Below are positions 1 to 39,907 of a DNA stretch of 39,907 nucleotides, piece by piece. A program made the translations under genes and the position numbers. Positions within the stretch are counted from its first letter, which is position 1; each line of letters begins with the position of its first letter. The notes beneath the pieces were generated by a model. That model was not told where the DNA came from, searched no databases, and saw only the letters and a list, made by a program, of their open reading frames with translations. Origin of the DNA: an uncultured Pseudomonadota bacterium (GTDB lineage Bacteria; Pseudomonadota; Gammaproteobacteria; Steroidobacterales; Steroidobacteraceae); assembly GCA_903908265.1 (NCBI GenBank), contig CAIVRI010000064.1, forward strand, positions 1 through 39,907. Direction: 5' to 3'.

Positions 1-59
1 CTCATGCTTTCGAAAGTAGTCGCGAAATTAACTTCAATCAGCACTTTGCAGGTCATCAT
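1..59 (-). CDS. Possible N-terminus of a gene leaving the left edge
   Basis: From an ATG at 59 (a second ATG at 56) a minus-strand frame stays open to the window edge and reads MMTCKVLIEVNFATTFESMS. It lies directly downstream, in its own direction, of the GTGTCCA repeat cluster at 71-125, an arrangement that would fit a transposase just inside an insertion-sequence end. Only about 20 codons are visible, no clear Shine-Dalgarno sequence precedes them, and I recognise no family. A chance open frame is equally possible. Confidence 0.2.
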   Translation of the reverse strand, partial: MMTCKVLIEVNFATTFESM

Positions 60-70
60 GTCGTCGCTTA

Positions 71-125
71 GTGTCCACGTGTCCACCTATTTTTAAGTGG
101 ACACGTGTCCCCTTACGATGGACAC
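71..125. repeat. GTGTCCA/TGGACAC repeat cluster with a perfect inverted repeat
   Basis: Positions 71-78 and 79-86 are tandem copies of GTGTCCAC. An 11-bp arm at 76-86 is exactly complementary to 97-107, separated by the AT-rich loop CTATTTTTAA. Positions 99-110 (GGACACGTGTCC) form a separate 12-bp palindrome, and another TGGACAC lies at 119-125. Four exact copies of the 7-mer plus one partial copy within 55 bp cannot be chance in 62 percent GC DNA. An insertion-sequence terminus or the operator of a dimeric regulator are the likeliest meanings. No copy is seen elsewhere in the window. Confidence 0.75.
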
Positions 126-266
126 AATCTCAACCGCCAGAAGTCAGCGCGGTAGATGACTTCGCCGGACGCTTACGTGCATCAGGAGGCGGTCTACACC
201 TAAATCGGTCAAATGCAACTTGCTGCTGCACCCTATTCGGAGCAGCAACCCGGATCCGAGGGCCAA

Positions 267-353
267 ATGCGCAAGGTCTGGGTTTTTCCCTTAGCCGTCG
301 TGTTATCAGCGTGGGGATGTTTGTGCAGTCAGAGTCGATCACAAACAGGATGA
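267..353 (+). CDS. Tiny signal-peptide-like reading frame, doubtful
   Basis: A 28-codon frame starts MRKVWVFPLAVVLSAWGC and ends at TGA 351-353. It has the charged start, hydrophobic core and terminal cysteine of a lipoprotein signal peptide, although the lipobox (SAWGC) is poor because tryptophan sits at -2. A GAGG lies 5 bases before the ATG. It could be a very small lipoprotein, the remaining 5' end of a decayed gene, or chance. No homologue is recognised. Confidence 0.2.
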   Translation: MRKVWVFPLAVVLSAWGCLCSQSRSQTG

Positions 354-487
354 TACAAACCGCCAGCAACCTGCGACCTTCTCAAACTGATGACCGCGGA
401 CGGACAAAAAAACAGGTGCTAAGCCGGGCGGCACTGGTCTCGTGACCGAAGGTAGTACGCAGAGTTAGGTATGCGGGTTGGTATGCA

Positions 488-519
488 GGAATCAAGTCGC
501 GTTCTAACTGCTTGATTCC
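488..519 (-). terminator. Hairpin downstream of tRNA-Asp, weak terminator candidate
   Basis: Nine-base arms at 488-496 and 511-519 (GGAATCAAG / CTTGATTCC) are perfectly complementary around a 14-base loop, 11 bases beyond the CCA end of tRNA-Asp. No T-run follows on the minus strand, so it may be a 3' trailer processing structure and not an intrinsic terminator. A 10-bp palindrome (ATTCATGAAT, 520-529) sits between it and the tRNA. Confidence 0.4.
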
Positions 520-529
520 ATTCATGAAT

Positions 530-606
530 TGGCGGAGTGGACGGGACTCGAACCCGCGACCCTCGGCGTGACAGGCCGATATTCTAACCAGCTGAACTAC
601 CACTCC
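530..606 (-). tRNA. tRNA-Asp (GUC anticodon)
   Basis: 77-base cloverleaf. The 5' GGAGTGG pairs with CCACTCC, followed by discriminator G and an encoded CCA (530-532). The anticodon arm reads CGGCCTGTCACGCCG, giving anticodon GTC. The T arm has the usual GGTTCGAGTCC core. It lies 35 bases downstream of tRNA-Val on the same strand and must share its promoter. Val-Asp tRNA pairs near lon are common in gammaproteobacteria. Confidence 0.97.
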
Positions 607-641
607 ACGATCCACACCCGGCACGTTCAGTACACCGAGTT

Positions 642-717
642 TGGTGGGTGCTGAGGGGTTCGAACCCCCGACCCTCGCCGTGTAAAGGCGACGCTCTACC
701 AACTGAGCTAAGCACCC
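642..717 (-). tRNA. tRNA-Val (UAC anticodon)
   Basis: 76-base cloverleaf with GGGTGCT/AGCACCC acceptor stem and encoded CCA (642-644). The anticodon arm TCGCC-TTTACAC-GGCGA gives anticodon TAC, which reads GUA and wobble valine codons. The T arm carries GGTTCGAACCC. It is the first gene of a tRNA-Val/tRNA-Asp transcript driven by the promoter at 773-801. Confidence 0.97.
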
Positions 718-772
718 TACCCGGCTCTCCTAGCGTCTTACCCTGCGTCACCAGGCACCACGAGAGCCCAAA

Positions 773-801
773 ATGATAGCGTTCCCTATGCTTCGAGGCA
801 A
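773..801 (-). promoter_or_regulatory. Sigma-70 promoter of the tRNA-Val/tRNA-Asp unit
   Basis: On the minus strand TTGCCT (796-801) and TATCAT (773-778) are spaced exactly 17 bp. A run of A and T at 804-821 just upstream of the -35 resembles an UP element, and a G+C-rich stretch (GGGCTC) follows the -10 as in stringently controlled stable-RNA promoters. Transcription should start near 766, leaving a leader of about 50 bases before tRNA-Val. The promoter abuts the 3' end of the wecA-like gene. Confidence 0.65.
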
Positions 802-821
802 CCTTAAAAACAGTTATTTTT

Positions 822-2135
822 CTAAGCGACGTCCGAATCCGCAGCCGGTTCCACATCCGGTGGGCCAAACTCTGGCGTCACAAAGGTCGGACGGACCGGT
901 TCGTTCGGGTTGGTCAGCGTCGACAGCACGCCGCGCTCGGTCCGGTAATGCCGCTGATCCAAGCCCACCACACCGCCCACATGCGGCACATCGCCAATGC
1001 TAGCGGCCAACACCGAATGCTGTTCCTCGATCAGCGCACTGCGCGCGCGCACCGTCTGCGCGTGCACGAGGCCCGTGCAGGTCGCGCTGGCCAGCAGCAA
1101 GACCACAAACGACACCGCGTCGGGCACCTGCAGATACTGGAACGTCTGCGCCAACACGCAGCCCAACACGCTGACGCCGATGTAGAGGAAGAAAATCGTC
1201 CGCACCGCGTAGCCGGCGTCCAGCAACTGGTGGTGCAGATGGCCGCGATCCGGGGCGAAGGGCGAGCGTCCTGACAGCAACCGGCGCACCGTGCTCTGCA
1301 GGACTTCGGTCGCCGGCACGAACAGGCACCAGATCGCATTCACCGGCGACACGAGAGGATCCGCACCTTGACAGACTGACACCAATACGAGCGCCAGCGT
1401 AAAACCAAGGAACGTGGAGCCCGCATCGCCCATAAAGATCCGCGCCGGACGCTGCAGCATCATTGGTGCGTTAAAACACAAGAAGGCCGCGGTGACCCCG
1501 ACCAACGCCGTCAATACCGGCGCCCACTCAGTCCGCAGACCCGTCCCCATCGCCACCAGCAGCACCAATGCGATCGCAAACGCCACACCACCCGCCAGCC
1601 CATCCAGACCATCCAACATGTTGAAGGCATTGATCGCTGCCACCATCACGAACACCGTGAAAGGGAACGACCACAGACCTAGAGCAACCGGCCCCATGCC
1701 GACAAAGTCGCCTAAGGTTTCGAGTCGGGCGGCGGGCCCAATGGCATAGATCACCAGGGTCGCGACCACGGCATGGCTGAGCAAGCGCAACCGCGGCGTC
1801 AGTCCCTGCGCATCGTCGTAGGCGCCCAGCAGCACCAGCACGGACGCGCCACCGATCAAGGGGCCGAGCAATTGCCAGTGCCCCGTCGGCACCAGCAGTG
1901 CAGCGGCGAAGCCGATCCACATGGCCAAGCCACCCACCACCGGGACGGCACCCTCATGGGCCTTGTGTCCGCCTGGTCGATCGAGCAGGCCGAGGCGCCC
2001 GGCCTGCGACCGCAACAGAAAGGTGGCCATCGCGGTCAGGGCCGTCGCCACGTACAGCACCGTTAAAGTCACCACCGAAATGACGTCGTCTAATCCGTCC
2101 AATTGCATTGCGGTCCTCGCGATTGTAGAAGGCAC
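822..2135 (-). CDS. wecA: WecA/MraY-family undecaprenyl-phosphate sugar-1-phosphate transferase
   Basis: Polytopic inner-membrane enzyme that transfers a sugar-1-phosphate (GlcNAc-1-P in true WecA) from UDP-sugar to undecaprenyl phosphate, the first step of O-antigen or related glycan synthesis. Family hallmarks are present: the acidic pair in GAYDDAQG (about 104-111), the Mg-binding loop NAFNMLDGLDGLAGG (169-183), FMGDAGST (234-241) and the cytoplasmic loop APDRGHLHHQLLDAG (about 294-308). The HLHH form favours WecA/Rfe over MraY. A polar tail of about 60 residues follows the last membrane segment. The start is GTG 2135 with AGGGAG 7 bases upstream; ATG 2108 is an alternative. It lies downstream of lon on the same strand, 287 bp away, with no other glycan genes nearby, so the sugar specificity is inferred. 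Confidence 0.85.
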   Translation of the reverse strand: MPSTIARTAMQLDGLDDVISVVTLTVLYVATALTAMATFLLRSQAGRLGLLDRPGGHKAHEGAVPVVGGLAMWIGFAAALLVPTGHWQLLGPLIGGASVLVLLGAYDDAQGLTPRLRLLSHAVVATLVIYAIGPAARLETLGDFVGMGPVALGLWSFPFTVFVMVAAINAFNMLDGLDGLAGGVAFAIALVLLVAMGTGLRTEWAPVLTALVGVTAAFLCFNAPMMLQRPARIFMGDAGSTFLGFTLALVLVSVCQGADPLVSPVNAIWCLFVPATEVLQSTVRRLLSGRSPFAPDRGHLHHQLLDAGYAVRTIFFLYIGVSVLGCVLAQTFQYLQVPDAVSFVVLLLASATCTGLVHAQTVRARSALIEEQHSVLAASIGDVPHVGGVVGLDQRHYRTERGVLSTLTNPNEPVRPTFVTPEFGPPDVEPAADSDVA

Positions 2136-2183
2136 ACCACTGCTCCCTACCGGCAGACGGTCTATCTTTAGCGTCTTATGTCC

Positions 2184-2212
2184 ATTTTAACCTAGCGCTA
2201 TATTAGCTGAAA
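2184..2212 (-). promoter_or_regulatory. Possible promoter of the wecA-like gene
   Basis: On the minus strand TAAAAT (2184-2189) is a good -10 and TTTCAG (2207-2212) a poor -35, spaced 17 bp in an AT-rich pocket upstream of GTG 2135. The rest of the lon-wecA gap (2213-2422) is GC-rich and shows no gene; it includes the 12-bp palindrome CGGGTCGACCCG without a loop or T-run. Confidence 0.3.
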
Positions 2213-2422
2213 GGCTGACGGGATCGCGAGGAGGAAACTACGTGCCGGCTCTGCGGGCGGCCTAGGGGCGCTACGCAAACACCCCCACGAGCGCAAATTC
2301 TGATCTTGGCGCGCGCACACGCCCTTGAACGGACTAGACCGACCCCTGCACGGGACGCAACGCCCACGCTAGCGGACAAGCCCGTGGCCGGGTCGACCCG
2401 CTCCGGTTGCCAATTCCCAGCC

Positions 2423-4852
2423 CTAATGGGCCGGGCGTGGCTCGTGCCGCAGCGCATCCGTCGTCTCCGGCGCGCCGTCCGCATCGCGCACGAGCCCGAT
2501 CAGCGGCGACCGCTCCAGCGCCAGATCCAGCACTTCGTCAAACCACTTCACTGGGTGGATGGCGAGCTTGTCCTTAATGTTCGCCGGAATTTCAGCCAGG
2601 TCTTTCTCGTTCTCGGAGGGAATCAAGACCGTGGTAATGCCGCCGCGGTGCGCTGCCAGCAATTTTTCCTTGAGGCCGCCGATCGGCAACACCTCACCAC
2701 GCAGCGTGATCTCGCCGGTCATCGCCACATCCGCTCGCACCGGGATCTTGGTAAAAGCCGACACCAGCGCGGTCGCCATGGCCGCGCCAGCCGACGGGCC
2801 GTCCTTGGGCGTCGCGCCCTCGGGTACGTGCACGTGCACATCGCCTTTCTGGTGGAAATCCGGCTCGAGGCCAAACAGCGTGGCGCGGCTACGCACCACC
2901 GTCATGGCGGCCTGAATGGATTCTTGCATCACCTCACCCAACTGGCCGGTGTACTGCAATTTACCCTTGCCCGGCACCACGGCCGCTTCGATCGTGAGCA
3001 GGTCGCCGCCCACTTCAGTCCAGGCCAAACCGGTGACCTGCCCGATCCGGTTGGACTCGTCGGCGCGGCCATAGCGGAAGCGTTCCACGCCCAAATAATC
3101 ACCGAGATTCTCGCCCCCCACACGGATCTGTTTGTCCGCCGGATGGAGCAACAGATGTTTGACCGCCTTGCGGCAAATCTTGGAGACCTCGCGCTCCAGG
3201 TTACGCACGCCCGCCTCGCGCGTGTAGTGCCGCACAATGCCCGTGAGCGCCTCGTCCGCAACCGTTAACTCACCGGCCGCCAGACCATTGGCCTTGGATT
3301 GCTTGGGCACCAAGTAACGGCGCGCGATGTTGATCTTCTCGTCTTCGGTGTAGCCCGCCAGACGAATGACTTCCATACGATCCAGCAGTGCGGCGGGGAT
3401 ATTCAGGGTATTGGCCGTACAGACGAACATCACCTCAGACAGATCAAAGTCGACCTCCAGATAATGATCCGCGAAGGTCGCGTTTTGCTCGGGATCCAAG
3501 ACTTCCAGCAAGGCCGAGGACGGGTCACCCCGAAAATCCATCGACATCTTGTCGACCTCATCCAAGAGGAATAAGGGATTGCGCACGCCGGTACGCGCCA
3601 TGCTCTGGATGATCTTGCCGGGCATCGAACCGATGTAGGTGCGCCGGTGACCGCGAATTTCGGCTTCGTCGCGCACGCCACCCAGGCTCATGCGAATGAA
3701 CTCTCGGTTGGTCGCCTTGGCAATGGACTGGCCCAAGGACGTCTTACCCACACCCGGTGGCCCGACCAAACAAAGAATCGGACCCTTCAACGCTTTGACC
3801 CGTTGCTGCACCGCGAGAAACTCGACAATGCGTTCCTTGACCTTATCGAGGCCATAATGGTCCGCGTCCAGTACCGACTGCGCGTGGGCAATATCGGCAC
3901 GCACTTTGGAACGTTTCTTCCACGGCGCCTTAACCAGCCAATCGATGTAATTGCGCACGACGGTCGCCTCAGCGCTCATCGGGCTCATCATCTTGAGTTT
4001 GTTGAGTTCCGCGGTGGCCTTCTCACGCACTTCCTTGGGCATGCCCGCGGCCTTGATGCGCTTCTCGATCTCGCCGTGCTCATTCGGCGCTTCCTCGAGC
4101 TCGCCGAGTTCCTTCTGAATGGCCTTCATCTGCTCGTTCAGGTAGTACTCGCGCTGGCTCTTTTCCATCTGCTGCTTGACCCGACCGCGAATCCGTTTTT
4201 CGATCTGCAAGCCTTCCATTTCGCCTTCGATCTGCCCCAGCACTTGCTCGAGCCGCGCGCGAACGCCCAAAATCTCCAGAATCTTTTGTTTCTCTGACAA
4301 CTTCAGCGCCATGTGCGCCGACACGGTATCCGCCAACCGACCCGGCTGATCGATGCCGGCCAACGAGGTCAAGACCTCCGGCGGAATCTTCTTGTTGAGC
4401 TTCACATAGTGTTCGAACTGCGTGAGTACACTGCGCGTCAGCACCTCCGTCTCGCGCGCATTGGTATCGTCCTCATCGACTAGGACGTCGACGAAGGCCG
4501 CAAAAAAATCGGCGGTCACCAGACGATCGATCCGCGCGCGGGAGACGCCCTCCACGAGCACCTTGACCGTGCCATCCGGGAGCTTGACCAATTGCAGGAT
4601 CGTCGCGAGCGTCCCGACCCGATACAGGTCGTCCACCTTCGGCTCATCGACATCAGCGGCTTTCTGCGCCAGGAGCAAGATCTGTTTGTCGGCGCGCATG
4701 GCCTGATCGAGCGCCATGATGGACTTGTCCCGCCCTACGAACAGCGGAATCACCATATGCGGATAGACGACGACGTCTCGTAGCGGCAGCACCGGCACGG
4801 GACCCGGATTGGACTCGCCTACGACTTCAATGTGCTCAGGGGTATCGGTCAC
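2423..4852 (-). CDS. lon: ATP-dependent protease Lon (LonA type)
   Basis: Cytoplasmic ATP-dependent serine protease that degrades misfolded and regulatory proteins. At 809 residues it has the standard LonA layout: N-terminal substrate domain (about 18-205), a coiled-coil/helical part, an AAA+ module with Walker A GPPGVGKT (364-371) and Walker [10 protein letters not shown] (427-435), and a protease domain with catalytic Ser687 in KDGPSAGAA and Lys730 in GGLKEK, the same 43-residue spacing as in E. coli Lon. The start is GTG with GAGGA 6 bases upstream. Lon normally follows clpX directly; here the H-NS-like gene precedes it and clpX is about 6.5 kb away. A heat-shock-like promoter candidate lies at 4925-4951. 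The family assignment is secure. Confidence 0.98.
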
Positions 4853-4924
4853 GTCGATTCCTCAAGGTTCCAGGTGCGCATCTAAGCGCTCAGTATGAAC
4901 ATTCGACCACTGCAGGATACCTCT

Positions 4925-4951
4925 GTGGGGGCGCAAGCGCCTGCGTACAAG
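4925..4951 (-). promoter_or_regulatory. Candidate sigma-32 (heat-shock) promoter of lon
   Basis: On the minus strand CTTGTA (4946-4951) and CCCCAC (4925-4930) are 15 bp apart, resembling the sigma-32 pattern CTTGAA-N13-17-CCCCAT. It lies just beyond the terminator of the upstream H-NS-like gene and about 70 bases before the lon start, which is where a lon promoter would be needed. The match is partial; lon heat-shock control is known in other proteobacteria but is inferred here. Confidence 0.35.
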
Positions 4952-4960
4952 ACTTAAGGT

Positions 4961-5000
4961 GCCAAAAAGACGGGGCTGGGATCGGTCGATCCCAGCCCCC
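4961..5000 (-). terminator. Rho-independent terminator of the H-NS-like gene
   Basis: Perfect 12-bp stem GGGGCTGGGATC (4972-4983) / GATCCCAGCCCC (4988-4999) around a 4-base loop. On the minus strand it is followed by GTCTTTTTGG, giving a five-T tract. It sits 28 bases beyond the stop codon and separates this gene from lon. Confidence 0.85.
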
Positions 5001-5027
5001 GCTCGATCGCGCGCCAACGGCCGGCGC

Positions 5028-5438
5028 TTAAATCTTGAACGACGCCGCCGACTGGCCGGCATCAACCGCCGCCTTCAGCCATTTGGGCGTCTTGCCACGG
5101 CCACTCCACGTTTCGCCATTGGGGCCACGGAACTTGATCGGGGCCGGCTTGCGCACGCCCGATTTCGCCGCCTTCGCTTTCACCGTCTTCTTGCCGGTGA
5201 CGGCCTTCGCTTTGCGACCCCGCGGGCCCTTGGCCTTGATTTTGCCCTTGGCCTTCCCCTTGGACGACCCCTTCGCCGCCATTTTCATCGCCGCGCGCAC
5301 TTGCGCCAGCGTGATTCCAAACGCGCGCAAGGTGGCCACGATCTCCGCCAGCGTGCGATCGAATTCCTTGGCGCGCAATTCCTGCGCCTGCACGGTTAGC
5401 GACTCGATTTCATTCTGCAGTTCAACCAGTGATTTCAT
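5028..5438 (-). CDS. H-NS-family nucleoid protein with a histone H1-like linker
   Basis: Small (136 aa) DNA-binding protein. Residues 1-50 are the coiled-coil oligomerisation region of the H-NS family. Residues 103-121 hold the C-terminal core ending WSGRGKTPKWL, the AT-hook-like loop that reads AT-rich minor groove. Between them about 50 residues (52-100) are almost wholly Lys, Ala and Gly with a few Arg, Pro and Val, like the tails of bacterial histone H1 mimics. ATG 5438 is chosen; an in-frame TTG lies at 5456. The upstream DNA is strongly AT-rich, which suits self-silencing. It occupies the neighbourhood where many gammaproteobacteria carry hupB, on the other side of lon. Expected role: global silencing of AT-rich or foreign DNA (inferred). 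Confidence 0.85.
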   Translation of the reverse strand: MKSLVELQNEIESLTVQAQELRAKEFDRTLAEIVATLRAFGITLAQVRAAMKMAAKGSSKGKAKGKIKAKGPRGRKAKAVTGKKTVKAKAAKSGVRKPAPIKFRGPNGETWSGRGKTPKWLKAAVDAGQSAASFKI

Positions 5439-5484
5439 AAACTTCAACGTCCTCAATAATAGTTCATCGGCACTCGTCAGCGTC

Positions 5485-5550
5485 TCTCAGGTATTTTTTA
5501 ATATCTTTAAACTAATGTTACCAAAATTTTTAAAAAATAATCACGCAAAA
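5485..5550 (-). promoter_or_regulatory. AT-rich tract upstream of the H-NS-like gene
   Basis: About 65 bases of mostly A and T in GC-rich DNA. On the minus strand TTGGTA and a TATTAA-like -10 about 15 bp apart give a possible promoter. Such tracts are typical binding sites of H-NS proteins, so autoregulation is a fair inference. The rest of the gap to pgi (about 5551-5771) shows no gene on either strand. Confidence 0.4.
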
Positions 5551-5771
5551 GCGCAATCTCTTCTGAAAGCGCTATCAACGATGCGAGCGCACGCCCTATG
5601 AATTCGCTGCAATTGACGCACGACTGCAAACAGAGGTTATTTTAACGCGGCACCGCGCCATACCGTTCTGGGTGCGCCCAACACGATGGCAGTCCCAAAA
5701 TATTAATGGGCTGCGATTATTTGCAATCGGATCCGCCACGCTGCACCACGGCAGTTAGCGATCACCGCGGG

Positions 5772-5791
5772 CGCCGCCTGGACCGGCGGCG
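5772..5791 (-). terminator. Hairpin after pgi, weak terminator
   Basis: CGCCGCC (5772-5778) pairs with GGCGGCG (5785-5791) around a 6-base loop, starting 9 bases beyond the pgi stop on the minus strand. No T-tract follows, so termination there may need Rho, or the hairpin may only protect the 3' end. Confidence 0.35.
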
Positions 5792-5799
5792 GCATCCGC

Positions 5800-7434
5800 T
5801 CAGCCCAGACCGGCGGCATCCAGACTGGCACGCAGTCGACCGACTGCATCCGGCGCCTGCGTCGCCGCCGCTGCAAGCGCCGGCACCAACCCCACGGCTT
5901 GGGTTTTGCCCAATTCGACGCCCCATTGGTCAAAGGGGTTGATGCCCCAGAAACGACTATCCAAGTAGGTCCGGTGCTCGTACAGCGCGACCAACTGCCC
6001 GAGCGCGGCCGGATCCAAGCGACCAAAACCAATGATGGAGGAGGGTCGGCCGCCCGGATGCACGCGGTGCGGCGCCAACGCCGCGGCGGCAGCCCCACCC
6101 GCCTGGACCTTCGGGTCGACTAACACCTCCGCCAACGAGCGGCCGCGCGCCAGTCCATTGGCCTGGGCAAACACGTTAGACAGCGTCAGCACCGAGTCCT
6201 CGACCCGTCCCGAGGGGCTCTCGTACGGCACCACGAAATCCGCTGCAACCCGGTGGGTGCCTTGGTGCAGCAACTGGAAAAACGAATGCTGGCCGTTGTT
6301 GCCCGCCTCGCCCCACAGGACGGCGCCAGTCGGGTACTCGACCGCGCTGCCATCCAAGCGCACGCGCTTACCATTCGACTCCATCGTCAGTTGCTGCAGA
6401 TAAGCCGGCAAGCGATGCAAGCGCTCGGCGTAGGGCAAAATAGCGTGCGAGTGACAGCCCACGTAATGCGTGTTCCAGATTGAAAACAACGCCATGAGCG
6501 CCGGTAAATTCGCCTCCAGCGGCGCCGTCAACGCGTGCTGATCCATGGCATGGGCACCGCCGAGCAGCGCATCAAAGTGCACCGACCCCACCGCCAACTC
6601 CAGCGCCAGTCCCACCGCCGACCACAGCGAGTAGCGACCCCCGACCCAGTCCCACATCGGAAAACGCGCGTCGTCCGGGATACCGAAGGCATCCATCGCC
6701 GCGGCATTGGTCGACACGGCGGCAAAATGCGCTGCGGTGTTCTGCGCACCCAGCGCCGCCGCGAGCCAGTCCCGGGCCCGCAGCGCGTTGGTTGTGGTTT
6801 CGATGGTGGTGAAGGTCTTTGAACAGACCAGCACGAGTGTTGTCGCCGGGTGCAAGGTGCGTACGCGATCGATCAACCCGGCCCCATCGATATTCGACAC
6901 GAAGTGTACCGACAGGCCATCCACTGCATAGGCTTTGAGCGCCTCCGTCGCCATGACCGGGCCCAGGTCAGAGCCGCCGATGCCGATATTGAGCACATCC
7001 GTAAACCGCCGACCCGTCGCCCCGACACGCCGACCCGCGTGCACATCGGCTACGAACGCGCGGCATTGGGCACGCGTGTTGGCAATGGGTGTACGCACGT
7101 CCACGCCCTGCACCAGCAGCGGCTGGGTGCTCGGATCGCGCAGCGCCGTGTGCAACGCGGCGCGCCCTTCCGTCGGGTTGACGACGGCCCCGTTGGCCTG
7201 TGCGAGCAGCGCTGCAGACAGTTGGGCACTGTGCCCAAGCGCCAGCAGATCCGTGAGCGCCGCGTCGTCCATCAGTTGACGCGAGTAATCGAGCACCACA
7301 CCGCCCGCTTCCACGCGTAGATGGCGGCGACCTGGGCCGAACAACGTGGCGGGTGCAAGCCCAGTCAACCGATGGGCATGCGCGGTGAGGCGCGCATGCA
7401 GTGCAGGGGAACCAACCGGCAGCGGCGACGTCAT
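5800..7434 (-). CDS. pgi: Glucose-6-phosphate isomerase
   Basis: Cytoplasmic enzyme interconverting glucose 6-phosphate and fructose 6-phosphate in glycolysis and gluconeogenesis. 544 residues, close to the E. coli length. Visible motifs: phosphate-binding NIGIGGSDLGP (149-159) and SKTFTT (205-210), the family signature DWVGGRYSLWSAVGL (262-276), catalytic Glu352 in MESNGK, His383 in GQHSFF, and the C-terminal INPFDQWGVELGK with Lys510. The start is ATG 7434 with AAGGA 7 bases upstream; an upstream in-frame start at 7464 lacks such a site. It follows dnaQ by 33 bp on the same strand and is probably co-transcribed with it. Confidence 0.97.
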   Translation of the reverse strand: MTSPLPVGSPALHARLTAHAHRLTGLAPATLFGPGRRHLRVEAGGVVLDYSRQLMDDAALTDLLALGHSAQLSAALLAQANGAVVNPTEGRAALHTALRDPSTQPLLVQGVDVRTPIANTRAQCRAFVADVHAGRRVGATGRRFTDVLNIGIGGSDLGPVMATEALKAYAVDGLSVHFVSNIDGAGLIDRVRTLHPATTLVLVCSKTFTTIETTTNALRARDWLAAALGAQNTAAHFAAVSTNAAAMDAFGIPDDARFPMWDWVGGRYSLWSAVGLALELAVGSVHFDALLGGAHAMDQHALTAPLEANLPALMALFSIWNTHYVGCHSHAILPYAERLHRLPAYLQQLTMESNGKRVRLDGSAVEYPTGAVLWGEAGNNGQHSFFQLLHQGTHRVAADFVVPYESPSGRVEDSVLTLSNVFAQANGLARGRSLAEVLVDPKVQAGGAAAAALAPHRVHPGGRPSSIIGFGRLDPAALGQLVALYEHRTYLDSRFWGINPFDQWGVELGKTQAVGLVPALAAAATQAPDAVGRLRASLDAAGLG

Positions 7435-7467
7435 GGCACTGTCCTTAATAAAGCGAGGCGGCAAACA

Positions 7468-8172
7468 CTACGGCAGCGTACGAAACACGCACGACCCTTT
7501 GGACGCCTTGGTCACACGATCCAGCATGGCCTCGTGCAGCGCCTGTTCTTGCGCCGTCGCCAGCACGATCGGCACGGTCACGGTGGGGCGCGGCCGTTGC
7601 GGACGGTCGGTCGCCGCATTCGGTAGGTGGCCGTCGGCGCGCAACACCAGCGTGCCTTGCCCACCCGTCATAGCCAGATAGACATCCGCCAGTAGGCGCG
7701 CATCGAGCAAGGCGCCATGGTATTCGCGATTGGAATTATCCACCGCGTAGCGCTTGCACAACGCATCCAGACTATTGCGCTGGCCGGGGTGCAGCTTGCG
7801 CGCCAAATCCAACGAATCGGTGACCTTGGCAAGGTCCGCAATCAGCAACTTCTCCGGCAAGCGGCCCAGTTCGTGATCCAGAAAGCCGACATCGAAGTTG
7901 GCGTTATGCGCGATTAATTCCGCACCGCGGATAAAAGCAATGAAATCGTCGGCTACTGTTGCAAACTTCGGCTGCCCGGCCAAGAACTCATCGCCCAAAC
8001 CATGCACAGCCTTGGCCCCCTCATCCACCGGGCGCTCGGGATTCAAATAGCAGTGAAAGGTGCGTCCGGTGGGGCGGCGGTTTTGCAGCTCCACCAGGCC
8101 TATCTCAATGATCCGGTGCCCTTGGGCAGGCTCAAGACCCGTCGTCTCTGTATCAAGAATGATCTGGCGCAT
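7468..8172 (-). CDS. dnaQ: DNA polymerase III epsilon subunit (proofreading exonuclease)
   Basis: 3'-5' exonuclease that proofreads for the replicative polymerase. 234 residues. The DEDDh active-site residues are all present: Asp7 and Glu9 in LDTETTG, Asp94 in HNANFD, His152 and Asp157 in YHGALLDARLLADVY. The C-terminal tail that anchors the protein to the alpha subunit is present but divergent. Transcription continues into pgi. In many relatives rnhA adjoins dnaQ; it is absent here. A perfect hairpin lies 17 bases upstream of the start codon. Confidence 0.96.
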   Translation of the reverse strand: MRQIILDTETTGLEPAQGHRIIEIGLVELQNRRPTGRTFHCYLNPERPVDEGAKAVHGLGDEFLAGQPKFATVADDFIAFIRGAELIAHNANFDVGFLDHELGRLPEKLLIADLAKVTDSLDLARKLHPGQRNSLDALCKRYAVDNSNREYHGALLDARLLADVYLAMTGGQGTLVLRADGHLPNAATDRPQRPRPTVTVPIVLATAQEQALHEAMLDRVTKASKGSCVFRTLP

Positions 8173-8756
8173 GCGGGACCTGTGCTCTGGGCAGGTTGGA
8201 TTCTAACCTGCCGCTCCCCCTGGTGGGGTAACGGCGCCATCTACCCATCAGCCGCCACGGGGATGCCAATCCCACCAGCCCGCCAACGCGGTCAGCGCAC
8301 ACCCCGACCGACGCCACGCGACGCCAAACAGCATCTAGCGGCGCCCACCAGCAACGAAGGCCTGCACAGCACGGGCTCCAACCCCAAGGGCTGCAGAGGA
8401 CCTGCGCGGTGGTGTCGACCAACCGCCGAGACCGCGTCGATGCCGCACGACCCACGCTCCTGCACTGGATACGCCCCGCGCGGGCAACAACCGCCACACC
8501 AACGCGTACCCAACCAAGAGCGCTCGGATCAGCCCCCTGCCGCGACGCGGGCAGTGCGCGTAGGCGCACCAAGAGCACCACCCTTGCCACCCCACCACGC
8601 CACCACGCGTCCAGAAAGGTATATAGGTAGTTGACACCCCCATAGCGCAGCCACGCGCCGTTATTAGTCGTCGCGCTGGCGCGGATAGGCGTACTGTGCA
8701 TCCAATAATCAGCAGCAAACGCTTGCAGGCGTCTTGCGCACACTAGGGGTCAAAAA
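8173..8756. other. 584-bp gap without a confident gene, strand-skewed composition
   Basis: Between dnaQ and the secreted-protein gene. The plus strand at about 8210-8610 is very rich in C and A and poor in T. All minus-strand frames show Trp/Arg/Cys-heavy translations and no recognisable domain, and they are broken relative to one another. This could be a strongly decayed gene, an untranslated RNA or simple spacer. I found no match to RNase P, tmRNA or 6S RNA signature sequences. A TTGACA occurs near 8633 on the plus strand but without a good -10 at the right distance. Confidence 0.5.
8190..8212 (-). promoter_or_regulatory. Perfect hairpin in the dnaQ leader
   Basis: GGCAGGTT (8190-8197) and AACCTGCC (8205-8212) form an 8-bp stem with a 7-base loop, ending 17 bases upstream of the dnaQ ATG and just before the AGGT that could serve as its ribosome binding site. 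On the minus strand the loop also spells TAGAAT, which could be a -10 element. A regulatory or terminator role is unproven. Confidence 0.4.
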
Positions 8757-9305
8757 ATGGCACGTGACATTGCGTACTGCATCGCCGCGCTGGCGCTGGC
8801 CGGTGGCGTCAGCCTGAGCGCCCGTGCAGGTAAGGTGGTCTTCCTCAACAACAGCAGCAACGTCGCTTGGTTCACCTCCGCCACCTTTGCCATGCCCGTG
8901 CCTGGCGGCGTAGCGCCCGCGGGCGTCAACACGTGTGCAACGCAGCGCGTACTTGCCAGTGCGGGCACCTATACCTGGCAGAGCCGGTGTGAGGCTGCCG
9001 TCAAGCCGGGGACCTTTGTACTGGTCGTGCCCAATTTCAACGCGCCACCCCACAAGGCAGCGCTAGACAGTTCTTACACGACCCAGATCACCTTTCAGAA
9101 CGACACGGCGCCCGTCGTGCAGGGCGGTCTCTATGGGGCCGACAAACGCTGGACGGTCGGATCGTGCGTGGGCATCCCCGCTTGGCCGATCGATCCCACC
9201 GTGGCTACCCATTACGTGACCGCGTCAAACAACAAGATGAACAATGCGCAGTACGCCTTCACCATGCCACTCGATGGCACGGATGTGTGCGTGTCCAACA
9301 ACTGA
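8757..9305 (+). CDS. Orphan secreted protein of unknown function
   Basis: 182 residues starting with a clear Sec signal peptide (MARDIAYCIAALALAGG then a cleavage site after about SARA, residue 24). The mature part has no membrane segment and four cysteines (in NTCATQ, SRCEAA, GSCVGI and DVCVSN), enough for two disulfides; its alternating hydrophobic and polar residues with many Thr/Val/Asn suggest a beta-rich fold. AGGGG lies 6 bases before the ATG. It is alone on the plus strand, flanked by decayed or non-coding DNA. I do not recognise a family. A periplasmic or secreted role is all that can be said. Confidence 0.75.
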   Translation: MARDIAYCIAALALAGGVSLSARAGKVVFLNNSSNVAWFTSATFAMPVPGGVAPAGVNTCATQRVLASAGTYTWQSRCEAAVKPGTFVLVVPNFNAPPHKAALDSSYTTQITFQNDTAPVVQGGLYGADKRWTVGSCVGIPAWPIDPTVATHYVTASNNKMNNAQYAFTMPLDGTDVCVSNN

Positions 9306-9399
9306 GACCACCACATCACGGTGGCCCGGTGGCGCCCCTGACCTGCGTGCTCGGGCTCACGCTCGTACCGATCGCTTGCGCGTGCCATCGCGCCCGGAC
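9306..9399. other. Gap between the secreted protein and the glycosidase remnant
   Basis: No gene is visible. A weak CCACC/GGTGG stem just after the stop codon at 9303-9305 could be a residual terminator but lacks a T-run. Confidence 0.4.
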
Positions 9400-9715
9400 T
9401 TTTTGCTGCAAGCGCGTGGCGGCGCATCATGGCTCGGTAATACAACGCGCTCGCCTTTGGGGTCCGCACCGGTGACGCGTCATCGACGTGCACGATGCCA
9501 AAGCGCTTGCCGAAGCCTAGCGCCCCGCAAGGTTATCGATCAGACCCCACAGAAAATAACTGCGTATCGCTGCGCCTGGTGCGATCGCCGCGAGCACGGC
9601 CGCCCGATGCACCTTGCGGCACTGGGTACGCAATGGGTCATCGCTTCGCCTAGCAAACGCGGTCGGTGCGCAATCGTGGATGCATCTGACAACCCAGCAC
9701 GGTGCGTCTGATCGC
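9400..9715 (-). pseudogene. Remnant of a family 1 glycoside hydrolase (beta-glucosidase) C-terminus
   Basis: Read on the minus strand, one frame gives SDDPLRTQ...HRAAVLAAIA...SYFLWGLIDN, matching the GH1 C-terminal pattern DDPxRxxYLxxHLxAVxxAI-GYFxWSLLDN. It then hits TAG just after LAGR; about where a deletion has shifted the frame, the next frame resumes GFGKRFGIVHVDDAS followed by RTPKASALYYRAMM, the standard GH1 ending. The nucleophile motif (ITENG in the family) is eroded to a CIHDCA-like string near 9680. All upstream parts of the roughly 450-residue enzyme are missing or unrecognisable. It was once a cytoplasmic beta-glucosidase or beta-galactosidase; it cannot make one now. Confidence 0.75.
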
Positions 9716-9939
9716 GCGCCGCGCTAGTCGGCGCATTGCTACTAAGGCAAGGGCGTGGCCCTGACAATGCACCACCGGCAGTTACATGCCTTGGATGCCG
9801 CGACCGACTGGCGCCGCTAAGCCGTGTATGGGCAATAGAGACGCCGCGCGGCCCCACGCAGAGACGCCGGGCCGGCAGCCATTAATCGCAACGACCGCCT
9901 ACGCTAGGCGAGCGGACGGTCACAGAGACTAAAACTTAC
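9716..9939. other. Gap with no gene; hairpin near the NapC 3' end
   Basis: Probably further decayed remains of the glycosidase gene, but I cannot align it. A hairpin CGCCTA-CGC-TAGGCG at 9896-9910 lies 30 bases past the NapC stop on the minus strand and lacks a T-run. Confidence 0.4.
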
Positions 9940-10536
9940 TTACTCTTCGTCTTCGATGTAATCGCGCGGCAGCAGATGCGCTATACCCTTGTGGCAATCA
10001 ATACAGGTCTTGCCGCTCTGCTGCGCCTCGGCGTGATTCTTTTGCGCTCTGGGCTTCTGCCGGCTCGCTTCCATGGCCGTGAACGAGTGGCAGTTACGGC
10101 ATTCCCGTGAATCCGTTGCCTTCATATTTTCCCATTCGTTCTGCGCCAGCGTCAGACGACGGGCCTCGAATTTTTCTTTCGTATCGATGCTACCGGTGAT
10201 CTTGCCCCAGACCTCGGCGCTGGCCTTGAGCTTGCGGACAAACTTGTGTGCCCAGTCTTTGGGTACGTGACAATCCGAGCAGATCGCACGCACACCGGTG
10301 CGGTTGGTGTAGTGAATAGTCTGTTTGTATTCTTGATAGACGTTGTCGCGCATCTCATGACAGGAAATGCAGAAATCCAGTCGATTGGTCTGTTCCATCG
10401 CGGTGTTGTAGCCGCCCCAGAAAAGAATGCCGGAGATAAAGCCGACGCTGAGTATGCCCAGCACGGAGTACTTGATACTCGGCCGCCGCAGCTGCCGCCA
10501 GATCGTCCGTATCCATCCGGTTTTTTCGCTTGTCAT
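9940..10536 (-). CDS. NapC/NirT-family tetraheme cytochrome c
   Basis: Membrane-anchored periplasmic tetraheme cytochrome that takes electrons from quinol and passes them to soluble periplasmic partners. 198 residues: one N-terminal membrane anchor (about 22-42) and four CXXCH heme sites at 56-60 (CISCH), 86-90 (CSDCH), 146-150 (CRNCH) and 178-182 (CIDCH). This is the size and heme spacing of NapC/NirT proteins. No nitrate, nitrite or TMAO reductase gene is adjacent; the only partner is the monoheme cytochrome encoded 150 bp upstream on the same strand. The two probably form one electron-transfer unit. The acidic C-terminus (YIEDEE) could be a docking surface. The terminal acceptor is unknown. 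Confidence 0.93.
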   Translation of the reverse strand: MTSEKTGWIRTIWRQLRRPSIKYSVLGILSVGFISGILFWGGYNTAMEQTNRLDFCISCHEMRDNVYQEYKQTIHYTNRTGVRAICSDCHVPKDWAHKFVRKLKASAEVWGKITGSIDTKEKFEARRLTLAQNEWENMKATDSRECRNCHSFTAMEASRQKPRAQKNHAEAQQSGKTCIDCHKGIAHLLPRDYIEDEE

Positions 10537-10667
10537 AGTCGTCTCATTCTCCGCAGGCTGCGCCTGCTACAAAACCGCCAGCGCCACCGTATTTACAGCG
10601 GCCCTTGCGGCGTGCGGGCCGAAGGGACCCAGGGCGACCGCTCAGCCGAGGCCTAGGCAAGGCCAGC

Positions 10668-10687
10668 AGCGCGGCGGACGCCGCGCT
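10668..10687 (-). other. Hairpin between the two cytochrome genes
   Basis: AGCGCGGCG (10668-10676) pairs exactly with CGCCGCGCT (10679-10687) immediately after the stop of the monoheme cytochrome. No T-run follows on the minus strand. It may lower transcription or protect message between the cytochrome c and the NapC gene. Confidence 0.4.
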
Positions 10688-10688
10688 C

Positions 10689-11057
10689 TTAGGGCTTGAC
10701 CCCACCGGGCAAGGACAGGATCCACTCGACGAGATTGGTGATCTTCGCCGCGTCGGTGCTCTTGACGATCTTGTGCTCTTCCTCGTGTCCGTCCTCAAAC
10801 TTGGCTTTCTCGCCACTGGTGAGGTGGTGGGTCAGCTTGGCGACCGCGTCGGCGCGGCCGGCGTACTTGGCTGCCACGTCGCGCCACGCCGGACCATCCT
10901 TCTTCTTATCGACGGAATGACACTTGAAGCAGCCACTCTGGCGCGCCAGCATTTGGGCACCCTCCGCGTCGACCGCGCGAGCGACCGGATTGAAGGCCAA
11001 CAGCGCGACACCGGTCGCGAGCCAAATTGTGAGATTCCGTCCAGTCGTTCCACCCAC
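10689..11057 (-). CDS. Small periplasmic monoheme cytochrome c, likely without Met ligation
   Basis: 122 residues: signal peptide (hydrophobic core LTIWLATGVALLAF, cleavage near ARA-VDAEG), one heme site CFKCH with following KKDGPAWRDVAAKY, and a C-terminal helix TNLVEWILSLPGG, as in class I cytochromes of the c551/c552 type. The region where those proteins carry the distal Met (a PMP-like loop) instead reads GHEEEHKIV and contains no methionine, so bis-His ligation and a low potential are likely. The start is taken as GTG 11057 with TAAGGAG 7 bases upstream; the longer frame to 11279 has no signal peptide. It precedes the NapC/NirT gene and is its probable redox partner. Confidence 0.88.
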   Translation of the reverse strand: MGGTTGRNLTIWLATGVALLAFNPVARAVDAEGAQMLARQSGCFKCHSVDKKKDGPAWRDVAAKYAGRADAVAKLTHHLTSGEKAKFEDGHEEEHKIVKSTDAAKITNLVEWILSLPGGVKP

Positions 11058-11358
11058 TTCAGTCTCCTTAGGCGCTACGAGTCGCCTGATTGCGATCGGT
11101 GAGCGCGAACTGTCTCTGGATGAAGAGTGCGGCCAATGGGCCGGTCGCCGAAATACGCGATTTCCACACACGGACGCAGCGGCCCGCGCCTCGCGCGGAA
11201 TTGGGCTGCAAACCGCCCGCAGAGCGCGGCGCGGGGCGCCTTGCGTGCGCCCAATGGCTACAGTCCTGTGCGCGTGCACGCCGCCCGAACAAGCCGTATA
11301 CCCCTAAGCTACGGCGTATCGACTATGCAGGGGGCCGTGTTTGGCGTACGCCGCGCCG
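11058..11358. other. Gap between clpX and the cytochrome pair, no gene seen
   Basis: About 300 bases, GC-rich. The overlapping plus-strand frames (for example 11090-11501) run through the clpX terminator and 3' end and have no ribosome binding site or domain. The cytochrome promoter should lie here but I see no convincing -35/-10 pair and no FNR-type TTGAT-N4-ATCAA box. Confidence 0.5.
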
Positions 11359-11387
11359 CAATAAGAACGCCGCCCGAAGGCGGCGTT
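11359..11387 (-). terminator. Rho-independent terminator of clpX
   Basis: Perfect 9-bp stem AACGCCGCC (11366-11374) / GGCGGCGTT (11379-11387). On the minus strand the loop is TTCG closed by C and G, the extra-stable UUCG tetraloop. A short T-rich tail (CTTATT) follows. It lies 25 bases after the clpX stop. Confidence 0.7.
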
Positions 11388-11412
11388 GTGCAGTGCCGGC
11401 CGGCAGCCCGAA

Positions 11413-12726
11413 TCAGGTCGAGCCGGTGCGCCGCGGCTCCTCCGCTAAGACCACGTCTTCGCTGCGATAGACCACGTAGGGGCGCGTATCCCCACCGATG
11501 ACCGACTCATCGACGACCACTTTGTGGACATTCTTGAGGCCGGGCAGCTCGTACATGGTATCGAGCAGAATTTGCTCCAGGATCGTCCGCAGTCCGCGCG
11601 CGCCGGTCTTACGGGCGAGCGCCTTGCGGGCGATAGCGCGCAAGGTCGGATCGAGGAACTCCAGCTCCACGCCTTCCATCTCAAACAGTTTGCGGTACTG
11701 CTTGGTCAGCGCGTTCTTGGGCTCATTCAGGATGGAGATGAGTGCGTCTTCGTCCAATTCTTCGAGCGTCGCGACGACCGGCAAGCGGCCCACGAATTCC
11801 GGGATCAGCCCAAACTTGACCAGATCCTCCGGCTCTACATCCTTGAACAAATCCGAACTGGGCCGTCGCTGATCATCCGAGGGCTTCACTTCCGAGGTAA
11901 AACCGATGCCGCCTTTGTTCGTGCGATTCGAGATGATCTTCTCGATGCCGGAGAAGGCGCCGCCGCAAATAAAGAGAATATTGCCCGTTTGGACCTGCAG
12001 GAATTCCTGCTGCGGGTGCTTGCGACCACCTTGCGGTGGGACGGAGGCTACCGTGCCTTCGATCAGTTTCAACAGCGCTTGCTGTACGCCCTCACCCGAT
12101 ACGTCTCGCGTGATCGACGGGTTGTCACTCTTGCGACTGATTTTGTCGATCTCGTCAATATAGACGATACCCGTCTGGGCCTTCTCCACGTCGTAATCGC
12201 ACTTCTGCAACAACTTCTGGATGATGTTCTCCACGTCCTCACCGACGTAACCGGCTTCGGTCAGCGTGGTCGCGTCCGCGATGGTGAACGGCACATTCAG
12301 CAAGCGCGCCAGCGTTTCCGCCAACAAGGTCTTGCCCGAACCGGTCGGCCCGATCAGCAGGATATTCGACTTCTGCAACTCGACGTCGTCGCCCTTGGCC
12401 TTGCGTTCGCCTGGGGCGGCGCGATTTTGTAAGCGCTTGTAGTGGTTGTAAACGGCGACCGCCAACACTTTCTTGGCACGATCTTGGCCGATCACATACT
12501 CATCGAGGACTTTCTTGATCTCGTGCGGTTTCGGCAGTTTTTCGCGGGTGCGTTCCTGCTTCTCCTCGAGTTCCTCGCGGATGATGTCGTTACACAGTTC
12601 GACGCATTCGTCGCAGACGAACACCGACGGGCCCGCAATGAGCTTGCGCACCTCGTGCTGGCTCTTGCCGCAGAAAGAGCAATACAAGAGTTTGCCATCG
12701 TCCTTGCCGCGGATCTCGTCAGTCAT
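11413..12726 (-). CDS. clpX: ClpX, ATPase subunit of the ClpXP protease
   Basis: Hexameric AAA+ unfoldase that recognises tagged substrates and feeds them to ClpP. 437 residues from ATG 12726 (GAGGA 5 bases upstream; an earlier ATG at 12738 lies inside this site). The N-terminal zinc-binding domain has Cys16, Cys19, Cys38 and Cys41. Walker A is GPTGSGKT (126-133), Walker B IVYIDEID (187-194), followed by sensor and pore-loop regions of standard sequence. It is 157 bp downstream of clpP in the tig-clpP-clpX block. Transcription ends at the hairpin at 11366-11387, which cuts it off from lon. Confidence 0.98.
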
Positions 12727-12883
12727 TCTGGTCCTCATCTATGGCGAGCCGGAATCCGTGCTGGATACCTGCACTCTGCCTACGGTGTATAGCACGCGGC
12801 CCCGGCGCCTGCAAAAGCACCAGGGCCGCACTGTGATCTTGGTCTCGTTTACTCAAGTCTATGAAGACGCTCGGGATTCCCGT

Positions 12884-13498
12884 TCAGGACCCGGCGATTT
12901 CACCGCGCTTGGAGAAGACGTGATCCACCAGACCATAGGCTTTGGCGGCCTCGGCACCCATGAAATTGTCACGATCCGTATCCCGACCGATGGCAGCGAT
13001 ATCTTGACCGGTGTGCTTGGCCAAGATGCCGTTCAGGCGGACTCGCACATCGAGAATCTCGCGGGTGTGAATCTCGATATCCGTGGCCTGACCCTGAAAG
13101 CCGCCGAGCGGTTGGTGGATCATGACGCGGGAATTGGGCAGCGAGTAGCGTTTGCCCGCCGCGCCGGCCGCGAGCAACACGGCACCCATCGAGGCTGCCT
13201 GGCCGACACAAATGGTCGCGACCTGGGGCTTGATGAACTGCATCGTGTCGTAAATCGCCAGTCCCGAGGTGACCACGCCACCGGGGCTATTGATATAGAT
13301 GGCGATGTCCTTGTCCGGGTTCTCCGACTCGAGGAACAACAACTGGGCAACCACTAGGTTCGCCATGTAGTCCTCGATGGGACCCACGATAAAAATGATT
13401 CGCTCCTTGAGCAGGCGCGAATAAATGTCGTACGCCCGCTCACCACGTGCGGTCTGCTCGACCACCATCGGGACGAGATTGAGGGCTTTCTCGAGCAT
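12884..13498 (-). CDS. clpP: ClpP, proteolytic subunit of Clp proteases
   Basis: Self-compartmentalising serine protease; two heptameric rings enclose the active sites and work with ClpX. 204 residues, the normal length. The catalytic triad is Ser103 in GQAASMGA, His128 in MIHQPLGG and Asp177 in DRDNFM. The SPGG loop (71-74) is intact. AGGAG precedes the ATG by about 7 bases. It begins 15 bp after the tig stop, so translation is probably linked to tig. Confidence 0.98.
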
Positions 13499-13513
13499 CG
13501 TTTTCTCCTCGGC

Positions 13514-14815
13514 TCAGGCGCCGAAGTTCATGATTTCTTTAAAAGAAGTCGGTTTATCAACTACCTTCATCTGGGTCAACATCCAGTCCACTGCCTGATC
13601 CTCGAGGATGGTTCCCTCGATGTTCTGACGGAACTGGTCGTTGTCACGAATCTGGCGCATCGCCGCCTCGGGGTCGGAATAGCCAATGGCTGCCGCCTCG
13701 ACGCGTTCCTCGAACTTCGCCGCATCTACCGTGATGCCCTGCTGGCGAATGACCTCGCCGACCAACAGACCCACCGCCACCCGACGTCGGGCCGCCTGCT
13801 CAAACGGCTCCCGGGGGGGTGCCTGTTTGACGTCTTCAGCACGGGCGCCAATGCGGCGCAGCCAGTCGATCTGCAAGCCGCGAATCTGTTCGTCGACCGC
13901 CGCCGCCGGCAAGTCCAGCGGGTGCGCAGCCCACAATTTGTCGAGCACGAGCGTCTTGATACGGTTGCGCAAGTTGTCGGCCAACTCGCGCCGCATATTC
14001 TCTTGTACTTCCGCGCGTAACTGCTCGATACCACCCTCGGTGATCCCGAAAGCCAGACAGAATGCATCGTCAATCTGCGGCAGTTCACTGGCCTCGACCG
14101 ACTTGACCGTGACCGCAAACGCCGCGGTCTTGCCCGCCAGCGCCGCCGCCTGATAGTCCGCCGGAAATTCCACCGGGAACGACCGCGTCTCGCCGGTGAC
14201 CGCACCGGTCACGCCGACTTCGAAGGGCTTGAGCATGCGCCCCTCGCCCAGAATGAACGACACGTTCTCACCCTTACCGCCCTCGAAAGCGACCCCTTCC
14301 TGGGTGCCATCAAAGTCCAGCACGATGCGGTCGCCTTCCTTCGCTGCCGCCGTCGAGGGATGCCAGACCAAGCGCTGCTTGCGCAGCGTCTCGATCATCG
14401 CGTCGACGTCCTCGGAGCCGACCTCAGCACTGGGTCGTTCGACCTCGATATCCGCCAGGCCCTGCAGCGCAACCTGCGGAAAAACCTCGAAAATCGCAGC
14501 AAACGCCAGTTCCTGGCCCGGCGCCAACGACAACGGCTCGATGCGTGGGTTGCCGACCGGGTAGATCCCGCCCTGCGCCAACGCCTGGTTCAAGCTGTTC
14601 TGCAGGACTTCGGAGACCACTTCCTGACGAATCTGACCGCCGAACTGCTGTTCGACGACACTCGCAGGCGCTTTGCCCGGACGAAAACCTTTTAGACGAG
14701 CCGTACGGCCGAACGTCTTGAGACGATCGCCATACACCTTGTCCACGTCAGCGGCCGGCACCGCGACTTCGAGACGGCGCTCAAGCGCTCCGGTCGACGT
14801 TAACGAAACCCTCAT
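13514..14815 (-). CDS. tig: Trigger factor, ribosome-bound chaperone
   Basis: Peptidyl-prolyl isomerase and chaperone that binds the ribosomal exit tunnel. 433 residues in the usual three parts: N-terminal ribosome-binding domain with the signature loop GFRPGKAP (normally GFRxGKxP), a central FKBP-like domain with DFDGTQEGVAFEGGKGEN and the FPVEFPADY strand, and a C-terminal helical substrate cradle. ATG 14815 is chosen because GAGG lies 8 bases upstream; the longer frame to 14857 would run into the tRNA-Leu gene. Only 12 bases separate it from the CCA end of that tRNA. Confidence 0.97.
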   Translation of the reverse strand: MRVSLTSTGALERRLEVAVPAADVDKVYGDRLKTFGRTARLKGFRPGKAPASVVEQQFGGQIRQEVVSEVLQNSLNQALAQGGIYPVGNPRIEPLSLAPGQELAFAAIFEVFPQVALQGLADIEVERPSAEVGSEDVDAMIETLRKQRLVWHPSTAAAKEGDRIVLDFDGTQEGVAFEGGKGENVSFILGEGRMLKPFEVGVTGAVTGETRSFPVEFPADYQAAALAGKTAAFAVTVKSVEASELPQIDDAFCLAFGITEGGIEQLRAEVQENMRRELADNLRNRIKTLVLDKLWAAHPLDLPAAAVDEQIRGLQIDWLRRIGARAEDVKQAPPREPFEQAARRRVAVGLLVGEVIRQQGITVDAAKFEERVEAAAIGYSDPEAAMRQIRDNDQFRQNIEGTILEDQAVDWMLTQMKVVDKPTSFKEIMNFGA

Positions 14816-14827
14816 CCTCAAATCCTC

Positions 14828-14912
14828 TGGTGCGAAAGGAGGGACTCGAACCCTCACGAGTTACCCCACTGGAACCTAAATCCAGCGCGTCTACCAGTTC
14901 CGCCACATTCGC
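14828..14912 (-). tRNA. tRNA-Leu (UAG anticodon)
   Basis: 85-base class II tRNA with long variable arm. The 5' GCGAATG pairs imperfectly with the TTTCGC acceptor side; the encoded CCA is at 14828-14830. The anticodon loop TTTAGGT gives TAG, reading CUA/CUN leucine codons. The T arm has GGTTCGAGTCC. It lies immediately upstream of tig on the same strand, as in many pseudomonads and relatives. Confidence 0.95.
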
Positions 14913-14967
14913 GTCGTTTTTTGGTTGGACGAAGCCCTCGTTGCCGGGGACTTCGGGGAAGCCATTC

Positions 14968-14973
14968 AGTATA
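14968..14973 (-). promoter_or_regulatory. Probable -10 of the tRNA-Leu/tig promoter
   Basis: On the minus strand TATACT (14968-14973) is a near-consensus -10, about 56 bases upstream of the tRNA-Leu 5' end. The best -35 at 17 bp (TTTCGG) is poor. This promoter would have to serve tRNA-Leu and, by read-through, tig-clpP-clpX. Confidence 0.45.
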
Positions 14974-15126
14974 GCGTGCGCCACCCCCGCCCGAAAGCAC
15001 TGACTGCCAATCAGCCCGCCAGAGGTCTCGATTCGGGCGTTTGCGCGGTCACCCACCCTACGATCCGGTCCAACCGACGGGTAGAATCAGGGCGCGACAC
15101 CACCCCGCAGGCAAGGAATCCTCGCC

Positions 15127-15678
15127 ATGGCCGAAATTGAAATCCACCACGAAACCGGCCACAGCGCCGATCCGGCGGGCAAGACCGTCGGCTTTTTGGT
15201 TGGCATCATTGGAGTACTGCTCGCAGCAGTAACTATCTGCGCGCATCGCGCCCACACCGCGGCGGTCATTCACCGCACCGAGGCCAACGACCAATGGGCC
15301 TACTACCAAGCCAAAAAGATTCGCGAGAACACGGTCAGCACCGCCGCCGACGTATTGGCCGCCCTCGCCCCGACCGATGCCAAAGGCGAGAAAACCGAAA
15401 AAGCGACGCAAGCGATGCAGAAACTGCAGAGCCAGCGCGAAAAATTCAGCAAGGATGCGGAGGGCATCCAGGATAAAGCCAAGGAAAAGGACCACGAGAC
15501 GACCCAGGACGAAGCCCTGGCACTGCGCTACGACCTCGGCGAGGGCCTGTTGGAATTGGGCCTCGTACTGTCCTCGCTGTACTTTCTGGGCCGGCAGAAA
15601 TTCTTCCCGCTCATGGGCACCATCGCGGCGCTCGCGGGTGTGGCGACGGCCCTGTCGGTCTTCCTGCTGACCGGCTGA
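15127..15678 (+). CDS. DUF4337-family membrane protein
   Basis: 183 residues with the layout of the DUF4337 family: a membrane segment at about 21-43 (VGFLVGIIGVLLAAVTI), a long charged helical stretch rich in Lys, Glu, Gln and Ala (about 55-140, likely coiled coil), and two C-terminal membrane segments (about 137-182). Function is unknown in the family; the long soluble helix suggests a scaffold or a stress-linked membrane role. AAGGA lies 9 bases before the ATG. It is divergent from tRNA-Leu, with a TAGAAT -10-like box at about 15083. Confidence 0.85.
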   Translation: MAEIEIHHETGHSADPAGKTVGFLVGIIGVLLAAVTICAHRAHTAAVIHRTEANDQWAYYQAKKIRENTVSTAADVLAALAPTDAKGEKTEKATQAMQKLQSQREKFSKDAEGIQDKAKEKDHETTQDEALALRYDLGEGLLELGLVLSSLYFLGRQKFFPLMGTIAALAGVATALSVFLLTG

Positions 15679-15776
15679 GCGCGCACGCAAACCCGCGTAG
15701 CGGGGCGCAAGCGCTGCGTGGGGTATTGTTCTGTGAACTGTCTCGCAGTTGCACAAACCCTGCGCGGTGAGGGCGG

Positions 15777-15803
15777 TTGCCAGCCTGCGCTGACAGGTAT
15801 CCT
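15777..15803 (+). promoter_or_regulatory. Possible promoter of the minor pilin cluster
   Basis: TTGCCA (15777-15782) and TATCCT (15798-15803) are 15 bp apart, slightly short. They lie 37 bases upstream of the fimT start in the 160-bp gap after the DUF4337 gene. No good GG-N10-GC sigma-54 site was found in the gap. Confidence 0.35.
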
Positions 15804-15839
15804 AAAGGGTGCCGGGCGTGCGCCCGGACGAGGAACCGG

Positions 15840-16460
15840 ATGATCCGACCGAGCCGCCACCGCCTGCCCCAACATACCGCGTCGCGCGCGGCGGGCTACA
15901 CGCTCGTCGAACTGATGATCGCCATGACGGTGGCAGTCATCTTGGGCTCCATCGCCGTCCCGACCATGCGCACCATGCTGCTGAACGGTCGCCTGACCAG
16001 CGCCACCAACGATCTGCTCGCTGGCGTGAACCGCGCGCGCACCGAAGCCCTCAAACAACAATTACCAACCGTGGTCTGCTTCACCGCCGACCCCACAGCG
16101 ACGACACCTGCTTGCGACTACACCGCCGCCCGTGGTTGGATCGTGTTCGTCGATAGCAATGGCGACTGGGCCTATGAATCGGGTGAACAAATCCTCGAGC
16201 GTCACCCGACCCTCCACACCGCCGTGACCGTGAAGGCCGACGGTGACGGCATCGTCGCCTTCTCAGCGACCGGTTTTGCAACGCCCTCGGGTGCCCATCA
16301 GGCGCTGCGCAACGTCACCTTTTGCGATGCGCGCGGCGTGGTGGCGCAGGGTACGTCCTCGAGCGCCCGCGCGCTGATCGTGGCAACCACCGGTCGGGCC
16401 CGTGCGGTGGCTTCGGTCACGGACGTGACCGCCGCCCTCGCCGGTTCGAGCTGCCCATGA
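15840..16460 (+). CDS. fimT: Minor pseudopilin FimT/GspH family
   Basis: 206 residues. A short basic leader ends at the prepilin peptidase site AAG^YTLVELMIAM (Glu5 present), followed by the hydrophobic alpha-1 helix and a GspH-like globular domain (WIVFVDSNGDW typical of the family). GAGGA is just upstream of ATG 15840; the longer frame from 15777 is unlikely. First gene of the fimT-pilV-pilW-pilX-x-pilY1-pilE run; its stop overlaps the pilV start (ATGA). In relatives FimT can bind DNA during natural transformation; whether this one does is not visible. Confidence 0.9.
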   Translation: MIRPSRHRLPQHTASRAAGYTLVELMIAMTVAVILGSIAVPTMRTMLLNGRLTSATNDLLAGVNRARTEALKQQLPTVVCFTADPTATTPACDYTAARGWIVFVDSNGDWAYESGEQILERHPTLHTAVTVKADGDGIVAFSATGFATPSGAHQALRNVTFCDARGVVAQGTSSSARALIVATTGRARAVASVTDVTAALAGSSCP

Positions 16461-16912
16461 GACACCACCGCGGTTTTACACTCATCGAAGTGTTGGTCGC
16501 ACTGGTTGTGCTCGCGATCGGCCTGATCGGTGTGGCCAAACTCTTCGTCGTCACCATCCAAGGCAACGCCAGCGCCAGTTCACGTTTGTACGCGGTCAAT
16601 CTGACAGCAGACCTCGCCGATCGCATCCGCGCGAACCGCACCGGCGGCGCGGCCTATGGCGGTGCAGCAGCAGATTATAGTTGTGTCGGCGGCGTCGTCC
16701 GCGCCGTGCAGTGTGCGCCCGCACAGATGGCCGCCACCGACTTGTACGTCTGGCAGGCGCAGATCGCCTCGACGCTACCGCCCGGGGCCACCGGCACCGT
16801 CACGTATGCCGCGGCGGGCACCAATCTGCCTGCGACCTACACGATCGCGGTCCGCTGGCTGGAAGCCGGCAGCGGCCAGTCCCTGTCCTACACTTTGCGG
16901 GTGATCATATGA
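16457..16912 (+). CDS. pilV: Minor pilin PilV
   Basis: 151 residues. Leader MRHHRG^ then FTLIEVLVALVVLAIGLIGV, a classic class III signal with Glu5; the body contains ADRIRANRTGG as in PilV proteins. It inserts in the inner membrane and joins the tip-priming complex of the type IV pilus. The start ATG overlaps the fimT stop by 4 bases and its own stop overlaps pilW in the same way, so translation is coupled. Confidence 0.92.
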   Translation: MRHHRGFTLIEVLVALVVLAIGLIGVAKLFVVTIQGNASASSRLYAVNLTADLADRIRANRTGGAAYGGAAADYSCVGGVVRAVQCAPAQMAATDLYVWQAQIASTLPPGATGTVTYAAAGTNLPATYTIAVRWLEAGSGQSLSYTLRVII

Positions 16913-17943
16913 AGCACCCGTCGCGCGCGCGTGGCCTGACGCTCATCGAACTGATGATTGCGCTCACCATTGGGCTACTGCTCGTCGGTAGCGCCTTCAA
17001 GGTCTACATGGAGAGTGCGCGGACCTACGGCATCCATGAGACCGAGGCGCGACTCGAGGAAAATGCTCGCTATGCCTACTCGGTGCTCGAGCCGGACCTG
17101 CGCATGGCCGGCTTTTGGGGTTACGCCAAAGGCGTGAGCAGCATCGCCGGCGCCAGCCTGCAGAGCGCGAGCGCTGCCACCACCATGGCCGGCACCGCGG
17201 CCAGCAGTTGCGGCAGCAACTTCGGCACCGATCTGGGTACTGTGATCGAAGGCACGAACGACAGCTACACCCTCGGCTGCACCGCCTATGGCAGTGGCTT
17301 CATGCCCTCCGCAGACACGATCACCGTCCGGCGCGCCTCCATGCTGCCGAGCGCGGTACCGACGGCGACCGCAGGACCGCTGCGGATCTGCTCGACGCGC
17401 ACGACGGTCTCCTTAGTGAATATCGGCACCAGTTGCCAGGCCGATCAGTCACCGGCACAAAATTCGCCAGGCACCATTCATGACCTGATCGTGCACGCCT
17501 ACTATGTCTCCCGCGACGCGTCGACCGCCACCGGCGTGCCCACCTTGTGGCGCAAATCCTTGAACACGGTCGGCACCGTACCCACTTTTCAGGATGAAGA
17601 GATCCTCGCCGGCGTCGAAGATCTGCAGGTGCAGTTCGGCATCGACTACACCGGGTCTACCGGCTCCGTGCAGCAATATGTGAATCCACTGAATGCAGCA
17701 CAGCTACCGCTCGGCGCCCAAGTGGTGGCCGTGCGCTTATGGCTGTTGGTGCGTGCCGATGCGATGGAAACCGGCTTCACGGACAACCGCACCTACGCGT
17801 ATGGCAATCGCTCCAGCCTGAACGGCACGACCCATGACCTCACGAGCACCGGTGCCGCGGGCTTGGCCTACCAGCCCAACGACCACTACCGTCGCCTGCT
17901 GGTCAGTCGCACGGTCATGGTCCGCAACGTGTTGGGGACCTGA
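16909..17943 (+). CDS. pilW: Minor pilin PilW
   Basis: 344 residues. Leader MKHPSRARG^ then LTLIELMIALTIGLLLVG with Glu5. RLEENARYAYSVLEPDLRMA and GFWGYA just after the helix are typical of PilW. The large C-terminal domain (about 60-344) has several cysteines. It starts in an ATGA overlap with pilV. Part of the pilus-initiating minor pilin complex with PilV, PilX, FimT and PilE. Confidence 0.93.
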   Translation: MKHPSRARGLTLIELMIALTIGLLLVGSAFKVYMESARTYGIHETEARLEENARYAYSVLEPDLRMAGFWGYAKGVSSIAGASLQSASAATTMAGTAASSCGSNFGTDLGTVIEGTNDSYTLGCTAYGSGFMPSADTITVRRASMLPSAVPTATAGPLRICSTRTTVSLVNIGTSCQADQSPAQNSPGTIHDLIVHAYYVSRDASTATGVPTLWRKSLNTVGTVPTFQDEEILAGVEDLQVQFGIDYTGSTGSVQQYVNPLNAAQLPLGAQVVAVRLWLLVRADAMETGFTDNRTYAYGNRSSLNGTTHDLTSTGAAGLAYQPNDHYRRLLVSRTVMVRNVLGT

Positions 17944-17946
17944 ACC

Positions 17947-18426
17947 ATGGGGCAGCACTCCTACACTGTAGCCAACCCGCACCGCGCCCACGGCGTCGCC
18001 TTGCCGATTGCGCTGCTGCTGCTCACACTCTTGCTACTGCTGGCCGTCGCGGCCATGCGCTCGGCGAGCTTAGGGTTCATCATGGCCGGCAACGAACAGT
18101 TTCGTCAGAACGCCTTCATGGCCTCCGAAACCGGAATCGAGCAAGCCATGGCCTTCGGCGCGTTCAATCCCGAGAACACCTCGGTGGCGGTGAACGGCAC
18201 CGTCCCGGGCACCAGCGCGGACACCTACAGGAGCACCATCGTGACGCAACTGCAGGGCGCGCCCCAAGGTGCGGTCTTTGGTTCTAGTTGGAATGCGTTC
18301 TCCAGTTACCATTTCGAAATCCAGTCCACCGGCACCTCGGCGCGCAACGCCGCCATGGTCCACGTGCAGGGTGTCGCGGTCATCGCGCCCTACAGCGTCG
18401 TCGTGACCGGCGCTGGCGGCCCTTGA
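17947..18426 (+). CDS. pilX: Minor pilin PilX
   Basis: 159 residues. The N-terminus runs to HG^VALPIALLLLTLLLLLAV; Glu5 is absent, as is usual in PilX, and is replaced by the ALPIA form. MASETGIEQA after the helix is characteristic. PilX bridges the other minor pilins to PilY1. It begins 3 bases after the pilW stop. Confidence 0.9.
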   Translation: MGQHSYTVANPHRAHGVALPIALLLLTLLLLLAVAAMRSASLGFIMAGNEQFRQNAFMASETGIEQAMAFGAFNPENTSVAVNGTVPGTSADTYRSTIVTQLQGAPQGAVFGSSWNAFSSYHFEIQSTGTSARNAAMVHVQGVAVIAPYSVVVTGAGGP

Positions 18427-18439
18427 GGGAATCGTCATC

Positions 18440-18823
18440 ATGACCCCATCCATGTACCGATTCGGCAGCGTTGGTTTTTTACTGCTGTGCACTGGGCTGG
18501 CCTTAGCCGGCACGCCCGCAGGCGTAGAGTCAATCGGCCTTGAGCGGGCGGTGGAAACCGACACCACCGCTACCCGTCTGCCAAGCGATGGCGCAACGGA
18601 AATCGTCGTCACGCCCTGCCCGAGCTGCCGACCCGAGCACTATGCGATCGATGCCTACACCCGCTGGTTCGTTGGACCACGTCGTGTGTCGCTCAGCGAC
18701 CTGCGAGCACAGGCCGCAGGCCCGAGCAAAAATCTCACCGTACTCTTAGATACCCACAGCGATCTCGTCACCCGCGTGATACTCGCCCCAAGCGTCGCAC
18801 CCAGCCCCGGAGGGCGGCCATGA
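18440..18823 (+). CDS. Unknown secreted protein between pilX and pilY1
   Basis: 127 residues. A signal-peptide-like N-terminus (hydrophobic VGFLLLCTGLALAG, cleavage near residue 23) is followed by a soluble part with one CPSC pair (TPCPSCRPEHYAIDAYTRW). It has no prepilin cleavage site, so it is not a pilin. Its stop overlaps the pilY1 start by 4 bases (ATGA), and it is flanked by pilus genes on both sides, so it is almost certainly translated and tied to pilus assembly. The CXXC could be a redox or metal site, perhaps helping PilY1 folding. I recognise no family. Confidence 0.8.
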   Translation: MTPSMYRFGSVGFLLLCTGLALAGTPAGVESIGLERAVETDTTATRLPSDGATEIVVTPCPSCRPEHYAIDAYTRWFVGPRRVSLSDLRAQAAGPSKNLTVLLDTHSDLVTRVILAPSVAPSPGGRP

Positions 18824-21800
18824 AGCGCGCACGGCGATTAGGCATGCAGCCGGTCGCTGCGGCGCTGCTGGCACTACTGTTTGCCGGCATCGGCGTCGCC
18901 CTAGGCGATGACACCGAGATCTTCTCGGCACCCTCGGGCGGCACTATTGGCCCCAACATCCTCTTGGTCCTCGATAATTCCGGCAGCATGAGCAGCGATG
19001 TGTATTCCGCGGTGGCTTTCGACCCAGCGGCGACCTACCCGGTGACCACAGGCCAAAATCCACACACCAACCGCTGCACCACGCTGTTCGACGAAACCCA
19101 GTACTACCTGGTCGTCGGTAGCGGTGCACCCAGTACCACCGGTGTGCCATCAGCCACCAGCATTCCCACCTGCCCGGCTTCTACGCGATCGACGACGAAG
19201 GTGCCGCAGAACTATCTGTTATGTCAGGACGCGATAAATTCGCTCAACGCCACTGGGATCGCCACCCGTTACGTCGTGCAGTGGGGCCGCGCGACGTCCA
19301 CCAGCACGACCTACCTGTGGTCCACCACGCTGAAGACCAGTGCAAACCAGACCTTCATTGCCTGTCATGAGGACTACGTCGCCGGCAATGGACCCTATCC
19401 GGCAAATCCAGCACCGACAGTAACCGGGCTCAGCACCGCCACGGCTTATACCGTCGCCAGTAAAACCGCCTCGTACTGGTCTACTGCCCCGCTACCGGCG
19501 CAGCCCTACACCATCTACAGCGGCAAGTACCTGAACTACTACTACTTCGGCGCTTGGGGGGCAGGGTCCCGCATGTCCATCGTGCAGGCTGCAGCGCGCA
19601 ATCTGGTGACCAACCTATCGAACGTCAATATCGGCTTGATGACGTATAACAGCGCCCAAGATACCGGTGGCAAAGTCGTCTACCCAGTCACTGGCATGAC
19701 TACAACGACCAAGTCGGCGCTCACTACGGCGATCAATGCACTGACACCCGGCGGATTCACCCCGCTGTCGGACACGCTGTACGAGGCTTATCTTTACTTC
19801 AATGGATCAACGCCCAATTTCGGGAAGTACAGCACGGGCACTAGCGCACCAGCCTGGATGAACGGCGCCAATTACAAGTCCCCTATTCAGTACTCGTGTC
19901 AGCGTAATTTTGTTGTATTCCTCACCGACGGCTTACCTACCCATGACGACGCAGTCACTACGACGCTCTATAACCAACTGCCGAATGCGCCTGTGCTTGG
20001 CGGCACTTGTGACGCCGCGACGAGTGCGCCCTATACGCTGGCCGGTTGGGGTACGTCCGGCAATCTAGGTACGGCGCCGGGCGCATCAGACCGTGATTCC
20101 GGTCGCTGCTTAAGTGCAACCGCGCGCTATATGTTCAACGCCGACCTCAATGCATCGCTGACCGGACAACAGAACGTTCAGTCTTACTTCATTGGCTTTG
20201 GTGACGACCCCAGCCTTGCCGTTGCGTTCTCCTACCTGCAGAGCGCAGCCAGTGCCGGCGGCGGTCAGGCCTATACCGCTGCCGACTTGTCTGAGTTGCA
20301 AACCGCATTGACTACCATCGTCTCGAACATCCTGCAGATTTCGACGACCTTCACTGCGCCGACCGTCGCGGTGAACGCCTTCAATCGCACCCAAACGCTC
20401 AACGACCTGTACGTCTCTGTCTTCCAACCGGCTACCAACTACCACTGGCCGGGTAACCTCAAACGCTATGCGCTAAAGAACAATGTGATTGTCGACGCCA
20501 ATGGCCAACCGGCCGTCGACGCCACTACCGGCTTCTTCAAGTCCAGCGCGCAGAGCATTTGGTCGCCGAGCGCGGATGGCGCGAATATCCCCGTCGGTGG
20601 TGCAGCCAACCTACTGCCGAGTTGGGACCCCTCGGCCACACCGCACCGCAATATCTACACGTTTATCGGCAGCAACCCCACCGCACCGGTGACGCTCTCG
20701 AGCAGTGACAACACCGCGCTGACGACAACGAATCCGAACCTGACCAATGCAGTACTCGGCATCACCGCAACCACCACGACCCAGCACGACAACACGATCA
20801 AGTACGCCCGCGGTGAAGATATCCGCGACGAAAACAGCAACCAGTCGACGACCGATTCTCGCCACACCATGGGCGACCCGCTGCATGCGCAGCCTGCCGC
20901 CGTGATTTATGGCGGCTCACCCAGCACACCCGACCCTACCGACGGGGTCATCTTCGTAGCCGAAAATGACGGCTTCCTGCACGCCTTCTCGACGGCCACC
21001 GGCGTGGAACTGTGGAGCTTCATACCGCAAGAGGTGCTGCCCACCCTGCGCTCGCTGTATTCCAATGGCCCACAGACCGGCAAGCAGTACACGCTCGACG
21101 GCTCCGTTAAGGTGCTCAAATACGATGCAAACGGCGACGGCGTCGTCGACGCCAGCGCCGGTGACCGTGTCTTCATTTACTTCGGGCAGGGTCGTGGCGG
21201 CAGCACTTACTACGCCCTCGACGTCACCGACCGCAACAACCCGAAGTTCATGTGGTCGCTAGGCCCTTCGAATCTGCCGGGTTTAGGCCAGGCGTGGTCC
21301 ACCGCGCAGATCGCCCGTGTGAAGGTCGGCGGCGGCGTACAGACCTCGAAGCAAAATCTCGTACTGCTGCTGACTGGCGGCTACGACAGTGCGGAGGAAA
21401 ATGCTTCCTACGCCAGCGCTGATGCCAGCGGCAATGCCCTGTACATGGTCGATGCGGTTGCCGGCACGGTGCTCTGGTCCGGAGGGGGCGCCAGTGCACA
21501 GGCGCTGCAAACGTTCTCACGGATGGATCATGCCATTCCGTCGGACATCGCCGTGCTCGATACCAATGGCGACGGCTTCGCCGATCGCATGTATGTGGGC
21601 GATCTCGCCGGTCAGGTCTGGCGCTTTGACATCACCAACGGCAATAGTGCCAGCACTCTAGTCAGTGGCGGCGTGATCGCCTCCCTTGGTGCGCACGATT
21701 TAACCAATCCGGCCCTGACCGAGACCCGTCGCTTCTACAACGCGCCGGACGTCTCGGTCGTGCAGCAACGGGGTCAAACACCCTACGTGAATATCGCCAT

Positions 21801-22428
21801 CGGCTCCGGTTACCGCGGCCATCCCTTGTCTACCGCCACGCAGGACCATCTGTACGCGATCCGCGACTACACCCCATTCAACGCGCTGACGGCGGCACAG
21901 TACGCGGCGCTCGTGCCGGTGACAGACGCTAGCCTGACCGATATCACCAACACCGTGACCCCACAGCTCGCCGCGAACGCCGCCGGCTGGAAACTGACCT
22001 TTAGTGCAACGGGCAGCACAGCCACCGGTGAAAAGGTGTTGTCCGCAGCAACCACACTGAATAATCAAATTCTGTTTACCACGTATACGCCAGGCGGAAA
22101 CGTGGCCGTTGCCTCCTGCCAACCCGCACTCGGCGTAAACCGCTTCTATGCGGTCAGCGTCACCGACGGCAGCCCGGTCGCCAACTTGAACAACCAAAAC
22201 AATACGGCGATTGCCGATCGCTCAACGCAGCTGGCGCAAACCGGCATTGCACCCAATCTGGCGTTCCTGTTCCCGGCGCCGGTCGTGGCAACCGACGCCA
22301 GTGGCCAGCCGGTACCGACCAGCACCCAGAGCAACGTGCTGTGCATGTCCGGCGCAGAGCTGCTGAGCTCGTGCAAATCGTTTGCTAGCCGCGTTAAAAC
22401 CTACTGGAAAGAGAGCGACGCACCATGA
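18820..22428 (+). CDS. pilY1: PilY1-like type IV pilus tip adhesin
   Basis: 1202 residues with signal peptide. An N-terminal von Willebrand A-like domain has the metal-binding DNSGSM (Asp52, Ser54, Ser56) and VVFLTDGLPTHDD. The C-terminal half is the conserved PilY1 beta-propeller, beginning near DPLHAQPAAVIYGG and containing VFVAENDGFLHAF-type blades. Two EF-hand-like calcium loops are seen: DANGDGVVDASAGD near 769 and DTNGDGFADRMYVGD near 914, the latter matching the calcium site that controls pilus retraction in the P. aeruginosa protein. Many cysteines lie in the middle. Acts at the pilus tip in adhesion, surface sensing and pilus priming. Overlaps the genes on both sides by 4 bases. Confidence 0.95.
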   Translation: MKRARRLGMQPVAAALLALLFAGIGVALGDDTEIFSAPSGGTIGPNILLVLDNSGSMSSDVYSAVAFDPAATYPVTTGQNPHTNRCTTLFDETQYYLVVGSGAPSTTGVPSATSIPTCPASTRSTTKVPQNYLLCQDAINSLNATGIATRYVVQWGRATSTSTTYLWSTTLKTSANQTFIACHEDYVAGNGPYPANPAPTVTGLSTATAYTVASKTASYWSTAPLPAQPYTIYSGKYLNYYYFGAWGAGSRMSIVQAAARNLVTNLSNVNIGLMTYNSAQDTGGKVVYPVTGMTTTTKSALTTAINALTPGGFTPLSDTLYEAYLYFNGSTPNFGKYSTGTSAPAWMNGANYKSPIQYSCQRNFVVFLTDGLPTHDDAVTTTLYNQLPNAPVLGGTCDAATSAPYTLAGWGTSGNLGTAPGASDRDSGRCLSATARYMFNADLNASLTGQQNVQSYFIGFGDDPSLAVAFSYLQSAASAGGGQAYTAADLSELQTALTTIVSNILQISTTFTAPTVAVNAFNRTQTLNDLYVSVFQPATNYHWPGNLKRYALKNNVIVDANGQPAVDATTGFFKSSAQSIWSPSADGANIPVGGAANLLPSWDPSATPHRNIYTFIGSNPTAPVTLSSSDNTALTTTNPNLTNAVLGITATTTTQHDNTIKYARGEDIRDENSNQSTTDSRHTMGDPLHAQPAAVIYGGSPSTPDPTDGVIFVAENDGFLHAFSTATGVELWSFIPQEVLPTLRSLYSNGPQTGKQYTLDGSVKVLKYDANGDGVVDASAGDRVFIYFGQGRGGSTYYALDVTDRNNPKFMWSLGPSNLPGLGQAWSTAQIARVKVGGGVQTSKQNLVLLLTGGYDSAEENASYASADASGNALYMVDAVAGTVLWSGGGASAQALQTFSRMDHAIPSDIAVLDTNGDGFADRMYVGDLAGQVWRFDITNGNSASTLVSGGVIASLGAHDLTNPALTETRRFYNAPDVSVVQQRGQTPYVNIAIGSGYRGHPLSTATQDHLYAIRDYTPFNALTAAQYAALVPVTDASLTDITNTVTPQLAANAAGWKLTFSATGSTATGEKVLSAATTLNNQILFTTYTPGGNVAVASCQPALGVNRFYAVSVTDGSPVANLNNQNNTAIADRSTQLAQTGIAPNLAFLFPAPVVATDASGQPVPTSTQSNVLCMSGAELLSSCKSFASRVKTYWKESDAP

Positions 22429-22850
22429 GCACACGCGATCGCGGCTTCACCATGATCGAACTGATGATGACGGTCGTGGTCATCGCGATCCTCGCCACGA
22501 TCGCCATTGCCAGCTACCGCAGTTCGGTGCTTCGCGCGCATCGCACCGACGCGTCGACCACGCTGCTGCGGGTCTCCATGGCCGAGGAAAAATACTTTCT
22601 ACAGAACAGTCAGTACACTGCCGATCTAGCCAGTGCCGCTCCCACCGGCCTTGGTATCGGCGCTACCAGCCCACTGGGTTATTACACGTTGGCCGTGATC
22701 GCGGGCAGCACCGGCTCGCTCGCCACTTCCTGGAACGTCACCGCATCCGCTATTGGCGATCAATTGCGTGATCTGCCCGCCTGTCTGAGCATGAGTATCG
22801 ACGACCAAGGGACGCGCAGTCCGAACGATGCGTCCGGCTGTTGGAAGTAG
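22425..22850 (+). CDS. pilE: Minor pilin PilE
   Basis: 141 residues. Leader MSTRDRG^ then FTMIELMMTVVVIAILATIA with Glu5, followed by the RAHRTDASTTLLRVSMAEEKYFLQN helix of the PilE/ComP group. Two cysteines near the end (ACLSMSI and SGCWK) form the D-region disulfide. Last gene of the pilus cluster, starting in an ATGA overlap with pilY1. It could equally be labelled a ComP-like minor pilin. Confidence 0.9.
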   Translation: MSTRDRGFTMIELMMTVVVIAILATIAIASYRSSVLRAHRTDASTTLLRVSMAEEKYFLQNSQYTADLASAAPTGLGIGATSPLGYYTLAVIAGSTGSLATSWNVTASAIGDQLRDLPACLSMSIDDQGTRSPNDASGCWK

Positions 22851-22868
22851 CGCCGACCAACGCGGGAT

Positions 22869-23546
22869 TCAACCGCTGCCTAGGTGTGTGCGCAAGCGAC
22901 ACTCGCCGCGCACGGTTTGCCCCCCAGCAATCGCCCCTAGCGACAACAACCGCAACACCACCGTCTCGGCATCTCGGGACACCTCGGTACGGGCCAGCGG
23001 TGGATGCGCGAGTAGATCCAAGGCATCGCCGCCGGGTAGACGCAACGTGGATTGGCGCGGCCACGCAAACGGTGAGGCGCTGGAGCGCTGGACGGCCGTG
23101 GCACCGAGCGCGCCGCGCGGCACTTCCAAAATCGCAGTAGCGTCCGTTGCCATTTGAAAAACATACCCCCACGGGGACTGCAGAGCGACCGGGCAGCAGT
23201 TTTCAATCGCCAAGGCCAAATGCAGGCCCCAGTCGTCGACCGTGATCAGCTGGCGCGCGCGCAGCAGCACGCGACCCTCGGTATCCCGGCCGCTGTACTC
23301 TAACTCGACCTGATCGCGCGAGATCCGTTCCGGGCGCCAGAGCCCGCGGGTAGCGCAGACCGCGAGCGGCAAGACCGGCTGACAGCCCAACGCACCCCCC
23401 ACGGGAAACCACTGCCGGCAGCGGGCCCCGGCGTGTGTCTGGAAAGCGGAAACGGCACCGCCGGCTACTGCACTGAGCGTGGCGAGTTGGCCGTCCGAGC
23501 CGATCTGTAAACCCGCAGTGGCCGACGGGGCGCGCAACGACCGCAT
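22869..23546 (-). CDS. Possible aldose 1-epimerase (mutarotase)-like protein
   Basis: 225 residues with no signal peptide or membrane segment. The pattern LHLALAIENCCPVALQSPWGYVF resembles the galactose mutarotase core (LxLxxxNxxxxPxPxxxGxHPYF), but the catalytic HPYF histidine is replaced, and the protein is about 70-100 residues shorter than true epimerases. It may be a non-catalytic sugar-binding relative. AGGAG lies 8 bases before the ATG. It is convergent with pilE and divergent from the LysR gene (158-bp shared upstream region), so that regulator may control it. Confidence 0.5.
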   Translation of the reverse strand: MRSLRAPSATAGLQIGSDGQLATLSAVAGGAVSAFQTHAGARCRQWFPVGGALGCQPVLPLAVCATRGLWRPERISRDQVELEYSGRDTEGRVLLRARQLITVDDWGLHLALAIENCCPVALQSPWGYVFQMATDATAILEVPRGALGATAVQRSSASPFAWPRQSTLRLPGGDALDLLAHPPLARTEVSRDAETVVLRLLSLGAIAGGQTVRGECRLRTHLGSG

Positions 23547-23704
23547 AAATACTGCTCCTACGCAGGTGCGCGTAGGCTAAAGAACGGGTCAGGATCCGGT
23601 AAAGCATTGATTCTTAGCGCATTGGTCTAATTATTGGATCTAAACGCCTCCACCCCCCTAGAGCCCGCTACACTGGGCGTACTACGGCTGCTCTAAGGCG
23701 CGCG

Positions 23705-24661
23705 ATGCGTCGTCCACTGCCCCCGCTGAATGCGCTCAAAAGCTTTGAAGCGGCCGCTCGACTCGGCTCCTTTCGGGCGGCCGGCGATGCAATGTGCGTC
23801 TCGCACTCGGCCATCAGTTACCACGTCAAGCAACTCGAACGGCATCTGGGTCTGGCGGTATTCCACCGGGCGCCACGCGCACTAAGCCTGACAGCGGCGG
23901 GCCGCACGCTCTATGCCACGGTGCGCGAGTCCTTCAACCGCATCGCCGACACCGCCGATCGCCTTGTCGCCCCCCGTGGCAACGAAGTCCTGACGCTGCA
24001 ACTGTATTCCACGCTGACCGTACGCTGGCTCATACCGCGACTTGCCGAGTTCGAAGCACAGCACCCCGGTTTGCGCTTGCGCTTGATCACCTCGCAAGAC
24101 GACGTGGATTTCAGCAGGGACGAGATCGAGGCCTGTGTACTCATCGGCCACCCACACTACGCGGACCTCGATTACACCTACCTGTTCTCCAGCGACCTCT
24201 TCCCGGTGGCGAGTCCTGCTTTTCTAGCCCGCACGGCGCTCAAGGTACCGACCGATCTGGCGCGCGTGCCGCTACTACAGGTCCATCCGTCGCATGCGGA
24301 TTGGTCCATCTGGTTGGATCATGCCGGCATCACCACGGTGGACCCCGATGCAGGCTTGTCCTTCGACAGTTACGACCATGCACTGGCCACCGCACGGCTG
24401 GGGCTTGGCGTCGCGCTCGCCATGGATGTCTACGTCGCCGATGAGCTCGCCACCGGCATGCTCACCGAACCCTTCGCCCCGCTACGCGCGACCCATCCGG
24501 CCAACTGGTGGTTCGTGGCCCGTCGCGCCCACACCGCGCAACCGAAGATTCGGGCTTTTCGTGCGTGGCTGGTTGCAGCGGTGACAGCCGATGGGCGGTT
24601 GCGACGAAACGCCCCGCCGCGCACGACGAACACTTGCGCGACCGACCACCCATCGGGCTAA
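23705..24661 (+). CDS. LysR-family regulator, GcvA/AmpR type
   Basis: 318 residues. The winged helix-turn-helix is at about 6-65 (PLNALKSFEAAARLGSF, SHSAISYHVKQLERHLGLAVF), followed by a linker helix and an effector-binding domain (about 95-300) that starts with the LTVRWLIPRLAEF element typical of GcvA and AmpR. It would bind a small ligand and activate nearby genes. It is divergent from the mutarotase-like gene and only 29 bp upstream of the ester hydrolase gene on the same strand, so it probably leads that operon and may control both directions. Confidence 0.9.
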   Translation: MRRPLPPLNALKSFEAAARLGSFRAAGDAMCVSHSAISYHVKQLERHLGLAVFHRAPRALSLTAAGRTLYATVRESFNRIADTADRLVAPRGNEVLTLQLYSTLTVRWLIPRLAEFEAQHPGLRLRLITSQDDVDFSRDEIEACVLIGHPHYADLDYTYLFSSDLFPVASPAFLARTALKVPTDLARVPLLQVHPSHADWSIWLDHAGITTVDPDAGLSFDSYDHALATARLGLGVALAMDVYVADELATGMLTEPFAPLRATHPANWWFVARRAHTAQPKIRAFRAWLVAAVTADGRLRRNAPPRTTNTCATDHPSG

Positions 24662-24690
24662 CATCGCGCATCACTTTGGGGAGTCGCCTT

Positions 24691-26649
24691 ATGTCCATCT
24701 GCCGCTCACTCGCCATCGCCCTGTGCGCTACCCTGCTGACGGGGCTTGTGCTGGCCGCGCCAGCACCCAAAGCGCAGTACCCCGCGCTACCGTCAGAAAC
24801 CCCCGCGGAGTTCAAAACAGCGGTGTCCTCGTGGGATTTCACCAAGCGCGACGTGATGATTGCGATGCGCGATGGCGTCAAGCTGCACACCGTCCTGCTC
24901 ATCCCCAAAGGATCCGAGCGCGCGCCGATGCTGCTGACCCGCACGCCCTACGACGCCAACGGCATGACCGCCCATGGGCCCTCAGCCCATTTGGCGCCCA
25001 ATCTCGTCGGCTATGACAACGCGCTCTATACCATCATTGAGGGCGGCTACATTCGCGTGATCCAGGACATCCGTGGCAAGTATGGCTCCGAGGGCGACTA
25101 TGTCATGAACCGTCCGGTATCCGGCCCGCAAAATCCGACCCCGGTCGACGAAGCGACGGACACCTACGACACCATCGAGTGGTTAGTGCATCACGTGCCC
25201 GAATCCAACGGCAAGGTCGGCACGCTCGGCATCTCCTACGATGGCTTCGAACCGCTGATGGCAGCCTACCACCCCCACCCAGCACTCAAGGTCACGGTGC
25301 CCATGCACCCAATGGTCGATGGATACATGGGGGACGATTGGTTCCATCACGGCGCCTTCCGCGCAATCAACATCCCCTACATCCACGACCAGGCCGGCAG
25401 CCGCGATAACTCGGCCCACTGGTGGTCGTCGTACGGCGATGACTACGCGCAGTACCTCGAGGGCGGTTCATCCGGCGATGTGGCGCGCGCCCACGGCCTA
25501 GAGCAGATTGGTTTCTGGCAGAAGATACTGGCGCACCCGGACTATGACGCCTTCTGGCAAGACCAAGCGGTCGACCAGTTGCTGGCGAAAGAGCCGCTCA
25601 CGGTGCCGATGCTACTGGTGCACGGTCTGTGGGACCAGGAAGATATGTACGGCGCACTGGCGATGTACCGCGCGCTCAAGCCCAAAGACACCGCGAACGA
25701 CAAAGTGTTCCTGGCCATCGGCCCTTGGTATCACGGCCAAGAAATCAGTGACGGCACCCACCTTGGAAAAATTCGCTTCCCGACCGACACCGCACTGGAC
25801 TTCCAGCGCGACGTCTTGCTGCCCTTCCTCGATCACTATCTAAAAGACGACGCGCCACCGCTGACATTGGCGCCAGTGACCGCCTACGAAACCGGCACCA
25901 ACAGCTGGCGACATCTGCAGACCTGGCCCTCCGCCATGGGCGATCGCCGACCGGTCACGACGTCCCTCTACCTGAGTGAGCACAGCAGCCTCTCCTTCGT
26001 CGCGCCGAACACCAACCAAAGCGACGATGTCTACGTCTCCGATCCGGCCAAGCCCGTCCCTTATCGGCTGCGCCCCATCAACCCGGTGGAGACACCGGAC
26101 GGCTTTTCGGTCGGTGCGCCTTGGCACGAATGGCTGACCGAAGATCAACGCAACATGGCGACCCGCACCGACGTGCTCTCCTACATGACGGCGCCGCTGA
26201 CCACGCCCGTACAGATTGCTGGCAGCCCGATGGTCCATCTCGAAGCGAGCACCACGGGTACCGATACCGACTGGGTAGTCAAATTAATCGACGTGTATCC
26301 AGACGAAGTGGCCGGCGACGCCTTCATGGGTGGCTATCAACTGATGGTAGCGGCCGACATTCTGCGCGGCCGCTATCGGGAGGGCTATACCGTCGCCAAA
26401 CCCCTGATACCGAACGTGCCACTCGCCTATCAATTCGACTTGCCCAACGCGAACCACGTCTTCAAGAAAGGACACCGGATCATGGTGCAAATCCAGTCCA
26501 GTTGGTTCCCGGTCTACGACCGCAACCCACAGACCTTTGTGCCCAACGTGTTCTTGGCCAAACCCGCGGACTACCAACCGCAGACCTTGCATGTGCTGCA
26601 CAACGCCGCCCATCCGAGTCGGGTGGATTTGCCACTGATCACGCGCTAA
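24691..26649 (+). CDS. Secreted alpha-amino acid ester hydrolase (CocE/NonD, S15-like)
   Basis: 652 residues with signal peptide (cleavage near LAA-APAP). The N-terminal alpha/beta-hydrolase domain has Ser182 in GISYDG; Asp315 and the acidic pair Glu317/Asp318 occur as WDQED; His348 is in IGPWYHG. GDDWFHHGAFR (214-224) supplies the third acidic residue. This is the catalytic triad plus carboxylate cluster known from Xanthomonas and Acetobacter alpha-amino acid ester hydrolases, which recognise substrates with a free alpha-amino group and act on amino acid esters and beta-lactam side chains. The C-terminal half (about 400-652) is the jelly-roll domain of the family. ATG 24691 is chosen for its signal peptide; the frame upstream overlaps lysR. 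Periplasmic location inferred. Confidence 0.9.
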   Translation: MSICRSLAIALCATLLTGLVLAAPAPKAQYPALPSETPAEFKTAVSSWDFTKRDVMIAMRDGVKLHTVLLIPKGSERAPMLLTRTPYDANGMTAHGPSAHLAPNLVGYDNALYTIIEGGYIRVIQDIRGKYGSEGDYVMNRPVSGPQNPTPVDEATDTYDTIEWLVHHVPESNGKVGTLGISYDGFEPLMAAYHPHPALKVTVPMHPMVDGYMGDDWFHHGAFRAINIPYIHDQAGSRDNSAHWWSSYGDDYAQYLEGGSSGDVARAHGLEQIGFWQKILAHPDYDAFWQDQAVDQLLAKEPLTVPMLLVHGLWDQEDMYGALAMYRALKPKDTANDKVFLAIGPWYHGQEISDGTHLGKIRFPTDTALDFQRDVLLPFLDHYLKDDAPPLTLAPVTAYETGTNSWRHLQTWPSAMGDRRPVTTSLYLSEHSSLSFVAPNTNQSDDVYVSDPAKPVPYRLRPINPVETPDGFSVGAPWHEWLTEDQRNMATRTDVLSYMTAPLTTPVQIAGSPMVHLEASTTGTDTDWVVKLIDVYPDEVAGDAFMGGYQLMVAADILRGRYREGYTVAKPLIPNVPLAYQFDLPNANHVFKKGHRIMVQIQSSWFPVYDRNPQTFVPNVFLAKPADYQPQTLHVLHNAAHPSRVDLPLITR

Positions 26650-26666
26650 GCACAGGCACCCCGGGC

Positions 26667-28193
26667 GTGCGCAAGACGTCGCTCCGACTGCGCCTCGTGG
26701 CGGTCGTGGTTGTCGGGGCGATCTTTTGGATCGGGCGCCACCACCGCACTGCCCTACCCGCGGCCACGGCCACCGCCACCGCCACGATCGCCCGGGCGGC
26801 CGCGCCAGCGCGGGTCATCCGGCGCGGCGAGGTGCAGCTGACCGAGTGCGAACTCAAGGCCCCACACAGCGCGGCGCCACCGGCCCACGCGTACTGCGCG
26901 GTGCTCGAGGTGCCGGAAAATCGCGCGCGCCCATCCGCACGACAGGTCACGCTGCACCTGGCCGTCATTCCCTCGCAAGCGGCGCGCCCGGCCGCCGACG
27001 CCGTGACGTTTCTCGACGGTGGGCCGGGTGGTGCGGCGCTCGCCGATTACCCGCTGGTTGCGCAAAGCTTTGCGCCACTGCAAAAAGCCCGTGACATTTT
27101 ATTGATCGATCAACGCGGCACGGGTCAATCCAATCCCTTGCAGTGCCCACCGGCGCAGAATACAGAGCTGCTCGCACGAGTACGCGCCTGTGCGGCGCAC
27201 GTGGCGACGCGGGCCGATCCGCGCTATTACACCACCGCCGATGCGAGCGCTGATCTGGAGGCGGTACGCGTACAGCTCGGCTATCCACAACTGACGGTGA
27301 TCGGGGTCAGTTATGGCACCCGGGTCGCGCAAATTTATGCGCGCGATTACCCCCGCTCGGTGCGCGCCCTCGTGCTCGACAGCCCCGTCCCCAATACGCT
27401 CGTGTTGGGGTCCGAACATGCGCGCAATTTAGAAAACACGCTGCAAGCGCGCTTTCAGGCTTGCGTCGCGGACAGCCCCTGCAAGGCCCGTTTTCAGAAT
27501 CCTTACGCGACGCTCAGCGCACTGTCGGCGCGCCTCGAGGCGCATCCGATCGACGTCACGGTAGCGGATCCCATCACGCACGCTATCCGCACCGAGCATC
27601 TCACCCGCGCCAGTGTGGCCCAGTTGGTGCGCTTCTACGCGTACAGCCCGCTCAGCATGGCGCTGTTGCCGCTGACCTTGGATGAGGCCCAAGCCGGCCG
27701 CTACACCCCGTTGCTCACGCAACTGCTACAGGTGGAGGGCGATCTATCGACCCGTCTGGAGGGCGGCATGGAGTTGTCGGTGCTGTGTACCGAGGATGCG
27801 CCGTTGCTGCGCGAAGACCCGGCCGATGCCCACACCGTGCTCGGCAGCGCGTTTGTGCGCCAGGCCCAACAGGCCTGCACCGCGTGGCCGCATGCGCCGA
27901 TGCCTGCCCACTTCCACGACCCCCTCACCGGCGCGGTTCCGACCCTATTGCTCTCGGGCGAATTGGATCCGGTCACGCCGCCACGTTACGCACAGGCGAT
28001 TGCCGATCACCTGAGCCAAGCACGGGTACTGACGCTGCCCGGCCAAGGACACGCTGTCATGGGTGTAGGCTGCGCACCGGAGGTGGTCGCCCGTTTCGTT
28101 GCAAAGGCGGACGCGGCGACACTAGATGCCCACTGTCTGGCGCGCGAGCGGGCTGCACCGTTCTTTTTAGACTATGCAGGACCTTCGCCATGA
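26667..28193 (+). CDS. Exported S33-family (TAP-like) peptidase/hydrolase
   Basis: 508 residues from GTG 26667, 17 bp after the preceding stop. One N-terminal hydrophobic segment (LVAVVVVGAIFWIG) acts as anchor or signal and is followed by an Ala/Thr-rich linker. The alpha/beta-hydrolase fold has the oxyanion motif DGGPGG (117-122), Ser215 in GVSYGT, Asp434 in SGELDPVTPP and His462 in GQGHAV, with the TAP-like C-terminal domain. Relatives are tripeptidyl and prolyl aminopeptidases. The stop overlaps the ABC ATPase start (ATGA), indicating a shared operon and linked function, probably cleaving peptide-like substrates outside the cytoplasm. Confidence 0.88.
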   Translation: MRKTSLRLRLVAVVVVGAIFWIGRHHRTALPAATATATATIARAAAPARVIRRGEVQLTECELKAPHSAAPPAHAYCAVLEVPENRARPSARQVTLHLAVIPSQAARPAADAVTFLDGGPGGAALADYPLVAQSFAPLQKARDILLIDQRGTGQSNPLQCPPAQNTELLARVRACAAHVATRADPRYYTTADASADLEAVRVQLGYPQLTVIGVSYGTRVAQIYARDYPRSVRALVLDSPVPNTLVLGSEHARNLENTLQARFQACVADSPCKARFQNPYATLSALSARLEAHPIDVTVADPITHAIRTEHLTRASVAQLVRFYAYSPLSMALLPLTLDEAQAGRYTPLLTQLLQVEGDLSTRLEGGMELSVLCTEDAPLLREDPADAHTVLGSAFVRQAQQACTAWPHAPMPAHFHDPLTGAVPTLLLSGELDPVTPPRYAQAIADHLSQARVLTLPGQGHAVMGVGCAPEVVARFVAKADAATLDAHCLARERAAPFFLDYAGPSP

Positions 28194-28921
28194 TCGAAGT
28201 CCGCCATCTCAGCAAGCGCTATGGATCCGTTACCGCCGTGCGGGACGTATCCTTCATTGCCCGCGACGGTGAGATCACCGGACTACTGGGCCCGAACGGC
28301 GCGGGCAAGACCACCACCTTGCGGATGCTCTACACCCTGATCCGGCCCGACTCGGGCAGGGTACTGATCGACGCCGAGGACGCTGCAACTGATCCATTGG
28401 CAGCGCGGCGGCGACTGGGCGTCCTACCGGACGCGCGCGGTTTGTACCGACGGCTGACTGCGCGTGAGAATATCGCCTACTACGCCGAACTGCATGGCCT
28501 GGACACAGCCACCGCGCAGCAGCGGATCAACGCCCTGATCGAGCGCCTCGGCATGCACGCCATTGCGGATCGGCGCACCGAAGGTTTCAGCCAGGGCGAG
28601 CGCGTCAAAACAGCTATCGCCCGCGCCCTCGTGCACGACCCCGCCAATGTGGTCTTGGACGAACCGACCAACGGCCTAGACGTGCTGGCCACGCGCGCCC
28701 TGCGCGACTTTCTGCACAGTTTGAAGCGTGAAGGCCGTTGTGTGTTGCTGTCCACTCACGTCATGCAGGAAGTGGCGGCCCTGTGCGATCGCGTCGTGGT
28801 CATCGCGCAGGGGCACGTGGTCGCGACCGGTACACCGGACGAGTTGCGCGCACAGACAGGCGAGACTTCCCTTGAGGAGGCCTTCATGCGCCTGATTGGC
28901 AACGGCGAGGAGACCGCATGA
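28190..28921 (+). CDS. natA: ABC transporter ATP-binding protein, NatA type
   Basis: 243 residues. Walker A GPNGAGKT, Q-loop replaced by a PDARGLY segment typical of NatA, signature FSQGERVK (variant of LSGGQ), Walker B VVLDEPTNGLD, and H-loop STHVMQEV. It pairs with the membrane protein encoded next (ATGA overlap) to form an exporter. NatAB was first described as an Na+ extruder, but members carry varied cargo; here the two upstream secreted hydrolases suggest an amino acid or peptide derivative instead. The symbol reflects family, not proven substrate. Confidence 0.9.
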   Translation: MIEVRHLSKRYGSVTAVRDVSFIARDGEITGLLGPNGAGKTTTLRMLYTLIRPDSGRVLIDAEDAATDPLAARRRLGVLPDARGLYRRLTARENIAYYAELHGLDTATAQQRINALIERLGMHAIADRRTEGFSQGERVKTAIARALVHDPANVVLDEPTNGLDVLATRALRDFLHSLKREGRCVLLSTHVMQEVAALCDRVVVIAQGHVVATGTPDELRAQTGETSLEEAFMRLIGNGEETA

Positions 28922-30093
28922 AGGCCGCCTTTACCGTTTTTAAGAAAGAAGTGCGCGAAAGCCTGCGCGACCGTCGCGCGCTCCTGAACACGTTGCTGGT
29001 CGGGCCCCTGTTGGGGCCCCTGCTCTTTCTCATCATGATCCGCGTCGTCGTGCAGCAAGAGATCAAGACCGCCGAACAACCGCTGCCGGTCGCCGTCCAA
29101 GGCGCACAGCGCGCGCCCCAACTGATTGCAGCCCTGCAGGCCGCCGGTGCGGAGATACACGTCGCACCGGCCGACCCGGCCGCTGCGATACGCGCGGAAG
29201 AACTCGAATTGGCGCTGGTCATCCCAGCCGATTATGCCGAGGACTGGCAGGCAGGTCGCCCCGCAACCGTCTACCTCTATGATGACTCCTCGCGTAAGGA
29301 AGCCGACCGAAACATCCGCCGACTGCAAGCGATGTTGGCCCACTACAGCCACCAGACCGGCGCACTGCGACTGATGGTGCGTGGCATCGCCCCGCTGGTT
29401 GCGACCCCCGTGCTCGTGGCCGAGCGCGACCAAGCCACACCCGCCTCGAAGGGCGCGATGCTGTTTATGATGCTGCCTTACTTGCTGATTCTGACCACCT
29501 TCATCGGCGGCATGTTCCTCGCCATCGACGCGACCGCAGGCGAGCGCGAACGCCAGTCGCTCGAACCGCTCTTTGCAACCCCCGTACGGCGCGAGTCTTT
29601 CCTCGCGGGCAAAGTATTAGCGACCTCGGCCTTTGCCGGCACCTCGGTGGCCATGTCACTACTGGCCTTTCTCGTGGTCGGCCAATTCCTGCCAACCGCA
29701 GACTTGGGTCTGTCGATCGATCTGGGCGGGCGGTTTCTGGCGCTGGTGGTGCCGGTGATGGTGCCGCTGGTGTTTTTCGTCTCGGCCCTGCAAACCTTCG
29801 TCGCCGGGTTTGCAAAAACCTTCCGTGAAGCGCAGACCCACTTGGGTCTGCTGCAGATTGTGCCGGTGGTACCGGTGCTGTTGGTGACGATTCTGCCATT
29901 CAAGACCGCCACGTGGATGTACGCCATTCCACTGGTCGGTCAGCAATTGGTCATTACGCGCGCCTTGCGCGGCGATCCGGTTGGCCTGCTGCCAGAAGTG
30001 CTGGTCATCAGCGCCACGCTGGTGATCGCAGGCATCGCCTACCGGGCGGCGCTTAGCGCCTACCGATCCGAACGTCTCGCTATTGCCGGTTAA
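28918..30093 (+). CDS. natB: ABC transporter permease, NatB type
   Basis: 391 residues in the ABC-2 layout: first membrane helix at about 20-45, a large extracytoplasmic domain (about 45-175), then five or more membrane helices (starting at GAMLFMMLPYLLILTTFIGG). The cytoplasmic N-terminus FKKEVRESLRDRRAL is the NatB signature. ATGA overlap with the ATPase gene. Last gene of the lysR-hydrolase-peptidase-ABC run. It is convergent with ureG, with 74 bp between and no clear terminator. Confidence 0.9.
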   Translation: MKAAFTVFKKEVRESLRDRRALLNTLLVGPLLGPLLFLIMIRVVVQQEIKTAEQPLPVAVQGAQRAPQLIAALQAAGAEIHVAPADPAAAIRAEELELALVIPADYAEDWQAGRPATVYLYDDSSRKEADRNIRRLQAMLAHYSHQTGALRLMVRGIAPLVATPVLVAERDQATPASKGAMLFMMLPYLLILTTFIGGMFLAIDATAGERERQSLEPLFATPVRRESFLAGKVLATSAFAGTSVAMSLLAFLVVGQFLPTADLGLSIDLGGRFLALVVPVMVPLVFFVSALQTFVAGFAKTFREAQTHLGLLQIVPVVPVLLVTILPFKTATWMYAIPLVGQQLVITRALRGDPVGLLPEVLVISATLVIAGIAYRAALSAYRSERLAIAG

Positions 30094-30167
30094 CCAAGCC
30101 GGCGCCGCAGAGCGGCACCGTGTCCAACGCAAGACCGCGACGCCGCTGCCGTGCGCAGCGGGCCCGA

Positions 30168-30824
30168 CTACAGCGCCCCGGCGACCAGATCTACTCGCTC
30201 CTCCACACGCCGGATGATTTCGTCCAGTCCGTGTCCGGTCTTGAGATTCGTGAACACGAAGGGCCGATCGGGACGCATTTTTTTCGCATCACGATCCATG
30301 ACCTCCAGTGAAGCACCCACGTAAGGGGCGAGATCGATTTTATTGATCACGAGTAAATCGGAACGGGTGATCCCGGGCCCGCCTTTGCGCGGAATCTTGT
30401 CGCCCGCGGCCACATCAATCACATAGATCGTAAAGTCCGACAGTTCCGGACTAAAGGTCGCGGCCAAATTATCGCCACCCGACTCCACGAAGACGATTTC
30501 CAAATCCCCGAAGCGTCGCGCCAAACGATCCACCGCCTCGAGATTGATGGAGGCGTCCTCACGAATGGCCGTATGCGGACAGCCGCCGGTCTCCACGCCA
30601 ATGATCCGCTCCGGCGCTAGCGCCTCATGCCGGACGAGAAACTGCGCATCCTCTTCGGTATAAATATCGTTGGTGACAACCGCGATGCGGCGCCGCGCGC
30701 GCAACGCGCGACACAGCGACAGCGTCAGCGCCGTCTTACCGGAGCCCACCGGACCGCCAATGCCGACCCGCAAAGGGCTGGAATACGTATTAGGAACGGA
30801 AGAGTCGTGTGTGTTGGTGTTCAT
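30168..30824 (-). CDS. ureG: Urease accessory GTPase UreG
   Basis: 218 residues. P-loop GPVGSGKT, conserved [21 protein letters not shown] (nickel-binding Cys-Pro-His) and [10 protein letters not shown]. It hydrolyses GTP to drive nickel insertion into urease with UreD, UreF and UreE. Its ATG lies 35 bases inside the 3' end of ureF, a longer overlap than elsewhere in the operon; the 18 extra N-terminal residues before PLRVGIGG are polar and poorly conserved, so a later start is possible. Last gene of ureDABCEFG. Confidence 0.96.
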
Positions 30825-31473
30825 GTTGCATGCTGGCCATCACCTGGCCGGGTAGGAAGTTAGTGATTTCATCGAGTGGACAGGCGATCGCCGCACACGC
30901 ATGCGCCGCGAGCGTCTGACCGAGTTGTGTGAGTAAGCGTTGCCCTGCCGTCTGCCCAAGGGGCACGGTCTTGACGGCCGCAAGCACCAAGTTCTCTAGC
31001 GCCGCATAGAGATAGCCGACCAGCGCGGTCTCGACCGGCACCGCGCGCGCGGCGGCCGCTACCGCCCAGGCAACAGGGTAGCTCAGCCCCTCGCCCCGTT
31101 CGAGGGCCGCCAGTTGCGCCAGCACCGCGGGCGCGATCGGCACGGTGGAGCCTATCAATAGGCGCATCGACCGCCCCATCTGTACGGTCTCTGCACGCAA
31201 CTCGCGTGTCTCCCGACTCGCAAGAAAGCGACGATTAATACGCGTGAGCGCCACCACATCGCCACTCTCTAATGCCTCTAGTGTGCGCGCGACTACCACC
31301 GCTTCCGTGCAGGCGACACCGTCCTCCAGCACCGTTGCGATCCAGGCATGGGCCGCTGCTTCATCACGCACCCAGCCGGCCTCGACCGCCGTTTCCAAGC
31401 CTTGGGAATACGAGAATGCGCCGACCGGCAAGGTCGCGCTGGTTAACTGCAGCAGGGCCGCCAGCGCACTCAT
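30790..31473 (-). CDS. ureF: Urease accessory protein UreF
   Basis: 227 residues, all-helical. Family motifs [16 protein letters not shown] near the N-terminus and [22 protein letters not shown] at the C-terminus. Acts in the UreD-UreF-UreG complex that delivers nickel to the apo-urease. Overlaps ureE by 4 bases (ATGA) and ureG by 35. Confidence 0.95.
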
Positions 31474-31973
31474 ACCGAACGATACTCGTGCAGTACCGGG
31501 GCCAGCGCGTGACCCCCACCGGCATGGGCGTGATCGTGCCCATACGCGCCGCCTTCGGGCTCGAAGGCACCCACGAGTGCGTACGGTTGCAGACCGAGAC
31601 CCTCCAACAGTCGCCCGAGCACAGGGTCGTGTGCGATCCGAATCCTCCCTGCAGCGATCTCCACCGCGACGTGGCGGTTGCCCAGATGATAGGCCGCGCG
31701 GGCTAATAACAACGGGTCATCCGATGTCACTTCCAGCAGCGATTCGCGCGCCGCCAACACCGCCACCACCAGACCCGAAGCCGTTACCCAGTGCTCTGCG
31801 CCCCGCATCACGCTGCCGCGCGGCACCGCAACGACGAGGGGGCGGCCGTCCTCGAGCGCGGTCACATACCGGGTCCGCACCCGCTGCTCAAAGGACAGTA
31901 CTACCACGGCACTGGGTTCCCCAGTCCCGGTGGCACGGCCGATCAAGCGCTCTGGCGTTGCGGCGTCCATCAA
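31470..31973 (-). CDS. ureE: Urease nickel metallochaperone UreE
   Basis: 167 residues: N-terminal peptide-binding domain, central metal-binding domain with the GNRHVAVEI motif, and a modest His-rich tail ([12 protein letters not shown]) that would store or bind nickel. Translation is coupled to ureC upstream and ureF downstream, each by an ATGA overlap. Confidence 0.94.
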
Positions 31974-33673
31974 AAAAGAAAGTAACGTTGACTGAGCGGC
32001 AACTCGACCGCCGGTTCACACTCGAGCGTCACGCCGTCGGCCCGCACCACGTAGGTTTCCGGATCCACCTCGATCACCGGCATCGCATCGTTGTGGATCA
32101 TATCGGCCTTGGTGATCGTACGCGTTCCAGACACCGCGACCAACGGTTTGCCAAGTCCCAGCGCCGCCACCGTGCCTTTCTCGAGCGCCGCTTGGGATAC
32201 GAAGGTCACTGCAGTACGCAGCCCCTGACCGAAGGCGGCAAACATCGGCCGATAGTGGACCGGTTGCGGTGTGGGGATCGAGGCGTTCGGGTCCCCCATG
32301 GGCGCCAGCGCGATCATGCCGCCTTTCAACACCAACGCGGGCTTCGCCCCGAAAAACGCCGGCTTCCACAGTACCAGGTCTGCCATTTTCCCCGGCTCCA
32401 CCGAGCCGACCACCTGCGCAATACCATGTGTGATGGCAGGATTGATCGTGTACTTGGCCACGTACCGTTTCACGCGCGCATTGTCGGCGCGCGCGCAATC
32501 GCCCGGAAGACTGCCGCGCTGCTGTTTCATTTTGTGCGCGGTCTGCCAGGTGCGGATCACCACTTCGCCAACCCGCCCCATCGCCTGCGAGTCTGAGGAC
32601 ATCATCGAGAACACGCCCAAGTCATGCAAAATATCTTCCGCCGCGATCGTTTCACGCCGGATACGCGACTCGGCAAAAGCGACGTCCTCGGCCAGCGCGG
32701 CATCGAGATGGTGGCAAACCATCAACATGTCCAAATGTTCGTCCACCGTATTGATGGTGTACGGTCGTGTCGGATTTGTGGAGCTGGGCAATACATTGGG
32801 CAGCGAGGCTGCTCGGATAATATCCGGGGCATGGCCACCACCGGCGCCTTCGGTGTGAAAGGTATGGATCGTGCGACCAGCGATCGCGGCGAGCGTCGTC
32901 TCGACGAACCCGGATTCGTTCAAGGTGTCGGTATGAATGGCGACCTGCACATCCATCGCATCCGCCACGCGCAAGCAAGTATCAATCGCCTTGGGCGTCG
33001 TGCCCCAGTCCTCATGCAACTTGAGGCCGATGGCGCCCGCTTCCACCTGCTCAATTAATGGCGCGGCGGTACTGGCGTTGCCCTTGCCAAGAAAACCGAG
33101 GTTCATCGGGAACGCTTCTGCCGCACCGAGCATGCGCGCCAGATGCCAGGGTCCCGGTGTACAGGTCGTAGCGGCCGTGCCGGCCGCAGGCCCCGTCCCA
33201 CCGCCCAGCATGGTCGTCACGCCCGAGGCCAGCGCGTCATCGATCTGCTGGGGACAGATGAAATGTATGTGCGAATCCACCCCACCCGCGGTCACGATGA
33301 ACCCTTCGCCCGCGATGATTTCCGTGCCCGCCCCAATGGGAATATCCACGCCATCCTGCACATCCGGATTGCCGGCCTTACCCACGCGCCAGATATAGCC
33401 GTCCTTGAGGCCAATATCGGCTTTCACAATGCCCCAATAATCGACGATGACCGCATTGGTAATCACGGTGTCCGCCACCTGCGCCGAACCTAATTGGCTC
33501 TGCCCCATGCCGTCACGGATCACCTTGCCGCCACCGAACTTCACTTCCTCACCGTACACGGTACGATCGTCTTCGATCGCAATCCACAACGCGGTATCGG
33601 CCAGGCGAATGCGATCACCGGTGGTAGGCCCATACATTTCAGCGTAGGCACGCCGACTGATTTGCACCGCCAT
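31970..33673 (-). CDS. ureC: Urease alpha subunit
   Basis: 567 residues, the normal length. Catalytic subunit splitting urea to ammonia and carbamate. Nickel ligands are present: the HIH pair in [14 protein letters not shown], the Lys to be carbamylated in GLKLHEDWG, downstream His residues ([19 protein letters not shown]), and Asp in [10 protein letters not shown]. The mobile flap [22 protein letters not shown] carries the conserved Cys and His. The start overlaps the ureB stop by one base (TGATG). Confidence 0.98.
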
Positions 33674-33987
33674 CAGAGATCCCCTTCGACACGACCGGCA
33701 AAGCCATAGACGCGGCGCAGGCCGCCGTAGGCCACTAAGCGCACCGTGCGACTCTGGCCCGGCTCGAAGCGCACTGCCGTGCCGGCTGCCACATCCAGAC
33801 GCATGCCGCGCGCGCGCGCACGGTCAAACACCAACGCCGCGTTGGTCTCGGCAAAATGGTAGTGCGAGCCGATCTGAATCGGTCGATCGCCGGTATTTTT
33901 GACTTCCAACATCGCCGTCGGCCGGCCTACATTTAATGCAATCTCGCCCGCTAGGGTTTCAATTTCGCCCGGTCGCATACGCAGCAC
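33673..33987 (-). CDS. ureB: Urease beta subunit
   Basis: 104 residues. Structural subunit with the family core [16 protein letters not shown] and [17 protein letters not shown]. Separate from ureA, as in most bacteria other than Helicobacter. It lies 1 bp from ureA and overlaps ureC by one base. Confidence 0.97.
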
Positions 33988-33988
33988 C

Positions 33989-34291
33989 TCAGAGGATCGG
34001 GTCGTGTACGGTCACGAGCTTCGTGCCGTCAGGGAACGTCGCTTCAACCTGAATGTCGGGAATCATCTCCGCGACGCCATCCATCACATCGGCCCGACTC
34101 AAGATCGTGCGACCGAAATGCATCAGTTGCGCGACGGTCTGCCCATCGCGCGCGCCCTCCAGAATCGCGGCGCTGATCAGCGCGATCGCCTCGGGATAAT
34201 TCAAACGCAACCCACGGGCCCGGCGCCGCTCGGCCACGAGGGCTGCAGTGAAGAGCAGCAGTTTGTCCTTCTCGCGGGGCGTCAATTCCAT
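33989..34291 (-). CDS. ureA: Urease gamma subunit
   Basis: 100 residues. [14 protein letters not shown] at the start, [12 protein letters not shown] and [13 protein letters not shown] are diagnostic. GGAGAG lies about 7 bases before the ATG. First structural gene of the trimeric enzyme unit, 20 bp after ureD. Confidence 0.98.
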
Positions 34292-34311
34292 AATGTTCTC
34301 TCCAGCACCTT

Positions 34312-35160
34312 TTAAACAGCCCAGATACGCGGCCGGGCGGCCACTCTATCCAACATTGCCGGACGCAGATGCTCCCACAGCGTCGCAAACCACTCGTGCG
34401 CCGCTTCGGTCGAATGACCGCGGTAGCGTGCGCACAAGACCTCGGGTAACTGCGTCAAGCCCCCTATCCCCTCGCGCACCGGCACCGCACGACACGCCGC
34501 CAACAGTGCTGCGGACGGCGCTGGACCCACGATCAGCAGCGTACCGAACACCGGCGCACCGGCCAACGCGGCTGCCGCTGCCAGCAGCGAGGATCCGCCA
34601 CGCAGCACAGCGCGCTCGTACAGCACCTCACGGCCCGCGATGGCCAACGCCAAGCGCAATTCCAGGCGCCCCCGCTCAAAGCGCTCCCCCGCGTGCGTGC
34701 GACCCAAGCACCAGACGTCCCACGCGACCAAGCGTGCCTGCGCGGACAACGCAATTAGCAACTCCGCCCGGGCGATCGCACCGTCATAAACGATCGCTTC
34801 GCGTGGCAAGAACTCCAACGCACCACCGTCGGCTACCACCAATCGCGTTCGACTGGTCGACTGTGCACCGAGTGATCGGTACCACTTGGACGCGCCCGGC
34901 GTAGTGATCAGTGCCGCCGCCCCGGCACCGACCTCCACCTCCAACGATAACGAGTCGCCACCTACCAATCCAGACGGTGGATGCAGCACAATCGCATGAC
35001 AGGGGCCGTCCTCCTCGGGATACAAGGCTTTCTGCACCAACAGAGGGCCGCAGTGGCAACGACGCACCAGTTCAGTGCGCGCCGCACGCCGCGCAAATTC
35101 CAGCTCCAAGCGGGCGGTCCAGCCCGCCGCAGCGACAGGTTCTGTGTACACCGATGACAT
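34312..35160 (-). CDS. ureD: Urease accessory protein UreD
   Basis: 282 residues from ATG 35160; an in-frame GTG at 35175 would add five. Recognisable by [24 protein letters not shown] and [14 protein letters not shown]. It binds apo-urease and recruits UreF and UreG. First gene of the operon; transcribed divergently from the outer-membrane protein gene, with a 141-bp region between. No urea or nickel transporter gene is attached. Confidence 0.95.
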
Positions 35161-35301
35161 CCGGCGAGGGTACACGCCCCGACGCGTCGCTGCCGACGTC
35201 CCTGCGGGTTTTTTCCCAACCGAAGTGGCACCCTGCAGGCGGCACTACAGCGCATGCCGACCACTGTGCGAGAATGATCTTTTTATCTAGGAGTGGGTTC
35301 G

Positions 35302-35889
35302 ATGATGCCGCGACGACACACGCCCATCAGTGTCCTGCTCGTGCTCGGGATGCTGCCGTGGACGCCCGGACTGAGCGGGGCGGCCGAATGGTATGGGGGT
35401 CTGGCTATCGGTCGCGCAACCGCCCAACTGAGCACGCCGATGGGACTTACAGCGCCCACCGCGCGCCTCGGGCTGGAGGTCGCCGCAAGGGCTGAGTTCA
35501 GTCGGCATTTCGGCGCCGAATTCAACTACATCGAACTGGGCCCGCGCAGCACGGCATTCCAACTGCCCCCCACGATCGCCAGCCAACGGGGCTGGGCGAT
35601 GGCAGGACTTACCAAGATCCCAGCAGGCTCGGTAAATCTCCTCCTCAAAACGGGTCTCGCACACCTCGACAGCGAAGCCCGCTACCTGCTTCCCTACGTC
35701 CGGTGTACACCCGAAAATCCCACTTGCGCCCAACGGCACTCTGAAGACCACGCTGTCCATCTCCTATGGGGAGTGGGCAGCGAGTGGACGCCGGGCCGTT
35801 GGAAGGTCCGTCTGCTTTACGAGCAGTTCACCGTGGCGGGCGCCCACCCCGAACTGCTGACCCTAGGTGTGTTTTGGCGTGTGCGCTGA
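35302..35889 (+). CDS. Small outer-membrane beta-barrel-like protein
   Basis: 195 residues from ATG 35302 (AGGAG 8 bases upstream). Signal peptide ends near SGAAEW. The mature part starts WYGGLAIGRATAQL and shows repeated amphipathic strands (AEFSRHFGAEFNYIELG, WKVRLLYEQFTVAG) ending in an aromatic/basic strand LGVFWRVR, the design of OmpA/OmpX-type 8-stranded barrels. One periplasmic or surface loop has a Cys pair (RCTPENPTCAQ). Family membership is by pattern only. It stands alone between divergent ureD and the convergent EamA gene. Confidence 0.65.
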   Translation: MMPRRHTPISVLLVLGMLPWTPGLSGAAEWYGGLAIGRATAQLSTPMGLTAPTARLGLEVAARAEFSRHFGAEFNYIELGPRSTAFQLPPTIASQRGWAMAGLTKIPAGSVNLLLKTGLAHLDSEARYLLPYVRCTPENPTCAQRHSEDHAVHLLWGVGSEWTPGRWKVRLLYEQFTVAGAHPELLTLGVFWRVR

Positions 35890-35975
35890 AACCCCTGGCG
35901 CCACAGACGGCGAGACACGGACAAAGCCGTCGGTCCCTGCCAAAGGCGCCGAGCGTACCGCCGCTGTCGGCCCAC

Positions 35976-36848
35976 TCAGGCAGCGCTGACGCTCGTGGGC
36001 CACGTGGCCACCACACCGCTGACTACGATCAGCACGATACCGACCCACGTGGCCGGTGTGGGCAGCGTGCCGAACAGGACCGCGCCCGCCACCACCGCGC
36101 CGACAATCTCGGTGTAGCCGAGCGGCGCGAGCTGAGAAGAACGTGCATAACGGTGCGCGAGCACGATGCCGTAGTGCCCTACCGCGGCGATCAGTCCAAT
36201 CGCCAGTAGCAACCAAAGATCGCCGCGTGCGGGAATCATAAAGACCTGCGGGACGACCACCGAATAACCGATCGCTCCAATCAGTGCCGACAGCGCCGTG
36301 GTAATCAGCGGCGAGGATTCATCGGCCAAGCGCCGCGTGGCCATCAGGGATAAGGGATACAACACGGCCGAGCCCACCGCGAAGATCGCACCATCGGCCA
36401 GTCCATGGAAGGTCGGCCGGATGACGATCAGCGCGCCCACAAAACCACAAGCCACCATTGACCACTGCCGCGCACTCGGGCGCTCACCCAGCACAATGAC
36501 CGTCAGCGGCAATAAAATGGCCGGATAGCATAGAAAGATCGCCATCGCATCGGCCACCGGCATCCGCGAAACAGCCATAAAAAAACAACCGGACGCCAGA
36601 CACATGCACAGCCCGCGCGCCAACTGCCAAAACGGGTGGCGCGTCTGCAGGCCCTGCCACCCGCCCTGCCACAGCGCCAGAGGCACCACAGCCGCTGCAT
36701 AAACAATGTGCCGCGCCCACACAATTTCCAGCACCGGTAACCGCGTCGACAACAACTTCGCCAGCGCATCCATCACGGGCAAAAAGGCCAGTGAAAAGAC
36801 GAAAATCAGATACCCGCGTCCGACATGCGTAGTGCTAGAAGTCGGCAC
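35976..36848 (-). CDS. EamA/DMT-family inner-membrane transporter
   Basis: 290 residues forming about ten membrane helices in two EamA repeats; the second repeat begins around LSLMATRRLADESSPLITTALSA. Motifs VWARHIVYAAAVVPL and LGERPSARQW fit S-adenosylmethionine/amino acid or metabolite exporters of the DMT superfamily; the cargo cannot be told. It starts 5 bp after the M28 peptidase stop and is probably co-transcribed. Confidence 0.88.
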   Translation of the reverse strand: MPTSSTTHVGRGYLIFVFSLAFLPVMDALAKLLSTRLPVLEIVWARHIVYAAAVVPLALWQGGWQGLQTRHPFWQLARGLCMCLASGCFFMAVSRMPVADAMAIFLCYPAILLPLTVIVLGERPSARQWSMVACGFVGALIVIRPTFHGLADGAIFAVGSAVLYPLSLMATRRLADESSPLITTALSALIGAIGYSVVVPQVFMIPARGDLWLLLAIGLIAAVGHYGIVLAHRYARSSQLAPLGYTEIVGAVVAGAVLFGTLPTPATWVGIVLIVVSGVVATWPTSVSAA

Positions 36849-36853
36849 CCGTT

Positions 36854-38293
36854 CTACTCCTCATCCTGCACGCGCGCGCGTGGCAAGGGATCGGGCGTCT
36901 CGGCCAGAAAGTACGCCAACACCGCCATCACGGCGATCTCGGAGCGCAAATTCTCGGGGTTGACCTTGTCGAGCGTGTCCGCTGCCGTGTGGTGGTAATC
37001 GAAGTAGTGACGGCCATCCAGCACCGGCGCAAAGCCGGGTGCACCAGCCAATTGCAGTGGGCGGATATCTGCACCGACAACACCTTCGCGCCGCAGCAGC
37101 ACCGTCGCACCAATCGGCTGCAACGCTGTGACGACGGCCTTCAAGCGGGCCATCGCCGCCGGCGTCACCGCGGCCTGTATACCCAGCGCACGGCCGGCCC
37201 CCATATCGCATTCAATGGCGGCCACGTGCTGCACGCCCGCTTTCGCAGCCGCCTCGGCATACGCTTTGCCGCCACGGCCGCCATTTTCCTCGTTCGTAAA
37301 GGCCACAAAGCGAATGCTCCGACGGGGATGCAGGCCTAACCGGGCTAGGGTCTCGATGACACCGGCGGCAGCCATGACGCCAGCCCCGTCGTCGATCGCG
37401 CCCGTCCCGAGGTCCCACGAATCCAAATGACCACCGACCACCACCACCTCGTCAGGTCGTTCCCGCCCGACCCAATCGGCGACCACGTTATAGCTTTCGG
37501 CATCCGGCAGATGTTGGGGCGTCAAGACCAGGTGCAGACGCACCGGCCCCGCCGCAGCCAAGCGATCGATCAGGTCCGCATCTTCGGCGGCCAAGGCCGC
37601 GGCCGGCATCGGTTGCTGGTCTTTTTCCCACGCAGTCACCCCGGTATGGGGGAGGCGAAATTGGGCATCGCCCACCGAGCGCACCAAGGTGGCCAGCGCA
37701 CCGCGCTTGGACGCCGTCATCGGACCGACGAATCGTTCTTCGCCCGCCTGCCCGTAGGCGTCCCCCGCATAGCCATTGTCTGCCAAGCGCTGATCGAACG
37801 GCATATTGATCAGCACGATGCGACCCTGCACGTCCCGCGTGGCGAGCTCCTCGACGCTATGCACAACCACCACCGGTGCGGTCAACCCGTCAGCCGGCGT
37901 GGCCCCCGAATCGCCCAACGCCACCAAATGCAGCGATTGCGTCAGGCTCTTGGGCCTACCCACGTAGTCCACCAGTTCCGCTCGCTCGACGCCGCGCACC
38001 CAGTGCGGCACCTTGACCGGCTGCAACGTGACCGTTGCGCCCACACCGCGCAGCGCCTCTGCCACCTGCTGCACGGCCACTTCCAAACCCACCGATCCGG
38101 ACAGGCGCGGACCGATCCGATCGGTGAGCGCCGCCAACTGCGGGTACGCCCAGACATCTTGCATCGCGGCATCACGGACCTGACCCAGCACCAGCGGGTC
38201 CACGACCCCAGACACCGGTGCGGCCGCGACCACGGCGGCCACACCCAGCAGCAAGAGCAGGCGCATCCCCTGCCAAGGCAAACGTAGAACCAT
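36854..38293 (-). CDS. Secreted M28-family metallopeptidase
   Basis: 479 residues with signal peptide (cleavage near VVAAA-PVSG). A PA domain is inserted at about 120-265. Two-zinc aminopeptidase ligands: His289 (GGHLDSWD), bridging Asp301 (GAIDDGAG), catalytic Glu335 and ligand Glu336 (TNEENGG), Asp363 (IECDMGAG) and His435 (DYHHTAADTLDKV). It resembles carboxypeptidase Q/plasma glutamate carboxypeptidase-type enzymes that trim dipeptides. Probably periplasmic. The downstream EamA transporter may handle released amino acids (inference). Confidence 0.93.
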   Translation of the reverse strand: MVLRLPWQGMRLLLLLGVAAVVAAAPVSGVVDPLVLGQVRDAAMQDVWAYPQLAALTDRIGPRLSGSVGLEVAVQQVAEALRGVGATVTLQPVKVPHWVRGVERAELVDYVGRPKSLTQSLHLVALGDSGATPADGLTAPVVVVHSVEELATRDVQGRIVLINMPFDQRLADNGYAGDAYGQAGEERFVGPMTASKRGALATLVRSVGDAQFRLPHTGVTAWEKDQQPMPAAALAAEDADLIDRLAAAGPVRLHLVLTPQHLPDAESYNVVADWVGRERPDEVVVVGGHLDSWDLGTGAIDDGAGVMAAAGVIETLARLGLHPRRSIRFVAFTNEENGGRGGKAYAEAAAKAGVQHVAAIECDMGAGRALGIQAAVTPAAMARLKAVVTALQPIGATVLLRREGVVGADIRPLQLAGAPGFAPVLDGRHYFDYHHTAADTLDKVNPENLRSEIAVMAVLAYFLAETPDPLPRARVQDEE

Positions 38294-38424
38294 CGGATAG
38301 CCTCACAAGCTCACAGAGCAACAGGGGACTGATTGTAGAGACAGATAGGCCCCCTGCGGCATCTTCTGGCGGCCTATACCGGGAGGGGCCCGCTACACGC
38401 CCATTTGGGCCCTACACCGCCTGC

Positions 38425-39907
38425 CTAGCGATGGTGCAGCCAGTTCGGATACCAGACCTCGCGGCGACCCCAATACTGGCGTAACGCACCTACCAAGAGA
38501 CCCGTGGTCACCAAACCCACTGTGACCAGCCACCGGTTGTGTTCGAAGTGATTCGAGAACACCAAAAAAGCCACCAGCCAGACACCCCCGACGATGGCCG
38601 CTTCGTCAAACAACTTGGCTCGAAAGGACCGCGGCTCTCGGCCCGTTAGAATGTCGCGCAACACGCCACCGCCAGAGCAGGTCAGCCATGCACAGAACGG
38701 CGCCCATAGCCAGGGCAATCCCATGGCGAGCGGCGCCACCGCTCCCAAGACCGACAGCGCCGCATAACCGACGGTCTCGGCGGTGCGCTTCGTGACTTGG
38801 AATGCGGGACTGGCCGTTTTTTCCGAGAGCAGCGCCGCCCACAGGCTGGCCATCAGCACCACCGCCAGCACGCCGATCGGCAGGCCCGGACTGGCCAACC
38901 ACGGAAACGGCAAGCGATCGCCCCCAAGGAGGAGATCCCGCAACACACCACCACCCATACAACTGAGGGCTCCCAACGCGATCCTGCCGATCAAATTGTA
39001 GCCTGCCTCAATGCCCATCAGCCCGCCTGCAAACGCGAAGATCCAGATGCCCGCGTAGACGAACACCAGAAAAAGCGTCGATCCGACCGTCATGCGCAGG
39101 TATTGCTGTGTTGCGTCGGTCAACACAGTGGCCGACTGTTCGCTCGCCCTAAGCTGGCGTATCACCGAGTGCGTCCAAAGCGGCGAACGCTTGACGCGCA
39201 CGCTCTGCGAATAGGGCAGCGCAGCTACCATCCTATCGTAGGCATCAATATCTAATACGCCGAAGTTGTCGAAATTATCTGGCAGCAATGGAATGACACT
39301 GTCGAGCATCGCTTTTGGGAAGCTGGAATTTTTTGACGGATCACTGCCAAACAGACGAACGATATTGGAGGTAGGCACAGGCTCTGCCTTCGCATAAGCC
39401 CATCCGCGTTTCACGGCGCGCAATAATTTCACGAGCGCATTCCGGAACTCTGGAGACTCCAGCGATTGCTCACGAACGTAAAGACCTTCTTCGACATGCG
39501 CAAGGCCATAGTCCCCCGGTGAAAAGGTCACTAGGTCCATCTCCGGCACGCCGGCATCGACGACCCACCAAGGCTCGTTATAACTGACACCCGAAATACA
39601 CGGCACCGTTCCATCCACCAAGTCTTCGCCATGCGCGGATCGCTTCACCCACGTGACGCCCGCAGCGTCCACGCCGGCAGCGCGCAGCATCGCGGACACA
39701 GTGACTCGATCGCCAGGCCAGCTGATGCCCACTTTTTTACCAGCAACATCCGCGAGCGAATGAATACCGGCACTGAATCGGCAGATCAACTGCTGCCCGG
39801 ACCCTGAGAAAATTTGCGCGACATTGATCAGACGGGCACCCTTACTGTCGGCTGCCATCGCGTTATCGAGCCACGACAGCGCCACCTCCACCTCACCACG
39901 CTGTAAA
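38425..39907 (-). CDS. Substrate-binding domain fused to a TRIC/UPF0126 membrane domain (5' end missing)
   Basis: The frame is open through the right edge; 493 complete codons are visible. The first 270 or so residues are an NMT1/THI5-like periplasmic binding domain lacking its N-terminus (GEVEVALSWLDNAMAA, LADVAGKKVGISWPGD, VSYNEPWW). Then follow about seven membrane helices forming the two UPF0126 repeats, each with the glycine motif: SCMGGGVLRDLLLG and CSGGGVLRDILTGREP. TRIC/UPF0126 proteins are trimeric channels or amino acid (glycine) transporters. The binding domain precedes a membrane helix, so it should sit in the periplasm above the channel. It lies 131 bp upstream of the M28 stop region, on the same strand as that gene. 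Function unproven; ligand-controlled transport is the natural guess. Confidence 0.85.
   Translation of the reverse strand, partial: LQRGEVEVALSWLDNAMAADSKGARLINVAQIFSGSGQQLICRFSAGIHSLADVAGKKVGISWPGDRVTVSAMLRAAGVDAAGVTWVKRSAHGEDLVDGTVPCISGVSYNEPWWVVDAGVPEMDLVTFSPGDYGLAHVEEGLYVREQSLESPEFRNALVKLLRAVKRGWAYAKAEPVPTSNIVRLFGSDPSKNSSFPKAMLDSVIPLLPDNFDNFGVLDIDAYDRMVAALPYSQSVRVKRSPLWTHSVIRQLRASEQSATVLTDATQQYLRMTVGSTLFLVFVYAGIWIFAFAGGLMGIEAGYNLIGRIALGALSCMGGGVLRDLLLGGDRLPFPWLASPGLPIGVLAVVLMASLWAALLSEKTASPAFQVTKRTAETVGYAALSVLGAVAPLAMGLPWLWAPFCAWLTCSGGGVLRDILTGREPRSFRAKLFDEAAIVGGVWLVAFLVFSNHFEHNRWLVTVGLVTTGLLVGALRQYWGRREVWYPNWLHHR

Follow-up and report, generated by a model that had tools for sequence, protein, structure and literature searches.

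A solute-binding domain fused to a TRIC/UPF0126 domain: a separate protein lineage with two binding-domain types as a candidate for ligand-controlled pores

Does the gene at the end of the window (the whole stretch of 39,907 nucleotides analyzed here, from an uncultured bacterium of the Steroidobacteraceae) truly join a solute-binding protein (SBP) to a TRIC channel domain and, if so, what might the former do to the latter? The limits of the gene and its features are compiled in Table 1. Since the window is identical with the entire contig C64 of its genome (3.4 Mb, 174 contigs), the missing 5' end, the retrieval of which the first-pass annotation had suggested, is truly absent from the assembly; the complete relatives supply the approximately 83 absent residues and a signal-peptide-like hydrophobic N-terminal segment. 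In the remaining frame, two Pfam families and no others exceeded their cut-offs: NMT1 (PF09084) at residues 2-176 (78.4 bits versus a cut-off of 20.5, E = 9.8e-22) and Gly_transporter/UPF0126 (PF03458) in two stretches of the C-terminal half (73.6 bits versus 23.5, E = 1.2e-20), with both repeats over the curated cut-off, while NCBIfam gave no model at cut-off for the seven proteins scanned. In the single-chain AF2 model of an orthologue, the two-lobed SBP fold and the TRIC fold were both well predicted, and the seven transmembrane helices, placed by hand in the window protein, were also present; a first model, calculated from an alignment without TRIC-only rows, had yielded a good SBP part and a poor TRIC part, with no TRIC entry among the best 50 fold matches. 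The first-pass annotation had described an NMT1 domain running in one open frame into a seven-helix TRIC/UPF0126 domain with both GGGVLRD repeats intact, and is borne out in all three respects.

Table 1. Coordinates of the fusion gene, its domains and the residues discussed in the text (positions in the window).
Feature	Coordinates	Strand	Remarks
SBP-TRIC fusion gene	38425..39906	-	493 codons + stop; 5' end lost at contig end
NMT1/THI5-type solute-binding domain	39148..39906	-	residues 1-253; ~83 N-terminal residues absent; limits from alignment to orthologue AF2 model
Linker helix ahead of M1	39085..39117	-	residues 264-274; mapped by alignment from helix 347-357 of orthologue AF2 model
TRIC/UPF0126 domain	38428..39078	-	residues 277-493; seven transmembrane helices
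F279, start of M1	39070..39072	-	28/28 lineage vs 1/37 stand-alone
First GGGVLRD motif	38935..38955	-	residues 318-324, in M2
E377	38776..38778	-	SsTRIC Asp97 position (Tyr153 latch partner)
L384	38755..38757	-	SsTRIC Phe104 position (pore constriction)
W401, P403, A406, periplasmic end of M5	38689..38706	-	lineage signature
Second GGGVLRD motif	38653..38673	-	residues 412-418, in M5; R417, D418 = SsTRIC Arg137, Asp138
F433	38608..38610	-	SsTRIC Tyr153 position (plug)
E435, next to plug	38602..38604	-	27/28 lineage vs 0/37 stand-alone

The fusion is present in other genomes as well. Among the 40 nearest genomes, three (its own included) matched over all 493 residues, with identities of 58% (G004) and 56% (G007), and a three-sequence profile matched over both halves in seven of 396 genomes of the order (again including its own). 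The more distant proteins (G673, G647, G730 and G450; 32-34% identity to the window protein) belong to two additional genera within the family and to one different family; both Pfam domains were found in all seven, that of G450 being cut by its own contig end. Downstream of the fusion, G007 shares with the window genes for an M28-like peptidase and an EamA-like permease (names by reading); one larger gene and a small predicted ORF lie in between. A joining of two genes by an assembly or frameshift artefact, which might be suspected from a gene reaching the contig end and which the first-pass annotation had considered in the form of a sequencing error near 39090, is excluded, because homologues from other genomes are open and colinear across the junction and G007 keeps the downstream neighbors. 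The genes around six fusion loci and in the window were read from the starts of their translations, several of these loci being short or cut. Further neighborhoods, all named by reading of the translations, comprise a minus-strand gene run resembling a urease cluster in the window (30171-35175), an IS4-type-transposase-like gene directly ahead of the fusion in G007 (L005:3368-4465) and, in G730 (L036:1-1362), an acetolactate-decarboxylase-like gene that abuts the fusion start and is preceded by a nucleobase-permease-like gene.

At wider taxonomic range, the genome samples were even draws, in which up to three candidates per genome were scored in the class and phylum, and their counts refer to the stated thresholds and not to population frequencies. 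The window's protein alone was matched across both profile halves in the class sample (369 genomes, E ≤ 1e-15) and in the phylum sample (398 genomes, E ≤ 1e-30). A match to the TRIC half in the phylum search revealed a second fusion type in another class of the same phylum: the protein of genome G884 combines SBP_bac_3 (2.2e-19) with UPF0126 (3.6e-26). Long-frame relatives occurred in four of 76 genomes of its order (G884, G1176, G1188, G1158), and a search of its class (289 genomes, E ≤ 1e-25) with a profile built from 11 fused TRIC halves gave matches in 32 genomes. Among these 32, 12 encode SBP-TRIC fusions (17 proteins including that of G884, one of which, G1388, is NMT1-type), two contain lineage TRICs apparently without an SBP (G1374, G1258), and 18 have matches that resemble stand-alone TRICs as judged by frame length. 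According to Pfam, both domains are present in 8/8 NMT1-type and in 18/19 SBP_bac_3-type fusions, with UPF0126 alone in G1158. A fusion unique to this genome is rejected in view of the relatives in the order and the SBP_bac_3-TRIC fusions in another class.

Several other searches gave null results within their scope. Not one of 72,556 plasmid records covered 80% of the window protein or of the G884 protein, a first scan of genome contigs with a single protein query returned no relative, and viral contigs scanned with the lineage alignment gave no more than a single, weak TRIC match (26%). By reading, the long frames at other TRICs (L006, L010, L013, L066-L070 and L138; 334 to 848 aa) were judged to run over into upstream sequence and were not counted as fusions. 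The fusion is the only protein with a PF03458 match in the window's genome, and no second PF03458 protein was found in any of the seven NMT1-fusion genomes of the order (completeness 84-99%); another one was present in three of the four SBP_bac_3-fusion genomes tested. Paired, adjacent SBP_bac_3-TRIC genes were observed in G1403 (L130), G1085 (L129) and G1057 (L132), the former two sharing a genus code.

The SBP-TRIC proteins constitute a separate lineage with two branches, NMT1 (eight proteins) and SBP_bac_3 (19 proteins). A tree was calculated from 28 lineage and 37 stand-alone TRIC domains, the latter chosen by hand from fetched loci and not at random. One branch (support 97) separated all 28 lineage domains from the others; under the C20 mixture model, support was 100/99 for the lineage branch, 97/87 for the NMT1 branch and 99/99 for the SBP_bac_3 branch including G1374. 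G647 formed a long branch, and three rows were of unusual composition. L010, L013 and L081-L083 were outside the stand-alone set, L138 was outside the lineage set and G1258 (L139) outside the TRIC tree; L137 and L136 were used in place of their shorter copies L123 and L124. The NMT1 domains of the seven order fusions formed one clade (99), rooted on sensor-type NMT1 domains, in an SBP tree without G1388 (the short match L026 was removed from the second SBP tree). The simplest history would be one lineage in which the binding domain was swapped once between two SBP families, with some losses; two independent fusions onto one TRIC lineage may have occurred instead. By reading, G1374 (L131, frame 2929-5052) has a lineage TRIC without an SBP in its frame and G1258 (L139:4587-5336) a 250-residue lineage TRIC gene without an SBP, and in both Met replaces Arg in the first GGG..RD motif; as these two members seem SBP-less, the TRIC part of the lineage can do without its binding domain.

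Besides F279 and E435 (Table 1), three residues at the end of M5 distinguish the lineage from stand-alone TRICs (numbering of the window protein), a contrast that is descriptive because the columns were picked after the alignment was seen: W401 (27/28 versus 0/37, with Tyr in the remaining lineage member), P403 (26/28 versus 1/37) and A406 (27/28 versus 1/37, with Gly in 36 stand-alone proteins). Under the TRIC orientation, F279, W401 and P403 would be located at the periplasmic ends of M1 and M5, i.e. on the side of the binding domain. At residue 304 in the M1-M2 turn (38995-38997), the Asp of all 37 stand-alone TRICs is kept in three and lost in 25 of the 28 lineage proteins.

The two branches differ in the residues that form the cytoplasmic latch. 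In SsTRIC (PMC5401562), Tyr153 of the M5-M6 plug forms a hydrogen bond with Asp97, the pore is constricted by Phe104, and each of the exchanges D97A, F104A, R137A, D138A and Y153A is gain-of-function. On the basis of HMMER alignments, from which the equivalent positions were taken, stand-alone TRICs contain Asp97, Arg137, Asp138 and Tyr153 in 37/37 and Phe104 in 36/37 cases. Asp97, Arg137, Asp138 and Tyr153 are likewise present in all 19 SBP_bac_3-type proteins, with Phe (13), Tyr (5) or Leu (1) at the Phe104 position. Among the prokaryotic TRIC motifs (P..E..YA, DA.XGL, GGXXRD), GGXXRD is kept in the window protein, whereas the Tyr153 and Asp97 positions hold Phe and Glu, respectively. In the eight NMT1-type proteins, the Asp97 position is occupied by Glu in six, the Phe104 position by Leu, Val or Ile in six and the Tyr153 position by Phe (4), Arg (1), Gln (1) or Tyr (2); Arg137 is present in six and Asp138 in all eight. 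The changes at Asp97, Phe104 and Tyr153 coincide in the same six proteins, including that of the window, and G450 and G1388 retain Asp, Phe and Tyr and possess Leu at the Arg137 position. Owing to common descent, the latch changes represent few events, and the Asp to Glu and Tyr to Phe substitutions are mild. The latch has not been lost throughout the lineage, since Asp97 and Tyr153 are retained in 19/19 proteins of the SBP_bac_3 branch. A plug tyrosine turned acidic was considered and rejected, since ungapped alignments give Phe, Arg or Gln at this position and the acidic residue is located two positions further.

On which side of the membrane is the binding domain exposed, and to which solutes? 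The signal-peptide-like segment in the relatives, the N-out topology of TRIC proteins (TRIC papers including PMC5401562) and the distribution of Lys/Arg residues in the loops of the window protein (10 inside versus 2 outside) together argue for a periplasmic and not a cytoplasmic location, as the first-pass annotation had presumed. In fold comparisons, the solved structures closest to the NMT1 domain belong to proteins that bind FAMP, thiamin or PLP; an arginine segment typical of amino-acid binders was detected by pattern match in 16 of the 19 SBP_bac_3 domains of the sister branch, one member of which gave a sub-threshold Lig_chan-Glu_bd match. Judged from the nearest solved folds, the ligand may be thiamin- or pyrimidine-like in the NMT1 type and an amino acid in the SBP_bac_3 branch. 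The stand-alone SBPs scoring highest against the fused NMT1 domains (L043, L044, L045) adjoin a permease-like gene; in L043, BPD_transp_1 lies on one side of the SBP and an amidohydrolase on the other, which might give a clue to the type of ligand.

In the preferred reading, with a rough probability of 0.48, the TRIC pore would be a path for small cations or small solutes under the control of a ligand in the periplasm. The proposal derives from sequence comparison, modeling and analogy: the fusion is conserved, the lineage is separate, the signature would lie where M1 and M5 end on the periplasmic side, and in six of the eight NMT1-type proteins the latch is changed at positions of gain-of-function exchanges in SsTRIC. 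It is weakened by the retention of Asp97 and Tyr153 in the SBP_bac_3 branch, by the mildness and common descent of the changes, by the two apparently SBP-less members and by the link of UPF0126 genes to glycine use. The signal peptide would direct the binding domain to the periplasm, where the short linker helix would tie it to M1 of the pore; in the presumed TRIC trimer, each of the three chains would have its own pore and binding domain. When the binding domain closes on its ligand, it could move M1 by way of the linker and, by touching the Trp/Pro end of M5 that is specific to the lineage, could alter the kink of this gate helix and shift the bundle, so that a periplasmic solute would open or close the path for small cations (or small solutes). 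For SaTRIC, PMC5477506 describes opening as involving larger kinks of TM2 and TM5 and an unlocked C-terminal three-helix bundle. In the NMT1 branch, the altered built-in cytoplasmic plug and latch would fit a control shifted towards the binding domain. Ligand gating by an added binding domain is workable in principle, because a glutamate-binding domain engineered onto a viral K+ channel resulted in a ligand-gated channel (PMC6385376). More tentative still is the wider view that the architecture of ionotropic glutamate receptors arose a second time and independently in these proteins, which would be bacterial ligand-gated TRIC channels with exchangeable binding domains for vitamin precursors or amino acids; the NMT1 branch would have traded part of the plug for periplasmic ligand control.

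The main competitor, which the first-pass annotation had not weighed and which is itself rather unlikely, is a transporter in which the binding domain would hand its solute, an amino acid or a vitamin precursor, to a TRIC-type carrier, in the manner of the fused binding domains of some ABC importers. It would be favored by a role of UPF0126 genes in glycine utilization, and such genes are stated to be important for this in 11 bacteria (review PMC12173739); the Pfam name of PF03458, Glycine transporter, the amino-acid-binder segment of the SBP_bac_3 domains and the occurrence of a fused permease-SBP chain (6h30) among the PDB matches point in the same direction. However, prokaryotic TRICs conduct K+ (TRIC papers including PMC5401562), and for the NMT1 branch a transporter is weakened by the bulk of FAMP, thiamin and PLP relative to the pore of approximately 4 Å (PMC5477506), although its own ligand may differ from those of the nearest folds. 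Clearly less probable is a tether uncoupled from the pore, the binding domain scavenging or concentrating a solute or simply anchoring itself: the apparently SBP-less members G1374 and G1258 would be in keeping with such an arrangement, but the fusion has been kept over deep divergence and with two SBP families, and the lineage-specific residues face the SBP. A sensor, in which the TRIC part would be a non-conducting anchor and the ligand would be signaled to another protein, is improbable to a still greater degree. NMT1 and SBP_bac_3 do serve as input domains of PAS/GGDEF proteins, and their joint occurrence in three of the five sensor proteins scanned (L050, L051, L053; two of the three also with GGDEF in the scanned stretch) indicates that both are portable input domains; yet the fusions retain GGG and Asp in both pore motifs, and Pfam reveals no cytoplasmic output domain in them.

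In a literature search that relied partly on the top titles of longer lists and did not extend to the family survey of 2011, no paper on an SBP-TRIC fusion was found. The abstract of that survey (Silverio & Saier 2011) reportedly mentions fused N- or C-terminal domains. What seems to be new is a single lineage with two binding-domain types, common residues at M1 and M5 and an altered latch in the NMT1 branch. A natural SBP-TRIC fusion kept in two branches provides a candidate stimulus for a TRIC pore, and ligand, pore and gate become testable together.

Among known systems, the closest are the prokaryotic TRIC/UPF0126 proteins (PF03458), e.g. SsTRIC (5wtr/5h35), SaTRIC (5wuc/5wud), CpTRIC (5wuf), RsTRIC (5h36) and YadS of E. 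coli. In comparison with these, the SBP-TRIC proteins possess an additional N-terminal binding domain and the lineage residues at the ends of M1 and M5 and, in the NMT1 branch, changes at the Asp97, Phe104 and Tyr153 positions. They differ from NMT1/THI5-type binding proteins (ThiY, 3ix1; the thiamin-binding 4nmy; yeast THI5) in being fused to a pore, whereas the closest-scoring stand-alone relative scanned (L043) has an ABC permease in its locus. As in the ABC importers with fused binding or regulatory SBP domains (GlnPQ, 6h30; NrtC, 8wm7; CmpC, 9u9z; chains among the matches), an SBP-like domain is joined to transport machinery, but according to Pfam the SBP-TRIC proteins are without an ABC permease or ATPase domain. 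Ionotropic glutamate receptors have a K+-channel-like pore, the helices of which split the ligand domain, and the amino-acid-binding SBP_bac_3 family is akin to their ligand domains. The resemblance to these receptors suggested in the first-pass annotation holds for the layout, in which, as in GluR0, an SBP-type ligand domain outside and a cation pore in the membrane belong to one chain, and the SBP_bac_3 sister branch makes it closer than the NMT1 fusion by itself would. It does not extend to the pore, which is of TRIC fold, C-terminal to an unbroken SBP and, in a presumed trimer, present in each chain; the likeness is therefore one of layout and not of membership. If gating should prove true, the SBP-TRIC proteins would represent a new class of ligand-gated channels, convergent in layout with the glutamate receptors.
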